Assembly: GCF_012027495.1 (NCBI RefSeq)
Contig: NZ_SNUK01000007.1
Location: 1 to 64,000 of the forward strand
DNA from: Thermococcus sp. JdF3
GTDB taxonomy: Archaea; Methanobacteriota_B; Thermococci; Thermococcales; Thermococcaceae
Reading direction: 5' to 3'
Length of the DNA stretch: 64,000 bases
The translations under genes and the position numbers were made by a program. Positions 1 through 64,000 of the stretch are shown piece after piece. The notes under the pieces are model-generated. The model was not told the DNA's origin. It worked only from the letters and a program-made list of their open reading frames with translations, and searched no databases. The first letter of the stretch is position 1, and every line of letters begins with the position of its first letter.

Positions 1-614
1 ATGTAAACCCTCTCGGCCTTTCTGCCAGCGAGGCCGAGGCCTTTGACGAGCTCCTTGGCCATCTTCGAGTTCACGTAGACGTCGGGCGCGCGGTTTCTGT
101 GGAGTCTCTCCCTGATTTTTGCATCTGGAAAGAGCCTCTCCGTAAGCTCCATGAAGCGCTTTCTAAGCTTTGCGTCCGTGTTCGTGAAGGTTATGACGTT
201 GCTCTGCGCGTCGGCGTGGCCGTCGCCTATGAAGTATCCGAGCCACTCGGCGAGCGGATCCTCCTCGAGAACCGCGGGGAGGAAGCGCGGGACGGCGAGC
301 CTGTCGCCAGGTTCCAGCTCCTCCGCTTTCACCCACTCGATTCTGCCGTTCTTTCTGTTAACGAGGAGGGGGTGGTAGGGCGTTACCTTGAGCTCCCTCC
401 CGAGCCCCGTCCTTATCCTGACAAGCTCGTTCGTCTTATCCTTGTAAACGTACTCCACGGGAAGTTCCCTAAGCCTGCCGTCCTCGTCAATGCCAAGAAC
501 CTTAAGGCCCTTAACCGGGGTTGGCCCGAACCTGCCGTTGCCGATCCTCTCAACGAGCTCCCCGATCGTCGTCAGCTCGCCGTTGGCGATGACCTTCGCG
601 TCCCCCGTGAGGCA
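1..614 (-). mobile_element. Intein in the RfcS Walker A motif (partial)
   Basis: The protein splicing element begins at Cys codon 614-612, directly after the Lys of GPPGVGK. Visible are the splicing N-block (CLTGDAKV), the block-B-like VTPYHPLLV with its His, and a dodecapeptide homing-endonuclease block [15 protein letters not shown] inteins at this P-loop position are known in Pyrococcus and Thermococcus. The C-terminal splice block and the second endonuclease motif lie outside the window, so whether the endonuclease is complete cannot be judged. Confidence 0.9.
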
Positions 615-791
615 CTTCCCAACGCCGGGCGGGCCCGCGAAGAGAAGGTGCGGCATGGAACCGGTTCTGGCGTAGTGCTTCAGCCTTTTGACGATATGAG
701 CCTGACCGACGATGTCATCGAGCCTCGCGGGCCTGTATTTCTCAACCCACGGCTTTTCAAGGATCCTAACTTCCTGAACATCATCCGGCAT
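1..791 (-). CDS. rfcS: Replication factor C small subunit with intein (3' part beyond window)
   Basis: Clamp-loader small subunit: an AAA+ ATPase that, with RfcL, loads PCNA onto primed DNA. The 263 codons visible on the minus strand open with an RFC N-terminus ([20 protein letters not shown]) and reach the Walker A motif GPPGVGK at about residue 59. There the host sequence stops and an intein begins with Cys ([14 protein letters not shown]). Further on is a LAGLIDADG-type homing endonuclease block ([12 protein letters not shown]). The gene runs off the left edge, so the intein C-terminus, the Thr that follows the insertion, Walker B and the C-extein are not visible. The start chosen at 791 has GGTGA five nt upstream; an in-frame ATG at 797 is the alternative. 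A 244-codon plus-strand frame over this region is a shadow. Confidence 0.93.
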
Positions 792-903
792 GTTCATCAC
801 CTACCCAAATCTAAACGGTACTGGGGATATTAAGGTTACCGGTGAGTGACGCTCCCATCGCGGAGCCGTGTTCAGCGGCTGCACCAAAGGGGGCACTGCA
901 AAA

Positions 904-912
904 CTTTTATAC
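904..912 (+). promoter_or_regulatory. TATA box of the kbl-like gene
   Basis: CTTTTATAC is centred 36 nt upstream of the ATG at 944. That places the expected transcription start near 934, with a leader of about 10 nt containing GGTGG. Confidence 0.6.
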
Positions 913-943
913 CTCGATGACCAAAAAACGACCGGTGGTTCTC

Positions 944-2131
944 ATGGCAAAGCTGGACTGGATTAAGGAGGAGCTCAAAGAGCTCAAGGAGAAGGGCCTT
1001 TACGTGACCATTAGAAAGCTTGAGAGTTCCCAGGGCCCCTGGGTCGTCGTTGACGGAAAGCGCGTTCTCAACATGTGTTCGAACAACTACCTCGGTCTGG
1101 CCGCACACCCCAAGATAAAGGAGGCCGCGATAAGGGCCATCCTCGACTACGGCGTCGGTGCCGGAGCGGTTAGGACCATAGCCGGTACCATGGAGCTCCA
1201 CGTGGAGCTCGAGGAGAAGCTCGCCAGGTTCAAGAAGAGGGAAGCCGCTATACTCTTCCAGAGCGGCTACAACGCCAACCTCGGCGCTTTAAGTGCTCTG
1301 CTCACCAAGAAGGACAACGGTGTGTTCATCAGTGAGGAACTCAATCACGCGAGCATTATAGACGGAATGCGCCTCAGCGGCGCCCCGAAGGTCATCTACA
1401 AGCACCTCGACATGGAGGACCTCAAGAAGCGCCTCGAGGAGAACAAGGACAAGGAGAAGAAGATAATCGTCAGCGACGGTGTCTTCTCGATGGACGGTGA
1501 CCTCGCCCCGCTGCCGGAGATGGCGGAGCTGGCCGAGCAGTACGATGCCATGCTCTACATAGACGACGCCCACGGCGAGGGTGTCCTCGGTGACAGCGGA
1601 AGGGGTATCGTTGACCACTTCAAGCTCCACGACCGCGTTGATTTCGAGATGGGTACGCTGAGCAAGGCCTTCGGTGTCATCGGCGGCTACGTGGCCGGAC
1701 CGGAGGAGGCCATCGACTACCTCCGCCAGCGCGGAAGGCCGTTCCTCTTCTCAAGCGCCCCGAACCCGCCCGACGTCGCCGCGGCTATAGCTTCCGTCGA
1801 GATACTCCAGCACAGCGACGAGCTCGTCAGGAAGCTCTGGGACAACACCCACTTCCTCCAGAACGGGCTGAGGGACCTCGGCTACGACCTCGGCGGAACC
1901 AAGCACCCGATTACCCCGGTCATGCTCTACGACGAGAAGACCGCCCAGGAGTTCTCAAGGAGGCTCTACGACGAGTACAACATCTTCGCCCAGGCCATCG
2001 TCTATCCGACCGTCCCGCTCGGAACCGCGAGGATAAGGCTCGAGCCTTCCGCGGCCCACAGCAAGGAGGACCTCCAGTACGTGCTGGATGCCTTCGAGGA
2101 CCTCGGAAAGAAGACGGGCTTTTTGAAGTGA
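944..2131 (+). CDS. kbl: Glycine C-acetyltransferase / 2-amino-3-ketobutyrate CoA ligase family enzyme
   Basis: PLP-dependent alpha-oxoamine synthase family protein of 395 aa, the usual length. In threonine catabolism this enzyme cleaves 2-amino-3-ketobutyrate with CoA to glycine and acetyl-CoA after threonine dehydrogenase. Recognised by CSNNYLGLAAHP near the N-terminus, the PLP-ring contact DDAHGEGVLG and the Schiff-base Lys in GTLSKAFGVIGGY. The start at 944 is preferred over the longer frame from 842 because a TATA box lies at 904-912 and GGTGG lies just upstream. The paralogous 8-amino-7-oxononanoate synthases are close in sequence, so substrate is inferred from the common Thermococcales annotation. 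Cytosolic, transcribed divergently from rfcS. Confidence 0.9.
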   Translation: MAKLDWIKEELKELKEKGLYVTIRKLESSQGPWVVVDGKRVLNMCSNNYLGLAAHPKIKEAAIRAILDYGVGAGAVRTIAGTMELHVELEEKLARFKKREAAILFQSGYNANLGALSALLTKKDNGVFISEELNHASIIDGMRLSGAPKVIYKHLDMEDLKKRLEENKDKEKKIIVSDGVFSMDGDLAPLPEMAELAEQYDAMLYIDDAHGEGVLGDSGRGIVDHFKLHDRVDFEMGTLSKAFGVIGGYVAGPEEAIDYLRQRGRPFLFSSAPNPPDVAAAIASVEILQHSDELVRKLWDNTHFLQNGLRDLGYDLGGTKHPITPVMLYDEKTAQEFSRRLYDEYNIFAQAIVYPTVPLGTARIRLEPSAAHSKEDLQYVLDAFEDLGKKTGFLK

Positions 2132-2186
2132 TGCTACCTCTTTCTTTTTAGTACGAACAAAGAAGTGAAATATAAACAAGAAAAAG

Positions 2187-2564
2187 TCACATAAACTTAA
2201 CTCCTTGGCTACTATCAACATCAATCGTTTCAATCCATCCCGGAGGATACTCCCACATATAGATTTCAAAAAATACTGGATGACCACAATGCGGACATTG
2301 ACCCTCATATTGGATAACCATTTGTTTTTCAGGACCCATTTCTCTATTTTCTGTTACTTGTTCATCGGTTATCCACGCAGTAGCATCGAATGTCTTGCCA
2401 CATCTCAAACATTGCACAGGAACTTTGATCGAGACTAACTTGCATCCAACTGAAGTAACAGAGTAAGAGCCACCATTCTCATCAATAACTTCCCGAGTTA
2501 ACTCCCATCTGATACCATCTGGTTCATCTATGGGACATTTCAACTCAAGAACAACCTGAACCAT
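2187..2564 (-). CDS. Small zinc-ribbon protein, function unknown
   Basis: A 125-aa protein not assigned to a known family. It has a C-terminal four-Cys treble-clef or ribbon pattern, CLRCGKTF and about 40 residues later CPHCGHP, which should bind one zinc. The N-terminal half is beta-rich with isolated Cys (ELKCPIDEPDG, SVGCKLV). The start at 2564 is chosen over upstream in-frame codons because GGGTGATC stands six nt before it. The coding sequence is visibly more AT-rich than its neighbours, which is compatible with recent acquisition. It lies tail to tail with kbl across a T/A-rich 55-nt gap that probably terminates both. Confidence 0.7.
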   Translation of the reverse strand: MVQVVLELKCPIDEPDGIRWELTREVIDENGGSYSVTSVGCKLVSIKVPVQCLRCGKTFDATAWITDEQVTENREMGPEKQMVIQYEGQCPHCGHPVFFEIYMWEYPPGWIETIDVDSSQGVKFM

Positions 2565-2619
2565 AAGGATCACCCAAATATTTAATCCTGCATGATTTAA
2601 AAACATTGTCATTTGTATC

Positions 2620-3135
2620 TTAAAACTTCACCCACTCGATCTTGTAGTACACGACGTCGTTGTCCTCATCGACGACGGCCATCACCATGTTCTTCCTGAC
2701 GCCGTGGGCGACACGGACGCGGGCGGTAATGTCGTTTGGACTGAAGCGAAGGTTCTCCGGGACAACCCATATCAGCCACTGGGAGTGCTCGTCCATTCCC
2801 CGCCTGTAAACGCGGAAATGGGAGCCGAACTTGAGGGCGGACTTCACCGTGTAGCCCCTGTCGCGCAGGTCGGTGTAGACGAGGAGCTTTATGTCGAACT
2901 GGTCATCGCGCTTCCTGCCGAGCTCAACCAGCTCGCGGAAGGAGAGTTCCCTGTCACCGTCGAAGACCCTTATCTTTCCCTTTTCCATCAGGTAGGCGGC
3001 CTCTATGAGAGACAGGAAGAGCTTCCCGTTCACGACCTCCCCGAAATAGCGCTTGTTGTAGAACTGGTTTATCGCCTTCTCGCGCTCGCTGAAGACCCTG
3101 TCACCGCTGAGCTGAAAGATTATCGGTTCCTTCAA
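2620..3135 (-). CDS. endA: tRNA-splicing endonuclease EndA
   Basis: Archaeal homodimeric or homotetrameric splicing endonuclease, about 171 aa, which cuts bulge-helix-bulge structures in pre-tRNA and pre-rRNA. The catalytic triad is visible as Tyr in KFGSHFRVY (about residue 110), His in MDEHSQWL (117) and Lys in HGVRKNMVM (148). The start is taken as TTG at 3135: it overlaps the rimI stop (TTGA), and GGTGG lies six nt upstream. GTG at 3150 would add five residues. Probably cotranscribed and translationally coupled with rimI. Confidence 0.92.
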   Translation of the reverse strand: MKEPIIFQLSGDRVFSEREKAINQFYNKRYFGEVVNGKLFLSLIEAAYLMEKGKIRVFDGDRELSFRELVELGRKRDDQFDIKLLVYTDLRDRGYTVKSALKFGSHFRVYRRGMDEHSQWLIWVVPENLRFSPNDITARVRVAHGVRKNMVMAVVDEDNDVVYYKIEWVKF

Positions 3136-3635
3136 TTCCTTCCACCCCACTCGTCGGCAGGCATGAGCATGTAGTACGCATCCTCGCCGTCGGCGTAGTA
3201 ACCGATTATCCTCTTTATTTTCCTGAAGCCAAGACGTTCATATAGCTTTATGGCCTTTTCGTTGCTGACGCGAACCTCCAGGCCTATGTAGCGGGCCCCC
3301 TTGTTTATGAGCCTTTCGATGACCTCGGTGAGAAGGGCGGAGCCTATGCCGTTGCCCCGGTACGCCGGATCGACGGCTATGCTCATGATGTGGCCCTCAA
3401 GGTCCGGTCTGAGGTAACCCATGACGTAGCCGATGACCCTTCCGTTGTACTCGGCGACCAAAAAGGTGTCCGGGTTGTTTTCCAGGAAAACCAGGAAGAC
3501 ACCCCTTGGGTAGTCCTCCCTGAAGGACTCGCGCTCTATCCTCATGACATCGGGGATATCGAAGAGCCTGGCCGGCCTTATAGCCACCATGGCTAGTGGG
3601 ACCCTCCCCCCAAACTGACGGATGGAGACGCTCAT
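3132..3635 (-). CDS. rimI: RimI-like N-alpha-acetyltransferase (GNAT)
   Basis: GNAT acyltransferase of up to 167 aa. Archaeal RimI/Ard1-type enzymes acetylate protein N-termini; the ribosomal S18-alanine name comes from bacteria. The acetyl-CoA loop RGNGIGSALL is near residue 95, followed by SNEKAIKLYERLGFRKIKRIIGYY, the typical motif B end. A TATA box on the minus strand at 3655-3663 puts transcription near the ATG at 3635, giving an almost leaderless mRNA. An internal ATG at 3590 (MVAIRPARLF) is an alternative start that fits the domain better. First gene of the rimI-endA pair. Confidence 0.88.
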   Translation of the reverse strand: MSVSIRQFGGRVPLAMVAIRPARLFDIPDVMRIERESFREDYPRGVFLVFLENNPDTFLVAEYNGRVIGYVMGYLRPDLEGHIMSIAVDPAYRGNGIGSALLTEVIERLINKGARYIGLEVRVSNEKAIKLYERLGFRKIKRIIGYYADGEDAYYMLMPADEWGGRN

Positions 3636-3675
3636 ATAATATCCTACGCACCAAAGCTTTTAAGGATTGAGTAAT

Positions 3676-3704
3676 CTGACCTCCTCCCCGCCGTGAGGGG
3701 CGAG
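3676..3704 (-). repeat. Solo right-end remnant of an IS605-family TnpB element
   Basis: On the minus strand these 29 bases match the right end of the intact TnpB element at 57258-57286 with a single mismatch, both containing the CTCGCC...CTCACGGC hairpin and ending in GGTCAG. No tnpB or left end lies nearby. The copy sits between the rimI promoter and the ABC permease promoter. Confidence 0.85.
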
Positions 3705-3732
3705 ACTTTCAAAAGAAAAAGGTAACCAAAAG

Positions 3733-3740
3733 CTTTAAAC
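3733..3740 (+). promoter_or_regulatory. TATA box of the ABC permease operon
   Basis: CTTTAAAC is centred 27 nt upstream of the ATG at 3764, so the operon mRNA is expected to be leaderless. Confidence 0.6.
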
Positions 3741-3763
3741 GCCTGGACAAATAATCCGACCCC

Positions 3764-4777
3764 ATGAGGAAATGGCTCCCCGCACTGGCACTGCTCTCAA
3801 CAGCCGCACTGTTCCTGGGGGTCTACGTGGGCTCCGTGGGCATAAGCCCGTCCGACGTCACCGCCAGTATAGCCTACGGAATAAAATCGACGCTCTCTCA
3901 CTTCACCCAGACCAATCCAGGTGAAAAGCCGCGGTACTTCGTGATAATATGGGAGCTCCGCCTCCCGAGGGTTCTACTGGCCTACCTGGTCGGGCTCTCC
4001 CTCGCCTCAGCGGGCGTCGCTTCCCAGGCCCTCTTCAGGAACCCCCTGGCTGACCCCTACATCATCGGTGTTAGTGCCGGCGCCGGAATCGGGGCCGCGC
4101 TGGGTGCCATCTACGCCCCCTCGCACATGGGCTCCCTTGCCCTCGCCTCCGCCCTGCTCTCGGTCTTCATAGTTTACTCCGTCTCAAGGGTCGATGGCCA
4201 CGTCCCCGTTGACACCCTCCTCCTGGCGGGAATAGCATACGGTTTTCTGGCGAGCGCGGTAACGTGGTACCTCATCATCAGCCAGGGCGAGAGGGCGCAC
4301 GTCACCTGGATGTGGCTCATGGGAACGTTCAACGGTGCCAGCTGGGGCGACGTTGGTGGGATGTTCATCGTCTCCGCCCTGGGGACGGGCTTCCTGATAT
4401 GGAAGTGGCGCGAGCTGAACCTCATCCTCCTGGGCGAGGAAAGCATAGCACTTGGCCTCGACCTGCACCTCTACAGAAAGCTCTTCATCGGAGCGATAGC
4501 AGTTCTAACGGCCTTCGCCGTCTCAACCGCAGGAATAATCGGCTTCATCGGCCTCGTCAGTCCACACGTGATGCGTCTCCTTCTCGGCCCGAACCACAAA
4601 AGTCTGACCCCCGCGAGCGCCCTCTTCGGAGGCGTTCTCCTCGTCTTCGCAGACCTGCTCGCCAGAACCGTCGCAAAGCCGACAGAACTGCCGGTGGGCA
4701 TCATAACCGCCCTGATGGGGGCGCCCTTCTTCCTGTACCTTCTGATGAAGCACAAGAGGGGTGAGCTGTACTCATGA
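3764..4777 (+). CDS. FecCD/BtuC-family ABC transporter permease
   Basis: A 337-aa polytopic membrane protein, the usual length for the iron-siderophore/cobalamin/heme importer permease family. The N-terminal helix follows the start directly. Family landmarks are the LPRVLLAYLVGLSLASAG segment, NPLADPYIIGVSAGAGIGA (the BtuC NPLA-P-LGVS-GA motif) and, near the C-terminus, GIIGFIGLVSPHVMRLLLGP, the coupling region that contacts the ATPase. Pairs with the overlapping ATPase gene downstream. No substrate-binding lipoprotein lies in this window, so the substrate (cobalamin, Fe-chelate or heme) cannot be stated. Confidence 0.93.
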   Translation: MRKWLPALALLSTAALFLGVYVGSVGISPSDVTASIAYGIKSTLSHFTQTNPGEKPRYFVIIWELRLPRVLLAYLVGLSLASAGVASQALFRNPLADPYIIGVSAGAGIGAALGAIYAPSHMGSLALASALLSVFIVYSVSRVDGHVPVDTLLLAGIAYGFLASAVTWYLIISQGERAHVTWMWLMGTFNGASWGDVGGMFIVSALGTGFLIWKWRELNLILLGEESIALGLDLHLYRKLFIGAIAVLTAFAVSTAGIIGFIGLVSPHVMRLLLGPNHKSLTPASALFGGVLLVFADLLARTVAKPTELPVGIITALMGAPFFLYLLMKHKRGELYS

Positions 4778-5499
4778 CGATGAGGCTGGAGGTTAGGGTT
4801 TCCTTCGCCTATGGCGAGAGGGAGGTCCTGAAGGGCGTCGAGTTCACGGCGGAGATGGGGGAGCTCCTCGCGATAATCGGGCCGAACGGTGCCGGAAAGA
4901 GCACCCTGCTGAAGGCCATGGTCGGGATTCTGAGACCGAGGGGGAGCGTGAGGCTCGACGGAAGGGACCTGCTCTCAATGAGGCCGCCGGAGAGGGCAAG
5001 GCTCATAACCTACGTCCCGCAGAGCTCCTTCCCCGAGTTCGCCTTCACCATCGAGGAGTTCGTTGAGATGGGTGCCTACGCAACCAGGGGCAACGTTGAG
5101 GCGGCTTTAAAGCGCGTCGGCCTCTGGGAGCGCAGGAAAGAGCCGGTTACGAACCTGAGCGGCGGCGAGTACCAGCTGGCCCTCGTGGCCAGGGCGCTTG
5201 CGCAGGGGAGCGGGGCAATACTCCTCGACGAGCCGACGAGTCACTTAGATATAAACCACGCCCTCATGGTGATGGAGCTGCTGAAGGGCCTCAAGGAGGA
5301 GAAGATAATCGTGGCCGTTCTCCACGACCTCAACCTGGCGCTCCGCTACGCGGACAGGCTGGTCCTCTTGAAGGAAGGAGAAAAGTACTGGGAGGGGAAG
5401 CCAGGGGAGCTGAAGCCGGAGACTATTGAGGAAGTCTACGGCGTGAGGACGAGGATAGCTGAGGTGGACGGCCACCGGGTTCTTCTAGCGGGGATTTGA
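4774..5499 (+). CDS. ABC transporter ATP-binding protein (FepC/BtuD type)
   Basis: Nucleotide-binding subunit of 241 aa that powers the upstream permease. Walker A GPNGAGKST near residue 37, Q-loop at VPQSSFPEF, signature LSGGEYQLALVARAL, Walker B ILLDEPTSHLD and the H-loop His in AVLHDLNLALRYADR are all present. The start overlaps the permease stop as ATGA. The last 14 codons are also found, diverged, at 7182-7226 behind an inserted gene, where they form a decayed duplicate. Confidence 0.93.
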   Translation: MTMRLEVRVSFAYGEREVLKGVEFTAEMGELLAIIGPNGAGKSTLLKAMVGILRPRGSVRLDGRDLLSMRPPERARLITYVPQSSFPEFAFTIEEFVEMGAYATRGNVEAALKRVGLWERRKEPVTNLSGGEYQLALVARALAQGSGAILLDEPTSHLDINHALMVMELLKGLKEEKIIVAVLHDLNLALRYADRLVLLKEGEKYWEGKPGELKPETIEEVYGVRTRIAEVDGHRVLLAGI

Positions 5500-5610
5500 A
5501 AGTCAGTATAAGAGATGGCCGGGAGGAGTCAGTTGCATTATTTTCCTACATACTACTCAGGCCCCAAACGAACGAAAGGCCCATCAGGTTTTCCAAGTTT
5601 TGAAAGTAAA

Positions 5611-5619
5611 TTTTATAAA
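5611..5619 (+). promoter_or_regulatory. TATA box of the inserted secreted-protein gene
   Basis: TTTTATAAA in an AT-rich stretch about 38 nt upstream of the ATG at 5653. The expected transcription start is near 5641. Two copies of ATTAATATGG follow the box. Confidence 0.5.
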
Positions 5620-5652
5620 TTAATATGGAGCAATTAATATGGGGAACTTCTC

Positions 5653-7083
5653 ATGGTGAGAAAGAAACCCCTGTTAGTAGTCTTATTGCTGATCCTCCTG
5701 GGAGGAACCACAGTAGGGGCCTTAAACTACACGGCAGGCAACGAAGACTCCGTAACCAGGGTACTCGGCTACGACGTGTACAGGATCGAAGGCTCAGGCA
5801 ACTACATCATCTACTATCCCCTGCCCAACGGAAGCGTTAAAGTTCTGAAGAATGGAAAAGCCGGCGGCTTCTTCCCGACCTTTGTCAAAGTACCCAGGCA
5901 CGAGTGGATAAAGGAACTTTCAACGGGTGAAAAAGCCCTCTACGCCCCACCAACTCCCCTAATACTCTACATCACGGAGGACGGAAAGCTGGGAGTGAAA
6001 AGCATAACTTCAAGCAGAATCAAGCTCGAAAGCGAAAAGACGCTGAACCTGAAGGGAGACTATCAAGTTCAAGCAAAGGGCTCATGTCCAAGGGGCTGGA
6101 TAGACTTTGGAGGAAGGTACTGCATCGATCCACAGTGGAGTCTTCATTTTGACAGCAGGGCAAAATCAAAAACCTTCAACGAATGGGTCTCAGTAATGGG
6201 ATTGAAAATCGAAAATTGGGCCGCAGATAGAGTTAACTACAACTGGCTTTTGCATCTCAGTGAGAGCACATACAGCTACTGGACGGTTGGAATTGACGCG
6301 GGGCCCTTCACAGTACTCAGCACGACAATAGGAGAACACTTCAGAGGATGGGAACTGAAAGTTGGATACTACAGCGACGGAAATCTCCCAATCAACTCCG
6401 ATGACTGGGAGAGGTATCTCAACATCAGGGTGGAGTACATTGTGGCCCACGCCAAAGTTCCGGCGTACGACAAGGTTACGAGGAAGTACACCGACATTCA
6501 GATAGCGCAGACGTACCTAATGAAAATCCACAGCACGGGGGAGTATAAAATCGTGGAGTCAAACGATGGCCGCAAGCTTACCACGGAGTCCCCCGGAAGC
6601 AATCCCCCCAAAATTACCGCAACTCCAAACATATGGGCAATTCCAAAGGACTGTGAGTGGAATAGGACCCTGATACCTCCCCGCACATCAAAACTCGCCA
6701 TATCCGTGTGGCAAACCCAAAGCAATAGCTTTAAATCAAGCTCCAGCTTCAGCATTCCAATTGGTTCCTTGGCGGGCAGGTACCTGGCCAACACAAATCC
6801 CCAGCTGGGAAAACTCGCCAACGCTTTGAGCATCACAATTGGATTCCACAAGCACAACAATGCCAAGTCAGAAGTGGCGTACACGTTAAGCGTGGATAGC
6901 AGGAAGAGCTGCTATGCAATGTACAGTGTTCTGAAAGTGAGGCGTGAAGGAAATGGAGCGAGGGTAACGGTTCCACTGGTGTTCGGTGTCGTAACCGACG
7001 GCAAGGTACCCTCACCACCGTGCAACCCAAGAACGGGGGTATGCGTGGACTCCACGAACCCATGGGGAAGAGAAGGAGACTAA
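5653..7083 (+). CDS. Secreted protein of unknown function
   Basis: A 476-aa protein with a clear N-terminal signal or anchor segment (KKPLLVVLLLILLGGTTVGA). The rest is hydrophilic and rich in beta-branched and aromatic residues, with eight scattered Cys that could form disulfides (for example SCPRGWIDFGGRYC and a C-terminal PPCNPRTGVCVD). No family recognised. Its only similarity to anything in the window is a general one to the secreted protein at 16099-17223 (signal peptide, about 375-475 aa, aromatic-rich), and homology is not claimed. The gene and its AT-rich upstream region separate the ABC ATPase from a decayed copy of that ATPase's 3' end, so it appears to have been inserted. Likely extracellular or membrane-tethered. 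Confidence 0.75.
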   Translation: MVRKKPLLVVLLLILLGGTTVGALNYTAGNEDSVTRVLGYDVYRIEGSGNYIIYYPLPNGSVKVLKNGKAGGFFPTFVKVPRHEWIKELSTGEKALYAPPTPLILYITEDGKLGVKSITSSRIKLESEKTLNLKGDYQVQAKGSCPRGWIDFGGRYCIDPQWSLHFDSRAKSKTFNEWVSVMGLKIENWAADRVNYNWLLHLSESTYSYWTVGIDAGPFTVLSTTIGEHFRGWELKVGYYSDGNLPINSDDWERYLNIRVEYIVAHAKVPAYDKVTRKYTDIQIAQTYLMKIHSTGEYKIVESNDGRKLTTESPGSNPPKITATPNIWAIPKDCEWNRTLIPPRTSKLAISVWQTQSNSFKSSSSFSIPIGSLAGRYLANTNPQLGKLANALSITIGFHKHNNAKSEVAYTLSVDSRKSCYAMYSVLKVRREGNGARVTVPLVFGVVTDGKVPSPPCNPRTGVCVDSTNPWGREGD

Positions 7084-7139
7084 ATCTCCATTCCCTATTT
7101 TTAGGGTGCAGGAGCACCGGCAGAGACGGTCCTGGGGGT

Positions 7140-7226
7140 AGAACGCTGGATAACTGAAGACGTCCACATGGAAAGGCCAAGATAGCGGAGGTGGACGGTC
7201 ACAGGGTTCTTCTCGCCAGCGTCTAG
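7140..7226 (+). pseudogene. Decayed duplicate of the ABC ATPase 3' end
   Basis: Codons 7182-7226 read [14 protein letters not shown] followed by TAG. The intact ATPase ends [14 protein letters not shown] (5455-5499); 31 of the first 36 bases agree, including silent changes. Weaker similarity, with a one-base shift in frame, continues back to about 7140 (ITEDVH against TIEEVY). There is no start or P-loop, so this is a fragment left by a duplication or insertion event. Confidence 0.75.
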
Positions 7227-7232
7227 CAAAGG

Positions 7233-7239
7233 TTTAAAA
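7233..7239 (+). promoter_or_regulatory. TATA box of psmB
   Basis: TTTAAAA is centred 37 nt upstream of the ATG at 7273. The predicted transcription start is about 7262, and the short leader carries AGGGGTGAG. Confidence 0.6.
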
Positions 7240-7272
7240 CCCGGCGTGAGAAGAAGGGTCAGGGGTGAGAGA

Positions 7273-7875
7273 ATGGAAACGAAGAAAACCGGCACCACCA
7301 CCGTGGGAATAAAGGCCAGGGACGGTGTCGTTCTGGCCGCGGATACGCAGGCTTCCCTCGACCACATGGTCGAAACGCTGAACATCAGGAAGATAGTCCC
7401 AATCACCGACAGGATAGCGATAACCACCGCGGGAAGCGTCGGCGACGTGCAGGCCCTCGCGAGGATGCTCGAGGCGGAGGCGAGGTACTACCAGTTCACC
7501 TGGAACAGGCCCATGAGCACCAAGGCGATGGCCAACCTGCTCAGCAACATACTCAACGAGAACAAGTGGTTCCCCTACCTCGTCCAGATAATCATAGGGG
7601 GCTACATCGAGGAGCCAACCCTCGCCAACCTCGACCCGATGGGAGGGTTAATCTTCGACGACTACACGGCGACTGGCTCCGGCAGTCCCTTCGCCATAGC
7701 CGTCCTTGAGGACGGTTTCAAGAAGGACATGAGCGTCGAGGAGGCAAGGGAGCTCGCCATCAGGGCCGTCAGGACTGCCGGAAGGCGCGACGTCTACACC
7801 GGCAGCAGGAAGGTTCAGGTCGTCGTCATCACGAAGGACGGCATGAAGGAGGAGTTCGTTGAGTTCAAGGGGTGA
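7273..7875 (+). CDS. psmB: Archaeal proteasome beta subunit
   Basis: Catalytic subunit of the 20S proteasome. The first seven residues (METKKTG) are a short propeptide, and autocleavage before TTTVGIKA exposes Thr1 as nucleophile. Lys33 in the mature numbering is in LNIRKIVPI, and [20 protein letters not shown] is typical. The mature chain is about 193 aa. Start 7273 is fixed by the propeptide length and by AGGGGTGAG upstream; a longer frame from 7246 would lengthen the propeptide. Many Thermococcales carry two beta subunits; this one alone does not show whether it is beta1 or beta2. Acts in the cytosol with PsmA and PAN. Confidence 0.95.
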
Positions 7876-7929
7876 ACCGTTCAACGGTTGCACCAAAGCC
7901 CTTTTTAATCCTCTTTTCGAGTTGGTGGT

Positions 7930-9021
7930 ATGAAGAATCTCCCAGAGAAGATTGCAGTTCTCGGGCTGATAGCCCTGCTCGTCTCGGCGCTCTACGCAGC
8001 GGAGAGACTGACCGTCAATTCGAGCGCTGTTCTGGGAGAGGTAAACGAAATACTTGACCAGGTTCAGGAAATAAGGAATCTCACCTTCAAGGAGAGGCCG
8101 AGGATAGTGGTTCTCACAAAGGAGGAGGCCCTGGCCAGGTGGAGGCCCGGCAAGGCGGACATGGAGAGGATGAAAACAGAGGAGCTAACTTACAAGATGA
8201 CCCTCCTCCTTCCGCCGGGCTACCAGTACATACGAAAGGAAACCGAGCGGAGCGCCAACTGGATAGCGGCCACCGTGGGGGATACGATATACATCATCCA
8301 GGAGAACTTCGCCTCGAACCCCGACACCGCCAGGAGGACGATAGCTCATGAAAGCGTTCACGTGCTCCAGAAGCAGTGGTTCAACGCGAAGTACGGGGCA
8401 GACACCTACGACGGCACCATAGCGATTCAGTCCCTCATTGAAGGGGACGCCGACCTCGTCGCGGACATCTACTGCGAGAGGAACGGGATTCCGATACACA
8501 AGATACGCTCCCTGAGCGGGGAGCCATTGACCGACCTCCACATCTTCCCCTACGTCTTCGGCGACCGCTTCGTGAGGTACCTCTACGAGAAAGGCGGCTG
8601 GGAGCTCGTTAACGAGGCCTACAGCCGCTATCCCGTCTCGGCCCAGCAGGTCATGCACCCCGAGCTCTACCTCAAGAACGTCACCCCACTCAACGTTACC
8701 CTCGATGCACCGCCGAACTCGCGCGTCCTCAAGGAAGACAGGCTCGGCGAGTACTACGTCTACCTCCTCCTCAGGGACGTTGCGAAGCTTGACAACGAGA
8801 CGGCCTGGAACGTTTCGAGCTCCTGGAGGGGCGACAAACTGCTATTGACTCAAAACGCGAGCGGTTACCTGCTCCAGTGGATGGTCGTCTTCTCAAAGCC
8901 TGAAGCGGCCAGGACTTTCGAGGAGACCCTCTCCAGGCTCGCGGAGGGCAACACCTACGCGAACTACACGATAAGGATTGATGGAAGCTCCGTTCTCCTG
9001 ATCGCCGAAAGGAGGGAGTGA
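7930..9021 (+). CDS. Membrane-anchored gluzincin-like zinc metalloprotease
   Basis: A 363-aa protein with one N-terminal membrane segment (KIAVLGLIALLVSALYAAERL) and an extracellular domain. HEXXH appears as AHESVHVLQKQ at about residue 137, and a probable third ligand Glu is in LIEGDADLVADIY about 28 residues later, the spacing seen in gluzincins. No named family was recognised beyond that. Several Asn-X-Ser/Thr sites (NVTPLNVT, NASG, NYT) fit surface exposure. GTTGGTGGT lies just upstream of the ATG, and a TATA box (CTTTTTAATC, about 7901) gives a very short leader. The substrate is unknown; it precedes thrC by only one base, probably by chance of packing. Confidence 0.8.
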   Translation: MKNLPEKIAVLGLIALLVSALYAAERLTVNSSAVLGEVNEILDQVQEIRNLTFKERPRIVVLTKEEALARWRPGKADMERMKTEELTYKMTLLLPPGYQYIRKETERSANWIAATVGDTIYIIQENFASNPDTARRTIAHESVHVLQKQWFNAKYGADTYDGTIAIQSLIEGDADLVADIYCERNGIPIHKIRSLSGEPLTDLHIFPYVFGDRFVRYLYEKGGWELVNEAYSRYPVSAQQVMHPELYLKNVTPLNVTLDAPPNSRVLKEDRLGEYYVYLLLRDVAKLDNETAWNVSSSWRGDKLLLTQNASGYLLQWMVVFSKPEAARTFEETLSRLAEGNTYANYTIRIDGSSVLLIAERRE

Positions 9022-9022
9022 C

Positions 9023-10162
9023 GTGAAGCTCGTCTGCCCGATCTGCGGAAAAACCTACGACGAACCAGTTCAGAGGTGCGAGTGCGGCGAGCCGGTGGAG
9101 TTCGAGCCCTTCACAGGGGAGCCTTACATCGGAAGGACAGTCTGGGAACGCTTCTGGGACTTCTGGCCTGTCGAGCCGGCCCTTGAGCTTTCCCTCGGCG
9201 AGGGTGATACTCCGCTCGTGCGCTCAGGGCTTGGAGAGGAGTTTGGGGTCAGGCTCCACCTCAAGAACGAGACGGTGAACCCGACGTGGAGCTTCAAGGA
9301 CAGGGGAACTTTTCTGGCGATGAGCTACGCCCTCAAGGCCGGTTACAGGGCGGTCGGAACGGTATCGACGGGCAACATGGCGGCGAGCGTCTCGGCCTAT
9401 GCCTCCCGCTTTGGATTGGAGGCGAAAATACTCGTCTCAGAGAGCGCGGGCGACGAGAAGCTCAAAGCAGTTTCCGTCTACGGCGGGGAAGTTATAAGGG
9501 TTCGCGGCGACTATGGAAAGCTCTACTTCGAGAGCCTGAAGCTGGGGGAAAGGCTGGGCGTTTATTTCATCAACTCGGACAACCCCTTCAGGATAGAGGG
9601 CTACAAAGGCATAGCGTTCGAGATAGCCGAGGAACTGAGCCCGGACTACGTTCTAATCCCGACCAGCTCAGGCGGCCTTTTCCGCGGAATCGCCAAGGGC
9701 TTCATCGAGCTCCACGAGAGCGGGCTCATCGATGGGCTTCCAACCATTATCGCGGTTCAGGCCGAGGGCTGCTCACCGATATGCAGGGCTTTTGATGAGG
9801 GCAGGGCAAAAATCGAGCGCTTTGAGAGTCCCAAAACGGTAGCCAAGGCCATAGCCAACCCATATCCGCCGAGCGGGAACACGGTTCTGAGGCTCATGCG
9901 GGACTTCGACTGGAAATGTATGGCCGTTTCCGACGAGGAGATACTCGAAGCGCAGAGGAAGCTCGCCGGTGAAGGCCTCTTCGTCCAGCCGGCGAGTGCT
10001 ACGGGTATAGCGGCGCTGGAGAAGCTCGACCTTCCAAGCGGAGCCAAGGTCGTCTCGATACTCACTGGCTCCGGGTTGAAGACTCTCTCGACGACAGGGC
10101 AGGGTAAGGTGAGGGAGTGTCATCTTGAAGGGCTGGAAAACTGCATCAAAAACGATTCATAA
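9023..10162 (+). CDS. thrC: Threonine synthase
   Basis: PLP enzyme (379 aa) converting O-phosphohomoserine to threonine. It has an N-terminal zinc-finger-like segment (CPICGKTYDEPVQRCECGEP), typical of archaeal and plant-type threonine synthases, followed by the PLP-binding Lys in WSFKDRGTF. STGNMAASVSAYASRFG is the substrate/PLP-phosphate loop. The GTG start is supported by GGAGG ten nt upstream. The gene follows the metalloprotease by one nt and overlaps the convergent small membrane protein by 17 nt. Confidence 0.93.
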   Translation: MKLVCPICGKTYDEPVQRCECGEPVEFEPFTGEPYIGRTVWERFWDFWPVEPALELSLGEGDTPLVRSGLGEEFGVRLHLKNETVNPTWSFKDRGTFLAMSYALKAGYRAVGTVSTGNMAASVSAYASRFGLEAKILVSESAGDEKLKAVSVYGGEVIRVRGDYGKLYFESLKLGERLGVYFINSDNPFRIEGYKGIAFEIAEELSPDYVLIPTSSGGLFRGIAKGFIELHESGLIDGLPTIIAVQAEGCSPICRAFDEGRAKIERFESPKTVAKAIANPYPPSGNTVLRLMRDFDWKCMAVSDEEILEAQRKLAGEGLFVQPASATGIAALEKLDLPSGAKVVSILTGSGLKTLSTTGQGKVRECHLEGLENCIKNDS

Positions 10163-10418
10163 AGAAGCGCTTTGCCCGCTGCCTGTTCCCCTCATTTTTC
10201 TCGGACAGCAGATCAGGGTTCTCTGCAAATAGGAATTCATAAAGGCGCTTCAGGAGGAGCATGACTCCAGCATAAAGCCACACAAAGAACGCGGCGATAC
10301 CGTTGGTAAAGTAACCCCAGAAGAGTAGCGTCCCGACTATAACGCCGAACGAGAGGGCAATCATGAGCCTAAGCAGGAGCGCATAGCCGTAGCGCTCCAT
10401 CAATAGCCCAAAATCCAC
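10146..10418 (-). CDS. Small membrane protein, function unknown
   Basis: About 90 aa with two or three hydrophobic segments (LLRLMIALSFGVIVGTLLFWGYF, GIAAFFVWLYAGVMLLLKRLY) and a charged C-terminus. Start is uncertain: GTG at 10418 has GGTGA five nt upstream, while TTG at 10430 and GTG at 10427 are alternatives. Its promoter carries a perfect inverted repeat (10431-10452) between TATA box and start, so it is probably under a dedicated repressor. Function not recognised. Confidence 0.6.
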   Translation of the reverse strand: MDFGLLMERYGYALLLRLMIALSFGVIVGTLLFWGYFTNGIAAFFVWLYAGVMLLLKRLYEFLFAENPDLLSEKNEGNRQRAKRFFMNRF

Positions 10419-10430
10419 ACCACTCACCAA

Positions 10431-10452
10431 ACATTTACAACGGTGTAAATGT
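10431..10452 (-). promoter_or_regulatory. Palindromic operator candidate, small membrane protein promoter
   Basis: A perfect 9-4-9 inverted repeat (ACATTTACA, then ACGG, then TGTAAATGT). On the minus strand it directly follows the TATA element CTTATAAAC (10452-10460) and ends at the expected transcription start. That is the position where archaeal repressors block TBP or polymerase recruitment. Confidence 0.6.
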
Positions 10453-10552
10453 TTATAAGCCTTACTCTAAGCAAAAATTCAGAAAGAAACGGCGAACGGT
10501 AAAACCGAGCAAAACGTATAAACGGGAAAGATGTAGCAACACCGGTGATAAC

Positions 10553-11341
10553 ATGCTGATCGGAGCCGCGATGATGCCCCACGGGAACCCAGTTCTTGAG
10601 CCCCCAGACGAGGAAACGCGGAAGCTGGCAGGGGTTCTGAGGAGAATCGGCGAGGAGTTCGGGAAAGCTGATTCCTACGTCCTGATAAGCCCGCACAACG
10701 CGAGGATGAGCGACCACCTCGGGGTTGTAATGGCGGAGCATCTCGTCTCGTGGCTCGGCTTCGAGGGGAAGGAGCTCCCCGGCGAATGGGAGACCGACGT
10801 TGAGCTGGCCGAAAAAATCTACCGCGCGGAGAAAGATGCCCAAATGCCCGTCGTTGACCTGAACTTCGCCTCCCTCAAAGGGCAGTATTCAAGGTGGCCC
10901 CTGAGCTGGGGGGAGCTGATCCCGCTCCAGTTCCTTGAGAGGAAACCTCTGGTCCTCGTGACACCCACAAGGGGAGTGTCGAGGGAGACCCTCATAAAGT
11001 TCGGCGAGGTCCTCGGGGAGGTCATTGAAGAAGAGGAAAAAAGGGTCGCGCTGATAGTCAGCGCAGACCACGGACACGCCCACGATCCGAACGGACCCTA
11101 CGGCTACAGAAAGGAGAGCGGGGAGTACGACAGACTGATAATGGAGCTGATTAAAGAGAACCGCCTCGATGAGCTCCCCAGCGTTCCGGAGGAGCTCGTG
11201 AGGAACGCCCTTGTGGACAGCTACTGGCAGATGTTGATAATGCTCGGCGCGATGAGAAAGGCTGAATTCGAACTGAAAAGCTCCGCCTACGCATGTCCTA
11301 CCTACTTCGGCATGGCGGGGGCGCTGTGGGTGCGAAAGTAG
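10553..11341 (+). CDS. DODA-type (class III, LigB-like) extradiol dioxygenase family protein
   Basis: A 262-aa member of the LigB/DODA superfamily, non-heme Fe(II) enzymes that open catechol rings. Likely metal and active-site His are in MMPHGNP (residue 9), SPHNARM (about 47) and SADHGHAHD (about 172-176). The substrate in Thermococcales is unknown; homologues are often labelled 3,4-dihydroxyphenylacetate 2,3-dioxygenase without biochemical support. The ATG at 10553 has GGTGAT six nt upstream and a TATA box (CGTATAAAC, 10515-10523). Confidence 0.8.
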   Translation: MLIGAAMMPHGNPVLEPPDEETRKLAGVLRRIGEEFGKADSYVLISPHNARMSDHLGVVMAEHLVSWLGFEGKELPGEWETDVELAEKIYRAEKDAQMPVVDLNFASLKGQYSRWPLSWGELIPLQFLERKPLVLVTPTRGVSRETLIKFGEVLGEVIEEEEKRVALIVSADHGHAHDPNGPYGYRKESGEYDRLIMELIKENRLDELPSVPEELVRNALVDSYWQMLIMLGAMRKAEFELKSSAYACPTYFGMAGALWVRK

Positions 11342-11359
11342 CCTGCAAATTTTCAAATT

Positions 11360-11414
11360 TTGTTCATCTACAATACACAACCCATTTATACTATTGTGTA
11401 TTTGTAATACACAT
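11360..11414 (+). promoter_or_regulatory. Paired palindromic sites around the TATA box of a DUF4143 ATPase gene
   Basis: Site A (11360-11380) is TTGTTCATC-TAC-AATACACAA, an imperfect palindrome. Site B (11394-11414) is TTGTGTATT-TGT followed by AATACACAT, with eight perfectly paired bases per arm. The centres are exactly 34 bp apart, and the TATA box (CATTTATAC, 11383-11391) lies between them. Site B covers the ATG at 11413, which is also the predicted transcription start. Confidence 0.7.
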
Positions 11415-12690
11415 GATCTCGCTGAGGGAAATAACCGAGGAGTACGTGGGCTCTCTCCGGTTCGTCGAGGAGATAGAGAGGGAAGTCCCCCTACCGGCGG
11501 GCAGCGACATTAAGGCCATCATAGGGCCAAGGAGGGTGGGCAAGACCTTCCTGCTACTCAAGAGGGTCGAGGAGCTGAGGGAAAGAGAGAACGTCCTGTA
11601 CGTCCCCTTTGACGAACCCGAGCTCAGGGGGCTGGGCGCCAGGGAGTTCGCCGAGATGGTAAGGGCCGAGTTCCCAGAGGGGAGGGTCACGCTCCTCCTG
11701 GATGAGGTTCAGGAGTGGGAGGACTGGGACGTCAAGCTGAGGTGGCTCCACGACGTCAAGGACTTCGACATCTACGTCTCGGGCTCCTCCTCTGCCCTGA
11801 TGTCCTCGGAGATTCCCAGCAGGCTCAGGGGAAGGCACGTCTCAAGGCTCGTGCTCCCGCTGTCATTCAGGGAGGTAGCTGGGAAAAAACCCGGAACGTT
11901 CAGGGAGAGGGGGAGGGTGAGGAACCTCATGGGGGACTACCTCCGGTGGGGCGGGTTCCCCGAGGTGTGGAGATCGAGGTCGAGGGAGAAGATAATCTCG
12001 ATCCTGGAGACGATGTTCTACAGGGACATGGTGGAGCGCTTTGCCTTCCGGGACGTCAGGGAGTTCCGGGAGGCGTTCTACCACATACTATCGCTTTACG
12101 GGGGTTACTTCACCTACCGCTCCCTCCAGAGGGCCCTCAGGGGACTGGGCGTTGATGCCAACGTGAAGACCGTCATGAACTACCTCCGGGCAATGGAAGA
12201 GGCCTTCCTCGTCTTTCAGCTCCCGCTGTTCGCTCCCTCGACGAGAACCATCATGAGAAGCCCGCGCAAGCTCTACCTCGTGGACACGGCCTTCGCCAAC
12301 CTCTTTTTCAAGGGGCTGGAGGAGGGCAGGAGGATTGAAAACATCGTCTTCATTGAGCTCCTGAGGGAGAAGAGCTACTGGAGGCCGGAGATCGAGCTGT
12401 CCTACTACTCGGATGGAGACGTCGAAGTGGACTTCGTCGTGAGGGCCGGGGGGAGAGTGCAGGAGCTGGTCCAGGTCACCTACGAGCTGAACGCCTCGAA
12501 CTACGGGAGGGAAGTTCTCGGCCTCGTGAAGGCAGGGAAAAGACTGGGCGCTGAGAGATTGACCCTCGTCACCCTCGACTCCGACGAGACCATCAGGGAG
12601 GGCGGAAAAACGGTGCAGGTAACGCCCCTGTGGAGGTTCCTCCTCAGAGAACGTCAAAGCTTATCTCAAGCAGCCCCTTGCTCTTCCTGA
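11413..12690 (+). CDS. AAA-type ATPase with C-terminal DUF4143 domain
   Basis: A 425-aa archaeal ATPase. The N-terminal P-loop domain has [13 protein letters not shown] (Walker A), [12 protein letters not shown] (Walker B) and a sensor-like [11 protein letters not shown] winged-helix segment lies in the middle ([20 protein letters not shown]), and the C-terminal DUF4143 half contains the nuclease-like VEVDFVVR...ELVQVTYEL pattern. These ATPases are common in archaea and their role is unknown; toxin-antitoxin, mobile-element or stress roles have been suggested in general. The ATG at 11413 fits a leaderless mRNA from the TATA box at 11383. The frame is open further upstream but has no support. 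A second, transposon-split member lies at 54901-57661. Confidence 0.88.
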
Positions 12691-13105
12691 AGCGAACCTT
12701 CCTGATTTTTATCTCCCCTATCTCGCCAGTGGTTTTCGTGTGCTCCTCCCTGCAGGCGTTCACGTTCCAGTTCTCGATGACGACCACCTTCAGCGTTTTA
12801 ACCTCCGGCGGGATTGGAAAGAGGTCGTACATATCCTCGCCGAAGCGCTTTTCAGCCTCCTCCCTGGGCAGCTCATAGACCCCGATGGGAACGTTCTCCC
12901 TCACCTTCCCGTTGGCGAGGCGCTCTATCTCGGCGATTTCTTCAGGCGTTGGCTTTCGCCCAAATTTGACCGTCAGCCTCCCGTGGTTCCCGTCAACGTA
13001 AGTTGAGGCGGTCCACTTCGCCCCCTCGCCGAGAACCTTAACGACCGCCCCCTTAACGACGTGCAGGGCCGTGTGAGTTCTAACCTCAACCGACGACATA
13101 GACAT
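12644..13105 (-). CDS. alaX: AlaX-type alanyl-tRNA editing protein (short form)
   Basis: A 153-aa stand-alone homologue of the AlaRS editing domain, which hydrolyses Ser-tRNA(Ala) and Gly-tRNA(Ala) in trans. The zinc ligands are seen as HTALH (about residue 10) and [13 protein letters not shown] (about 118). It lacks the C-terminal and glycine-rich extension of AlaX-M/L forms, so it is the short form. A minus-strand TATA (GTTAATAAT, about 13130) puts transcription at the ATG, that is, leaderless; ATG at 13099 is also possible. Its 3' end overlaps the convergent DUF4143 ATPase gene by 47 nt. Confidence 0.88.
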
Positions 13106-13285
13106 CGTTCCATATTCTCGGAGGGATTATTAACGGTTGCGGACGTTAGGGAATGGCAGTGCAGGTTATTAACCCCGCAGGTAAATTCAGACGGAGATTA
13201 TCCAGCGGCGCTTGAATGTTTTTCAGTTCACTGATGGTTGTACCGAATAATTCACGCCAGAAGCTTGCACCATTAAACAAAAACC

Positions 13286-13294
13286 GTTATAAAT
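13286..13294 (+). promoter_or_regulatory. TATA box of the CPG synthetase-like gene
   Basis: GTTATAAAT lies about 55 nt before the ATG at 13345. The predicted start is near 13317, leaving a 28-nt leader with GAGGTGGT. Confidence 0.55.
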
Positions 13295-13344
13295 GCCAAA
13301 AACGATACACCAGTGCCGAATTAACAGCTTTTGAGGTGGTCGAC

Positions 13345-14688
13345 ATGGCCGAAAAGAAGAAAAAGAGGGTTCTCATTTTGGGCGCCGCCGGAAGGGACTT
13401 CCACAACTTCAACACGTTCTTCAGGGACAACCCCGACTACGAGGTCGTTGCCTTCACCGCCACCCAGATCCCCGACATCGAGGGCAGGGTCTACCCGCCC
13501 GAGCTCGCCGGCGAGCTCTACCCGAACGGAATTCCAATCTGGAGCGAGGATGACATGGAGAAGATAATCAGGGAGCACGACATCGACGTCGTCGTCTTCG
13601 CATACTCCGACGTTCCGCACGAGCACGTCATGCACCTCGCCAGCAGGGCCCACTCAGCCGGTGCCGACTTCTGGCTCCTCGGCCCGAAGAGCACCATGCT
13701 GAAGAGCACCAAGCCGGTCATAGCCGTCACCGCCGTCAGAACCGGCTGTGGAAAGAGCCAGACCAGCAGGAAGGTCGCCCAGATCCTCCAGGAGATGGGC
13801 TACAAGGTCGTCGCCATCAGGCACCCAATGCCCTACGGCGACCTCAGGAAGCAGATCGTCCAGCGCTTCGCCAGCTACGAGGACCTCGACAGGCACGAGT
13901 GCACCATCGAGGAGCGCGAGGAGTACGAGCCCTACATCGACAGGGGCATGGTTGTCTATGCCGGCGTTGACTACGAGAAGATCCTTCGCGAGGCCGAGAA
14001 GGAGGCCGACATAATCCTCTGGGACGGCGGAAACAACGACTTCCCGTTCTACGAGCCGGACCTCTGGATAGTCGTTACCGACCCGCACAGGCCCGGCCAC
14101 GAGCTCAAGTACCACCCAGGTGAGACCAACTTCCGCGCCGCTGACGTCATAATCATCAACAAGATAGACACCGCCAACAGGGACGACATTCAGAAGGTCC
14201 GCGAGAGCATCGAGAAGGTCAACCCGAACGCCGTCATCATCGACGGTGCCTCACCGCTCTACGTCGACCAGCCGGAGCTCATCAAGGGCAAGCGCGTTCT
14301 CGTCGTCGAGGACGGCCCAACCCTCACCCACGGTGGCATGAAGTATGGTGCCGGATACATCGCCGCCAAGAAGTACGGCGCGGCCGAGATAATCGACCCG
14401 AGGCCCTACGCCGTCGGCTCGATCATCGACACCTACAAGAAGTACAGCCACCTCGACGTCATCCTGCCGGCCATGGGCTACGGCGAGAAGCAGATCAGGG
14501 AGCTTGAGGAGACCATCAACCGCGCAGATGCAGACGTCGTCATCATGGGTACCCCCATCGACCTCCGCCGCGTCATGAAGCTCAACAAGCCGGCCGTCAG
14601 GGTCAGGTACGAGCTCGAGGAGATCGGCGAGCCGAAGCTCAAGGACGTCCTCAAGGAGTTCGTCGAGAAGCACGTCAAGAAGGAGTGA
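13345..14688 (+). CDS. Cyclic 2,3-diphosphoglycerate synthetase-like P-loop enzyme
   Basis: A 447-aa protein of the COG2403 family, which includes Methanothermus fervidus cyclic 2,3-diphosphoglycerate synthetase (makes the thermoprotectant cDPG from 2,3-DPG with ATP). An N-terminal Rossmann-like section (VLILGAAGRDFHNFN) is followed by a P-loop VRTGCGKSQTSRK, then DGGNNDFPFY and a GTPase-like NKID. In Thermococcus the activity is inferred only, since cDPG is not a well-known solute there; a predicted GTPase or regulatory enzyme is the alternative. Start at 13345 has GAGGTGGT upstream. Codon choice is strongly biased to preferred codons, suggesting high expression. Confidence 0.8.
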   Translation: MAEKKKKRVLILGAAGRDFHNFNTFFRDNPDYEVVAFTATQIPDIEGRVYPPELAGELYPNGIPIWSEDDMEKIIREHDIDVVVFAYSDVPHEHVMHLASRAHSAGADFWLLGPKSTMLKSTKPVIAVTAVRTGCGKSQTSRKVAQILQEMGYKVVAIRHPMPYGDLRKQIVQRFASYEDLDRHECTIEEREEYEPYIDRGMVVYAGVDYEKILREAEKEADIILWDGGNNDFPFYEPDLWIVVTDPHRPGHELKYHPGETNFRAADVIIINKIDTANRDDIQKVRESIEKVNPNAVIIDGASPLYVDQPELIKGKRVLVVEDGPTLTHGGMKYGAGYIAAKKYGAAEIIDPRPYAVGSIIDTYKKYSHLDVILPAMGYGEKQIRELEETINRADADVVIMGTPIDLRRVMKLNKPAVRVRYELEEIGEPKLKDVLKEFVEKHVKKE

Positions 14689-14837
14689 TCCTTCTTTTCC
14701 ATTCTATTCTCCATAGAATCACCGCAGGGAGCCCTCCAAGACCGATGTTCAGGGCGATATGCGCGAATTTCCTGGCCCGCGCTCTGTGATCCAGAAAGAT
14801 TTTTCTACCAAGAAGCGTTATTCCGTTGGGTGGTTCA

Positions 14838-15104
14838 ATGAATGAGCTCGTGATGTTCAGTGCGGTATGGGTTCTCGGCATGATACTCATGGCCCTCCAG
14901 CTGCTGGCCCTCGTGTGGGTCATCTACGACGTCCTCACAAAGCAGAAGAAGATGTCGAACCTGGAGAAGATTTTGTGGATAGTCCTGGCGTTCCTTTTCA
15001 CGATACTGGGGGCGCTGGTGTACTACCTGCTCGTCAAGAGGACGGGCAAGTACGAGGAGAAGCCCGAAGAAATCACCAGCCGCGATGAACCCATCGTCTA
15101 CTGA
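14838..15104 (+). CDS. Small membrane protein with PLDc_N-like (phospholipase D N-terminal) domain
   Basis: An 88-aa protein with two membrane helices. The second half matches the PLDc_N pattern: VIYDVLTKQKKMSNLEKILWIVLAFLFTILGALVYYLL, then a positively charged cytosolic end. Such domains are found alone or in front of cardiolipin-synthase-like domains and are thought to act as membrane anchors. Start ATG 14838 has GGGTGG six nt upstream. No partner gene is adjacent. Confidence 0.75.
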   Translation: MNELVMFSAVWVLGMILMALQLLALVWVIYDVLTKQKKMSNLEKILWIVLAFLFTILGALVYYLLVKRTGKYEEKPEEITSRDEPIVY

Positions 15105-15171
15105 CATTTCCCCATTAAGCCCCACAATTCCTGCGGGGGGAGGCAGAGACGCCGGTGCAGTGCAGGAAACC

Positions 15172-15179
15172 TTATATAA
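15172..15179 (+). promoter_or_regulatory. TATA box upstream of 15221
   Basis: TTATATAA lies 45 nt before the start codon, followed by a leader with GGTGGGAGGG. Confidence 0.55.
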
Positions 15180-15220
15180 CTCCGAGCCTAGGGGAATCAC
15201 AGAAGGTGGGAGGGACAGTA

Positions 15221-15718
15221 ATGAGCGAAACCACCAGTAAAACAGACGCTTTTTTGAAGAACAGCGGTGTATGGGAGGGAGAGTTTTCAAACTACGTTAA
15301 TCAGATGGGAGGGATCATACAGCGAGGGAAGATGATAATCGAGATTGAAACAACCTCAGAGGGCACTATAATCCAGAGAAACTTCTTTGTGAGACCGGAC
15401 GGGACGAAGAGCAATTACGTTGGGATTGCACAGATGAGAATCGATGGAAACCGGCTGTTATGGGTAGGAGAAGCGGTTGAGGACCCGAACACGGCCGAGG
15501 AAATCAGAAACCACTCCTTTGAGGGCATCGTTACCGACGACCAGATATACATAACGGAGCTCTACGAGGTAGTTGGGAAGGATGGAACCATCGAACGCAG
15601 GCGCAACACCACTCACTACTACTTCCTGAGCGAGGACGAAGCCGTAATGACCGGTAGCGTCTACGTAAACGACAAACTGCTTGTATTCGCGAGCACACTG
15701 CTGAGGAGAACGGGGTAA
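15221..15718 (+). CDS. Conserved protein of unknown function, probable beta-barrel
   Basis: 165 aa, no signal peptide. Alternating short hydrophobic strands (GVWEGEFSNYV, KMIIEIETTSEGTIIQRNFFV, NRLLWVGEAV, DQIYITELYEVV, THYYFLSEDEAVMTGSVYV) suggest a lipocalin- or nitrobindin-like barrel, but no heme or ligand motif is evident and this is inference only. The ATG at 15221 is chosen over the longer frame because of GGTGGGAGGG upstream and the TATA box at 15172. Confidence 0.65.
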   Translation: MSETTSKTDAFLKNSGVWEGEFSNYVNQMGGIIQRGKMIIEIETTSEGTIIQRNFFVRPDGTKSNYVGIAQMRIDGNRLLWVGEAVEDPNTAEEIRNHSFEGIVTDDQIYITELYEVVGKDGTIERRRNTTHYYFLSEDEAVMTGSVYVNDKLLVFASTLLRRTG

Positions 15719-16098
15719 ACCAGAGCCGGAAGCCTGTACCCGCCGCGGAACAAAACACCGGAAAGCTTTTAGACATGATGTCCTAATTCCACTGCCCGGG
15801 GAGTGCCGCCGAAGGCGGAGCCGATGAACTTGGGCGGGTTATTACCCCCTTTATGTTCCACATAAGACAATAGAGGGAAATCCTATCGGTTCTCAAATTC
15901 TAAGTAAAACAAACCATGTGGGAAGCCCACCACAGGAGTATCTCTCAAGCTCTTTTTCTTCTCGCTGTTCATTCAAACACATGATAAGGTAATCATTACT
16001 GAAACAACATTGATCTTTAGATTAAACCGACAATAGAAAAGTCTAAATACAATTGCACAAAGTATAATATGTCCCATAAACCGGAGGAGGTCCAGAAA
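15719..16098. other. 380-nt intergenic region
   Basis: Contains no convincing ORF. It holds a GC-rich, hairpin-forming segment at 15792-15846 (listed separately), then an AT-rich stretch ending in the promoter of the secreted-protein gene, with TATA-like TCTAAATAC at 16042-16050 and an expected start near 16072. Confidence 0.6.
15792..15846 (+). ncRNA. Candidate structured ncRNA
   Basis: A GC-rich island in an AT-rich spacer. An outer stem pairs 15792-15797 with 15832-15837, enclosing a perfect CCGCC-GAA-GGCGG hairpin (15806-15818) and an internal loop containing GCCGATGAAC. A second small hairpin, GGGT-TATT-ACCC (15837-15846), follows. A TATA-like GCTTTTAG (about 15765-15773) is 26 nt upstream of 15795, so an independent transcript is plausible. 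It does not fit any riboswitch, C/D or H/ACA consensus I could match. Confidence 0.4.
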
Positions 16099-17223
16099 AT
16101 GAGAGCACCAATCGTGGGATTGCTCCTCAGTTTGACTATCCTTCTAAGTACGCTAAGCCTCGCGACCCATATCTTCAACAATCAAAAAGCAGACTCCCAT
16201 CAGGATATAGTCATCTCGGAGTCCGCGCAGAGGCTTCTAAGGGGTAACCCCGTTTACTTCTACGGAGACAACGCTCCAGAGAATGCCCGGAGGCTGGTGG
16301 ATTCTCTTAGAACAAAATTGGGTATCGTCCTGGACTTCAAGGAACTGAAGAAGTCCAACGTAAAGTTCATCGGAATAGTGACCAAGCCAACCCCAGGGGG
16401 CAGGTACTACACGGTATACTACATTGTCGAAGGCCCGGGGATAGACCCGCAGCGGGAGGTACGCGAACTCCAGAAGATAAGTGAGGGGGTAAAAAGAACG
16501 GACATTGAAATCCTATCCGGCAGGTCCAAGTTATCGCCCCTAAGCCTTCAGGTCTCCTATGACTGGAATCCCATAGGGAGCGTTCACTGGAAGAGAAGCG
16601 CGCTGGATTCAGCCCCACGCGCCTACCTTGAATTCAAAGCGGACTACAGCTACGTGACAACAACCTCCGGCCAGTACTGGTATCTCGTTCACACAGTAAC
16701 CCAGGGCAGGGCAATGGCATCTACCGTGGCCGTAAAAAGCCTGGAGACAATAATAGACGCCAACCACCCGCAGAACCCGTGGCAGCAGATAGAGGACTGG
16801 TGCCCCAAAAACAACGGCGGCCCCAAGACGGGTTACAGTTACACATTCCAGATTAACAACGTAAAAAAAGGATCTGTAAGTGCCACCGTCAGTTATGAAA
16901 CCAGCGACGGTTATTACATGAAATGGAAGGACCGCACCAGCGGATACGAGAGCAGGCTCGATGTCATTCATGAGTACTACAAACAACATTATCTCCGCCC
17001 CGACATAGCCTGGGGATCACAGCTGACCGTGGAACCCTCGGCGATATTCTCAGCGGATCCATCAAAGGGAATGGGACGTACCTACTATTTAAGCCTGGAC
17101 CACGTTGTGAAGGGAACCTTCTGGGTCAGGGGTGGAAGCGGAGCCATATACACCATGAACACGCCGCCGATAAAGTTCCACGTGACGGTGTACCCCTGGA
17201 AGATTGTTGAATACAATCAATGA
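16099..17223 (+). CDS. Secreted protein of unknown function
   Basis: A 374-aa protein with an N-terminal signal sequence (PIVGLLLSLTILLSTLSLATHIF). The mature part is Tyr/Trp-rich and likely beta-structured, with only one Cys in the mature chain (EDWCPKNN). An N-terminal region near residues 60-130 (NARRLVDSLRTKLGIVLDF) may form a small separate alpha/beta domain. No known family. Start ATG 16099 has a strong GGAGGAGGT eight nt upstream and fits the TATA box at 16042; the upstream ATG at 16069 would place ten charged residues before the signal peptide. Confidence 0.7.
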   Translation: MRAPIVGLLLSLTILLSTLSLATHIFNNQKADSHQDIVISESAQRLLRGNPVYFYGDNAPENARRLVDSLRTKLGIVLDFKELKKSNVKFIGIVTKPTPGGRYYTVYYIVEGPGIDPQREVRELQKISEGVKRTDIEILSGRSKLSPLSLQVSYDWNPIGSVHWKRSALDSAPRAYLEFKADYSYVTTTSGQYWYLVHTVTQGRAMASTVAVKSLETIIDANHPQNPWQQIEDWCPKNNGGPKTGYSYTFQINNVKKGSVSATVSYETSDGYYMKWKDRTSGYESRLDVIHEYYKQHYLRPDIAWGSQLTVEPSAIFSADPSKGMGRTYYLSLDHVVKGTFWVRGGSGAIYTMNTPPIKFHVTVYPWKIVEYNQ

Positions 17224-17298
17224 TTTTGTTTTTCAATTTTTGAGATGCTTAGAACTCCCACTTCTCAAGGTTTATAAAGGTGTGAGAGCCGGGAGTTC

Positions 17299-17712
17299 TC
17301 ACTCCCCAACCACCTGAACGATGACCCGCCTGTGCCTCGGTATCACGTCCAGCTCGACGAAGAAAATCTGCTGCCACGTGCCCCTCACGAGCCTGCCGTC
17401 AACGACGGGGAAGCACTCGCTCGCGCCAAGGAGCGTAGCGCGGAGGTGGCTGTGGGCGTTGTCGTCTATTCTATCGTGGAGGTAACCCTTGCCTTTAGGT
17501 ATAAGCTCCTCAAGTGCTCTCTTGAAGTCCTCCAGAAGGCCGGACTCATGCTCTATCGTGACTACCGCGCCGGTGGCGCCGGGAACGAAGACCAGAACCT
17601 GGCCGTTCTCGATCCCGGATTCCTCAACGATTCTCTCCACCTCACGGGTTATGTCGATGAGGTCAATCTCCCCCTTCGTTTGAAACCTCAGTTCCCTCGT
17701 GAGAACCGTCAT
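17299..17712 (-). CDS. YjbQ/UPF0047 family protein
   Basis: A 137-aa member of the UPF0047 family, annotated as secondary thiamine-phosphate synthase because E. coli YjbQ has weak ThiE-like activity. Key motifs are GATGAVVTIEHE, the central HDRIDDNAHSHLRATLLGASECFPVVDGRL (metal-binding His) and GTWQQIFFVELD. GGTGGT stands immediately upstream of the ATG. It is the last gene of an overlapping run thiR-vanZ-yjbQ, which gives the thiamine link extra weight. Confidence 0.9.
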   Translation of the reverse strand: MTVLTRELRFQTKGEIDLIDITREVERIVEESGIENGQVLVFVPGATGAVVTIEHESGLLEDFKRALEELIPKGKGYLHDRIDDNAHSHLRATLLGASECFPVVDGRLVRGTWQQIFFVELDVIPRHRRVIVQVVGE

Positions 17713-17989
17713 ACCACCACCCCGCGGTGACTCCGAGGGTGAAACCTATTAGGTTTGCGGCCATATCTGCGAAGGAGAACGTTCTCCCGGGGATGAAGAG
17801 CTGAAGGAACTCCAGGAGGAAGGGCAGGGGCAGGAAGTAAGTCCACAAACGCCATCCAAGAAAGCCCAGAGCAGCAAATTCCACCAAATGTGCCAGTTTA
17901 TCCCCGTTGGCCACGGGCGACGACGGAACCCTCGGCGTTAGGTTCAGAAACAGAAGAAGGAGCACGTAGAGGAAGAGAAACCTCCTCAA
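17663..17989 (-). CDS. VanZ-like membrane protein
   Basis: 108 aa with three or four membrane segments. The VanZ signature is visible as DKLAHLVEFAALGFLGWRL and the later FSFADMAANLIGFTLG. VanZ proteins are small membrane proteins of uncertain biochemical role. The start is TTG at 17989, overlapping the thiR stop as TTGA, with GGTGGGG six nt upstream. Its 3' end overlaps yjbQ by 50 nt, so the three genes are cotranscribed. Confidence 0.85.
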   Translation of the reverse strand: MRRFLFLYVLLLLFLNLTPRVPSSPVANGDKLAHLVEFAALGFLGWRLWTYFLPLPFLLEFLQLFIPGRTFSFADMAANLIGFTLGVTAGWWYDGSHEGTEVSNEGGD

Positions 17990-18876
17990 AGGTTCCCCAC
18001 CAGCCTCTTGAGCTTCTCAACGACGTCGAAGGGCGTCTCGCCGAATATATAGACCAGCGGTTCGACCCCAAGGCCGCCCACGTCAACGACTGCGTCATAG
18101 GCATCCTGCCTGAAGACATCGGCTATAACCCTCACGGCCTCATCCTCGCTCAGCCCCCCCGTTTTAACCCTCCCGACCTTGAACCCCGCGGCAGTCAGGG
18201 CGGATTCTATGTCACGGCCGTACCTGATGTTGAGAACGCACCGTATTTCGGGCCGTATCGCGGCCAGCTTAACGAGTATGCCCGCGGTAAAACCGCTCGC
18301 CCCGAACTCGGGCGGGAAGGCGAAGGCTTTACCCTTGGCGGCGGTTATCCTTCCGGGAATCGCTGCAACGTCTTCGATGCCCCGCGGGGACGGAAGGGAG
18401 TAGGCGAAGTTGCTCCTGACCTCCGGGATGAGGGCTGGGAACTTTTCATCCCTAAGGAGTTCGTTGAGGGCCATGTTCAGAACCTCAAGTATCTCGCTTC
18501 TCAGCGGCTGGACCTCAAAGAGCGACCTGCAGGAGTCCTCGCTCACACCGGCGTACTCGGAATAGAACCTGCACAGAAAACCGGTTTGAAACAGATCAAA
18601 AATGTGCTTCGCCACGAGGAGTATCGCATCCTCCCTGCTCCCCCCGAAGAGTATGAAGGAAGACACGTCATTGGCCATGTCTTCGAGCCTCTCGGCCACC
18701 TCCGCGGGGGGCATCTTATACTTCCCAGCCAGATATTTGCTAACCATCGCCTGGGTTATGCCGAGGTACTCGGCTATCTGGGACTGCTTCATGCCCTCGC
18801 GGTAAAGTCTCTCCGCTATCTTGGCCCTCAGAAAAGGCATCAGCTCCTCGGCTACGTACACGCTGGGCGTCCTCAT
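17986..18876 (-). CDS. thiR: HTH-ThiN fusion, thiamine regulator ThiR-like
   Basis: 296 aa. N-terminal Cro/XRE-type HTH at about 25-60 (MKQSQIAEYLGITQAMVSKYLAGKYKMPP), a linker helical region, and a C-terminal ThiN domain (about 150-296) of the thiamine-phosphate synthase family. Archaeal proteins of this architecture have been described as thiamine-responsive repressors (ThiR) in which ThiN senses thiamine phosphate. Whether this ThiN retains enzyme activity cannot be told from sequence inspection. ATG 18876 has GGGTGGT upstream. First gene of the operon with vanZ and yjbQ. Confidence 0.85.
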   Translation of the reverse strand: MRTPSVYVAEELMPFLRAKIAERLYREGMKQSQIAEYLGITQAMVSKYLAGKYKMPPAEVAERLEDMANDVSSFILFGGSREDAILLVAKHIFDLFQTGFLCRFYSEYAGVSEDSCRSLFEVQPLRSEILEVLNMALNELLRDEKFPALIPEVRSNFAYSLPSPRGIEDVAAIPGRITAAKGKAFAFPPEFGASGFTAGILVKLAAIRPEIRCVLNIRYGRDIESALTAAGFKVGRVKTGGLSEDEAVRVIADVFRQDAYDAVVDVGGLGVEPLVYIFGETPFDVVEKLKRLVGNL

Positions 18877-18910
18877 GCTACCACCCTAAAACCAGGTTAT
18901 GGAAATTTTG

Positions 18911-18929
18911 AACCCGGCTTTAAAGGGTT
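18911..18929 (-). promoter_or_regulatory. Inverted repeat around the thiR TATA box
   Basis: AACCC and GGGTT flank the minus-strand TATA element CTTTAAAGC. The short 5-9-5 repeat is in the right place for autoregulation of the thiR operon but could be chance. Confidence 0.35.
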
Positions 18930-18962
18930 ACCGTCGACAAGTTTATGTTAAAAAACGTTTAA

Positions 18963-20057
<1,095 letters not shown>

Positions 20058-20060
<3 letters not shown>

Positions 20061-20513
20061 GCCGAGCTCAAGGTTACCGCCATCAAGGAAGGAACTGTCA
20101 TAGACCACATCCCGGCCGGAAAGGGGCTGAAGGTCATCGAGATACTCCGCCTCAACAGGCCAAACGGCGGCGTTCTCCTTCTCGCCTCGAACGTCCACAG
20201 CGGGAAGCTCGGAAGGAAGGACATAGTCAAGATAGAGGGCAGGTTCCTGAGCGAGGAGGAGGTGAACAAGATAGCCCTCATTGCCCCGAGCGCGACCGTG
20301 AACATAGTGAGGGACTACAAAGTGGCGGAGAAGTTCAAGGTCGAGATTCCGGACGAGATAACCGGAATCCTTCGCTGCGCGAACCCCAACTGCGTCAGTA
20401 ACCACGAGTACACAGTCTCCAAATTCTACGTCGTCTCAAGGGAGCCCCTTAAGGTGCGCTGCCACTACTGCGAGAGGACGATGGAAGAGGAGGAGATACT
20501 CGGGAACCTCTAA
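20058..20513 (+). CDS. pyrI: Aspartate carbamoyltransferase regulatory subunit
   Basis: 151-aa regulatory chain that binds nucleotide effectors and bridges catalytic trimers. N-terminal allosteric domain includes GTVIDHIPAGKGLKVIEIL; the C-terminal zinc domain shows CANPNC and CHYC (C-X4-C, C-X2-C). GGGGGTG precedes the ATG. In many archaea pyrI follows pyrB directly; here a 135-bp ORF intervenes. Confidence 0.95.
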
Positions 20514-20567
20514 CTATTTTTTAAAATCTTTCGAAAAGCTTTTTAACTCTTTTAGATAGTGTTAACT

Positions 20568-21797
20568 ATGAGTTCCATGAGAAAAACAGCAACAGTAATT
20601 TTGGTAACGCTCCTCATCATAGCCTCCGGTTGCTTGGGAACGAATGAAAAAGAAAAAGACCAAACCTCGTCCAACCCAGTGAGTAGCACAGCCACGCCCA
20701 TTCACACACCTCCGATTGAATCCCCGCCCGCCGGACCGGGGGACTATGAACTCCTCATGGAGCAGTATCCCTCCCTACGGGAGGTCATAGGGAAGGCGTT
20801 CAATGCCTCCCTGGAATTCCCGGACGTCCACTATCCCATCGAGGTGTTCTCCTCAATCGCACGGAAACGACGTCTTACTCGGGCCGAGCTGGAGATACTG
20901 AACCTCACCCTCCGCGCCAACCTCTGCTACTTCTCGAAGAGAGAGCCGCCGGGTACCGATTACCACGTCGTCTCATTCTCCAGGGAGCGGCCCCTCGAAA
21001 GCATCCCCTACGTGGAATGTCAGAACTTCACGAGCACGCTGCCCTTCGTGTACTACAGGGGGCGCGGTTTTCAGTATTACCCTGTGACGGCCTCCAATTG
21101 GGCGTACCACTACCTGAAGACGGGCCAAGATAGAAGGGCGGAGGCACTTCTAAAGGAAATGCTCCCCCTTATGGAGGTGGTTCATCAAAGTACCGGCGAA
21201 GCGGGCATCTTCAACGTTTATTTCGAGCCACCGGACACCAGGGAGATCAGGCTACCCTGGGTCTCGTCGTTTTCACAGGGAATGCTCGCCGGCCTCTACG
21301 CGTGGTTATACAACGAGACCGGCAACGAGACATACCTGCGCGCGGCCCATCGGCTCTTTAACTCGTTCTACCTGTCCCCCGAGCACGGCGGTTTCGTCGA
21401 GAACACGGACTACGGGATCTGGTTTCTCGAGTACCCCTACCGCCCGGACTTTCTCGTCCTCAACGGCCACATCATCACTATGAAGGGGCTGTGGCTCTAC
21501 CACAGATACACGGGCGATGAACGGGCACTGGAGCTCTTCAACGCGGGCGTAGAAAGCGTTAAACGGGCACTTCCAGACTGCGATAGTGGTGAGTGGAGCC
21601 TCTACTCGGTTAAAGGACCAGAGGCCAGAGAAGACTACCACCGGCTCCACATCAAGCTCCTCGTCTGGCTCTACACCCGGACGGGGGATGGAACGTTCAT
21701 AGACTACGCAGAGAGATGGAACGGCTATCTTGAAGAAAGAGGGCTCAAAAAAGAAAACCTGGAAGCACTAATCCAGCAGGTGCGGAAGGCGCCTTAA
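20568..21797 (+). CDS. Lipoprotein with D-glucuronyl C5-epimerase-like domain
   Basis: About 409 aa. A signal sequence ends in the lipobox ASGCLG (Cys about residue 23 from the chosen start), then a Ser/Thr/Pro-rich linker (about 30-60) and an (alpha/alpha)-barrel-like domain. Features shared with the C-terminal domain of glucuronyl C5-epimerases are YLRAAHRLFNSFY, GGFVENTDYGIWFLEYPY, VLNGHIITMKGLWLYHRYTG and DYHRLHIKLLVWLY. It may modify uronic acids of cell-surface polysaccharide or N-glycan; this is inferred from family only. TATA-like CTTTTTAAC at 20540-20547 places transcription at or next to the ATG at 20568, so it is probably leaderless. TTG 20559 and ATG 20577 are alternatives. Confidence 0.78.
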   Translation: MSSMRKTATVILVTLLIIASGCLGTNEKEKDQTSSNPVSSTATPIHTPPIESPPAGPGDYELLMEQYPSLREVIGKAFNASLEFPDVHYPIEVFSSIARKRRLTRAELEILNLTLRANLCYFSKREPPGTDYHVVSFSRERPLESIPYVECQNFTSTLPFVYYRGRGFQYYPVTASNWAYHYLKTGQDRRAEALLKEMLPLMEVVHQSTGEAGIFNVYFEPPDTREIRLPWVSSFSQGMLAGLYAWLYNETGNETYLRAAHRLFNSFYLSPEHGGFVENTDYGIWFLEYPYRPDFLVLNGHIITMKGLWLYHRYTGDERALELFNAGVESVKRALPDCDSGEWSLYSVKGPEAREDYHRLHIKLLVWLYTRTGDGTFIDYAERWNGYLEERGLKKENLEALIQQVRKAP

Positions 21798-22349
21798 CAC
21801 AGGTATCGTCGCGGCAAGCCCCAGGAAGACGTCGATGGCACTTTGGATGGCATTCGGAAGGCCGATTGCCACCCAGAACGGAACACCGGTCCAGCTCTCG
21901 ACAGCCTGAACCACCTGCTCTCTCGGGAGGCCGAGCCATATCTCAAGGGCAACGTAGTAGTTGAGGGCCAGCATGAGCGGTATCCTGACGGCAAGGCCGG
22001 CGAGGTAGGCCAGAACCGCGAAGACCACGAGTTTCCCCCCACCGGTGGAAAGCTCGAAGCCTGTAGCCCTCTTTGCCACCTCAAAGCCCACTATGACCGC
22101 CAGGGTCGCGAAGGACTTCATCATCGCCCCCAGCCAGCTGGCGGAGGAGACGACGCTCAGGCCCGCAAAGAGGAGCAGAACTGCAGTTAAGCCGCCGGTG
22201 AAGCCCGTGAGGAGGTAAACCATTATTATCGGAACCGCCACGAGGTCTATCTTCATACCCCAGACGGTGGGCATCTCAATCGGCATCACATCGAAGAGCA
22301 GCGAGAGGCCGAGCATCATTCCGATTAGAGCTATCTCCCTCGAACTCAT
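21768..22349 (-). CDS. ECF transporter S component family protein
   Basis: 193-aa protein with about six membrane segments. The N-terminus has the typical EIALIGMMLGLSLLFDVMP segment followed by KIDLVAVPIIMVYLLTGFTGGLTAVLL. ECF S-components bind vitamins or metals and work with an EcfT/EcfA module, not present in this window. The N-terminus resembles riboflavin-type S proteins most, but the substrate is unassigned. ATG 22349 is chosen because of GGGTGTGAGG directly upstream. The 3' end overlaps the convergent C5-epimerase-like gene by 30 nt. The promoter has TTGTTCC repeats. Confidence 0.78.
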   Translation of the reverse strand: MSSREIALIGMMLGLSLLFDVMPIEMPTVWGMKIDLVAVPIIMVYLLTGFTGGLTAVLLLFAGLSVVSSASWLGAMMKSFATLAVIVGFEVAKRATGFELSTGGGKLVVFAVLAYLAGLAVRIPLMLALNYYVALEIWLGLPREQVVQAVESWTGVPFWVAIGLPNAIQSAIDVFLGLAATIPVLRRLPHLLD

Positions 22350-22375
22350 CCTCACACCCATCACCGGGCGAAGGT

Positions 22376-22417
22376 TTGTTCCAGATTTTATAAATTTTTG
22401 TTCCCATAACGGAACAA
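22376..22417 (-). promoter_or_regulatory. TTGTTCC repeats flanking the TATA box of the ECF S-component gene
   Basis: A 7-6-7 perfect inverted repeat (TTGTTCC at 22398-22404, GGAACAA at 22411-22417) lies upstream of the minus-strand TATA element (22386-22394). A third TTGTTCC half-site (22376-22382) lies downstream of it. The arrangement brackets the TATA box and suggests a vitamin-responsive repressor. Confidence 0.55.
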
Positions 22418-22469
22418 TCTTCCGGCGAGAACCTTAAAAGCCGATCCCGCGAGGTAGGAGGGAAGAACC

Positions 22470-23270
22470 ATGTTCACGGTCGAGGGAATATCTGAGCTGG
22501 TGAGGGTAATAAGGCGCGAGAACGGCTTTCCGGACAGCCCCTTCAGGATAGACGAGGTCCGCTACGACCCCGAGGGCGACAAGCTCTTCATAATCGCCCA
22601 CGACAGGACGGACAAGAGCGTCGTCATAGGCAACAGCTTCGTCATCGGAAAGCTCCGCGAGAGGCTCAAAGTCAAGCAGGTTACCGTCTACTCCAACCTC
22701 GACCTGGAGATAAAGCGGAGGAAGCTTGAGGAAGCGGAAAGGCTCGTCGAAGGGACGGAGCTTGAATTCCTCCTTCCGATAATTGAGGCGGAGAAGAGGT
22801 TCCCCCCGCGAAAGTGGCCGGATGTCAGAGGGAACTTCAAAACGCTCGTCTTCATGAGCTTCAACGCGAAAGCCCTGCTCGGCTTTGCTGAAAGGCTGAA
22901 CCTTCCCCACGAGGCAGTGGGGCTAAAATACGCCTTTCCAAAGATGAAGTACGAGCCGATTGAGGGTGAGCCGGCGGAGGTTCTCTTCCCCGATGGGAAA
23001 AAGCTCATCAATCTCGCGGGAGAGAGGAAAGCGAAGCTCGTCCTCGCCGATTTTCCCTTCGGGCTGAAGGCCGAGCAAGGGATCTACCTCCTCAACCCCT
23101 TCAGACTGCTCCACATCGGGTTCTTTGAACTCAAGTACCTCTTCGGCTTTGAGATGCCCGTGATATACGACAAAACCGCCCTGATAAGATTCGTTACCGA
23201 CCTGGTTTACGAGGGGCTTATGGAATCGACGGACGGTGCAAACCTGATATGGAGGTCGTGGAAAAGATGA
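22470..23270 (+). CDS. Conserved protein of unknown function
   Basis: 266 aa, cytosolic, mixed alpha/beta with no recognised motif. An N-terminal module (about 1-110) reads as beta-rich (VRYDPEGDKLFIIAHDRTDKSVVIGNSFVIGKL), followed by a second module with KTLVFMSFNAKALLGFAERL and VLFPDGKKLINLAGERKAKLVLADFPFGL. GGTAGGAGGG precedes the ATG, and TATA-like CTTAAAAG is at 22433-22440. It overlaps the next gene (ATGA), suggesting a shared operon with the UPF0200 kinase-like protein. Confidence 0.75.
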   Translation: MFTVEGISELVRVIRRENGFPDSPFRIDEVRYDPEGDKLFIIAHDRTDKSVVIGNSFVIGKLRERLKVKQVTVYSNLDLEIKRRKLEEAERLVEGTELEFLLPIIEAEKRFPPRKWPDVRGNFKTLVFMSFNAKALLGFAERLNLPHEAVGLKYAFPKMKYEPIEGEPAEVLFPDGKKLINLAGERKAKLVLADFPFGLKAEQGIYLLNPFRLLHIGFFELKYLFGFEMPVIYDKTALIRFVTDLVYEGLMESTDGANLIWRSWKR

Positions 23271-23845
23271 TAATTGGAGTAGTTGGGAAGATCGCCGCCG
23301 GAAAGACGACGGTTGCGGAGTTCTTCGAAGAGAATGGATTCTGCAGAGTCTCCTGCAGCGACCCGCTGATAGACCTGCTCACCCACAACGTTTCCGACTA
23401 CTCGTGGATTCCGGAACTGCCTGAAAAGGCCGAGCCGACGCGCGAGAGGCTCATAGAGTTCGGGAAGTACCTGAAGGAGAAGTACGGCGGGGACATCCTC
23501 ATAAGGCTCGCCGCCGACAAGATGAGGCACTGTAAGAAGGTCGTCATAGACGGCGTCCGCTCGCGGGAGGAGATAGAGGCGATAAAGAGACTCGGCGGAA
23601 AGGTGATTTACGTCGAGGCGAGGCCCGAGATAAGGTTCGAGCGGCTGGTGAAGAGGAAGGCGAGCAAGGATAAGGGCATAAGGAGCTTTGAGGACTTTAA
23701 AAGCATGGACGACGCCGAGGAGCGCTTATACCACACGAGCGAGCTGAAGGGCCTCGCGGATTACGTGATAACCAACGAGGGGACGCTGGAGGAGCTGAGG
23801 GAGAAGGTAGAGAGGATCATCGAGGAGGTAGCGGGGAAGGTTTAA
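23267..23845 (+). CDS. UPF0200 family P-loop nucleotide kinase-like protein
   Basis: 192 aa. The N-terminus is a textbook P-loop, MIIGVVGKIAAGKTTVAEFFEENG, followed by a Walker-B-like KVVIDGVRSREEIEAIKRLG and an Arg-rich lid (FERLVKRKASKDKGIRSFEDF), resembling dephospho-CoA or adenylate kinases. UPF0200 proteins are restricted mainly to archaea and have no proven substrate. The start at 23267 overlaps the previous stop as ATGA, with GGAGGTCG upstream; ATG at 23249 is an alternative. Confidence 0.85.
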   Translation: MIIGVVGKIAAGKTTVAEFFEENGFCRVSCSDPLIDLLTHNVSDYSWIPELPEKAEPTRERLIEFGKYLKEKYGGDILIRLAADKMRHCKKVVIDGVRSREEIEAIKRLGGKVIYVEARPEIRFERLVKRKASKDKGIRSFEDFKSMDDAEERLYHTSELKGLADYVITNEGTLEELREKVERIIEEVAGKV

Positions 23846-23878
23846 TAGGGTGGGAACCAAAATTTAGCCGGTGAGCGT

Positions 23879-24103
23879 ATGGGAGACATAGTGGTCAAGG
23901 TTCCCAAGGAACTTGAGAACGTGCTAACTCCAAGGGCCCTGAGGAAGATAGAGCTGGAAGTGATAAGGGAGATCGAGGAGAGGATTCAGAGGGCCCAGCG
24001 CTTCATCGTCCTGGCCGAGAGGAGCGAACTCGAGGAGAAGGACGCCGAAGAGCTTTCAAAGGTCATGAAAGAACGACTTGCCAAGCGCTACGGGGTGCTT
24101 TGA
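23879..24103 (+). CDS. Probable VapB-type antitoxin
   Basis: 74-aa, highly charged and mostly helical protein (EIEERIQRAQRFIVLAERSELEEKDAEELSKVMKERLAKRYG) directly upstream of, and overlapping, a PIN-domain gene. No AbrB or ribbon-helix-helix DNA-binding motif is obvious, although the first residues (GDIVVKVPKELENVL) resemble the first strand of such antitoxins. Assigned mainly from gene order. Confidence 0.7.
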   Translation: MGDIVVKVPKELENVLTPRALRKIELEVIREIEERIQRAQRFIVLAERSELEEKDAEELSKVMKERLAKRYGVL

Positions 24104-24543
24104 TGGAGGTCGTCCTCGACTTCAACGTGGCCTTCTCAGCCCTTCACAGCAGGGGCGTCGCCCACAGGCTGTTCGCCGTGAACTACATAGCGAGGCAGTT
24201 CAACTTCCTCGTCCCCGAGTTCTTCTGGGAGAAACTTTACGGGCACATGGACAGGCTGGTGAGGCTAACGAGACTCGACCGGAACGACCTCGACGAGATG
24301 CTCTCGCTCATCCGCTCCCAAACGACGGTCGTCCCCTTTGAGTGGGTGAAGGAAAGGATCGAGGAGGCAGGGGCGATAAGCCCCGACCCGTACGATGTCC
24401 TGTACGTTGCAACGGTTCTGGCCACCGGCTCACCCCTCCTCACGGGTGACAAGAGGCTGATTTCGGCCCTCGGGGAGCAGGGCCTGCCGGTGATGACCCT
24501 CAGTGAGGCGGTAGAACTGCTCTTCGGAGGTGAGGAGCCATGA
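24103..24543 (+). CDS. PIN-domain ribonuclease, VapC-type toxin
   Basis: 146-aa PIN domain. Acidic active-site residues are Asp in VVLDFNVAFSAL, Glu in VPEFFWEKLYGH, and the Asp pair in SPDPYDVLYVATVLATGSPLLTGDKRLI. VapC toxins cleave tRNA or rRNA and are neutralised by VapB. The ATG at 24103 overlaps the antitoxin stop (TGATG). It in turn overlaps the DUF523 gene (ATGA), so the module is embedded in a longer operon rather than standing alone. Confidence 0.85.
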   Translation: MEVVLDFNVAFSALHSRGVAHRLFAVNYIARQFNFLVPEFFWEKLYGHMDRLVRLTRLDRNDLDEMLSLIRSQTTVVPFEWVKERIEEAGAISPDPYDVLYVATVLATGSPLLTGDKRLISALGEQGLPVMTLSEAVELLFGGEEP

Positions 24544-25136
24544 AACTCCTCGTCATAGCGCCCTGCCTGCTCAGCCCCTTCTACGTCTACCGCGGGCCGA
24601 AAGAGAAGGAGTACAAAACGGCGCGACTCTTGAGGAAGTTTATCGGAGAGCTAGACGAGGACTGGCAGGTTTTAGCCTATCCCTGCCCCGAATACGAGCT
24701 GATCGGCTGGCCGAGGGCACCTGCGAGCAGGGAAGTTTACGAGAGGCTGGGCATGAGGGAGAGAGCCAAGGTGATAGCGGACTTCATAGGCCGGGTCTTG
24801 ACCGAGGAGAGGCCAGAAAAGGTCGTCTTCATCGGCGTCAAGGGCTCCCCGACCTGCGGCGTCTTTCACACCAGCTCCAGCGACCCAGAGGGCTACCCCT
24901 ACTCTGCGATGCAGGAGTTCTTCTACCTGGGAAAGGAGGAGAGAGTGAGACGTTCGAAGGAGATAGTGGGGGAGCAGGGTTTCAAGCTCGTGAAGATGCC
25001 CGGGATACTCTTCGAGATACTCATCGCGAGGTTCCCGGAGGGGGTTTACGTCGAGTTCGACAAGGACGACGTCGAGGGCAGCATGGAAAGGGTTAAATCG
25101 GTTCTTGCCGAACTGGGTCCAGATGATGCAAAATGA
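24540..25136 (+). CDS. DUF523/TudS-like protein
   Basis: 198 aa with Cys positions typical of the DUF523 group, some of which are [4Fe-4S] thiouracil desulfurases: APCLLSPFYVYRG near the N-terminus, AYPCPEYELIGWPRAPA about residue 48 and IGVKGSPTCGVFHT about 100. The spacing fits a three-Cys cluster, but enzyme activity is inferred from the family only. ATGA overlap with vapC, GGAGGTGAGG upstream. Confidence 0.7.
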   Translation: MKLLVIAPCLLSPFYVYRGPKEKEYKTARLLRKFIGELDEDWQVLAYPCPEYELIGWPRAPASREVYERLGMRERAKVIADFIGRVLTEERPEKVVFIGVKGSPTCGVFHTSSSDPEGYPYSAMQEFFYLGKEERVRRSKEIVGEQGFKLVKMPGILFEILIARFPEGVYVEFDKDDVEGSMERVKSVLAELGPDDAK

Positions 25137-25699
25137 TGTGGTACACCCACGTTGTCTTCGGGGTTCTCTTCTACCTCATAGCGGTGCTCTTCGGCGCCCC
25201 GATGAGCTTAATCAACATCGGAATGGCGGCCCTGGGGGCTTTAATGCCCGACATAGACCACCCCAAGTCCTACATCTCTACCAAGCTCCCCGGTGGAACG
25301 GTCATGCCCCGCTTCGTCGAGCACAGGGGCGCGACCCACACGATAGAGGCGGCTTTTTTAATAACCGCCCTCGTTGGCGGCCTTGCCTACTGGATAACCG
25401 ACAGCTACTGGCCAGGCATAGCGTTCTTCATCGGTTACATCTCCCACCTCTTCGCGGACACCCTGACGGTCTCGGGGATAAAGTGGAGCCGCTTTTCGAG
25501 CTTCCACCCGAGGGGGAAGATAAGGACCGGAACGCGGGGGGAGGGGCTGGTTCTGATACTGGTGACCTTCACCACGCTGGTGCTCTTCGCCTACCTGCTC
25601 CTGCCAGAGGAGACGAGCCGGAACCTAGGCTGGGTCATGCTGATGGCGTTGATAGCGACATTCGCGATAATAGGGAAGAAGCTGAAGAGGTTGAAGTGA
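25133..25699 (+). CDS. YdjM/DUF457-type membrane-bound metal-dependent hydrolase-like protein
   Basis: 188 aa with four or five membrane segments. Polar motifs typical of the family are ALMPDIDHPKS (about 38), EHRGATHTIEAAF (about 64) and ISHLFADTLTVSG (about 103), which together would bind metal at the membrane face. Function in archaea unknown. ATGA overlap with the upstream DUF523 gene; last gene of the run that began at 22470. Confidence 0.85.
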   Translation: MMWYTHVVFGVLFYLIAVLFGAPMSLINIGMAALGALMPDIDHPKSYISTKLPGGTVMPRFVEHRGATHTIEAAFLITALVGGLAYWITDSYWPGIAFFIGYISHLFADTLTVSGIKWSRFSSFHPRGKIRTGTRGEGLVLILVTFTTLVLFAYLLLPEETSRNLGWVMLMALIATFAIIGKKLKRLK

Positions 25700-27049
25700 T
25701 CAGGCCCTTTCTATCGCCCTCTTCACGATCTCCTCGGCCTTTTTCATCAGCGCCTTTGCTTTTCCCTCGGTGTGCGCTTCGAGGGTTATGCGCATTATCG
25801 GCTCCGTCCCGCTCGGCCTAAACAGAATCCACCAGTCGGCACCCTCTATTCTAACGCCGTCGATGTCTATGAGCCTCTCGTAGTCGAAGCTCCTGAGGGC
25901 TTCCTCGGCTATGAGCTCCATCGCCCTGGCCTTCTTTTCGTTGGGGCAGGGTATCTTGGCGCGAAGCGTCACGTAGCGCGGGACTTCTTTAGCGAGTTCG
26001 CTCAGCGGGCCGAGCCTGTCGATCATCTCAAGGACCAGCGCCCCGGCGAAGATTCCGTCCGGCGTTAGGTTCCACTCCGGCATTATCCACGTCCCGCTCG
26101 GCTCGCCGCCGAAGACCCCGCCGTGTCTGGCCAGCTCGTCGGCAACGGCCACATCTCCAACGCGGGTCCTCACGACCTCACCGCCGAGTGGCCTAACGTA
26201 GTCATCGAGGGCAAAGCCGGCATCGACCGTCGTTACCACCTTCCCCTTTCCGAACTTCCTCAGCATGTAGCCGGCTATGAGGCTCAGCATGACCTCGTAC
26301 TCCACGAAGTTTCCCCCGTCATCGACGACGCCAATCCTGTCCGCGTCGCCATCGTGCGCTATCCCAACATCGGCCTTCATGGCCTTAACTGTCTTGGCCA
26401 GCATCGAGAGACTTTTGGCGTTCGGCTCAAGCTCTCTAACGAAGAACCCGCTCGGGTGGGAGTTGAGGCTTATAACCCTGTTCCCCAGCTCGCGCTGGAG
26501 GTAGGGGCTGAGAATCGAGCCGGCACCGTTTCCGGAATCGATAACAACGGTGTAGGAATTCTCAAGGTGAACCATATCGAGGGCGGCTTTTATGTACTCC
26601 TCCCTCGGGTCGGCTTTTCTGAGCCCTCCAATCTCGTTCCACGGGGCCTTCCTGAAGTTTCCGGACTCCAGAATGGCCTCAAGTCTGTTCTCCATCTCGG
26701 GGGTGTAGGCCATTCCGTTGGCCTGCCAGACCTTTATGCCGTTGTACTCCGGGGGATTGTGGGAGGCGGTTATGGTGACGCCGGCATCCGCTTCATAGAG
26801 TTTGATTGCAAAGCCGGTAAGGGGCGTGGGCGCGAGGCCTATGTCTATGACATCGACCCCGGTTGAGAGGAGGCCGCTTATTAAGGCTTGCTTTAACATC
26901 TCGCCGCTCGTCCTCGTGTCCATGCCTACGACGACCGTTCCCCCTTCGAGAAACGTGCCGAGGGCCCTTCCGACGTTGAGGGCGAGCTCCGGGGTCAGCT
27001 TTTCGTTGACGACCTCTCGAATCCCGCTGGTTCCAAAGTACTTCCCCAT
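25700..27049 (-). CDS. Alpha-D-phosphohexomutase family enzyme (GlmM/ManB-like)
   Basis: 449 aa, the normal length. The phosphoserine loop is [11 protein letters not shown] (about 90), the Mg site DGDADRIG (about 233), the sugar-binding loop GGEPSGTW (about 315) and the phosphate-binding loop RPSGTEP (about 415). Archaeal relatives interconvert glucosamine-1/6-P, mannose-1/6-P or, in T. kodakarensis, pentose-1/5-P, so the substrate is not fixed by these motifs. Start ATG 27049 has AGGTGGT upstream. Transcribed divergently from the small membrane gene at 27111. Confidence 0.9.
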
Positions 27050-27110
27050 GGGCACCACCTGGCTAAAGGCGTATATACGATGGGCGAATATAATCCTTTG
27101 GGTGATGGCC

Positions 27111-27524
27111 ATGGAGGAGAGCTTCCCCTACGCAAGGGCGGCGCTGCTGTTTTCCCTTATAGCCGTCGCGGTACTAACCTTTGCAGGCCTCTACTTCGAC
27201 GTGAGGATTACCCTAATCTCCCTGCCACTGCTCGTCTTCCTCGCGGTCATCTTCATAGGCTGGAGCGGTAACCGGTGTCTGAACAGGGGGGAGATGAGAC
27301 GGGCCATAGCGGCGACCCTCGTTGCGACGTTCATCGTCCTCGTTCTGGGAAGCGAGTACATCACGATACCCTCCGAGCTCAGGAACTACTTCCTCGGCGT
27401 TCTCTCGACAATAATCGGCTTCTACTTCGGCTACCGCGGCAGGGAGACCGAGGAGGAGAGAATGGAGCGCATAATCCGCGGGCTAAGCATGAACCCGGGT
27501 GGAAACGAAGGTGGAGAAGACTGA
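27111..27524 (+). CDS. Small multi-pass membrane protein, unknown function
   Basis: 137 aa. Four hydrophobic segments ([75 protein letters not shown]) and an acidic cytosolic tail ([13 protein letters not shown]). No family recognised. GGGTGATG immediately precedes the ATG; an upstream TATA-like GTATATAC lies at 27071-27078. Confidence 0.65.
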
Positions 27525-27580
27525 GCGGTCCGCCTCTGGCCAGGCCCAGCCTCCCAACCACCGCCTGCGGAGAATCTTCC

Positions 27581-27609
27581 AAAGGGGTATGAAAAAGCGA
27601 AACCCCTTT
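27581..27609. terminator. Bidirectional hairpin between convergent genes
   Basis: AAAGGGGT (27581-27588) pairs perfectly with ACCCCTTT (27602-27609). It overlaps the stop of the minus-strand gene and follows the plus-strand gene at 27524, so it could end both transcripts. Confidence 0.45.
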
Positions 27610-27991
27610 ACTTCTTCACGAGCCTGTATATGCCGACGGAGACTTCGTAGGTTTCCACGTTCTCTGGAGCTTCGTAGTCCACCCTCACCTGGAAGGGCTG
27701 GCTCGAGCCGTAGATGAACTCGCTCGTCTCCGACTCCGTCAGGACGTTGCCGTTCTCGTCGAGGATGGTTATCTTCACCACCGTCCCCTCGCTGTCCGCG
27801 GTTATCTTGTACTTGCCCGGCTCAAGGACGTGCGAAAGGTAGAAGACGTCCCCGCTGACGGTCTCGCTCTTGACCTCGACCGGGACCTTGTCGTATGCCG
27901 TCTCATAGTAGTACTGCATCCCGAAGATAGCAGCCACCCCGACGAGGAGGAGCAGGAAGAACCCGACCACGAGCTTTTTGAGCAGTCCCAT
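27608..27991 (-). CDS. Membrane-anchored extracellular protein, unknown function
   Basis: 127 aa with one N-terminal anchor helix (KLVVGFFLLLLVGVAAIFG) and an outside beta domain with a predicted Ig/C2-like strand pattern (EVKSETVSGDVFYLSHVLEPGKYKITADSEGTVVKITILDENG). GGGGGTGAG precedes the ATG. Third gene of a secreted-protein operon with 27996-28697 and 28694-30220. Confidence 0.7.
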   Translation of the reverse strand: MGLLKKLVVGFFLLLLVGVAAIFGMQYYYETAYDKVPVEVKSETVSGDVFYLSHVLEPGKYKITADSEGTVVKITILDENGNVLTESETSEFIYGSSQPFQVRVDYEAPENVETYEVSVGIYRLVKK

Positions 27992-27995
27992 TTTC

Positions 27996-28697
27996 TCACC
28001 CCCTTTCGATTTTTATGACCGCCGAGGGGTCCTCGATCTCCCCGGCGTGTATTCCAACTATGTCCCCCGCTCCCATCGTCATCGTGACGCTCCCGTTTTC
28101 GGTCAGGTAGGTTATCGAGACGCTCCCGACCCAGGGGGCGTCTTCAAGAACCACCAGCGACATGGCGAAGTAGTCCTTCCAGAAGCCGTCGCGGTCGGCG
28201 AGGTACTCGAGCGAGACGCTGGCGCTCTCGTTCGTGACGGAAACGCCGTGGATTACAACGTCGAAGAGCCCCAGGTCGGTCTCGATCCGGAACTCCGGCC
28301 TCCTTATGTCCTCGAGCTCAGGGTTCTCGAAATCGCCGTTTCTAACGGTCAGAGCAACGATGGGCTCGCCGAGGTAGTAGGCCTCGACGCGAACCACCCC
28401 CGAGTGGTTGGCCCGGTAGGCCTTCTCGGCCACGGCATAGAGAAGGCCGGTGAGGTTTCCGTCTACGGCCGGAACGCCGAGGCGGACGAGGGTCTCGTTC
28501 GGGGAGGACGAAACGATTACCCTTTCCGCGCCGAGCGAGAGGGCCTCGCGCTCAAGGTCCGCCGGGCTTCCTCCGGGGGAACCTTCAGCCCTCTCCCGTA
28601 AAGAGTCGATGTCAAAGCCATCGGGCCCAATGTGGCCAGTCGCGTAGAGGTAGCCCCCGAGGAGAAGGATGAGGAAGAGGACAACCTTGCCCTTCAT
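27996..28697 (-). CDS. Membrane-anchored secreted protein, unknown function
   Basis: 233 aa with an N-terminal signal anchor (KVVLFLILLLGGYLYATG) and several Asn-X-Ser/Thr sites (PNET, GNLT, NHS, NES, NGS), typical of glycosylated surface proteins. No domain recognised. ATG 28697 overlaps the upstream stop (ATGA) and has GGGGGTAAT before it. Middle gene of the three-gene operon; perhaps part of one cell-surface complex (inference). Confidence 0.7.
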   Translation of the reverse strand: MKGKVVLFLILLLGGYLYATGHIGPDGFDIDSLRERAEGSPGGSPADLEREALSLGAERVIVSSSPNETLVRLGVPAVDGNLTGLLYAVAEKAYRANHSGVVRVEAYYLGEPIVALTVRNGDFENPELEDIRRPEFRIETDLGLFDVVIHGVSVTNESASVSLEYLADRDGFWKDYFAMSLVVLEDAPWVGSVSITYLTENGSVTMTMGAGDIVGIHAGEIEDPSAVIKIERG

Positions 28698-30220
28698 ATT
28701 ACCCCCTCCTCGAAGAGCTTGTTGATGTAGAACCTTATCCTCGCTTCCTGATCCCTGAAGCCCTCCTTCGACTGGGCGTTGAGGGTCTGAACCCTGGGGG
28801 ACTGCGAGGTCTCCTCGGTCACGTCGCTCACCGTGTTCCGGATTATCTCGCTGTACTTCAGGCCGGCCTTCTTGTAGAACACCGCCCTCTCGGCCGTCTT
28901 CCTGAACTCCCACTCGTAGTCCTGCGCAACGGCCTTCTTCACCGCCACCCCCATGGCCTGGATGGCGTCCTCGAAGGGCTTCGTCAGCGTGGATGACGGG
29001 ACGGCGTTTTTCGCGGGGGAAAGCTTGAGCTCCCTCTCTTCGATGCCGCTCATATCGTTGTAGAGCGAGGCGCTCCTCTCGTCCACGTGAAGGTCGAGGG
29101 CGGTTTTCTTCACTGCATCCTCGCCCTGGAAGAGCCCGCTGTCCTTGAAGGCCTTGACGTAGTCCTTGAAGAGGTTCAATCCGGGTGCGTACCTTCCGAG
29201 GAGGTCGTTCAGCTTGTCCATCGAGCCGTCAACGACCCTGTCGAGGACGTATTTGTTGCCGTAGTACTTCAGCCTGAAGCTCAGGGCAGTTCCACTGGCC
29301 TTCCCGTTCCTGTTGATGACCCTGACGAGTTCCCCTTCCGGAGTCTTGATGTGCACGACCTCCACGCTTCCCCCGCTCAGCCCCTCAAGTTCTCTCAGCG
29401 TTTCGTTCATCCTCGCCTTCGCCTCCGGACTGAGGATCACCCCCGGCCTCTCAAAGCCCGAATCACTGTTTTGAGCCTCCCCAGTTCCACTCGTGGTTGG
29501 AGCGGCAACCTCCGAGCCCCCGGATGGGGCACCGGGTCCCCCAGTCAGAGGTATCGAGACCCTGTTCCCGGGGATAGTGTTGAGGTAGTGGTTGATGAGG
29601 GCGGGAAGGGCACCCTCGACGTCGCAGGGAAAACCGTCGTAGTAGTAGCCCCTTGCCCGGATGACGTACGGGCCGCTCGCGACGATATACTCGACCATCG
29701 TCTCAAAGCGAATGGACTCGTTCGGGTGGCCCTGAACCCAGCTCTCGCACCCGGAGGAGAGACACTCGTAGGTTGCGACCCTCCTGAAAACCGCCCACAC
29801 GAAGTCGGACGAACCCCCGGTTTCGTCAACCGTGTAGCGGTAATGGGTCACCGAGTATGGCTCCCCATCGCTGTCCCTTTTAACCTCATCCTCATCCTTA
29901 AAGGAAGCCCACTTTGACAGGACCTCCTCGTAAAAACCCTTCTCTGCGCCTGCATCGTCGAAGTAGCCCATCCAGAGTTCCGTGTTGTAAACGCCCTGCC
30001 TGCCGGGATCCCTGCAGGCGAAGGCATATTCCGCCAGGGTCGATGCCCCATCGCTCCCCAGGGTCGTGGCCTCCCACCCCACCAGCTTTAGATTGAGGGA
30101 GGTAAGCTCTGAATCACCCGGGGGCGAGCGCACGTACGGCTCCGTGACCTCTCCACGTGCCAGCATGGGGGCGAGGAGAAGAAACACAGCGAGCACGGTG
30201 CAAAGCCTAAGCATCTTCAT
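28694..30220 (-). CDS. Secreted protein of unknown function
   Basis: 508 aa with a cleavable-looking signal (MLRLCTVLAVFLLLAPMLARGEV). An N-terminal globular part carries four Cys (FACRDPG, ATYECLSSGCESW, FPCDVEG). A Gly/Ser/Thr-rich linker at about 220-250 leads to a helical C-terminal domain with no membrane segment. No known family. The upstream 172-nt spacer should hold the promoter, but I could not identify a convincing TATA box. First gene of the operon. Confidence 0.7.
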   Translation of the reverse strand: MKMLRLCTVLAVFLLLAPMLARGEVTEPYVRSPPGDSELTSLNLKLVGWEATTLGSDGASTLAEYAFACRDPGRQGVYNTELWMGYFDDAGAEKGFYEEVLSKWASFKDEDEVKRDSDGEPYSVTHYRYTVDETGGSSDFVWAVFRRVATYECLSSGCESWVQGHPNESIRFETMVEYIVASGPYVIRARGYYYDGFPCDVEGALPALINHYLNTIPGNRVSIPLTGGPGAPSGGSEVAAPTTSGTGEAQNSDSGFERPGVILSPEAKARMNETLRELEGLSGGSVEVVHIKTPEGELVRVINRNGKASGTALSFRLKYYGNKYVLDRVVDGSMDKLNDLLGRYAPGLNLFKDYVKAFKDSGLFQGEDAVKKTALDLHVDERSASLYNDMSGIEERELKLSPAKNAVPSSTLTKPFEDAIQAMGVAVKKAVAQDYEWEFRKTAERAVFYKKAGLKYSEIIRNTVSDVTEETSQSPRVQTLNAQSKEGFRDQEARIRFYINKLFEEGVI

Positions 30221-30392
30221 ACAACCATCCCCAAAACGCCCGGAACGCGGGCCTTTCCTTTCCAACCATAATTCCACTTCCACTACCACCCATCTCGCGG
30301 AAAAGAAAAGCGGGACAGGGCTTCGTATTTCGTAATGTTACGCGTTTTTGGGTAATAAGACTTTCGGAGAAGAAAATTCGAAGGGAGGGGAA

Positions 30393-31178
30393 TTAGGGAG
30401 AAGCCTTCCGAAGTTTATTCGCCAGTTCCACCAGCTTTCCAGCCCTTTCGAGGGAGACCTCGTTCTCGACCTTTCCATCACGCTTGATCCACGTGCCCAC
30501 TATGAAGGCATCGGCGTATTTCCAGAGCCCCGGGAGGTTGTCGTAGGAAGTGCCCGAACCCACCACCACTGGTACCGGCGAGATTCTCTTAGCCAGGGCG
30601 AGCTTTTCCACATCGACGGGTTTTCCGGTTGCTCTGCCGCTGACGACGATTGCATCGGCAAGGCCGCGCTCGACGGTGTCCCTTATGGCGTCCTCGAAGT
30701 CGAAGAAGTGGACCGCGTGCTTGACGTGAACGTCGGCGAAGACCTTTATTTTGCTTGGAAGGAGCTTTCTGAGCCTCGCCAGCTCGTGGGCGATGCCCTC
30801 GATTACGCCTTGGTCCGTGTAAGCCACACCGCTCAGCACGTTCACCCTTATGAAGTCGGCCTTGACGGCGTAGGCTATGGAGTAAGCGGCGATCCCGTCG
30901 TTGCGGAGAACGTTTATTCCGAGGGGAACGCTCACCTCGTCCCTTATGGCCTTGGTCACGGCAGTAAAGGCCGCGACGGTGGTTTTATCGACCACCTTCG
31001 GGAAGGGGACGTCGCCGAAGTTTTCCACCATTACCGCGTCGAAACCAGCTTTTTCCAGCGTTCTTGCATCCCTCAGGGCGGACTCGATGACTGCATCGAG
31101 ATTCCCCTCGTATAGGTAGGAACCCGGAAGTGGCTTGAGATGAACCATCCCTATGAGAGGCTTTCTCTCGAAGTCCAT
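30393..31178 (-). CDS. BtpA/SgcQ family protein
   Basis: 261 aa TIM-barrel-like protein of the BtpA family. Motifs are LIGMVHLKPLPGSYLYEGN at the start, AGFDAVMVENFGDVPFPK (about 45), and DAIVVSGRATGKPVDVEKL (about 180). The name comes from a cyanobacterial photosystem I biogenesis factor; in archaea the function is unknown and likely metabolic. ATG 31178 has GGTGGT three nt upstream. Transcribed divergently from the transglutaminase-like operon. Confidence 0.85.
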   Translation of the reverse strand: MDFERKPLIGMVHLKPLPGSYLYEGNLDAVIESALRDARTLEKAGFDAVMVENFGDVPFPKVVDKTTVAAFTAVTKAIRDEVSVPLGINVLRNDGIAAYSIAYAVKADFIRVNVLSGVAYTDQGVIEGIAHELARLRKLLPSKIKVFADVHVKHAVHFFDFEDAIRDTVERGLADAIVVSGRATGKPVDVEKLALAKRISPVPVVVGSGTSYDNLPGLWKYADAFIVGTWIKRDGKVENEVSLERAGKLVELANKLRKASP

Positions 31179-31257
31179 AACACCACCAATCAAAGGACGA
31201 TCCGCTGGTAGTTAAGGGTTTTGGGCAGAAATGCCCATAGTAGTACTTTGATGCAAA

Positions 31258-31268
31258 GCCTTATATAA
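31258..31268 (+). promoter_or_regulatory. TATA box of the transglutaminase-MoxR-DUF58 operon
   Basis: CCTTATATAAC is centred about 30 nt before the ATG at 31293, so the operon mRNA is nearly leaderless. Confidence 0.55.
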
Positions 31269-31292
31269 CCCGCGGTTGAAGTAAGGAACATC

Positions 31293-34200
31293 ATGGTGAG
31301 GCGGAAATACATCGCCTTTCTCACTCTGACACTGCTCTCCCTCCTCCTTGTCTCCGTCGTGCTTGGACCAGCCCTCATCGAGGTCCCACCCGGAACCAAG
31401 AGCATCGAGGAGATACTAGCCCCGAAACTTCCATCCGGGAACGAGACCAACGAAACCGGACCGCCGGCCGAGGTTCCGGCTTCTCCCCGCTTCGTTCTCC
31501 TCGTAACCGGCGCGGCCCACACCCACTACCTCCGGCTCAACGTCTACACCGACTACGTGGACGGGAGGTGGCTGACCGGGAACGCGACGTTGGTTCCAAG
31601 CAACGTTATAGCCCCTCCTGAGATAAAAGTCCCCCATCACAGCGAAAGGGACAACATCACGGTCGTCTCGTTCCTTCCCCTCAGCGGGAACCTCTTCACC
31701 TCCCTCTACACGACCCGCGTTGACGGCGCCGGGGCGGAGGTGATTCCGGAGTACAACCTCTTCAGAACACCCCTGAACGTGACCGCGTACTCCCTCTCAG
31801 CGGTGGGCTACACCTTTGACATGCCCTACCTGGTAAACCTCACCGCAGGGAACATGACGGGGTACCTGTCGGCCCCCAACGACACCCGGCTGGCGGCCCT
31901 GGCGGAGAGCATAACGACGGGGGCACGCTCGGACTACTGGAAGGCGCTCCTTATAACCGGATACCTGGAGGGCAACTTCAGGCACGTGGAAAACGTGACT
32001 CCCCCCGAGGGGGCGGACAGGCTGACGTGGTTCCTGTTTGAATCAAAGGCAGGCAGCTCCTACGACTTCGCCTCCGCCTTCGTGGTTCTGGCCAGACTGA
32101 ACGGCCTTCCCGCGAGGCTCGTCGAGGGAGTTTACATCGATGCAATCCCCCGGACCCAGGTCGTGACCGAAAAGAACAGACACTTCTGGGCGGAGGTTTA
32201 CTTTAACGGGGCCGGGTGGCTGACCTTTGACCCCCTGCACCCCACAGATCAGAACGTGTACATGCCCTTCGAACTGGAGGCACCCGAGGTTCTGATGCCC
32301 CTGGAGCCCGGTTCCTCCGGAACGGTTACGATAAAGTTCGAGCGGGTCGCGAGCGGCGGGAACGCGAGCGTTGCCGTGGACGTTCCAACCCTCGGGAGGA
32401 TAGCGCTCATCAGGGAGTCAGGGATATACAACCTGACGGTAGGGCCATTTGAAGAGCCAGGTTACTATCCTGTCATGGTCAGGGCATCGGACAGGGAAGG
32501 GAACTCGCTGACACGGATCGTCCCGGTGACTGTCCCGGGAAACGTGAGCGCCCTGCCCGACCCGGTCACGGCGTACCTGCGCAAGAACGATGCGCTTACG
32601 GTGGAGCTCACCGTGCCAGGCACCGGAGAGGTGAGCCTCAAAACGGAATCCCCCCTGGTGGATTCCTGGTTCTCCATCGAAACCCTGCGGAACGAGACCA
32701 AGGTGTACGTCAGGCTAATTCCACCCGATGACTACCCAAACGGCTGGCACATCGAGAACCTCACGGTCATGCGGGGTGCGGATGAATACAAACTCCACCT
32801 CCCGGTTTTCGTAGTGGAGCGAACCGAAATAAAAGCGGAGGTACCGAGAGCGGTGACCGCGGGGGACTCGTTCGTTATAAATGGAACCGTGGAGGGCAGT
32901 GTCACGGGTGAACGACCGCGCCGGGGAAGCGTGGCGGCGTTCATAAACGACGGGGAAAGGGATGTCCTGATAGGCCACGCAAACGCATCCAACGGGACCT
33001 TCGCGCTCCCCGTTAAAATCCCGGTGTACCTCTCCCCCGGAACTAAGCAGGTCCTCATATACTACCTCACTCCCCTCGGATACCCCTACCTCCCATCCGG
33101 GGCCACATTCACGGTCGAAGTCAGGGGGCTGGCCAGATTCTCGATGCCTGGGCTGATCCTGGCCAGACCCGGCAACGTCACGGTCATCGGCAGCCTCCTC
33201 AGCGGGGCTGGGAGACCGATAGCCAATGTCAGCATTGAATACTACCTCGATGGAAGGCCCCTCGGAGAGACCACCGCCCTCGCGGACGGCAGGTTCTCCC
33301 TGGTTCTCCAGCTCCCCACGATTGAGAGGCACGTGCTGACCGTGAGGTACCCCGGAAGTCCCGTTTACTCCCCGTCCGCCATGAACGTCACGGTGGCGAC
33401 CGTTGAGCTGGAGGTTCCGGAGAGGATAACCGGAGAAATCGGGGAGCCCATCGGAATCAGCGGAAAGGTCGTTGGGATTGAAGGTGCGGCCCTTCAGGCC
33501 TATGTGTTCCCGGGAAAGACCTATCCGATAGACGTGACCAACGGAAGCTTTGAGCTGACGATCGAACCCTTCCGGACCGTCGGGGAAAGGTCCGTGGAAT
33601 TCCGCCATGACACCAGGACCCTGGGAAGAACAACGGTGGCGGTTCTTTCACCGGTGGAAATAGAGCTCCTGACGCCGAGGGCGGAGGGCGAAAAAACCGC
33701 GGCGCTGAGGTTCAGGGTCATTGATTCCGCCAACAATCCGGTAAGCGGAGTTTACCTCAACGTCAGCGTGGACGGGTTCGAAATGCGGGTAATGACCAAC
33801 GGTTCTGGAATAGCCACCCTCAAAGTCCCCGTGCCGGAGAAGGAAACCAACGCAACTGTGGCGGTAACCTTCGACGGCTCCTCATACTACCTGCCGGCGA
33901 GCGGGAGGTTCCACGTCGTGATAGCCAGAAAACGGGAAATCCCCTGGGCCTACATTGCCATAGCTCTGGTTATCGGTGCACTGATAGTCAGGTACCGTCT
34001 CGTGAGAAGAAAACCGGAGAAAAGGGAGGTGGAGAAGGTTCTGAAGATTATCTTCAACAACGGTATTCCCGTATTCAGGGAGGGGGAAACGGTGGAGCTG
34101 AGCATCGAGTGCGAGGGAAAGGCGGAGCTTTACGTTGATGGAAAGCCAGCAGGAAAGGGCAGGGACTTCACCCTGGCCCTGGAAGTTGGGGAACACACCA

Positions 34201-34514
34201 TAGAGGCCCGCTGCGGGGAGCTCATCGAGCGTGCGACCGTGAGGATAGTGGCCCGCTACGACGACGCCGTGGTCGATTACTACGAGAGGTGCTTCCTGCC
34301 ATGGGCCAGAGGGACCGGCCTGGACGTCGAAGGGATGACCCCCAGGGAGATAGCCGCGGCCCTGACGGACATGATGTACCCCTGGGAGCCCCTGGATACC
34401 CTGACGGAGGTCTTCGAGAGGGCCAAGTACCGCACGGTCGAGGTGTCGCGGGGGGAGTTCATCAGATTTTACCGCTCGCTCCTCGAGCTGGTTGGAGGTG
34501 GCTGCATTGTTTAA
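31293..34514 (+). CDS. Large membrane protein with transglutaminase-like domain lacking the catalytic Cys
   Basis: 1073 aa. One N-terminal membrane segment, a transglutaminase-like domain at about 210-320, several Ig-like or carboxypeptidase-regulatory-like beta repeats (about 340-880), a second membrane helix (YIAIALVIGALIVRYRLV, about 890) and a cytosolic tail. In the TGase domain the motif around GSSYDFASAFVVLARLNGLPARLVEG has Ser at about residue 256 where active members have Cys, while the His (NRHFWAEVYF) and Asp (TFDPLHP) are kept. It is therefore probably inactive as a classic Cys enzyme. Followed by overlapping membrane, MoxR and DUF58 genes, the arrangement widely seen for TGase/DUF58/MoxR systems, which may act in surface-protein or envelope remodelling. 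Confidence 0.85.
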   Translation: MVRRKYIAFLTLTLLSLLLVSVVLGPALIEVPPGTKSIEEILAPKLPSGNETNETGPPAEVPASPRFVLLVTGAAHTHYLRLNVYTDYVDGRWLTGNATLVPSNVIAPPEIKVPHHSERDNITVVSFLPLSGNLFTSLYTTRVDGAGAEVIPEYNLFRTPLNVTAYSLSAVGYTFDMPYLVNLTAGNMTGYLSAPNDTRLAALAESITTGARSDYWKALLITGYLEGNFRHVENVTPPEGADRLTWFLFESKAGSSYDFASAFVVLARLNGLPARLVEGVYIDAIPRTQVVTEKNRHFWAEVYFNGAGWLTFDPLHPTDQNVYMPFELEAPEVLMPLEPGSSGTVTIKFERVASGGNASVAVDVPTLGRIALIRESGIYNLTVGPFEEPGYYPVMVRASDREGNSLTRIVPVTVPGNVSALPDPVTAYLRKNDALTVELTVPGTGEVSLKTESPLVDSWFSIETLRNETKVYVRLIPPDDYPNGWHIENLTVMRGADEYKLHLPVFVVERTEIKAEVPRAVTAGDSFVINGTVEGSVTGERPRRGSVAAFINDGERDVLIGHANASNGTFALPVKIPVYLSPGTKQVLIYYLTPLGYPYLPSGATFTVEVRGLARFSMPGLILARPGNVTVIGSLLSGAGRPIANVSIEYYLDGRPLGETTALADGRFSLVLQLPTIERHVLTVRYPGSPVYSPSAMNVTVATVELEVPERITGEIGEPIGISGKVVGIEGAALQAYVFPGKTYPIDVTNGSFELTIEPFRTVGERSVEFRHDTRTLGRTTVAVLSPVEIELLTPRAEGEKTAALRFRVIDSANNPVSGVYLNVSVDGFEMRVMTNGSGIATLKVPVPEKETNATVAVTFDGSSYYLPASGRFHVVIARKREIPWAYIAIALVIGALIVRYRLVRRKPEKREVEKVLKIIFNNGIPVFREGETVELSIECEGKAELYVDGKPAGKGRDFTLALEVGEHTIEARCGELIERATVRIVARYDDAVVDYYERCFLPWARGTGLDVEGMTPREIAAALTDMMYPWEPLDTLTEVFERAKYRTVEVSRGEFIRFYRSLLELVGGGCIV

Positions 34515-35499
34515 GCTCAACTGGGGAAGGATAGGCATTTACTTCGGGACGGTTGCCCTCATCTACGCCCTTTCGCCCTGGGCGGAGCCCCTCAGCGCCA
34601 TCAAGGAGCCATCGGCAATTTTAGCGCTGTTTATGACCGCGCGTGAGGTGGCGAAGGGGCTGGGGAGGGAGCTCCTCGCTGAGTTTCTCGTGCCGCTCGG
34701 CCTCTCGGCCGCGGCCCTTCTCATCCCGATCCCGGGGTGGCGCCTCCCGCTGGCCCTGATTTCATTCGGCGCTGGGGTTGCACTCACCGCGCCGAATCTG
34801 GAGGAGCGGGCCAGGGTCGTTAGGGGGGTTGGGGTCTTTCTGGCCCTCTATGGCCTGTCCAGAACGCCCCCGCTGATGGTCTACGGAAGCGCCTTCAGCT
34901 ACGCCGGGGCCGCATTCCTGCTCGGCTACGCCGCCTCAGAACTCGTCGAAAGGTACCCCTGGATGGAGGTCATCGAGAGGAACCTGCTTGGAATAGGTGC
35001 CCTCGGCGGTGTTTTGGGCCTTTACGTTTCCGTCAGAGGGGGACTCAGCGAGAGCCACCCAGAGCTGGTCTTCTACGGGGAGTGGCTGGTGCTCGTCCTG
35101 GGCGTCGTTCTGGCCGGATCGATGGTGTACTCCCACGTGGCGGGGCATGACCCGGAGCGCTACCTCCTCGAGCAGTGGCGGAGGCACGAGGCAAAAACGC
35201 TGGAGAGGCTGGGCCCAGAGATGATGGAAGCCAGAAGGGCCGTTGAGGATTTCGTCGTGCGCGGCAGGAGGGGACCGCTGGTGGCGTTCGTAACCTATTA
35301 CGGTGCGAGGCTCTTCGGGGACAGGGAGGAGTTTGAAGCGCTCATCTCGAAGGTGGCGGACTACGAGGGAAAACCGATCTCCCCCCTCATGCCGCTCTGG
35401 ATAAGGCGGCGCTATGAGAGGGCCGAGCTTGAGAGGAGGAAGAGGATTGTGGAGGAAGTTTTTGAAGGATTGAGGGACCTGATGGGGTGGAAGCCATGA
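34507..35499 (+). CDS. Membrane protein of the TGase-MoxR-DUF58 operon
   Basis: 330 aa with about eight membrane segments in the first 220 residues and a charged cytosolic C-terminal third (EQWRRHEAKTLERLGPEMMEARRAVEDFVV). Not assigned to a named family. The start is TTG at 34507, eight nt inside the previous gene, with GGAGGTG six nt upstream. It overlaps the MoxR ATPase gene as ATGA. Confidence 0.78.
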   Translation: MFKLNWGRIGIYFGTVALIYALSPWAEPLSAIKEPSAILALFMTAREVAKGLGRELLAEFLVPLGLSAAALLIPIPGWRLPLALISFGAGVALTAPNLEERARVVRGVGVFLALYGLSRTPPLMVYGSAFSYAGAAFLLGYAASELVERYPWMEVIERNLLGIGALGGVLGLYVSVRGGLSESHPELVFYGEWLVLVLGVVLAGSMVYSHVAGHDPERYLLEQWRRHEAKTLERLGPEMMEARRAVEDFVVRGRRGPLVAFVTYYGARLFGDREEFEALISKVADYEGKPISPLMPLWIRRRYERAELERRKRIVEEVFEGLRDLMGWKP

Positions 35500-36470
35500 C
35501 CGAGATTGAGGAAGCCTCCAAGAAGCTTGAAGAGATTGTGGAGAGAATTTCAACCGTCTACATCGGAAACGAGGAAGTCATAAGGAAGACCCTGGCGGCG
35601 GCTCTCGTCAACGGGAACGTCCTCTTTGAGGACTACCCCGGCCTGGGGAAGACACTCCTGGCCAAAGCCTTTGGGAGGGTTCTGGGCCTGAAATACACCC
35701 GCGTTCAGTTCACCCCGGACCTGCTCCCCGCGGACATACTGGGAACGAAGGTGTGGCGCCAGAACCTCGGGACGTTCGAGCTCATAAAGGGGCCGATCTT
35801 CACCCACGTCCTTCTGGCGGACGAGATAAACCGCGCTCCCCCCAAGACCCAGTCCGCTCTACTCGAGGCAATGGAGGAGCGCCAGGTCACGATAGAGGGT
35901 GAGACCTTCCCCCTGGAGCGGCCGTTCTTCGTCATCGCAACACAGAACCCGATAGAGTTCGAGGGAACCTACCCCCTCCCCGAGGCCCAGCTCGACAGGT
36001 TCCTCCTCAGGCTGCGCGTGGGCTATCCAAAGAGCCTGGAAGATGAGATGGCAATCCTCGAAGCGCGTTTGAGCTGGAGAAAGGACGACCCAACGGCGGA
36101 CATGGAACCGATGATCGACAGAGAGACGTTCGTAAGAATCCAGGACCTCGTGGAGGAGAGAATTTTCACCAGCAGGGACATCGTGAGGTACATCTCGGAG
36201 CTCGTGAGGAACGCCCGGGCGGATTCCAGGGTGGAGGCCGGCCCGAGTCCCAGGGGCGGAATCGCATTGATGAAGGTGGCAAAGGCAAACGCCCTTCTGG
36301 AGGGCAGGGACTACGTTCTCCCCGACGACGTCAAGGCCTTCGCCATCGACGCCCTGGCCCACAGGGTCGTCATCAGGGCGGAGTACTCCTTCGAGGGCAT
36401 CAGGGGAGAGGACGTTATAATGGAAGCCCTGGAAAAGACCCCCGTTCCCAAAGGGGCGGAAGGAAGATGA
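35496..36470 (+). CDS. MoxR family AAA+ ATPase
   Basis: 324 aa. Walker A EDYPGLGKTLLAKAF (about 48), Walker B HVLLADEINRAPPKTQSALLEAMEE, sensor 1 FVIATQNPIEFEGTYPLPEAQLDRF. MoxR ATPases act as chaperones or activators for partner proteins, commonly a DUF58/VWA protein encoded next door, as here. Cytosolic. ATGA overlaps on both sides support translational coupling. Confidence 0.95.
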   Translation: MTEIEEASKKLEEIVERISTVYIGNEEVIRKTLAAALVNGNVLFEDYPGLGKTLLAKAFGRVLGLKYTRVQFTPDLLPADILGTKVWRQNLGTFELIKGPIFTHVLLADEINRAPPKTQSALLEAMEERQVTIEGETFPLERPFFVIATQNPIEFEGTYPLPEAQLDRFLLRLRVGYPKSLEDEMAILEARLSWRKDDPTADMEPMIDRETFVRIQDLVEERIFTSRDIVRYISELVRNARADSRVEAGPSPRGGIALMKVAKANALLEGRDYVLPDDVKAFAIDALAHRVVIRAEYSFEGIRGEDVIMEALEKTPVPKGAEGR

Positions 36471-37720
36471 GGAAGAACCTGACGGGCTACCTCCTATGGG
36501 CACTCCTCATGGGGACGCTTTTTCTCTCCCCCGGGATGATAGGCCTGGCCACGGTGCCCCTCTCCATCCTGGCCCTCGGGACGCTGATCGAACCGCCGAA
36601 GGGCATAACCGTGGTGAGGAGGATATCCAGGAGGGAGGTGCGGCTCGGCGAGGAGGTCGAGGTCAGGGTGCGCGTCACGGTCGAACGCGGCATGGGCATA
36701 GTGGTCGTCAGGGACCCCCTGCCCGGGAGCGTGGCGCTGACCGGGGGCAGCAGCGTCGGGGTATTCTTCAAGGGGCTCAAGCCACTGCAGGTTGAATACA
36801 CATACAGGATAAAGCCCGTCCTCAGGGGCGTTTACACCCTGCCCAGGAGCGAGGTGACCACAAGGAGTCCCCTCGGGACCCGCTATCTGTGGGGGCTCTA
36901 CGGGGAGGAGCTGAGGATAAGGGCCGTTCCCAGGGTGCTGAGAGAGGTATCGGTGATTGAAACCCGGAGAAAGGCCAGAATAAGCGTCCCGGAGACGAGC
37001 TACTCCATAAGGGGGCCCATCTCAACGGACTTCAAGGAGATAAGGAACTACCAGACGGGGGATCCGATGAAGCTCATAAACTGGAAGGCGACCGCGAGGA
37101 TGGGGGAGGTGCTCGTCAACGAGTTCGAGAGGGAAGGAAAGAAGACCGTGCTCTTCATTGTGGACGCCCGGGAGGCGATGAAGATAGGAAAGGAGAGCGA
37201 GAGCCCCTACGAACACGCCATGAACCTCGTGGCCTCCATGGCCCACCGCTTCCTGAGAAAGGATTACCACGTGGGGCTCTATCTGCTGGGAGCGGGAAAG
37301 TTCATCCCACCCGCCACGGGACCCAGACAGCTCCATGAAATCGTTAGAACCATGATGAGCTTTGAGAGGGTCCAAACTGAGGAGGAAAGGCTCGACGACG
37401 CGGTGGAGAGGCTGAGGAGGATACTCATCCAGTACACTCCCCTGGTGGTCTACGTCTCCAACATCCTGGAGGGAACGTGGACCGAGACGAGGAGGGGAAT
37501 GCTCACCGTGAGGGCCATGGGGCGGGGCAGGACGAGGCCTATGGTGATAGACATCTCGGTCTATCCGACCCTCGACCCGGGGACCGGGACGCTGATGGAG
37601 ATGGAGAAGAGGGCGATAATGGAAGACCTGGAGAAAACCGGAGCCCGCGTCATCCGCTGGCTGCCCGGCGAGGAGGAAACGGGCAGGATAGTAACCAGGC
37701 TTCTGGGGGAGATAAGATGA
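36467..37720 (+). CDS. DUF58 domain membrane protein
   Basis: 417 aa. Two N-terminal membrane segments are followed by a beta domain and then DUF58 with the signature RGPISTDFKEIRNYQTGDPMKLINWKATARMGEVLVNEFE (about 185-225), continuing into a VWA-like fold (TVLFIVDAREAMKIG). Usually works with MoxR. ATGA overlaps with neighbours. Confidence 0.93.
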   Translation: MRKNLTGYLLWALLMGTLFLSPGMIGLATVPLSILALGTLIEPPKGITVVRRISRREVRLGEEVEVRVRVTVERGMGIVVVRDPLPGSVALTGGSSVGVFFKGLKPLQVEYTYRIKPVLRGVYTLPRSEVTTRSPLGTRYLWGLYGEELRIRAVPRVLREVSVIETRRKARISVPETSYSIRGPISTDFKEIRNYQTGDPMKLINWKATARMGEVLVNEFEREGKKTVLFIVDAREAMKIGKESESPYEHAMNLVASMAHRFLRKDYHVGLYLLGAGKFIPPATGPRQLHEIVRTMMSFERVQTEEERLDDAVERLRRILIQYTPLVVYVSNILEGTWTETRRGMLTVRAMGRGRTRPMVIDISVYPTLDPGTGTLMEMEKRAIMEDLEKTGARVIRWLPGEEETGRIVTRLLGEIR

Positions 37721-38583
37721 GCCTCACTGCCGCAAAATTCGCGGTTGTTCTTCCCGCGGCGGCTCTGACCGCGCTGGCGTATTCCAGCGTCGCTGGAGTG
37801 AGCGGCTACGCACTTCCAGCCGCACTCGCGGCGATCCTGCTGGGGGTCTTTCTATCCAGCGGCTCCGCCAGCAGGGCCGTCTCCCTCTCGATGACCCTCT
37901 ACGCGGTCCCGTACACGATCGGGGCGTCGCAGTTCCTGCCCGTGGCATTTCCCGAAGCCTACAGGAGCCTGGGGGAGGCAATACTGACCAGCCCGTACTT
38001 CTCATCGGCGATCCCGATATTCGCCCTCGTTGCCCTGGGAATCACCGCGGACTACGTGGAGACCGCCGAGGAGTGGGAAAGCGTTCTTAATGAGCTGGGC
38101 GGGCAGGAAGTCGGAAAGAGAACGCTGCTCTACAGCCTTCTCTTCCTGCTGGCAGCATTCGTTCTCTCCCCGGCCGTCTTCTGGCTGGGCGGCCGCCTGG
38201 GAATCTCGGCGGCTGGCTCTCTGCTGCCGCTGATTCTCCTCACGGTGGGGCTGGTCGTCGCATACTCCTCCATCGAGAGCGGGAACCACAGGAGGGTGGT
38301 CGTTGCAGTGGAAACCCCCCCGTTCAACGGGAGCGTGGTTATCCAGACCCCAAAAAGGACGCTGACCCTGCCGGTGAGCCGCTCCATGGGCTTCGAGTGG
38401 GAGACCGTGAGACTGGAGGCCGAAACGGGGGAGAGACCGAGGAGGGTCCTTCTCAGAACGGAGGAAAAAGAAGAAGCCCTAAGCCCCCTGATTGAAAGCG
38501 TCGATCAGGGGACCCTCTTCCTGCTCTACCGGGTGGAAAAAGAGAAGGTTAATATACACCGGCGCCGAAGAATAGGAGGGTGA
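37717..38583 (+). CDS. Membrane protein, last gene of the TGase-MoxR-DUF58 operon
   Basis: 288 aa with six or seven hydrophobic segments in the first 190 residues and a soluble beta-rich C-terminal part (VVVAVETPPFNGSVVIQTPKRTLTLPV). No named family. Starts at ATGA overlapping the DUF58 stop. Its last codons contain the promoter of the following PH-domain gene. Confidence 0.78.
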   Translation: MSLTAAKFAVVLPAAALTALAYSSVAGVSGYALPAALAAILLGVFLSSGSASRAVSLSMTLYAVPYTIGASQFLPVAFPEAYRSLGEAILTSPYFSSAIPIFALVALGITADYVETAEEWESVLNELGGQEVGKRTLLYSLLFLLAAFVLSPAVFWLGGRLGISAAGSLLPLILLTVGLVVAYSSIESGNHRRVVVAVETPPFNGSVVIQTPKRTLTLPVSRSMGFEWETVRLEAETGERPRRVLLRTEEKEEALSPLIESVDQGTLFLLYRVEKEKVNIHRRRRIGG

Positions 38584-38588
38584 GAGTA

Positions 38589-39167
38589 ATGGGCAACAAC
38601 CTTCCAAAGTCCGTTTTGAGACACCTGGAGCCGAATGAGGATGTTCTGTTCACCGTCCGCAAGAAGATAAGCGTGGAGAAGCCGAAGTGGCTCATAGTAA
38701 CCAACAGGAGGATAATCTACCTCGACGAGAAGATACTCGGGAGGTACGAGATAAAGGCCATACCGTATCAGAAGCTCGAGGAAGTCACCGTTGAGCTGGG
38801 AGTCATGTCCTCCGAGTTCCTCATAAAGGGCGAGGAGAACATAAGGCTCAAGCTCGGCTGGATGAACAAGGAGCAGGCGAGGAATACAATAAACGCCATA
38901 AAGGACGCCCTGAACGCGATAGCCGTCGAACCGGTGACGATAGAGGTCAAGAAGGGCCTGACCCACGAGACGTGGGTTCTGAAGAAACCCAAGGAGTTCG
39001 TGAGCAGGGTCGTCTCGGCTGGAGCCACAGTCCAGCACCATCCCGCGACCGCTGAGAAAGATGACCCCCTGGAGAAGCTGAAGAAGCTCAAGGAGCTCTA
39101 CGACATGGGCGTTATAAGTGCCGAAGAGTACGAAGAAAAGAGAAAGAAGCTTCTCGAGCAGATTTAA
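38589..39167 (+). CDS. PH-like domain protein with C-terminal SHOCT motif
   Basis: 192 aa cytosolic protein. The N-terminal half is a bacterial-PH-like domain (DVLFTVRKKISVEKPKWLIVTNRRIIYLDEKILGRYEIKAIPYQKLEEV). The C-terminal 30 residues form a SHOCT helix pair (DPLEKLKKLKELYDMGVISAEEYEEKRKKLLEQI). These combinations are common in prokaryotes; function unknown. GGGTGAG precedes the ATG and a TATA-like TTAATATAC lies at about 38550, so it may have its own promoter. Confidence 0.85.
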   Translation: MGNNLPKSVLRHLEPNEDVLFTVRKKISVEKPKWLIVTNRRIIYLDEKILGRYEIKAIPYQKLEEVTVELGVMSSEFLIKGEENIRLKLGWMNKEQARNTINAIKDALNAIAVEPVTIEVKKGLTHETWVLKKPKEFVSRVVSAGATVQHHPATAEKDDPLEKLKKLKELYDMGVISAEEYEEKRKKLLEQI

Positions 39168-41332
39168 CCCCTTTTCTTCCAGATTATCAGAGCCACCCCG
39201 AGCAGGAGAAGGGCGGCGAGGAGGTAGGGGAGAGGGTTCTCTTCAATTGGCCCGTGGACTATCGTCATTGTTGGCATCGCTGGAGCCGTTTCGGTTTCAA
39301 CGATGGGAGGCTCATCCCTTAGAACCACAACCGTGGAGTTCACGAAGCCGTAGAGGGTCACGTTGAGCGGTTCAAGCTCCCCCCAGGAAGAGCCCCTGTA
39401 GAGCTCCACAGAGAAGGCCGTTCCGTTGGGGAGCGGGGCGACGGTGAAGTAGTAGCCTGTCGAGGACCTGAGCAGGGGCCTCGGCTCCGCCAGCTCCGGG
39501 AGGCTGCCCTTAATCCAGAGGCCGCCCGTGAGGTTGGTGGCGTTGATGGCTATAAGCGCTGGAACATCGTTCCCCGAATAGTAGCGCAGCTTTGCCGGTT
39601 CACTGGCCTTTTCCCCGGTTTCGACCACGACGTCGAGCCAGGCCCTTTGAGCCTTCACCTCCGGAACCTCCACGAGTATCTCGGTTGAATTCCACGAGAG
39701 AACCCTCGCCTCAACGCCGCCGATGAGAACCCTTCCGGAGGAGCCGAAGCCCGCACCTCCAATGAGGATTCTCTGACCGGGCTCTGCGGTGTAGGGAGTT
39801 ACCGAGCCGATGAGAGGTTCGTTCTGCTCTCCCTCGACGTGGAAGACATAGAAGCTGTTGTGCAGGAGTTCCAGGAATGCTTTTCCACCGGAGACCCTCA
39901 TCCCGGCGCCGGTCAGGGCGTCGCGGTAGGTTCCATCCTCCCAGTCCAGGGGAAGCGTGAGGTTCCTCTGAGAGCCTTTGTTCATGACCACGAAAAGCCT
40001 GTGGTTCCCAAAGGTCCTCTCGAATGCCCATACGGAGTAGTTGGCATAAACCGTTCTGAAGTCTCCAAAGGCCAGGGCATCGTTGGTCTTTCTCAGCTCT
40101 GCCAGCGTTCTGATTATCCTCGCCGCCTCGGTGGTGTTGTTGAAGACCATCATCGGCCGGTTGTACGGGTCGCCCTTTCCGTCCCCGCTCACCAAGTAGC
40201 TCTCGTCACCGTAGTATATCACCGGAATCCCGGGCAGGGTCATCGTCAGTGCCAGAGCCATGTGGAAGCGCTCCACCGCGTCGTCCCGCTTTGCCTCGTT
40301 AAGGAAGCGAACCAGGTCGTGGCTGTCGAGGAAGTTGAGTTGCTTGTTCGGGTAGACGAAGAGAGAATAATAGTCCTCAAGCGTTCTGGAGAGGGTTTCA
40401 AGACTTCCCACGAAGCCGAGAGTCCTCACGATATCCTCCCTTACGGGTATGTTGAGGACCGGCGAGACGTTGGAATAGCGATAGAGCTCATAGAGGTCGT
40501 CGGTTTTCTCGGGAGAGAGTGAGTAGTACTCCCCATAGATGAAGAGCGGGGCTTTGGAGTAGAGACGCAGGTAGAAGCTCTCAAGCCAGCCGAGTTCCAT
40601 GTGCTTGACGGCATCAATCCTGAAGCCGCAGACTCCGGAGTTAACGAAGAGGAGCGCGCCCTCGGTGAGGTATGAATCGACCCAGGGATTGAGCTGGTTG
40701 AAGTCGGCTAAGCCAAAGAGGTTGGCGTACTTGAGGGGAATCCCCTCCCATGTGAAGATGTTGCCGTTGTGGTGGTAGACGTTCTCTCTGATCCCGGTGT
40801 ATGGGTTTACCGTAGCGTTCTTGGTGTCCCGGTAGTAGTCAGTTACAAAGGTGCCGTTGTCGTAGAGGGCCCCAAATTCGCCGTCCATTGCCGGGCCTGC
40901 GTGGTTGGGCACGTAGTCGACGATTACGCATATATCCCTCTTTTCGGCCTCCTTCACGAGCCTCCTGAAATCCTCCCAGGTTCCAAAGTGCTCCTCTATG
41001 CGCTTGTAGTCCCTCGTCCAGTAGCCGTGGTACGGAGCACTTCCATGAGCCATTTTGTTGATGTTGTCGTTCACGGGGGAGACCCATATCATGGAGACGC
41101 CGAGGCTCGCTATGTAGTCCAGCCTCCCGGTGAGGCCTTCCAGGTCACCGCCCCAGTAGAGGCGGTAGTTGGTGTGGGTCGGGTCATAAAAGGGCTCGTT
41201 GTTGCTCTGGTTCCCATCGTAGAAGCGGTCAACCATCACTTGGTATATGACGCCTCGCTCGGGTACCGCATGGGCCCCAGCGGGAGGCAGTATCAGAAGC
41301 AGCATCAAAATCATAGCCAGGGCTGCCCTCAT
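39164..41332 (-). CDS. Cyclomaltodextrin glucanotransferase (GH13)
   Basis: 722 aa, extracellular. Signal peptide (LAMILMLLLILPPAGAHA), GH13 barrel with nucleophile Asp in FRIDAVKHMELG, acid/base Glu in FIYGEYYS and transition-state Asp in LNFLDSHDLVRF. These are followed by an IPT/TIG domain D (IGSVTPYTAEPGQRILIGGAGFGSSG), a divergent starch-binding-like region, and a C-terminal membrane helix (PYLLAALLLLGVALIIWKKRG). The domain order and the YQVMVDRFYDGN N-terminus match archaeal CGTases, which make cyclodextrins from starch; an alpha-amylase-like activity is the alternative. ATG 41332 has GGTGAT upstream. A TGM operator covers the start region. Ends four nt inside the PH-domain gene, convergent. 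Confidence 0.88.
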   Translation of the reverse strand: MRAALAMILMLLLILPPAGAHAVPERGVIYQVMVDRFYDGNQSNNEPFYDPTHTNYRLYWGGDLEGLTGRLDYIASLGVSMIWVSPVNDNINKMAHGSAPYHGYWTRDYKRIEEHFGTWEDFRRLVKEAEKRDICVIVDYVPNHAGPAMDGEFGALYDNGTFVTDYYRDTKNATVNPYTGIRENVYHHNGNIFTWEGIPLKYANLFGLADFNQLNPWVDSYLTEGALLFVNSGVCGFRIDAVKHMELGWLESFYLRLYSKAPLFIYGEYYSLSPEKTDDLYELYRYSNVSPVLNIPVREDIVRTLGFVGSLETLSRTLEDYYSLFVYPNKQLNFLDSHDLVRFLNEAKRDDAVERFHMALALTMTLPGIPVIYYGDESYLVSGDGKGDPYNRPMMVFNNTTEAARIIRTLAELRKTNDALAFGDFRTVYANYSVWAFERTFGNHRLFVVMNKGSQRNLTLPLDWEDGTYRDALTGAGMRVSGGKAFLELLHNSFYVFHVEGEQNEPLIGSVTPYTAEPGQRILIGGAGFGSSGRVLIGGVEARVLSWNSTEILVEVPEVKAQRAWLDVVVETGEKASEPAKLRYYSGNDVPALIAINATNLTGGLWIKGSLPELAEPRPLLRSSTGYYFTVAPLPNGTAFSVELYRGSSWGELEPLNVTLYGFVNSTVVVLRDEPPIVETETAPAMPTMTIVHGPIEENPLPYLLAALLLLGVALIIWKKRG

Positions 41333-41334
41333 TA

Positions 41335-41351
41335 TATCACCAAAGGTGATA
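41335..41351 (-). promoter_or_regulatory. Thermococcales glycolytic motif (Tgr/TrmBL1 operator)
   Basis: TATCAC-CAAAG-GTGATA is an exact match to the TATCAC-N5-GTGATA consensus. It lies downstream of the minus-strand TATA box (CTTTTAAACC, 41361-41370) at the transcription start. In T. kodakarensis, Tgr bound in this position represses and maltotriose relieves repression. The CGTase should therefore be induced by starch degradation products. Confidence 0.9.
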
Positions 41352-41378
41352 AGGATGGGGGGTTTAAAAGCCTTCACA

Positions 41379-42041
41379 CTACTGTCTCGATATGTCTTTG
41401 AAGCTCAGGGAGACCGTGGAGCCCACGATAGAGCTGTTCGCGGCCTTGACGACCCGGAGCCTGTATTTGCCGCCCTCGAAATCCCACCGGAGCACCGTGC
41501 TGGCAGTCTCCTCAAAGAACGAGAGCAGCTCCGGGGAGTACCTCTCCACGATGTCCCGGTTGAGGAAGTACAGCGCCACGCGGCTCTTCTTCCCGACGAA
41601 GGTCGAGATGTTGCGGATCAGCCGTATGACCTCGTGCCGATCAAGGGCGATAAAGAGCTTGTGGATTCCAAGGACAGGATTGAAAACAACCTCCTCGGGG
41701 ACTATCTTCTTGTAGATCTCGGTGTAATACCTAAAATCGAGGAAGTACTTATCCACCTCCACCCTCCCGAAGACGCTTCCGATGTCCCTGCTACCTCCAA
41801 TCTTTATAACCGGGACATTCCTGAGGCCCTCAAGCTCCAGCCCCATGAGGTCCAGGCGGATGACGCTCTCCGCGAAGGCATCGGAGATATCGTCGATCAG
41901 GAGCGGTGTCCCCCGGGCCATGCACCTGCGGCAGACCAGGTAAAGGAGGAGCTCGGGGGAGGAAACCGCACTGTACTCGATGAGGACTGTCTCACCTGGC
42001 CTAAGTCCGAAAAGAATCGAGTCCACAGCGTGAGCGGCCAT
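41379..42041 (-). CDS. DUF257 family protein
   Basis: 220-aa protein of a family largely confined to Thermococcales, with a RecA/KaiC-like fold proposed. Landmarks are ILFGLRPGETVLIEYSAVSSPELLLYLV and PLLIDDISDAFAESVIRLDLMGLE. A Walker A is not obvious, so ATP binding is doubtful. GGTGATG precedes the ATG; a minus-strand TATA (CTTTTATACT) lies around 42080. Function unknown. Confidence 0.8.
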   Translation of the reverse strand: MAAHAVDSILFGLRPGETVLIEYSAVSSPELLLYLVCRRCMARGTPLLIDDISDAFAESVIRLDLMGLELEGLRNVPVIKIGGSRDIGSVFGRVEVDKYFLDFRYYTEIYKKIVPEEVVFNPVLGIHKLFIALDRHEVIRLIRNISTFVGKKSRVALYFLNRDIVERYSPELLSFFEETASTVLRWDFEGGKYRLRVVKAANSSIVGSTVSLSFKDISRQ

Positions 42042-42105
42042 TGTGACATCACCGGATACATTTTACAATGGCAAAGTATAAAAGGTTACCGCGGCGGCCG
42101 CCGTT

Positions 42106-43395
42106 TCACACTATTCTGGCCACCGTCAGGACTCTCGGAGAGACGAAGGATCCCCTGCGAACCGTCTCCCGCCCAACGGCGAGGATTGACCGCAGAACCT
42201 CGAAGGCGTTTCCTACAAGCATGTTGTCCCTGAAGGGCTGAAGCTCCCCGTTCCTCACGACGTATCCCAGCTCAACCGTCAGGGAGAAGTCGCCGCTGAC
42301 GGGGTTGGCGGTGTGCTCGCCGAAAACCTTCTTAACCACAACCCCCTCGAAGTCGCGGAGGCTCTCCCCTCCAGGCCTGACCAGCAGGTTGCTCGTCCCT
42401 ATGTGGGGCATGGTTCTGAAGTCCCGAACCGCGTTGCCCGTGCTCTCCATGCCCAGAAACGAAGCGTACGTGTGGTCGAGGAGGAAGGACTTCAGCACGC
42501 CATCCTCAACGAGAACCGTCCTTCTGGAAGGAGTCCCCTCACCGTCGAAGGAGTAGCTCCCAGGGAATCCCTCGAGGGAGGGGTCGTCGATGAGGGTAAG
42601 CCCTCCGGCGGTCGCAGGCTCACCGGGCCGCGAGAATCTGCTCCTGCCGAAGTAAACGCTGTCGCCGTAGAGGTTCTCAAGCAGAATCCCCAGAATCGCC
42701 CCAAATGCCTCGGGCTCAAGAACCAGCGCGCCGGAGTATCCCCCAAGCTTTCCGGCGGCGCCGCTCAGCTCCGCCTCCTCGATGGCAAGGGTTATAGCCC
42801 GCTCAAGCTCCTCAAATGGCTGAAGCGAGCGGTACGACTGATAGTATGAGCCGGTTCCCGTTCTCCCGCCGCCCCTGACCGCGTAGGCGGAAACGCTCAT
42901 TCCAGTGGAGCGCTCCTCGAGGAAAACACCGTTCGAGTTCGCAACGCCGTAGGTGTTGACGCCGAAAGCCAGCGAGCCGGAGAGGGTAATTCCCTCGCCC
43001 TTAAGCTCCGCCATCCTGGACGCAAAGTCGCCCGCTAGGGCGTGGGCGTCTTCAAAGGGAATCTCGTCGATGAGCCTGTCGTAGAGTCCACCGACGGGGC
43101 GCGGCTTTCCCCCTGAGGGGAATCCCGCAAAGGGCACCTCGCTTATCCTCGCGAGCTTTATCGTTCTTTTCACAAAATTTTCAAGCGTTTCACGGTCGTG
43201 GGCGAGTCCCGTGATGTAGGAGAAACCGAGTTTGCCCCTGTAGCCGATGCGGAGGCCTATCCCCGAATGGAACTTTCTCTGGGAGCGCTCCAGTCTCTCG
43301 CGCTCTATCCTGAAGGAGCCTCCCCTGCCCCTCTCCCAGTAAAGCTCCCACTCCACGTTCTCGCGCTCGAGGATTCCAATAAGTTCATCTATCAT
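42106..43395 (-). CDS. TldE/PmbA-type subunit of TldD/TldE protease
   Basis: 429 aa. Members of this family lack the HEXXXH site and pair with TldD to form a heterodimer that degrades unfolded peptides. Typical segments are GLRIGYRGKLGFSYITGL, GVANSNGVFLEERSTGMSVSAYAV and the C-terminal VFGEHTANPVSGDFSLTVELGYVVRNGE. GGTGA is four nt before the ATG. A ferritin-like gene separates it from tldD on the same strand. Confidence 0.88.
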   Translation of the reverse strand: MIDELIGILERENVEWELYWERGRGGSFRIERERLERSQRKFHSGIGLRIGYRGKLGFSYITGLAHDRETLENFVKRTIKLARISEVPFAGFPSGGKPRPVGGLYDRLIDEIPFEDAHALAGDFASRMAELKGEGITLSGSLAFGVNTYGVANSNGVFLEERSTGMSVSAYAVRGGGRTGTGSYYQSYRSLQPFEELERAITLAIEEAELSGAAGKLGGYSGALVLEPEAFGAILGILLENLYGDSVYFGRSRFSRPGEPATAGGLTLIDDPSLEGFPGSYSFDGEGTPSRRTVLVEDGVLKSFLLDHTYASFLGMESTGNAVRDFRTMPHIGTSNLLVRPGGESLRDFEGVVVKKVFGEHTANPVSGDFSLTVELGYVVRNGELQPFRDNMLVGNAFEVLRSILAVGRETVRRGSFVSPRVLTVARIV

Positions 43396-43425
43396 CGGTT
43401 CACCGGGGAGAGTTCGAAAAGGAAT

Positions 43426-43956
43426 TTAAAAGGTATTCTGCCACCTCCGCAGTGGTATTTCCCCCCACTGCGGGGAGGACGTAAGCTCGCCGTACAGCCG
43501 GAGAAGCCGCTCGTAGGCGTTTTCCTTTATTGCGGCCAGTTCCCCGAAGAGCGCCGCAACCTCCTCATCGCCCGCCATCCGCTGGAGTTTTCTGTATATA
43601 TCCCTGCCTATCGCCTCGGAGATCAGGGCCAGTGCCAGGGCGTTTTCAACGTCCCCCACCCCCATCATCTCATCACACACCGGCAGGGTGTCCAGGGGAG
43701 GGGCGTTGAACTCCAGCGGTCTCATACCGGGATAAAGCCGTTCGAACAGTCCCATCATCTGGACCGCGTGCTTCCTCTTCTCCCCCGCCAGCTGCAGGAA
43801 CTCGTCGGCAAGCATTCCTTCAACGCGCCTGGCCAGCCACTCGTAGCTCTCGGCCCCGCACTTCTCGTTGCATATGGCGTAGCTGAGGAGCTCGTACCCG
43901 TTCAGGTTCTTCAGCAGAATCTCCACATCTTGTATAATACCAACATCTATCGCCAT
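43426..43956 (-). CDS. Ferritin-like/rubrerythrin-like protein, divergent
   Basis: 176 aa, mostly helical four-helix-bundle pattern with spaced Glu/His (YELLSYAICNEKCGAESYEWLARRVE, DEFLQLAGEKRKHAVQMMGLFERL, ENALALALISEAIGRDIYRKLQRMAG, AAIKENAYERLLRLYGEL) that resembles the E..EXXH pairs of diiron ferritin-like proteins, though not all ligands are obvious. ATG 43956 has GGTGACG upstream and TATA-like TGTATATAC at 43987-43995. Lies between tldE and tldD; a hairpin near 43445-43475 overlaps its 3' end. Confidence 0.65.
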   Translation of the reverse strand: MAIDVGIIQDVEILLKNLNGYELLSYAICNEKCGAESYEWLARRVEGMLADEFLQLAGEKRKHAVQMMGLFERLYPGMRPLEFNAPPLDTLPVCDEMMGVGDVENALALALISEAIGRDIYRKLQRMAGDEEVAALFGELAAIKENAYERLLRLYGELTSSPQWGEIPLRRWQNTF

Positions 43957-44040
43957 TTTCGTCACCATACATAAAATTGAAGGTTGATGTATATACGCTT
44001 TGCTTTCAAGTCTCGCGAATCCAAAACAGAAACCCATTCT

Positions 44041-45402
44041 TCAGCGAAGCCCGCCCACCAGAGCCCTCGTAAGGACGTGCGGGCCGCCGTCGTCAACCGG
44101 AACCCACTGCCCCTTGCCGCAGTAGCCCGGAAAATCGACCTTCAGGTCGTTCCCGATGGCGCGGATGTTTTTCAGGACGTCGAGTATGCTCCCGGACAGG
44201 GCCACATCGCGAACCATCTCCTTCACCTCGCCGTTTTCAATTACATAACCCTCCCTCGCGCCGAAGGTGAAGGTGCCGCCGGCGGTATCAACCTCGCCGC
44301 CCTTGTCGCCGACCATGTAGAGGCCGTTCTTAACCTCCTCGACCATCTCCTCAAAGCTCCAGTCGCCGGGCTCAACGTAGGTGTTGCTCATCCTCACGAG
44401 GGGCTGGTAGTTGTAGCCCTGCGCCCTCCCGTGGCCGTTCGGCTCGAGACCGAGGAGCGCGCTCGTCTCACGGTCGTTAAGGTAGTTCACCAATACCCCG
44501 TCCCGGATTATCTCGACGCGCCTCGCCCTGATGCCCTCGTCGTCGTAGGCGTAGGAGCCAAACCTGCCGGGCAGCGTCGGGTCGTCAACGACCGTGAGCT
44601 CCTCAACGGCTATTCTCTCCCCCAGCCTGCCCGCGAGTATGCTGTCGCCGTTCTTGACGGCGTCCGCCTCGGCGGCGTGACCGAGGGCCTCGTGGATGAA
44701 GACTCCGGTAAGCTCAGGGTCCATTATCACATCGAACTCGCCCGAGGGCGGCGAGCGGGCGTGGAGGAGGGAGACCGCCTTTTCCTTGATGCGGTCCGCC
44801 CACAGGGAGAAGTCTATTCCCTCCATCAGCTCCCAGCCAGCCGTCCCGCCGAAGCTCTTCCAGTAGCCCTGCATCTCGCCGTTCTCCCTGGCGGTAACCG
44901 AGAGGGCGATTCGAAGGCGAGGGGTCACCGTCTCTATCTCGCTTCCCAGGGAGTTGAAGTAGAAGGTCTCCTTGAGGCCGTCCCCGTAGTGGACGCGCCT
45001 GCTTGAGATGGCATCCCCTCTCAGAAGGGAATCGATCTCCTTCACCAGGGCGAGCTTGTCCTCGATGTCGACCTCCGTGAAGGGCTTTTTAACACCGATC
45101 ACCGCCCTGTCCGTCACGGGGTCACCGAGGTAAATCTCCGATTTCCCTCTTGAGAGCCTCGCAATTTTCATTGCCGTTTTTATAGCGTCCTCCGCCCGTC
45201 TCATGTCGTTCGCGCTGGAGAAACCCCAGGCGCCGTTGAAGGCCCTCACCCCTATGCCCATCTCGGTGTTTAGGGAAAGCTCCTCAAGCTGGCCGTTCTG
45301 CATGCCGAGATGGGCTGCAGTGACACGGGTTATCCTAATCTCATAATATGGTATACCGTAACGTCCCGCCAGTTCCCCGGCCTTTCTCACCAGTTCCTCC
45401 AT
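44041..45402 (-). CDS. tldD: TldD metalloprotease subunit
   Basis: 453 aa. The catalytic zinc site HEALGHAAEAD (HEXXXH) is at about residue 250, with the conserved GYCGKGQWVPVDDGGPH near the C-terminus supplying a possible Cys ligand. Works with TldE. The start is placed at ATG 45402 because the minus-strand TATA box CCATATAAAGG (45432-45442) would start the mRNA near 45411 and GGTGTG stands just upstream. The longer starts at 45420 and 45450 would lie at or upstream of that start. Confidence 0.93.
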   Translation of the reverse strand: MEELVRKAGELAGRYGIPYYEIRITRVTAAHLGMQNGQLEELSLNTEMGIGVRAFNGAWGFSSANDMRRAEDAIKTAMKIARLSRGKSEIYLGDPVTDRAVIGVKKPFTEVDIEDKLALVKEIDSLLRGDAISSRRVHYGDGLKETFYFNSLGSEIETVTPRLRIALSVTARENGEMQGYWKSFGGTAGWELMEGIDFSLWADRIKEKAVSLLHARSPPSGEFDVIMDPELTGVFIHEALGHAAEADAVKNGDSILAGRLGERIAVEELTVVDDPTLPGRFGSYAYDDEGIRARRVEIIRDGVLVNYLNDRETSALLGLEPNGHGRAQGYNYQPLVRMSNTYVEPGDWSFEEMVEEVKNGLYMVGDKGGEVDTAGGTFTFGAREGYVIENGEVKEMVRDVALSGSILDVLKNIRAIGNDLKVDFPGYCGKGQWVPVDDGGPHVLTRALVGGLR

Positions 45403-45496
45403 ACGCACACCGATGGACATAAAAGGGAGTTCCTTTATATGGGTTGTCATAGAGGACGGGTATAGATGGATGAACCACAGGGTTTAAGGGTTGGCC

Positions 45497-46006
45497 ATGG
45501 AGAGGCGTAACGAGATACTCGAAACTATCACGGACAAGCCGGGGATAACCTTCCGGGAGCTGGCAAGGGAGCTCGGGATAGGAATAGGCGACCTCCAGTA
45601 CCATCTCCGAAAACTCGAGAAGGAGGGCAGGATATTCTCCAGGAAGGTGGGAAAGAGGCGCTACCTGTTCCCGAAGGGCTTTGAGGAGAAGGCGCAGAGG
45701 CTGCTCATAGCAATATCCACTGAGACCAGGAGAAGGATACTACTGCTCCTCATGGAGGGGCCGAAGAACCAGAAGGACATGGCGAGGAGCCTTGGACTCA
45801 GCCAGCCGACGGTGAGCTACCACATGAACGAACTGATAAAGCTCGGTGTCGTGACAGCGGAGAAGGAAAGCAGGAGCATCATATACACCCTCTCCTACGA
45901 TCCCGAGCTGATAGCAAGGCTGATAAAGGAGTACCGGCCGAGCCTGTGGGAGAAGCTGGCCGACAACCTGATAGACCTGCTGACGAGCGTGGGTGATGGA
46001 GAATGA
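45497..46006 (+). CDS. Winged-helix (ArsR-like) transcription regulator with two HTH domains
   Basis: 169 aa. A first HTH at about 5-60 (RNEILETITDKPGITFRELARELGIGIGDLQYHLRKLEKEGRIFSR) and a second at about 75-135 (RRRILLLLMEGPKNQKDMARSLGLSQPTVSYHMNELIKLGVV). Double-wHTH proteins of this kind are common in archaea; targets unknown. Divergent from tldD, overlapping the next small membrane gene (ATGA), which it may regulate or partner. Confidence 0.88.
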   Translation: MERRNEILETITDKPGITFRELARELGIGIGDLQYHLRKLEKEGRIFSRKVGKRRYLFPKGFEEKAQRLLIAISTETRRRILLLLMEGPKNQKDMARSLGLSQPTVSYHMNELIKLGVVTAEKESRSIIYTLSYDPELIARLIKEYRPSLWEKLADNLIDLLTSVGDGE

Positions 46007-46257
46007 TGGAAACCCTACTCGCTATCATGGCGCTGATCCTTGCGCTGACGCTGGCCGGGATCTCGTTCATTGCGTACAAAAAGAGCCATCTGCGTCCGGC
46101 AATGTATCTGGTAATAGCCTTCCTCCTGATGGCAATCAAAAAAACGATAGAGATGGCGAGCCTCGCGGAGTGGATAGCGCGGGACGTGGGGCTGATAGTC
46201 GGGGCCCTCGAGGTGCTCGTGCTGGCCCTGCTCGTGCTCTCCCTCTGGAGACGCTAG
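46003..46257 (+). CDS. Small membrane protein paired with wHTH regulator
   Basis: 84 aa with three hydrophobic stretches (TLLAIMALILALTLAGISFIAY, AMYLVIAFLLMAIKKTIEM, LIVGALEVLVLALLVLSLW). Starts at ATG 46003 overlapping the regulator stop, with GGTGATGG upstream. wHTH plus small membrane protein pairs recur in archaea and may sense membrane signals (inference). Ends four nt inside the convergent Usp gene. Confidence 0.7.
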   Translation: MMETLLAIMALILALTLAGISFIAYKKSHLRPAMYLVIAFLLMAIKKTIEMASLAEWIARDVGLIVGALEVLVLALLVLSLWRR

Positions 46258-46703
46258 CGGACCACCATAACGGGCGGGTTTATGGAGCCGACGACCTCCT
46301 CCAGGAGGCTCCCTATCCTCGTTTTTCCGCTCCTCCCGTAGGCGCCCATGACCACGAGGGAGTACTGGCCGGAGTTGGCCTCCTCGAGTATCTTCTCCTT
46401 CGCCGAGCCTTCCACTATCCTGAAGGAGCAGTTAACCCCCTCCTCATGGCACAGTTCGAGGAGCGTGGTCATAAGGTGCTTTATGCTCCTCTTCATGTCG
46501 TTCCATATCTCCGCCTCGAACTTCTCCACCTGGGAAAGGTTCTCGCTGTAGAGGCCGAGGTTGAAGGCCATCGCCTTTGCCTCCCTCCTGTCGAGAACGG
46601 AGAATAGTATCACCTTGCCGTGCCTCCTCTTGGCCACCGCTATCGCATGAAGCGCCGCCTTCTGACTCCACTTCGAGCCGTCTATCAACACGAGTATCCT
46701 CAT
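46254..46703 (-). CDS. Universal stress protein (UspA family)
   Basis: 149 aa, single Usp domain: MRILVLIDGSKWSQKAALHA at the start and the nucleotide-binding GAYGRSGKTRIGS (G-X2-G-X9-G[S/T]-like) near the C-terminus. Probably binds ATP. Three nt separate it from the transporter gene; a second Usp-like gene lies on the other side of the transporter, suggesting that both regulate transport. Confidence 0.9.
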   Translation of the reverse strand: MRILVLIDGSKWSQKAALHAIAVAKRRHGKVILFSVLDRREAKAMAFNLGLYSENLSQVEKFEAEIWNDMKRSIKHLMTTLLELCHEEGVNCSFRIVEGSAKEKILEEANSGQYSLVVMGAYGRSGKTRIGSLLEEVVGSINPPVMVVR

Positions 46704-46706
46704 AAC

Positions 46707-47993
46707 TCACACCCCGATGTACCTTATCCAGAGCAATCCCAGGCCGACGGTGACGGTGACGAGCATTATGACCAGTCCAACCTTGAGGAAGTCCATGAAG
46801 GTTATTCTGACACCCTCCCTGGCGGCTATACCAAGCACAACGACGTTGGCGCTCGCACCTATGGCCGTTCCGTTCCCTCCAAGACAGGCACCGAGCGAGA
46901 GCGCCCACCAGAGGGGATAGACGTCCATGGTACTCCCCATCGCCTTTATGAGGGGAATCATCGCCGCAGTCAGGGGAATGTTGTCCACTACGGCGGACGC
47001 TATTGCAGAGAACCAGGTTATTATGACGAGCGCCTCCCAGGTATTGCTTATGTAGCCGGTTATCCAGCGGGCGATGCCGTCGATGACGCCGGTCTCAACG
47101 AGCGCCCCCACCAGTATGAAGAGCCCCATGAAGAAGAATATCGCCGTCCACTCAATCTTTTCCAGTATCGACTCCGGGTCCATTCCGCTCCAGAGGAGGA
47201 GCACCGATGCCCCCACCAGGGCGACCACTGCCGGGGGAATATCAAGCCTGTCGTGAACGAAGAAGAGCAGAATAACCCCGACTATGACGATGACCGACTT
47301 CCGGAACAGGGAGTAGTCCCTTATCGCATCCTCCCCGCTCAGCTCTTCAAGGGTCGAGAGGATTTTTTCCCTTTTGGAGTCGCTTATCCTCATCGCCCCA
47401 CGGTAGAACAGGTATATCATCCCGAGGGAGACGAAGAGATCCACCAGTGCTATCGGCCCCATGTTGAGGAGGAACTCGTTGAAGCTTAACCCCGCGGCAG
47501 AGCCTATCATTATGTTGGGGGGATCTCCTATGAGGGTGGCGGTTCCGCCGATGTTCGAGGCGAAAACCTCCGCCAGGAGAAATGGAACTGGATTGATATC
47601 CATGAGGCGCGTTATATAGAGGAGCATCGGGGTCAGAAGTAAGACTGTTGTGACATTATCAAGAACGGAGCTTATGACCGCCGTGACGACGGAGAACAGG
47701 AGGAGCACCTTCATCGGGTTCCCCCGGGCAAACTTGGCGGTTTTTATGGCTATGAACTCGAACAGCCCGCTTTCCTTGGCGGTGTTCACGATTATCATCA
47801 TCCCTATGAGAAGCAGGAGCGTTCCAAGGTCGAGGTGCTCTGAGACTGCCTCCCAGGGGACTATTCCGAGCAAAAGAACCAGCGCTGCGCCGAACAGGGC
47901 CGCCACCGTTCTGTGAACTCTCTCGCTGATTATCATTGCGTAGGTTACGAGGAACACAACCACTGCGATTCCGGTCATCACTGCCTGCTCCAT
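46707..47993 (-). CDS. ArsB/NhaD (ion transporter) superfamily permease
   Basis: 428 aa, about 11 membrane segments. Family features are the AALFGAALVLLLGIVPWEAV start, LLLIGMMIIVNTAKESGLFEFIAIKTAKFARG, and the re-entrant motifs VLDNVTTVLLLTPMLLYITR and ASNIGGTATLIGDPPNIMIGSAAG, repeated as VVDNIPLTAAMIPLIK and CLGGNGTAIGASANVVVLGIA. Members export arsenite or exchange Na+/H+ or anions; substrate not determinable here. ATG 47993 has GGTGGTGG upstream. Middle gene of a Usp-transporter-Usp operon. Confidence 0.88.
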   Translation of the reverse strand: MEQAVMTGIAVVVFLVTYAMIISERVHRTVAALFGAALVLLLGIVPWEAVSEHLDLGTLLLLIGMMIIVNTAKESGLFEFIAIKTAKFARGNPMKVLLLFSVVTAVISSVLDNVTTVLLLTPMLLYITRLMDINPVPFLLAEVFASNIGGTATLIGDPPNIMIGSAAGLSFNEFLLNMGPIALVDLFVSLGMIYLFYRGAMRISDSKREKILSTLEELSGEDAIRDYSLFRKSVIVIVGVILLFFVHDRLDIPPAVVALVGASVLLLWSGMDPESILEKIEWTAIFFFMGLFILVGALVETGVIDGIARWITGYISNTWEALVIITWFSAIASAVVDNIPLTAAMIPLIKAMGSTMDVYPLWWALSLGACLGGNGTAIGASANVVVLGIAAREGVRITFMDFLKVGLVIMLVTVTVGLGLLWIRYIGV

Positions 47994-48004
47994 CGCCACC
48001 ACCC

Positions 48005-48553
48005 TCAGTAAACCAGGACGGGTTTATCAAGGTGCTGAACGATCTTAAGGACTATGGGGCTTACGGGAGATGTTTTCGTGACCTCGGAGCCGTAGCTCCT
48101 TGATACCACGAGAAGGTCAAAGCCCTCCCCCACAAGTCCTATCACGTCGTCCGCCTTGCTCCCTATGAAGTACCTCCGCTCGACGCGAAGTCCCAGCTCT
48201 TCAAGCCTCGGGGCTATCCTTGCCAGCATCCCCTCGGCGAACTCTATCTTTGCGTTCTTGAGCTTCTCGGCCTCCATCTTACCCAGGGTCTGCTCGATGA
48301 GGGAGAGAGTCCGCTTCTCGGAGATGTAAACCAGAGTCACCGAGGCCCCCAGGTAAGCGCTCAGCGTTTCGTACAGTTCCTCCGGAATCTCGCCGGAGAA
48401 CCTGTCGATGGGCATCAGTATAGAGTTAACCTCCGGGAGAACGAATTCCTCCGGCAGGAGGAGAAACTCACGGTAGCGCCTTGAAATCTCCTCGTACCTG
48501 TCTCCCGCGATGTTCTTGAACTTGCGGTTTATCAGCGAGCTGAACAGGCCCAT
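48005..48553 (-). CDS. Usp-like domain protein
   Basis: 182 aa. After a 45-residue N-terminal extension, the VNSILMPIDRFSGEIPEELYETLSAYLGASVTLVYI and DLLVVSRSYGSEVTKTSPVSPIVLKIVQHLDKPVLVY pieces match the Usp fold. The glycine loop is degenerate, so ATP binding is doubtful. GGTGGGTC precedes the ATG. First gene of the operon with the transporter and the second Usp. Confidence 0.8.
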   Translation of the reverse strand: MGLFSSLINRKFKNIAGDRYEEISRRYREFLLLPEEFVLPEVNSILMPIDRFSGEIPEELYETLSAYLGASVTLVYISEKRTLSLIEQTLGKMEAEKLKNAKIEFAEGMLARIAPRLEELGLRVERRYFIGSKADDVIGLVGEGFDLLVVSRSYGSEVTKTSPVSPIVLKIVQHLDKPVLVY

Positions 48554-48683
48554 TAGACCCACCACTCAACCAGTAGAAGGCACAGTTTAAAAATTTGTCC
48601 TCAAACTACGGCGCCGGTTTATAAGAAAATTGAACCAAAAGAGCTTTATTAAGTCAGAACGACCTAAAAAACGGGTGAGAGAG

Positions 48684-50621
48684 ATGAAAAGAGCCATTTC
48701 AATGCTTGTCATAGCCCTGCTGATTCTGCCGTTCGCAGGATTTGCAGCGGCCCAGTGTCCAGGAGAGGGACACACGGTTGTTTTAAAAGCACCTGCAGTC
48801 TCAAAGACTTCCAACGGAGAACTCATTGGAGTGGCCACGGACTTCGTGATAACAGTCGCGCCTGGAACGGGACACGTCTACGTGGAGACCTGGCCCCTCG
48901 CGGAGGTAGACATGCAGGCCAGCGCGAGGCTTGCCGCCCAGATAGCGGGCAAGGTTCTCGGTGTGGATATGAACAAGTACGACGTGTTCATTCAGATAAA
49001 AGCCGATTCTCCGATCATCGGTGGACCATCTGCCGGTGGAACCATGACCGTCGGAATAATAGCTGCCCTTGAGGGATGGAAGGTCAATCCAAAGGTCATG
49101 ATGACGGGAATGATAAACCCGGACGGCACCATCGGCCCGGTCGGAGGAATACTGGAGAAGGCATCCGCCGCCCACGACGTCGGGGCCACCGTGTTCCTCA
49201 TCCCAGAGGGACAGCGGGTTCAGTACGTCCAGGAGACCCAGAAGAAGGAGATAGGGGGCATAGTGGAGATAAACACCCAGACGAAGAAGGTGGACGTGGT
49301 AGATTACGCGAAAGAGCGCTGGGGCCTGACTGTTGTTGAGATAAAGGACGTATACGACGCCGTCTATTACTTCACCGGGCACAGGATACCGAGGCCCGAG
49401 GCTCCGTCATACGTCAGCGTCGATACGTCGTTCCTCAGAGACGACGCCCTGAGCGATTACGACAACACCACAGCATACTACAGGGAGACCCTCCGGAAGC
49501 TCAAGGACAGCAACGTGGGCTACGCGACGTACACCACGCTTATGGAGGCCCTGAACCAGGCCAGCGCGGTTCTCAACCAGTCAAAGGAAGCGATCGACGA
49601 TGGCATGTACTACACCGCACTCAGCAAGGACTTCCAGGCAAGGATAATGATACGGCACGTTGACTGGTACCTGGACGTGAAGTCGCAGGACGATGTTCAG
49701 AGGCTCCTTAAGACCACAGGTAACCAGATAAACGCGTCGGAGAGCATAGTTTCCGGAATAACCATAAAAGGCATCACGATGCTCCAGGCAGTGGCGGCCG
49801 CAGAGGAGAGGGTTGAAGAGGCCAAAGGGTTGCTTGATGAGGCGTGGAAGTACTACTACAGCGGCGACTACTGGGACGCCGTGGGGGATGCGGCATACGC
49901 CTACGAGAGGGCCAGAACCGCGGAGCTATGGGCACACCTCGGAGAGAGGTTCGCAGGGAGGGACGAAATAAGCAGAGAGGTCGTCAAGGCCACGGCGAGG
50001 GACTACATCGACGAGTCCAACCTCATCGTGACATACATAGAGTCGATGTACGGCACCGTCGGGGGTGACCTGAGTCAGAGCATCCAGCAGGCGGAGCAGT
50101 ACTACGAGGACGGCAAGTACTCTGCGGCGCTGTTCACGGCGATGGAGGCGCGCGTGAGGGCCCAGGTCTTCCTCGACACGCTGGGTATAGACAACCAGAG
50201 CGTGCTTATGGATAAGATGAAGGCGATGAAGACCGATGCCAAAACCGCCATCGGGGTGGCCCAGAGCCAGGGCGTCACGCCCATCCTTGCGATGGCCTAC
50301 TACGAGTTCGCAGAGAGCTACGAGAAGAGCGCCGAGGAAAACGGAAGTATCGACGATATGCAGACCGCGATGATATTCTACCAGTACGCCAGGGAAACCG
50401 CCGGCCTCTTCCTAAGTGCACCGTCCCAGCAGACACCGCTGCCCCAGGACAACTCAACCGGCGTGCCCCAGATAATCATACCCACAGACACGTCCACTCC
50501 GGCGGAGGGCTCCTCCAGTGCCCAATCGGGGGGGACGTCCGAGGGACTCCCCACCGCGGCCCTGGCGGTAGCGGCGTTGGGAGCGTTCATGGTAGGTGCC
50601 CTTGTTGGAAGAAAGCTCTGA
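48684..50621 (+). CDS. Secreted, membrane-anchored Lon-family (S16) serine protease-like protein
   Basis: 645 aa. Signal peptide (ISMLVIALLILPFAGFAAA), then a Lon proteolytic domain without an ATPase: catalytic Ser at about residue 116 in GGPSAGGTMTVG and Lys at about 159 in GGILEKASAAHDVGA. The next 380 residues are helical repeats rich in YYxxxxYxxA patterns (GLLDEAWKYYYSGDYWDAVGDAAYAYERA), and the C-terminus has a Ser/Thr/Gly linker and a membrane helix (TAALAVAALGAFMVGALVGRKL). Extracellular S16 proteins of this architecture are known in Thermococcales without defined substrates. GGGTGAGAGAG precedes the ATG. Confidence 0.9.
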   Translation: MKRAISMLVIALLILPFAGFAAAQCPGEGHTVVLKAPAVSKTSNGELIGVATDFVITVAPGTGHVYVETWPLAEVDMQASARLAAQIAGKVLGVDMNKYDVFIQIKADSPIIGGPSAGGTMTVGIIAALEGWKVNPKVMMTGMINPDGTIGPVGGILEKASAAHDVGATVFLIPEGQRVQYVQETQKKEIGGIVEINTQTKKVDVVDYAKERWGLTVVEIKDVYDAVYYFTGHRIPRPEAPSYVSVDTSFLRDDALSDYDNTTAYYRETLRKLKDSNVGYATYTTLMEALNQASAVLNQSKEAIDDGMYYTALSKDFQARIMIRHVDWYLDVKSQDDVQRLLKTTGNQINASESIVSGITIKGITMLQAVAAAEERVEEAKGLLDEAWKYYYSGDYWDAVGDAAYAYERARTAELWAHLGERFAGRDEISREVVKATARDYIDESNLIVTYIESMYGTVGGDLSQSIQQAEQYYEDGKYSAALFTAMEARVRAQVFLDTLGIDNQSVLMDKMKAMKTDAKTAIGVAQSQGVTPILAMAYYEFAESYEKSAEENGSIDDMQTAMIFYQYARETAGLFLSAPSQQTPLPQDNSTGVPQIIIPTDTSTPAEGSSSAQSGGTSEGLPTAALAVAALGAFMVGALVGRKL

Positions 50622-50659
50622 GTTCGCCCAGGACGCCTCTGCCCCACTTTTTTATGTCT

Positions 50660-51766
50660 TTAAACCAGCGCCTTCAGGAATTCAACGTAGACCCGTTTCA
50701 CCCTCTTCAGGGATTCAACGCTCACCCATTCGTCGCTTCCGTGCCAGTTGCCGCCGACCGGCCCGTAAACCAGCGTCGGCTTGTTGAGATAGGTCCCAAA
50801 GTAATTGAAGTCCCCCACGCTCCTGCCGTAGATTATCTCCGGCTCCCCGCCGAGTACCGTTCGATGAACGGACTTGAAGATGTTCACAAAGCGGTCGTTC
50901 TCCCTGACGGCGTAGGGGAGCATATCCGGCGTCGGCCTCTCAAACTTCGAGACCCTGATGTCCCCCTTCAGCTTCACCCTCTCCGCAAGGTTGAGAAGCT
51001 CGGAGCTAACCCTATCCCAGTCCTCACCGATAACCACGTGTCTGTCTATTATCGCCCTGGCGTAGTCCGGGACGCTCAGGCCATCGGCGGAGCCCTCAAT
51101 GCGGAGGGTGCAGTATGAGCCAGCGCCGAGCTTCCGGTGGTTCCTGAAGCGTATCTTCCAGAGGGAGCCGACGAACCTTCCCAGCTCCTCTATGGCGTTG
51201 AGTCCCTCGTACGGCCTCGCCGCGTGGGCCTTCTTCCCGAAGACCTCCACCTGAACAACGAAGCGTCCCCTCGCACCGAGCATGAGCCTCTCGTTCGTCG
51301 GCTCGGCGACGAGAACAACATCCGCCCTGTCCAGCTTTCCGCTTCGTATAAGCTCCCATGCACCCCTGGAGTAGCCCTCCTCATCAACGACCGCGGTGAA
51401 GATTACGGTGGGCCGCTCCTTTCGGGGAAGCTCCGCCATCTCGACGAACGCGGACAGGAGCGCCGCGAGACCCGCCTTCATGTCCGCACTGCCCAGGCCG
51501 TAGAAGCGGTCGCCCTCCAGCTCTCCGTAGGGGTTCTTTGTCCAGCCGGGGGACAGGTTGACGGTATCCATGTGACCGTTAAGAACGACCGTATGGCCCC
51601 TGCCGGGGAGATGGGCTATAACATTGCTCCCAAAGCCCTCCACCGGAAGGAGTTCAACCTCAAGGCCATGCTCCTCGAGAAACGAAGCTATGAATTTGGA
51701 TATCTCCTCCTCTTTCCCAAACGGGGAGCTTATGGACACCAGTTCCTTCAGGAGATCAAATTCCAT
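50660..51766 (-). CDS. M20 family metallopeptidase / deacylase (ArgE/DapE-like)
   Basis: 368 aa. Zinc-ligand motifs are NGHMDTVNLSPG (His, Asp about 66-70), LGSADMKAGLAALL (Asp), VVDEEGYSRGA (catalytic Glu-Glu), VAEPTNERL and, near the C-terminus, GNWHGSDEWV (His). The M20 group includes acetylornithine deacetylase, desuccinylases, LysK and carboxypeptidases; the C-terminal dimerisation domain is present, but substrate is open. ATG 51766 has GGTGAGGG upstream. Confidence 0.9.
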   Translation of the reverse strand: MEFDLLKELVSISSPFGKEEEISKFIASFLEEHGLEVELLPVEGFGSNVIAHLPGRGHTVVLNGHMDTVNLSPGWTKNPYGELEGDRFYGLGSADMKAGLAALLSAFVEMAELPRKERPTVIFTAVVDEEGYSRGAWELIRSGKLDRADVVLVAEPTNERLMLGARGRFVVQVEVFGKKAHAARPYEGLNAIEELGRFVGSLWKIRFRNHRKLGAGSYCTLRIEGSADGLSVPDYARAIIDRHVVIGEDWDRVSSELLNLAERVKLKGDIRVSKFERPTPDMLPYAVRENDRFVNIFKSVHRTVLGGEPEIIYGRSVGDFNYFGTYLNKPTLVYGPVGGNWHGSDEWVSVESLKRVKRVYVEFLKALV

Positions 51767-51941
51767 ATAACCCTCACCGAATGATAAAAACGACAAAGCA
51801 CTTAAGTAATTTTCCCCAATAGCTCTGAACAAAATTTGACTAAGGTCCCAGTTTTTTTCAATAAATGCCAAAGGAATCCCTGAATTCCACGGGAAAGGAT
51901 TATACATCTATCAAGACGAGTACTAAGCCCACAGCACTCAC

Positions 51942-51961
51942 GAACGGATGTGTCTCCGTTC
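51942..51961. repeat. Perfect hairpin-forming inverted repeat
   Basis: GAACGGA (51942-51948), a six-nt loop and TCCGTTC (51955-51961). It lies about 80 nt downstream of the tRNA 3' end and about 175 nt upstream of the M20 gene start (minus strand). It could be a terminator or RNA processing element; no T-run follows. Confidence 0.4.
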
Positions 51962-52041
51962 AATATGCTCTCTCATGAAACGTAGATGCAGCAGGTGAAA
52001 CCAGAAACGGTGAATGTACAAAGAACAGGAAGTTTGTTTTC

Positions 52042-52119
52042 TGGTGGACCGGGCGGGATTTGAACCCGCGGCCTCCGCCTTGCGAGGGCGGCGCTCATAC
52101 CAGGCTGAGCTACCGGCCC
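52042..52119 (-). tRNA. tRNA-Ala (anticodon CGC)
   Basis: Complete cloverleaf on the minus strand. Acceptor GGGCCGG pairs with CCGGTCC including the G3-U70 wobble that marks alanine tRNAs. Anticodon loop CTCGCAA gives anticodon CGC (codon GCG). The T-loop GGGTTCAAATCCC is present. The CCA tail is encoded (52044-52042). No intron. A TATA-like GCTTTTAAAC lies about 35 nt upstream on the minus strand. Confidence 0.95.
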
Positions 52120-52257
52120 ACACCCGGTATTAGGAACCGGCCCGGGGTTTAAAAGCTTTTGGTTCCCCCGGCTTCTTTCGTTTCCATATTTATGTCAAAG
52201 ACCCAAAACCACCAAAGCCCTTTTAACTTACACATGCCAACAAACACCGGTGGTGGG

Positions 52258-53544
52258 ATGGACCCCCTAACGTTTCACAGGGACAACTTCATAGGGAACG
52301 GAAAGGTAGAGGTAATACCCAAGGTTCCCCTCACGGGGGAGAGCCTCAGCCTCGCTTACACACCGGGCGTAGCGGAGGTTTCGCGAAGGATACGAGAAAA
52401 CCCCAAGGACGTCTTTGAATACACCAACCGCGGAAACACGATAGCCGTCGTGAGCGATGGAACGCGTGTCCTGGGCCTCGGAGATACAGGGCCCCTCGGG
52501 GCACTCCCGGTCATGGAGGGGAAAGCTTTGCTCTTCAAGGCCTTCGGGGGAGTTGATGCCTTTCCGCTTGTTTTAGCAGAAAAAGACCCCGAGCGCTTCA
52601 TAGAAGTCGTTAAGGCCGTCTCGCCCTCTTTCGGCGGGATCAACCTTGAGGACATCTCCTCCCCGAAATGCTTCTACGTCCTTGAGAGGCTGAGAAAAGA
52701 GCTCGAAATTCCCGTCTTCCACGACGACCAGCAGGGGACCGCGAGCGTCGTTTTAGCGGCACTGATAAATTCGCTGAAGGTGGTCGGAAAGAAGCCCGAC
52801 GAGATCACGGTCGCGCTCTTCGGGGCGGGGGCAGCGGGGTTCGCCACCCTCAGACTGATCACGAAGGCCGGAGTGCCCCCCGGAAACGTCCGCGTTGTCG
52901 AGCTTGTGAAAAGGGAGCCAAGGATTCTGACACCGGACCTTCCGATTGAGGAGCTTTTCCCCTACCGCGGTGGGCTTCTTGAAAAGACCAACGCCGAGGG
53001 TGTTGAGGGAGGTCCGGAGGAGGCGCTGAAGGGTGCGGACGTTCTAATCTCCTTCACGAGGCCCGGGCCGGGCGTCATAAAGCCAGAGTGGATTGAGAGG
53101 ATGGCCGACGACGCGATAGTATTCCCGCTCGCCAATCCAACGCCGGAGATACTCCCAGAGGATGCCAAAAAGGCTGGCGCAAGGATAGTGGCCACCGGCA
53201 GAAGCGACTACCCGAACCAGGTGAACAACCTGCTCGGATTTCCGGCGATTTTCAGGGGAGCCCTCGACGTGAGGGCCAGAACCATAACGGACGGGATGGT
53301 CATCGCCGCCGCAACGGCCATGGCGGAAACAATCGAACCCAACGAGAACGAGATAATCCCCTCCCCGTTCCACCCCGATGTCCACCCGAGGGTCGCGAGG
53401 GCGGTTGCCGAGGAAGCGATGCGCGAAAACGTTGCAGGGATACGCGTGCGCGGGGAAGAGGTGGAGGAGAGACTGAGGCGCTGGAGGGAGTTCTACGAGC
53501 GGGAGATAGCGCCCCTCAACGACCGTAGAGGGAGCTACCGTTAG
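52258..53544 (+). CDS. NAD(P)-dependent malic enzyme
   Basis: 428 aa. Converts malate to pyruvate and CO2 (EC 1.1.1.38/40 group). SLAYTPGVAEVSRRI (N-terminal malic domain), LGDTGPLGALPVMEGKALLFKAFGGVDAFPL, the metal-site VFHDDQQGTASV, and the Rossmann loop FGAGAAGFATLRL are present. The cofactor cannot be set by eye. TATA-like CTTTTAACT lies at 52220-52228 and GGTGGTGGG directly before the ATG. Its 3' end overlaps the fumarase beta gene by 29 nt (convergent), placing C4-metabolism genes together. Confidence 0.93.
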   Translation: MDPLTFHRDNFIGNGKVEVIPKVPLTGESLSLAYTPGVAEVSRRIRENPKDVFEYTNRGNTIAVVSDGTRVLGLGDTGPLGALPVMEGKALLFKAFGGVDAFPLVLAEKDPERFIEVVKAVSPSFGGINLEDISSPKCFYVLERLRKELEIPVFHDDQQGTASVVLAALINSLKVVGKKPDEITVALFGAGAAGFATLRLITKAGVPPGNVRVVELVKREPRILTPDLPIEELFPYRGGLLEKTNAEGVEGGPEEALKGADVLISFTRPGPGVIKPEWIERMADDAIVFPLANPTPEILPEDAKKAGARIVATGRSDYPNQVNNLLGFPAIFRGALDVRARTITDGMVIAAATAMAETIEPNENEIIPSPFHPDVHPRVARAVAEEAMRENVAGIRVRGEEVEERLRRWREFYEREIAPLNDRRGSYR

Positions 53545-54040
53545 CGTCTATCGCCACCAGCAGCGGGAAATCCTCGACTTCGAGAACCCACACCGCCTCC
53601 GGCGTGCCAAGCTCGTCGAGCCAGAGCACCCCCCTGACTTTCTTTATGCTCTTCGCCGCGAGGGAGCCAGCTCCACCTGTGAAGGCGAAGTAGACGGCCC
53701 GGCCTTTAAAGGGCGCCGGGTTCATCCCTCCCTTTCCGATTATCCCGCGGACGCCGAGGGAGAGAATCCCCTCCAGGTAGCGGTTCATCCTCGCGCTGGT
53801 AGTGGGGCCGGCAGAGACGACCTCATAACCCCCATCACCGTTTCTCACCACGGGCCCGCAGTGATATATCACCGCGCCCTCAAAGTCGAGGGGAAGCTCT
53901 CCTTTCTCAGCCAGCTCAAGGATTTTCCTGTGTGCCGAATCCCTGGCGGTGTAAACCGTCCCGGAGAGGTGAACCACGTCGCCGGCCCTGAGAGTCAGGA
54001 CGTCCTCTTCACCCAGAGGAGTTCTCAGCCTCACTGCCAC
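53516..54040 (-). CDS. fumB: Class I fumarate hydratase, beta subunit
   Basis: 174 aa, corresponding to the C-terminal half of class I fumarases. Motifs include DVVHLSGTVYTARDSAHRKI and YHCGPVVRNGDGGYEVVSAGPTTSARM. Works with the alpha subunit to interconvert fumarate and malate; also called the C-terminal fumarase/tartrate dehydratase domain. Start GTG 54040 overlaps the alpha-subunit stop; a second GTG at 54034 is possible. Confidence 0.9.
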   Translation of the reverse strand: MAVRLRTPLGEEDVLTLRAGDVVHLSGTVYTARDSAHRKILELAEKGELPLDFEGAVIYHCGPVVRNGDGGYEVVSAGPTTSARMNRYLEGILSLGVRGIIGKGGMNPAPFKGRAVYFAFTGGAGSLAAKSIKKVRGVLWLDELGTPEAVWVLEVEDFPLLVAIDANGSSLYGR

Positions 54041-54885
54041 ACGTCAACCCTCCCATCCGGCTCTATCCTGAGGAAAGCCCTCCTGTTGGCCCAGCACTGG
54101 ACTATCAAACCGACCGGAAAGCTCGCGGGGTGCCTGTGGGCGACCTCGATTTTGACGTCCAGCGCGGTGGTTCTGCCCCCCATGCCCATAGGGCCCATTC
54201 CGAGGGAGTTGACATCCTCCAGGAGCTCAGCCTCGATTTCTGCTATTCTACCGTCGGGATTCCTCTCCCCAACCCTCCTGAGCAGAGCCCTCTTGGCCAG
54301 ACTCAGCGAGAGGTCCGCGCCCCCGCCCACACCTATCCCCAGTATCACCGGCGGACACGGCTTGCCACCGCATTCCCTGACCCGTTCAAGGACGAAGCGC
54401 TTCACCCCCTCCCATCCCTCGCCGGGGGTTAGCATCGCGAGGGCGGAGCAGTTCTCGCTGCCGCCCCCCTTGGGGAGGACGGCTATCTCGATTTCGCTCC
54501 CTTCAACAAGCTCCCAGTGAACCACCGGAACAAACCGGCCGGTGTTGTCCCCGGAGTTCTTCCCGTTCAGAACATCGACGGCGTTGGGCCTGAGCGGAAC
54601 CTCCCGCGTCGCCCTCCTCGTCGCTTCGACTATCGCCCCCTCCAGCCCGCGAAGGTAAGGACTCTCAACCCCTGCCCTCACGAAGAATGTGAGCGTCCCC
54701 GTGTCCTGGCAGACGGGGATCGAGCCATCCCTCCCAATTTCTACGGCCTTCAGGATGTTTTCGAGGTTGAAACGCGCCACCTCGCTCTCCTCAAACTCGT
54801 AGGCCTTTCTGAGAGCAGAAATAACGTCGTCCGGGATCCTCGTGACGGCCAACCTTATCGCCTCAACGATGGCATCGACAAGCAA
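54031..54885 (-). CDS. fumA: Class I fumarate hydratase, alpha subunit
   Basis: 284 aa, the iron-sulfur half. Cys ligands for [4Fe-4S] are visible in IPVCQDTGT, GSENCSA and CGGKPCPPVILGIG. The start is TTG at 54885 with AGGTGA eight nt upstream, and no other in-frame start is nearby. Cotranscribed with the beta subunit (10-nt overlap). Tartrate dehydratase is the related alternative; malic enzyme next door favours fumarase. Confidence 0.9.
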   Translation of the reverse strand: MLVDAIVEAIRLAVTRIPDDVISALRKAYEFEESEVARFNLENILKAVEIGRDGSIPVCQDTGTLTFFVRAGVESPYLRGLEGAIVEATRRATREVPLRPNAVDVLNGKNSGDNTGRFVPVVHWELVEGSEIEIAVLPKGGGSENCSALAMLTPGEGWEGVKRFVLERVRECGGKPCPPVILGIGVGGGADLSLSLAKRALLRRVGERNPDGRIAEIEAELLEDVNSLGMGPMGMGGRTTALDVKIEVAHRHPASFPVGLIVQCWANRRAFLRIEPDGRVDVWQ

Positions 54886-54900
54886 TTGGCATTCACCTGT

Positions 54901-55818
54901 CTAAATATTCGGGTCTTGATTAAAAAGTTTGACGTGGGAATTTAAAAGCCATCTCCACAAGGGAACCGCCTCGACCTTCAGCCCGTTCTCTACTATTTCA
55001 TCGGAGTAGTCCCACGTCACCAGCGTCCCCCTGTTCACACCAAACAGTTTCATAACCCTGAAAAGGTTCTCCACCTCCCTTGAAGCTACTTCATCCTCAC
55101 TTGAGGCATACGTAACCTGTATGAGTTCGGTCTCCCCTTTATCCCTCACAACAAAGTCCACCTCGCCCTTAGTGTCCCGATAATGGTAGAGTTCAACACT
55201 GTGTCTCTTGTAATATTTGAACCGTAGGAGTTCAATGAAAACTGCGTTCTCCATGAGCCTACCGATGTTTTCCGAAACCTTTGGCAGGACCGCGTTGAGC
55301 ATTCCCGTGTCAACTGCGTAGACCTTCTTATCGCTCCTCACAACTTCTTTGGGCTTGAAGGAGAACTTGGGAAGCTCAAAAATCAGGTAGGCAGATTCAA
55401 GGTACTCGACGTAGTTCTTCACCGTCTCGATGTTACCGATTCCGAGGGCGTTCTTTGTCTTGCTGTATGTAAATCGTCCGGCGAAGTTCGAGAAGAGGTA
55501 GAAGGCGACCTCCTTCAGCTCACGGACGTTTCTGAGGCCGTAGCGGACTATGACGTCCCTCGTGATGATATCGTTGTAGAGATTTATGAGGTACTCCCTG
55601 CCGAAGTGCAGAGCCTCCGGGAAGCCACCGCGCTCGATGTACTCCGTTAGGGCCCTCTTTATCAGAGCCTCGTCCTTCGTTATCTTAACATCCGGCTCAA
55701 TTTCCCGGTACGTTAAAAACTCCCTGAACGAAAACGGCAGGAGTGTATAGCCCAGGTATCTTCCAGTCAGATACGTTGCGAACTCCCGTGAAAGAAGCCG
55801 GGCATTGCTTCCCGTTAC
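54901..55818 (-). pseudogene. DUF4143 AAA ATPase gene, 3' part (split by IS element)
   Basis: 306 codons in frame from the element junction to the stop, starting VTGSNARLLSREFATYLTGRYLG and including the winged helix (NALGIGNIETVKNYVEYLESAY) and the DUF4143 end (GEVDFVVRDKGETELIQVTYASS). It lacks the P-loop. Together with 57287-57661 it makes one 430-codon ATPase interrupted only by the TnpB element. An in-frame ATG inside (55422) could give a fragment, but no promoter is apparent. Confidence 0.9.
55815..55818 (+). other. TTAC target site flanking the left end of the TnpB element
   Basis: The host sequence ends in TTAC immediately before the element. IS608-type IS200/IS605 elements insert 3' of TTAC, and TnpB uses the same tetramer as its target-adjacent motif, so this is the expected TAM. 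Confidence 0.65.
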
Positions 55819-57286
55819 ATTTTTCTCTTCTCAAGCCTCGCCGTTCACGGCGGGGATGCAATAATCAACCCAACCGGTCCTTCAGCAGGAAAGCAACACT
55901 TTTTTAAAGCTTAAAATTCATACCATACTTTGAAATGAAGCGTTCGGTGACGGTCAAACTCCAACCCTCCAAAGAGCAAGAGGAGAAACTCCATCAGTTA
56001 ACAGACCTTGGGGCCAAAGTCTGGAACAGGGTAAACTACCTCAGGCGGCAACAGTTCTTCCAAGGGCAAATCGTGGACTTTAACACGACGGAAAAAACCG
56101 TTTATGAGGAGTTTAAGAAGGAAATCGGCTCTGCAACAGTCCAGCAAATTTGCAGAAAGAATGCGGAAGCTTGGAGAAGCTTCTTCACCCTTGCAAGAAA
56201 GAAGCGGAATGGTGAACTCCCCGAATGGCTTAAGCCAAAGCCACCGAACTACCTGAAGGAATGCGAGAAGAGGAAACCCTTCATAATCCTCAGGAACGAC
56301 CAGTACAGGATTGAAGGGAACAGGTTAATCCTCAAAGGCCTTGGCAAGTTCAAACGCTTGGAAATCCAGTTCAAGGGTAGAATACACTTGAAGGGCAGGC
56401 AGGGACGCTTAGAGATAACTTACGACGAGGTAAGGCGGAAGTGGTATGCCCACATCAGCTTCACTGTGAAGGAAAAGCTTGAGAGTGAGGAGTGGGTTAA
56501 TCTTCCAAGAAAACCAAAGGGGAACCTCTCAGCGGGGATTGACTTGGGAGTGAACAATTTAATGGCCGTTTACGTGGAAAGCGGAGAAAGTTTCCTCGTG
56601 AACGGAAGACCCTTGAAGTCAATAGCTTTTTACTGGCAAAAGAAAATAGCTGATTACCAGTCAAAACTCAATAAAAGTGGCCAGAAGACGAGTAGAAAAT
56701 TCAGGAGAATGCACGGGAAGGCGAAACTCCAGGCGAAGCATTACATCAACACTGTCATGAGACAGACGGTTAAGAGGCTTTATGATTTGGGTGTTTCCAC
56801 AATTATCGTTGGTTATCCCAAGGGCATAGCCCAAAACTCTGATAAGGGTAAGAAGCAGAATTTTATCCTCTCTCACGTGTGGCGGTTTAACACGGTCATT
56901 AAACGCTTGAAGGAAGTGGCTGAGGAGTATGGTATTCAGGTTGTTGTGGTCAATGAGGCCTTCACCTCAAAGACCTGTCCCGTTTGCGGGAAGCCCCACG
57001 AGGGGGCGAGGTTCGTCAGGGGATTATTTAAGTGTCCCGCAACGGGGCTTACCTTCAACGCCGACCTCGTTGGAGCCTTCAACATTTTGAAAAAGGTTGC
57101 CAAAACGATAACCCCGAATCTGGGCGGTTTGTTCGCCCAAAGGAGGGGTAACTGGCCGGAGGCCCGGCCAGAGGGGCTGAAAGCCCGCTTTGAGTTGGGC
57201 TTTAGTGAAGCCCCTCAAACCTCCCCTCCAATGGCGAGGGGTTAATTCACTGGAACCCTCGCCCCTCACGGCAGGGAGGAGGTCAG
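55819..57286 (+). mobile_element. IS605-family element with tnpB only
   Basis: 1468 bp. Both ends have the hairpin-forming CCTCGCC-N4-CACGGC motif: the left end at 55836-55858, the right end at 57257-57280. There are no target duplications and no terminal inverted repeats of the DDE type. The left end follows TTAC, the right end is GGTCAG. It contains tnpB but no tnpA, so it depends on a Y1 transposase elsewhere. Removing it joins codon 125 and codon 126 of the host ATPase without loss or gain of a base. Confidence 0.9.
55935..57245 (+). CDS. tnpB: TnpB, RNA-guided nuclease of IS605-family element
   Basis: 436 aa, OrfB/TnpB family and ancestor-like to Cas12. RuvC acidic triad: Asp203 (GIDLGVNN), Glu341 (VVVVNEAFTSK) and Asp377 (FNADLVGAFNI). 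The zinc finger is CPVCGKPHEGARFVRGLFKCPATG: three Cys plus a His (C348, C351, H355, C367) with the usual fourth Cys replaced by Thr. The N-terminal helix-rich RNA-binding part is intact (VWNRVNYLRRQQ). The TATA-like CTTTTTTAAA (55899-55908) predicts a leaderless start. All catalytic residues are kept, so activity is plausible. Confidence 0.93.
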   Translation: MKRSVTVKLQPSKEQEEKLHQLTDLGAKVWNRVNYLRRQQFFQGQIVDFNTTEKTVYEEFKKEIGSATVQQICRKNAEAWRSFFTLARKKRNGELPEWLKPKPPNYLKECEKRKPFIILRNDQYRIEGNRLILKGLGKFKRLEIQFKGRIHLKGRQGRLEITYDEVRRKWYAHISFTVKEKLESEEWVNLPRKPKGNLSAGIDLGVNNLMAVYVESGESFLVNGRPLKSIAFYWQKKIADYQSKLNKSGQKTSRKFRRMHGKAKLQAKHYINTVMRQTVKRLYDLGVSTIIVGYPKGIAQNSDKGKKQNFILSHVWRFNTVIKRLKEVAEEYGIQVVVVNEAFTSKTCPVCGKPHEGARFVRGLFKCPATGLTFNADLVGAFNILKKVAKTITPNLGGLFAQRRGNWPEARPEGLKARFELGFSEAPQTSPPMARG

Positions 57287-57306
57287 CACCGTTGGATAGT
57301 CGTCCC
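57140..57306 (+). ncRNA. Predicted omega-RNA of TnpB (boundaries approximate)
   Basis: In IS605 elements the guide RNA arises from the tnpB 3' end plus right end, and the guide is the 16-20 nt beyond the element. Here the scaffold would end at GGTCAG (57286) and the guide begin CACCGTTGGATAGTC at 57287. The hairpin at 57257-57280 lies just before the boundary. The 5' boundary is a guess. Confidence 0.5.
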
Positions 57307-57661
57307 TAAGAACCGAAACCATCCTCTCCCAGCCCTCGACTTCCTGAACCTCGTCAAGAACCACGTAATCAAACTCACCAAAAAGCTCGTAACCTGCCTG
57401 CATAAGCCTCCTATAGTCCCCAATCGCGAAACCCGCCATCGCAGGATCCTCAAAGTTCACGTACAGTGGTCTGCCGGGAAGGGTCGCCGAGAGAACAGAT
57501 TTTCCGGAGCGCCTCGGCCCGGTTATTATGTGAGCCGTTGGGCTGAAGTTAGCAAGAATCCTCCCCTTCAGCTCTCTCCCGACGATGTTCTCCCGCTCAA
57601 GCTTCCTGCTCAGGGTATCCCACTGATCAGCCAGCACCCTCTTAAGTTCCTCAACGTTCAT
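57287..57661 (-). pseudogene. DUF4143 AAA ATPase gene, 5' part (split by IS element)
   Basis: 125 codons: the P-loop domain with HIITGPRRSGKSVLS (Walker A) and YVVLDEVQEVEGWERM (Walker B), ending RDDYPTV at the element junction, then six foreign residues and a stop. The ATG at 57661 fits a leaderless mRNA from the minus-strand TATA element CTTTATAGG (57683-57691). Without the wHTH and DUF4143 halves the product is unlikely to work. The same architecture is intact at 11413-12690. Confidence 0.9.
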
Positions 57662-57690
57662 AGGACAAACTAGTTCAAACTCCCTATAAA

Positions 57691-57780
57691 GTTTACCACT
57701 ATACTGGCAAACTTCTCATCAAAATCGTACCACCATACTGGTAAACTTTTCCAGCGAACTTTACCAGTATGCTGGTAAAG
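57691..57780 (-). promoter_or_regulatory. Three palindromic operators at exact 34-bp spacing
   Basis: Sites at 57691-57712, 57725-57746 and 57759-57780 share an ACCAnTATnCTGG-like core. The third is a perfect 9-4-9 palindrome (CTTTACCAG, TATG, then CTGGTAAAG). The first matches at seven of eight bases per arm, the second is degenerate in its left arm. All lie upstream of the minus-strand TATA box at 57683-57691, on the side where TFB binds. Confidence 0.75.
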
Positions 57781-57821
57781 GTTTGCGAGAAGTTGAAGAT
57801 GAACTAAAGGGAAGAAGGGCA

Positions 57822-58739
57822 TCAGCCCTTCAGAACCTCGACTATCTGCTCCGCGACCTGAACACCTGCCCTCATCTGGGCCTCGACGGTCGAGGCGCCG
57901 ATGTGGGGGGTCAGGACAACGTTGTCAAGCTTGGTGAGCGGGTGGTCGGCCGGGAGCGGCTCCTCCTCGAAGACGTCGAGGCCGGCACCGGCGATCCAGC
58001 CCTCCTGGAGGGCTTTGACAAGTGCATCGGTGTCAACGACGGCGCCCCTAGCCGCGTTGATAAGTATTGCGGTGGACTTCATCAGCCTAAGCCTCTCCTC
58101 GTTTATTAGGTGGTGGGTAGCTTCGATGAGGGGAACGTGGAGGGTGACAACGTCGCTCTCCCTGAGGAGGTCCTCAAGGGAGGCGAAGGTTCCACCGACT
58201 TCCCTGGCCCTCTCTTCGTTCGGATAGGGGTCGTAGAGCAGGACGTTCATGCCGAGGGCGCGGGCTATCTTGGCGACCTCGTAGCCTATCCTTCCAAAGC
58301 CAACAACCCCAAGGGTCTTGCCCTCAAGCTCGATTCCCATGGCCTGCTTCTTGGCCCAGGTTCCCTCGCGCATCTTCCTGTCGGCAAAGGCAACCTTCCT
58401 GGCCACGTTGAACATAAGCGCAACGGCGAGTTCGGCGACGCTCCTGCTCGAGGCGCCGGGACTGTTCACGACCTTTATTCCGCGCTCCTTGGCGGCCTCA
58501 AGATCGATGTTGTCCAGACCGACGCCCGCCCTTCCTATGACCCTGAGCTTCGGGGCGGCCTCGATGACCTTTCTCGTCACCTTCGGCTTGCTCCTGACTA
58601 TTATAGCCTCAACGTCCCCGACGAGCTCCAGAAGGCGGGCCTCATCGGGATACTCCTCAAAAACAACGTCAAAACCGGCATTCTTTAAAACCTCAATCGC
58701 CTTCTCGTGCAGCGGTGCCGCAACCAAAACCTTCACCAT
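57822..58739 (-). CDS. serA: D-3-phosphoglycerate dehydrogenase (short form)
   Basis: 305 aa D-2-hydroxyacid dehydrogenase. Rossmann motif GVVGFGRIGYEVA at about 144; active-site Arg in INAARGAVVDTD, Glu in GLDVFEEEP and His in LTPHIGAST. First step of the phosphorylated serine pathway. It lacks the C-terminal ACT regulatory domain. Related glyoxylate reductases of Thermococcales are similar, but the KVLVAAPLHEKAIEVLKNAG start and absence of a GxGxxG variation favour SerA. ATG 58739 has GAGGTGAT upstream; last gene of a three-gene run. Confidence 0.85.
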   Translation of the reverse strand: MVKVLVAAPLHEKAIEVLKNAGFDVVFEEYPDEARLLELVGDVEAIIVRSKPKVTRKVIEAAPKLRVIGRAGVGLDNIDLEAAKERGIKVVNSPGASSRSVAELAVALMFNVARKVAFADRKMREGTWAKKQAMGIELEGKTLGVVGFGRIGYEVAKIARALGMNVLLYDPYPNEERAREVGGTFASLEDLLRESDVVTLHVPLIEATHHLINEERLRLMKSTAILINAARGAVVDTDALVKALQEGWIAGAGLDVFEEEPLPADHPLTKLDNVVLTPHIGASTVEAQMRAGVQVAEQIVEVLKG

Positions 58740-58749
58740 TTCCATCACC

Positions 58750-59397
58750 TCATCCTCTTCTCTTTATCGCCATGAGCATGACCTGATCCGACGCGTCCTC
58801 GGCGCGGTCGGCTATGTCTCCTATCTTCGTCAGTATCTGGTTCCAGACGAGCTTTGCGTAGGTCGTAACGGTCTCGCTCTCAAAAACCTTGCCCTTGACG
58901 TCGTACTCAACCTCGTCGGCTATCTCCTCGGCATCCTCCACGGCCTTGGCCAGCTCTATCGCCCTGTCAACGTCCGAGTTCATAGCGTTCACCGCCTGAA
59001 CGAGAACCCCGTAGGTCTCAACGGCGGACTCCACGAGCCTCATGATCTCGGCCCTCAGCTCCTTCGGAACCTTCGGCTTGGCCAGTATGAGGGTGTGGGC
59101 CGCGCTCTCGGCGGCATCGGCGACCTGGTCGATGAGCTCGCTCAGCCTTACGTAGTCCCCCCTGTTGGCGGGCAGAAAGGCGCCCTCGTAGAGCATGGTC
59201 TCTATGCCCCTCCTGAGAGTGTCGGCCTTGCTCTCCAGCTGGTCAACCTCCCTCTCAAAGGCCCTGGCCCTGTCAAAGTCACCGTTGAGGTAAGCATCAA
59301 CCAGCTCCCTGAAGGCAACGAGGGACTCGCTGACGACCTCAAGGTGCTCGTCTATGGCTTCAAAAACGCTGCTCTCCTTACCCCCGAATATGGGCAT
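58750..59397 (-). CDS. DUF47/PhoU-like protein (TIGR00153 family)
   Basis: 215 aa, all-helical, with repeating DxxxxExxxD patterns (SESLVAFRELVDAYLNGDFDRARAFEREVDQLESKADTLRRGIE) that bind metal clusters in PhoU-like proteins. It usually accompanies a Pit-type phosphate transporter, which is not seen here; it lies between panE and serA instead. ATG 59397 has GGAGGGGTC upstream. Confidence 0.88.
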   Translation of the reverse strand: MPIFGGKESSVFEAIDEHLEVVSESLVAFRELVDAYLNGDFDRARAFEREVDQLESKADTLRRGIETMLYEGAFLPANRGDYVRLSELIDQVADAAESAAHTLILAKPKVPKELRAEIMRLVESAVETYGVLVQAVNAMNSDVDRAIELAKAVEDAEEIADEVEYDVKGKVFESETVTTYAKLVWNQILTKIGDIADRAEDASDQVMLMAIKRRG

Positions 59398-59413
59398 CTT
59401 CGACCCCTCCAGT

Positions 59414-60328
59414 CTAAACTTCACCGCCCGGTTTATTTAGATTTTCCCTGGCTTTGATCAGGGCCCACAAAAGCTCGTTTCTGGGGGCCTCCAGACCTAC
59501 GGAGTGTGCGTACTCCACTATCTTTCCATGGATGTAGTCCACCTCTGTCCTCTTACCGCGCCGTATATCCTGGAGCGTTGAGTTGTAGTTCTCCCGCGTC
59601 CGCTCTATCGTATCCCAGAGGAGCTCCAGGGGGTGTATTTCGAACTCCACACCCAGCTTCTGGGCCACGAGGCACCCCTCGCGCGCCAGGTCCACGGACA
59701 CCGCTTCGAGATAGGGGTCATCCTTCAGCGCACCGTTCTTCACTCCCAGAACAGTTCCAAGACCGTTGATGACGGAGTTGACTATGGCCTTCGCCCACTT
59801 CCAGCCGATAACGTGCTCCGTAACGGACGTTTCAAGGCCCGCAGCTCTGAAAACTTCGGCCACTCTTTCCACGAAGGGATCAGCCCCCGTCGGGTACCTC
59901 CCAATAACCGTGAGTCCGCGCCCGGTCCAGCGCACGTGGCCCCACTCAACGAGCATGGCACCGTTCGTGGTCACCCCGCCGATGACCTTTCCTGTCACCT
60001 TAAGGGCCAGCTCCTCGTTGCCGAGGCCGTTCTGCACGCTGAGTATCCACGTATCCGGCCCTATGCATCCCCTGGCGCACTCCAGGGCTACCTTCGTAGA
60101 GTACGACTTCGTGGCCAGAATCAGCAGGTCCGGCGGCTCATCTGGGGCGGTGAGGCTGGCCAGGGGATGAACCGTGAACTCCTCAACCCCCGAGACGTGC
60201 AGACCGTTCTCGTTTATCGCCCTGACCTGGTTCTCCCTTCCAATCAGGGTGACCTCGTTCCCCGCCCGCGAGAGGAGCGCGCCAAAAAGAGAGCCTATGC
60301 TTCCGGCCCCGAGCACGTAAATCTTCAT
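59414..60328 (-). CDS. panE: 2-dehydropantoate 2-reductase
   Basis: 304 aa ketopantoate reductase (ApbA/PanE). N-terminal Rossmann [34 protein letters not shown], the catalytic Lys region [21 protein letters not shown] and C-terminal [18 protein letters not shown]. Coenzyme A pathway; the T. kodakarensis homologue is known to be CoA-regulated. GGTGGTGGG precedes the ATG. First of the panE-DUF47-serA run. Confidence 0.92.
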
Positions 60329-60381
60329 CCCACCACCGCAACCGTTTAAAGCCCTACCCTTAAAGCGTTACCGATGGGATT

Positions 60382-60918
60382 ATGTTGAGCGTTGAGAAGT
60401 TCCGGATAGCTGACAGAGACGTCTGGATAGCTGTGCTTTTTGAGGACGGGATTCAGGGGATAACCTTCGCTCTGGATGGGGAGCAGTTCGAGAGGAACCT
60501 CGACCGCCTCACGGGCTTTCTGAGGAGAAGGGGTGTGGACATCAGTACCGGACGCGGAAGGTCGGACTACCCCACCCTCGTCAGGGACGTCATCATCGGC
60601 AGGGTGGGCAACGCCGAAATTCTACCGGAGCTCTCCTTTGAGGGCGTAACGGCCTTTGAAAGGAGGGTTTACGAGTGGCTCACGAAAAACGTTAAAAGAG
60701 GGAGTGTTATAACGTATGGTGGCCTTGCCAGGGCCATTGGTACTTCACCGCGGGCCATAGGCGGGGCGATGAGGAGGAACCCCTACCCCATCGTTGTTCC
60801 CTGTCATCGCGTCGTTGCCCACGACGGCATCGGCTACTACACGCCACGACTGGACGAAAAGGTCTTCCTGCTCAAAATCGAGGGGGTGGAAGAATGGACA
60901 AGCTCAAAGCGTACCTGA
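60382..60918 (+). CDS. ogt: Methylated-DNA--protein-cysteine methyltransferase
   Basis: 178 aa. Suicide enzyme that takes alkyl groups from O6-guanine onto the Cys of PCHR, seen as YPIVVPCHRVVAHDGIGYY at about 140-158. Recognition helix RAIGTSPRAIGGAMRRNP precedes it. A minus-10-type TATA (CCCTTAAAGC, 60356-60365) makes a leaderless start at 60382 likely. Overlaps the TPR gene by 25 nt. Confidence 0.93.
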   Translation: MLSVEKFRIADRDVWIAVLFEDGIQGITFALDGEQFERNLDRLTGFLRRRGVDISTGRGRSDYPTLVRDVIIGRVGNAEILPELSFEGVTAFERRVYEWLTKNVKRGSVITYGGLARAIGTSPRAIGGAMRRNPYPIVVPCHRVVAHDGIGYYTPRLDEKVFLLKIEGVEEWTSSKRT

Positions 60919-61922
60919 TCGGTTTCCTGATAGCGGTTGTAGCGATAGCCGCTGGAATAGTCTGGTACGGCGGCTGGAAGCTGCTGCTCCAGGTGATACT
61001 CACCCTCGGCTTCCTCGGCGTCACTCTGATGCTGCTCTTCTTCACAGGGCTCACGCTTTACGCCGAAAGCTGGAAGTACGGGGCGATACTCGCGATATTC
61101 ACCGCTGTGAGCGGCTACGGCCTCTACCTGAGCGCCACTTGGCGGAGCCTCAACGTCGTCGCCGGAATAATCGTCTTCTTCATAGCGATCGTCGCCTTTG
61201 GAATCTGGTACATCAGCGAACCCGACCTCGGTCTCGCGGACCGCTTCCGTTCGGCCGAAAAGCTGGAGCGGGCGGGCAAGTACAAAGCTGCAGCAAGGAA
61301 GTACGAGAAGGCCGGGAACTACCTGAAGGCGGCCGAGATGTACGAGAAGCTCGGCTGGATGGAGAGCGCCGCCTGGGCCTACGAAAAGGCCGGGAAGTAC
61401 GAGAAGGCCGCGGAGATATACGAGGCCCTCTACGACAAGGAAAAGGACACCTACTACCTGAAGGAGGCCCACGAGTACTGGAAGAAGGCCGGAAACATGG
61501 AACGGGCCGCCAAAGCCCTCGAGCGCTACGCCGAGGAGGAGCCCTGGTTCTGGGAAGACGTGGCAAAGCTCTACGAGGAGCTGGGCAACGAGGAGAAGGC
61601 CAGGGAAGCATGGGAGAGGGCCCTGGAGTACTACCAGAAGGAGGCCGGGGAGGAGGGCGTCTTTTACGAGGACGTCGGTAACATCGCCAGGAGGCTCGGG
61701 AAGGAGGAGCTCGCCAGGGAAGCCTACGAGAAGTTCCTAGAGTACTGCCTGAAGGAGGCCGAGGAAGACCCGATGTGGTGGAAGCACGTCGCCGAGGCGT
61801 ACGACTACCTGGGCGAGAAGGAGAAGGCGGAAGAGGCCAGAAAGAAGTACGAGGAGTACAGGCAGAAGATCATGAAAGCCAACGAGGAAACCTCGAATTT
61901 TCCGGGGGAGAAGAAGGAGTAA
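60894..61922 (+). CDS. Membrane-anchored TPR-repeat protein
   Basis: 342 aa. Four membrane segments within about 1-110, then TPR-like repeats with the consensus KAGKYEKAAEIYE (about 125-325), many Tyr/Lys/Glu. Likely a scaffold at the cytosolic membrane face. GGGGGTGG precedes the ATG. No partner gene recognised in the vicinity. Confidence 0.82.
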   Translation: MDKLKAYLIGFLIAVVAIAAGIVWYGGWKLLLQVILTLGFLGVTLMLLFFTGLTLYAESWKYGAILAIFTAVSGYGLYLSATWRSLNVVAGIIVFFIAIVAFGIWYISEPDLGLADRFRSAEKLERAGKYKAAARKYEKAGNYLKAAEMYEKLGWMESAAWAYEKAGKYEKAAEIYEALYDKEKDTYYLKEAHEYWKKAGNMERAAKALERYAEEEPWFWEDVAKLYEELGNEEKAREAWERALEYYQKEAGEEGVFYEDVGNIARRLGKEELAREAYEKFLEYCLKEAEEDPMWWKHVAEAYDYLGEKEKAEEARKKYEEYRQKIMKANEETSNFPGEKKE

Positions 61923-61929
61923 TCCCTGA

Positions 61930-62112
61930 CTAGTACACCTCTCCCGTTTCCTCCAATTCCTCGAGTTCTTTCGCTATTTCCCTCTCCATTCTCTCCGCGT
62001 ACCTCTCCATCCAGTCGAAGAAGAACCAGGCTGCGAGGATGGGCAGGGCTATTGCCAAGAAGCCAAATACAATCTGAAAGTCCGCGGGAACGGTCCGGGG
62101 GATGTACGGCAT
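61930..62112 (-). CDS. Small membrane protein
   Basis: 60 aa (if started at ATG 62112, with GGGAG upstream): one helix ([21 protein letters not shown]) followed by an acidic coiled tail ([25 protein letters not shown]). Start at 62157 would add 15 residues without support. TATA-like TTTTAAAAAG lies near 62160. Function unknown. Confidence 0.55.
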
Positions 62113-62198
62113 GCTCTCCCGGGAAGGATTTCGCGGGGCACCCAAAAACCTTGCCAACCTTTTTAAAATCCGGGGATAACTCTCCCCAGGTGGTAGCG

Positions 62199-62534
62199 AT
62201 GATGGGGATGAACCCGCGGCAGATGAAGAAGCTCATGCGCCAGATGGGCATCAAGATGGAGGAGCTCGAGGGGGTTGAGGAAGTCATAATCAGGATGGAG
62301 AACAAGGAGATAGTCCTCAAGGAGCCAGTCATTACGATAATAACCGCGCAAGGCGAGAAGAGCTATCAGATCGTCCCGGGAAGTGAGGAGGTCAGGGCCA
62401 TCGTAAGGGTCTCGGAGGAGGACGTCCAGCTCGTCATGGAGCAGGCCGGCGTCGATTACGAGACAGCAAAAAAGGCCCTCGAAGAGGCAAACGGCGACCT
62501 GGCGGAGGCCATACTGAAGCTGACTGAGGAATGA
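62199..62534 (+). CDS. nac: Nascent polypeptide-associated complex protein
   Basis: 111 aa, the usual archaeal NAC length. NAC domain [35 protein letters not shown], and C-terminal UBA domain ([33 protein letters not shown]). Binds emerging chains at the ribosome as a homodimer. GGTGGT precedes the ATG at 62199. Confidence 0.95.
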
Positions 62535-62573
62535 GTCAGACCAAAGAAGAGAACAAAACGAAAACGTCGAGGT

Positions 62574-62933
62574 TCACTCCTCTCCCTTCTCCTTCTGGAA
62601 GGTCTCTATGGCCTTCATGAGCGGTATGAGGTGCATCAGGGCAGGACCACCGGCCATGAGAACCGCAACGAGGCCCGCCTCGATAAGCTCCTCTGGCTTG
62701 GCACCGGCGGCGAGGGCCTTCTGGGTGTGGAGATAGATGCACCACTCGCAGCCCTGGGCTATGCCGAGGGCGAGGGCTATGAGCTCCTTTTCCCTAGTGG
62801 TCAGGGCCTTGTTGTCGAGGGTCTCCCTGAGAAACCTCGAGAAGGCCGATATCTCCTTCGGGTGCTGTTTACCCAGCCTGTCGAGGAGCTCCTCTATCTC
62901 CCCAAGTTTGACGTTAACATCGTCGTAATCCAT
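62574..62933 (-). CDS. Carboxymuconolactone decarboxylase/AhpD family protein
   Basis: 119 aa, helical. Redox-active CXXC with following His in GIAQGCEWCIYLHTQKALAAGAKPEELIEA, typical of AhpD-like peroxidase partners. GGTGAG precedes the ATG. Decarboxylase activity is unlikely; a thiol-peroxidase-like role is more probable. Confidence 0.85.
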   Translation of the reverse strand: MDYDDVNVKLGEIEELLDRLGKQHPKEISAFSRFLRETLDNKALTTREKELIALALGIAQGCEWCIYLHTQKALAAGAKPEELIEAGLVAVLMAGGPALMHLIPLMKAIETFQKEKGEE

Positions 62934-62999
62934 AGGGCTCACCATATAAAGCTAAAAAAGGACTATCTTAAAGGCATTTCCAAAACGAAAGGTTCAGAA

Positions 63000-64000
63000 C
63001 TAGGTGTGGACCACAACACCTCTCTGACGGAGGCGGAGGATGTCATCAATGACGTCTATGAGGGAAGCGATTATCTCATCGTACTTCCCGCCATCCATAC
63101 CGTACACTGTTTTAAGCCGGTCTTTAAGCTCGAAAAGCAACTCCTCATCCAGATCCATGAGCCGCTGGGCCTCCCTGGCGAGGAATCTAAGCACAACCCC
63201 CCTGGCATCGTCCCGCTCAAGGAGCTGAAACATGACACCCATTGTTGACCTCAGGAAGGCATCATCCTGAACCTTATCGGTGATTCTGGAGAGGAGTTCC
63301 AGCGCACCCTCTATATCTCGTGGATGGGCAGATTTAAGGAGCACGTTAAGGAGGGACGCGAAAAACTTCTGGGTTCCCGGGTAAAGCGTGTAGATATCCG
63401 CCAGAACCTCCGCAGCGGTTTCCCTGGCCCACGGGTTTTTGCTCTTCAGAAACTCCCCCAGGACGGGCAGTATGCTGTAGGCATCGGAGGGGGTCAGGTA
63501 CTGGGTAAGTCTGGAGACTATCCACAGGGCGTCCATTCTTCTGGTGTAGTCCTCGTCCTCCAGCATCCCGAGAACCCGGCCCATAACCTCCGGATCCATC
63601 TTGGCGAGTTCAGCCACGATCTCGGGTTTTCCAGCATCGAGAAGCCGGTCGATGTCTTTCGCGCTGTACTGACTGGCAGTCATGCTCTTTGTAAGGTCCT
63701 CGGTGTCCTTTATGGCATTATCAACACCCGCCGACTTCTCAAGCTTTTCGAGGACCTGGGCCGCACGGATACCGAGTTTAACGTCTCCCCTGAGCCGTTT
63801 AATGCCGTTGATGGCCTTCAACTTATTTCTCATGCTGAGCTTGTCGGAGCGAGACAGAAGTCTGTCCATGGACATAACCGCCCTCTCGACAACGTATGGG
63901 TCTGGATGAGAAAGAAGGTCCGCCATCTTATCGAATACCTCGTTTAAAACCTTGGTGTCTTCAGTCTTGCTGGCCATCTCGGTCAGGGCAGTTATCGCGG
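63000..64000 (-). CDS. HEAT/ARM-repeat protein (5' end beyond window)
   Basis: At least 332 visible codons, open to the right edge. Repeated helix pairs (HPDPYVVERAVMSMDRLLSR, NPWARETAAEVLADIYTLYP, HPRDIEGALELLSRITDKV) form an alpha-solenoid without other domains. ATG at 63977 could start the gene, but the frame continues upstream (ITALTE) and looks like more of the same repeat, so it is reported as partial. Function unknown; HEAT proteins are usually scaffolds. Confidence 0.75.
   Translation of the reverse strand, partial: AITALTEMASKTEDTKVLNEVFDKMADLLSHPDPYVVERAVMSMDRLLSRSDKLSMRNKLKAINGIKRLRGDVKLGIRAAQVLEKLEKSAGVDNAIKDTEDLTKSMTASQYSAKDIDRLLDAGKPEIVAELAKMDPEVMGRVLGMLEDEDYTRRMDALWIVSRLTQYLTPSDAYSILPVLGEFLKSKNPWARETAAEVLADIYTLYPGTQKFFASLLNVLLKSAHPRDIEGALELLSRITDKVQDDAFLRSTMGVMFQLLERDDARGVVLRFLAREAQRLMDLDEELLFELKDRLKTVYGMDGGKYDEIIASLIDVIDDILRLRQRGVVVHT

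Follow-up and report, generated by a model that had tools for sequence, protein, structure and literature searches.

The window, i.e., the whole stretch of 64,000 nucleotides of Thermococcus sp. JdF3 that was analysed, contains an array of three palindromic sites located between serA and the start of a split ATPase gene. The locus comprises the following features:

54031-54885, minus strand: fumarase-alpha-like gene, conserved downstream neighbour (name from sequence)
54907-55818, minus strand: C-terminal part of the ATPase (residues 126-429; winged helix and DUF4143; Pfam DUF4143 and Mrr_cat), 90% identical to the intact orthologue P0001
55819-57274 (ends approximate), plus strand: insertion splitting the ATPase gene (OrfB_IS605, Cas12f1-like_TNB), absent from intact orthologues
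55935-57245, plus strand: tnpB/orfB coding sequence within the insertion, 436 amino acids (OrfB_IS605, Cas12f1-like_TNB)
57275-57661, minus strand: N-terminal part of the ATPase (residues 1-129, Walker A; Pfam AAA_14), 97% identical to P0001
57685-57690, minus strand: TATA box TTTATA of the ATPase gene, read from the sequence; a TATA-like element is present at -29 in nearly all orthologues
57691-57712, strand not applicable: operator 1 (TATA-proximal), GTTTACCACTATACTGGCAAAC, 9 of 11 pairs symmetric, kept in orthologous promoters
57725-57746, strand not applicable: operator 2, TCGTACCACCATACTGGTAAAC, 6 of 11 pairs symmetric, 34 bp to either neighbour
57759-57780, strand not applicable: operator 3 (serA-proximal), CTTTACCAGTATGCTGGTAAAG, 10 of 11 pairs symmetric
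57822-58748, minus strand: serA (D-3-phosphoglycerate dehydrogenase-like), conserved upstream neighbour (name from sequence)

The ATPase gene starts with an ATG at position 57661 on the minus strand and, given the position of the TATA box, its transcript is probably leaderless. All three sites lie upstream of this TATA box, as described in the initial annotation, and operator 1 extends at its edge into the expected BRE. The reading frame is broken after residue ~128 and resumes at 55818, beyond a TnpB-type insertion in which no tnpA was seen. The AAA_14-DUF4143 gene at the serA locus is thus not intact in the window and its product is presumably absent there, while intact orthologues are found in relatives.

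The encoded protein carries an AAA_14 domain (Pfam PF13173, above the cut-off) with Walker A and Walker B motifs, the sequences GPRRSGK and LDEVQ being conserved in AAA_14-DUF4143 ATPases, and a restriction-like C-terminal DUF4143 domain (PF13635, above the cut-off). It is also matched by the models of PDC-S01, a phage-defence candidate of PADLOC with the same combination of AAA_14 and a PD-(D/E)XK-like DUF4143 domain (E = 6e-107 for the intact orthologue), and searches of NCBIfam and PHROGs assigned no family. The AlphaFold model of P0001 (pLDDT 91) consists of an AAA+ domain, a winged helix and the restriction-like C-terminal domain. The predicted winged helix at residues 223-276 (helices 223-235, 243-250 and 255-267, strand 271-276; pLDDT above 90) would provide the gene product with a DNA-binding fold. 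In the restriction-like domain E315, D346 and Q359 are invariant, and the lysine usual in PD-(D/E)XK enzymes is missing at the expected position (QVT), making nuclease activity uncertain. The best Foldseek matches of P0001 in the PDB are Orc1/Cdc6 proteins bound to origin DNA, followed by the nuclease Can2, RuvB and apoptosome-type STAND ATPases, all with low TM-scores. The archaeal Orc1/Cdc6 initiators share the AAA+ domain and the winged helix with the ATPase; however, the rmsd is large, the ATPase possesses the additional restriction-like domain, and membership in Orc1/Cdc6 was rejected based on TM-scores of about 0.3 and on the location of the sites at the promoter of its own gene rather than at an origin.

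Re-measurement of the site centres (57701.5, 57735.5 and 57769.5) agreed with the positions and the exact 34-bp period reported before; operator 3, first described as a perfect palindrome, turned out to be nearly palindromic. The three sites share the pattern TTTACCAnYATRnTGGTAAA. A blind scan of the whole 64 kb window for palindrome pairs and triples at lags of 20-60 returned the array as top even-centred pair (score 30) and as top triple (score 54), compared to 39 for the next even-centred triple, 41 for the top odd-centred one and at most 39 in 10 shuffled windows. In the whole genome, the core palindrome has a single location, i.e., the array, even if up to three mismatches are allowed. 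The genome-wide search suggested initially for a core of the ACCA-N6-TGG type gave a divided result: the core alone is too loose (ACCA-N6-TGGT occurs at 23 genomic places compared to 10 for the reversed control), whereas the longer palindrome is specific.

The array was found in about 35 Thermococcus genomes, in each of them behind serA, and all operator matches within the genus fall on the serA locus (61 genomes of the relatives set). A gapped pattern allowing 22-52 bp between the sites was searched in 94 Thermococcaceae genomes; with the exception of one stray match the spacing is exactly 34 bp and all matches belong to one genus. Copies scattered away from promoters, which would have spoken against a dedicated array, were seen neither in the genome nor in the relatives. 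The presence of one locus per genome is in line with the single dedicated regulator proposed in the initial annotation for these putative operators, and it led to the rejection of a global regulator. The serA locus exists in three states, i.e., with ATPase and array, with an array and no ATPase (about 15 genomes), and with neither of them (many genomes). Before orthologous ATPase genes, where the array had been expected, it is indeed present, namely in 19 of the 19 intact genes behind serA. A Pyrococcus orthologue (60% identical) resides in another genomic context, and there the operator has diverged in sequence while the spacing is still 34 bp.

The loci without ATPase retain ~50 bases from the 3' end of its reading frame, joined to the array, a scar indicating that the gene was deleted there and not that it had never been present. 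Moreover, ATPase-bearing and ATPase-less loci are intermixed in a tree built from the neighbouring fumarase gene, implying many separate losses. Disruption of the ATPase gene next to a persisting array is seen in the window, in G021 and probably in G024, further suggesting that this gene is often lost. The best site-pair score lies in a narrow band of about 46-60 with the ATPase and ranges from 63 down to nothing without it (Mann-Whitney p = 0.011 among arrays still detectable), which argues that the array is maintained together with the gene. As judged from these sequence comparisons, an orphan array persists for a time after deletion of the ATPase and then decays. Near-perfect arrays without ATPase (G031, G012, G091 and G094) occur in genomes that mostly have close relatives retaining the gene; recent gene loss may account for them, and another binder is also possible. 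In G096 an orphan array (L079) of four or more in-register sites was observed, with offsets of 44, 78, 146 and 180 counted from serA, where a gap of 68 corresponds to two periods; no ATPase lies alongside, and a 47% identical paralogue is encoded at another place in this genome.

A second array of the same geometry is present in the window:

11360-11414, plus strand: TTCATCTACAATACACAA / TTGTGTATTTGTAATACACA, 34 bp apart and straddling the TATA box (sequence and blind scan)

Among the odd-centred pairs it ranks first in the blind scan, and it precedes the only other AAA_14-DUF4143 gene of the window, which was found by a DUF4143 search and which probably starts at the ATG at 11413 and not at 11293. 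Its operators differ in sequence from those of the serA-side array, and the 34-bp geometry is the same.

To cover the family, 100 further AAA_14-DUF4143 genes with their upstream DNA were taken from Thermococcaceae by similarity to one query, the resulting 122 proteins were grouped into 15 clusters at 55% identity, and similar palindromes occurring in pairs were scored in each promoter, with dinucleotide shuffles setting a 99% threshold and using 51 promoters from the window as controls. Above this threshold are 82 of the 122 AAA_14-DUF4143 promoters compared to one of the 51 controls, and the lag is 32-35 bp in 79 of the 82 (34 bp in 42, 33 bp in 18, 35 bp in 17 and 32 bp in two), a range into which 11% of the shuffles fall; since the genomes are related, these gene counts overstate independence and the safer figure is that 12 of the 15 clusters contain at least one significant promoter with a lag of 32-35 bp. 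For cluster 8 and some single proteins this scoring yielded no significant 32-35-bp array. The operator sequences are unrelated between clusters, as seen for TTGGTACnGTATAnnGTACCAA (35 bp), TTTGTGGTTnGTAACCACAAA (34 bp), TGGTAAAGTTGAGTTTACCA (33 bp), TTTGTGAAAGTnnnCTTTCACAAA (32 bp) and GTGTATTnnTAATACAC (34 bp). In one arrangement the site centres (near -42 and -8) flank the TATA box, in the other (-74 and -40) the TATA box follows directly downstream of them; in most clusters the sites keep fixed positions relative to the TATA box and the start codon, some start codons in the paralogue set being uncertain. A chance origin of the array was rejected based on the blind window scan, the spacing scan of the 94 genomes and these promoter statistics.

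The cluster-1 operator GGTACnGTATAnnGTACC has one locus per genome. In G035, G082, G091 and G092 cluster-1-like operator copies were observed that are not matched to a cluster-1 ATPase; these possibly remained as orphan operators once the gene was lost, as seen at the serA locus. In a set of 39 distant relatives (other archaea and a few bacteria), significance with a lag of 32-33 was reached by six promoters, including that of a Falkowbacteria gene. In other archaea several relatives (L255, L257, L267, L268 and L280) carry a single inverted repeat with its centre at the TATA box, e.g., GGAAACTTTTTATATATTGTTTCC, which is perhaps a variant of the straddling architecture. As a separate observation, about eight of 20 archaeal ATPase_2 (PF01637) genes examined in the genome to which the window belongs (L042-L063) have a significant private palindrome near the TATA box or between the TATA box and the start codon, e.g., TAACTTACCCCGGGGTAAGTAG and CCCCCACCAGTAACTGGTGGGGG; the 34-bp array is absent from these promoters, and a related promoter rule may apply to the PF01637 ATPases.

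Taken together, the three sites would form an operator array that is private to the AAA_14-DUF4143 (PDC-S01) ATPase gene, and we consider it likely that the ATPase binds this operator lattice and represses its own gene. The putative operators are located at the promoter of the gene and are private to it; with one target per genome, a sequence that changes by ATPase lineage and a fixed spacing, the binder would most simply be the ATPase itself. Different sequences at the same spacing of ~34 bp likewise suggest that each ATPase controls its own gene. The ATPase may bind its sites as symmetric units stacked on the 34-bp lattice, each paralogue reading a different sequence and the protein-protein geometry setting the repeat of 32-35 bp, as the constancy of this distance suggests contacts between neighbouring units, which may bind cooperatively. 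The location of sites on the BRE, the flanks of the TATA box and the start codon speaks for repression: here the leaderless promoter would be silenced by covering the BRE beside the TATA box, and in many paralogues by straddling TATA box and start site. Repression might be lifted by a trigger such as infection. Beyond the first reading, the array is one case of a family-wide promoter architecture, pointing to the ATPase as the putative regulator.

It would also be conceivable that the array is recognised by a dedicated transcription factor other than the ATPase, with its gene at another place, and that the ATPase gene is only regulated by it. The persistence of some arrays without ATPase is compatible with such a factor, as is the outcome of a sliding-window test for the protein part that tracks the operator sequence: the winged helix with its recognition helix was not singled out, and residues 49-70 and 317-340 scored better, possibly due to shared indels. 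However, such a factor would then have to exist for every paralogue cluster, each serving a single target and keeping to the 32-35-bp geometry, the interval from serA to the fumarase gene contains no regulator gene, and the operators track the ATPase lineage also in the other genomic context of Pyrococcus, making this explanation unlikely.

The array could further serve the serA-fumarase region, for instance by affecting the fumarase promoter, with the ATPase gene being an inserted passenger, as the about 15 genomes with an array between serA and fumarase and no ATPase might suggest. This is hardly credible in view of the 3' scar of the lost ATPase gene at these loci, the decay of orphan arrays, the many genomes in which array and ATPase are missing alike and the same architecture beside paralogues at unrelated loci. 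Finally, the lattice might mainly act as a loading or recognition site for another activity of the ATPase, such as an Orc1-like assembly on DNA or a role as trigger or self-marker in defence, promoter effects being secondary. The nearest folds are origin initiators on DNA, and the protein is a candidate defence protein with a restriction-nuclease-like domain; yet in most clusters the sites hold a fixed position with respect to TATA box and start codon, which is predicted by a promoter function and not by loading, and such a role is accordingly very improbable. Self-repression by the ATPase remains the preferred explanation.

Defence-type genes having a private palindromic operator at their own promoter are found in toxin-antitoxin systems and among restriction-modification controllers. 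The ATPase gene resembles them in this respect; in contrast to them its locus has no separate antitoxin or controller gene, the ATPase being the sole candidate DNA binder there, and one geometry is common to many paralogues with differing sequences. According to a 2026 survey, PDC-S01 is an ATPase fused to a domain of the PD-(D/E)XK superfamily, ranks fourth in frequency among prokaryotic defence systems and is possibly of archaeal origin; its passages on PDC-S01 mention no regulation or operators (PMC12988326). For most candidates of the PDC-S01 type a defence function is unproven, and based on its sequence the ATPase described here is a candidate defence protein. In the literature covered on DUF4143 and on the 34-bp promoter pattern, preprints and most subscription journals lying outside its scope, DUF4143 is mentioned once in passing, and PDC-S01 is named in three papers.

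Whether PDC-S01 proteins, at least in archaea, are in general self-reading regulators, each recognising its own lattice of 32-35 bp and silencing itself until triggered, with a specificity diversified per paralogue enabling many copies per genome without cross-talk, is evenly balanced in our judgement. The paralogues would represent natural specificity variants of one candidate DNA-binding protein, with fixed spacing, diverging sequence and several of them per cell, and the orphan arrays would mark losses of ATPase genes. PDC-S01 is largely uncharacterised, and the shared promoter rule, which makes predictions on the binder, its sites and their geometry, would offer a first handle on its control.
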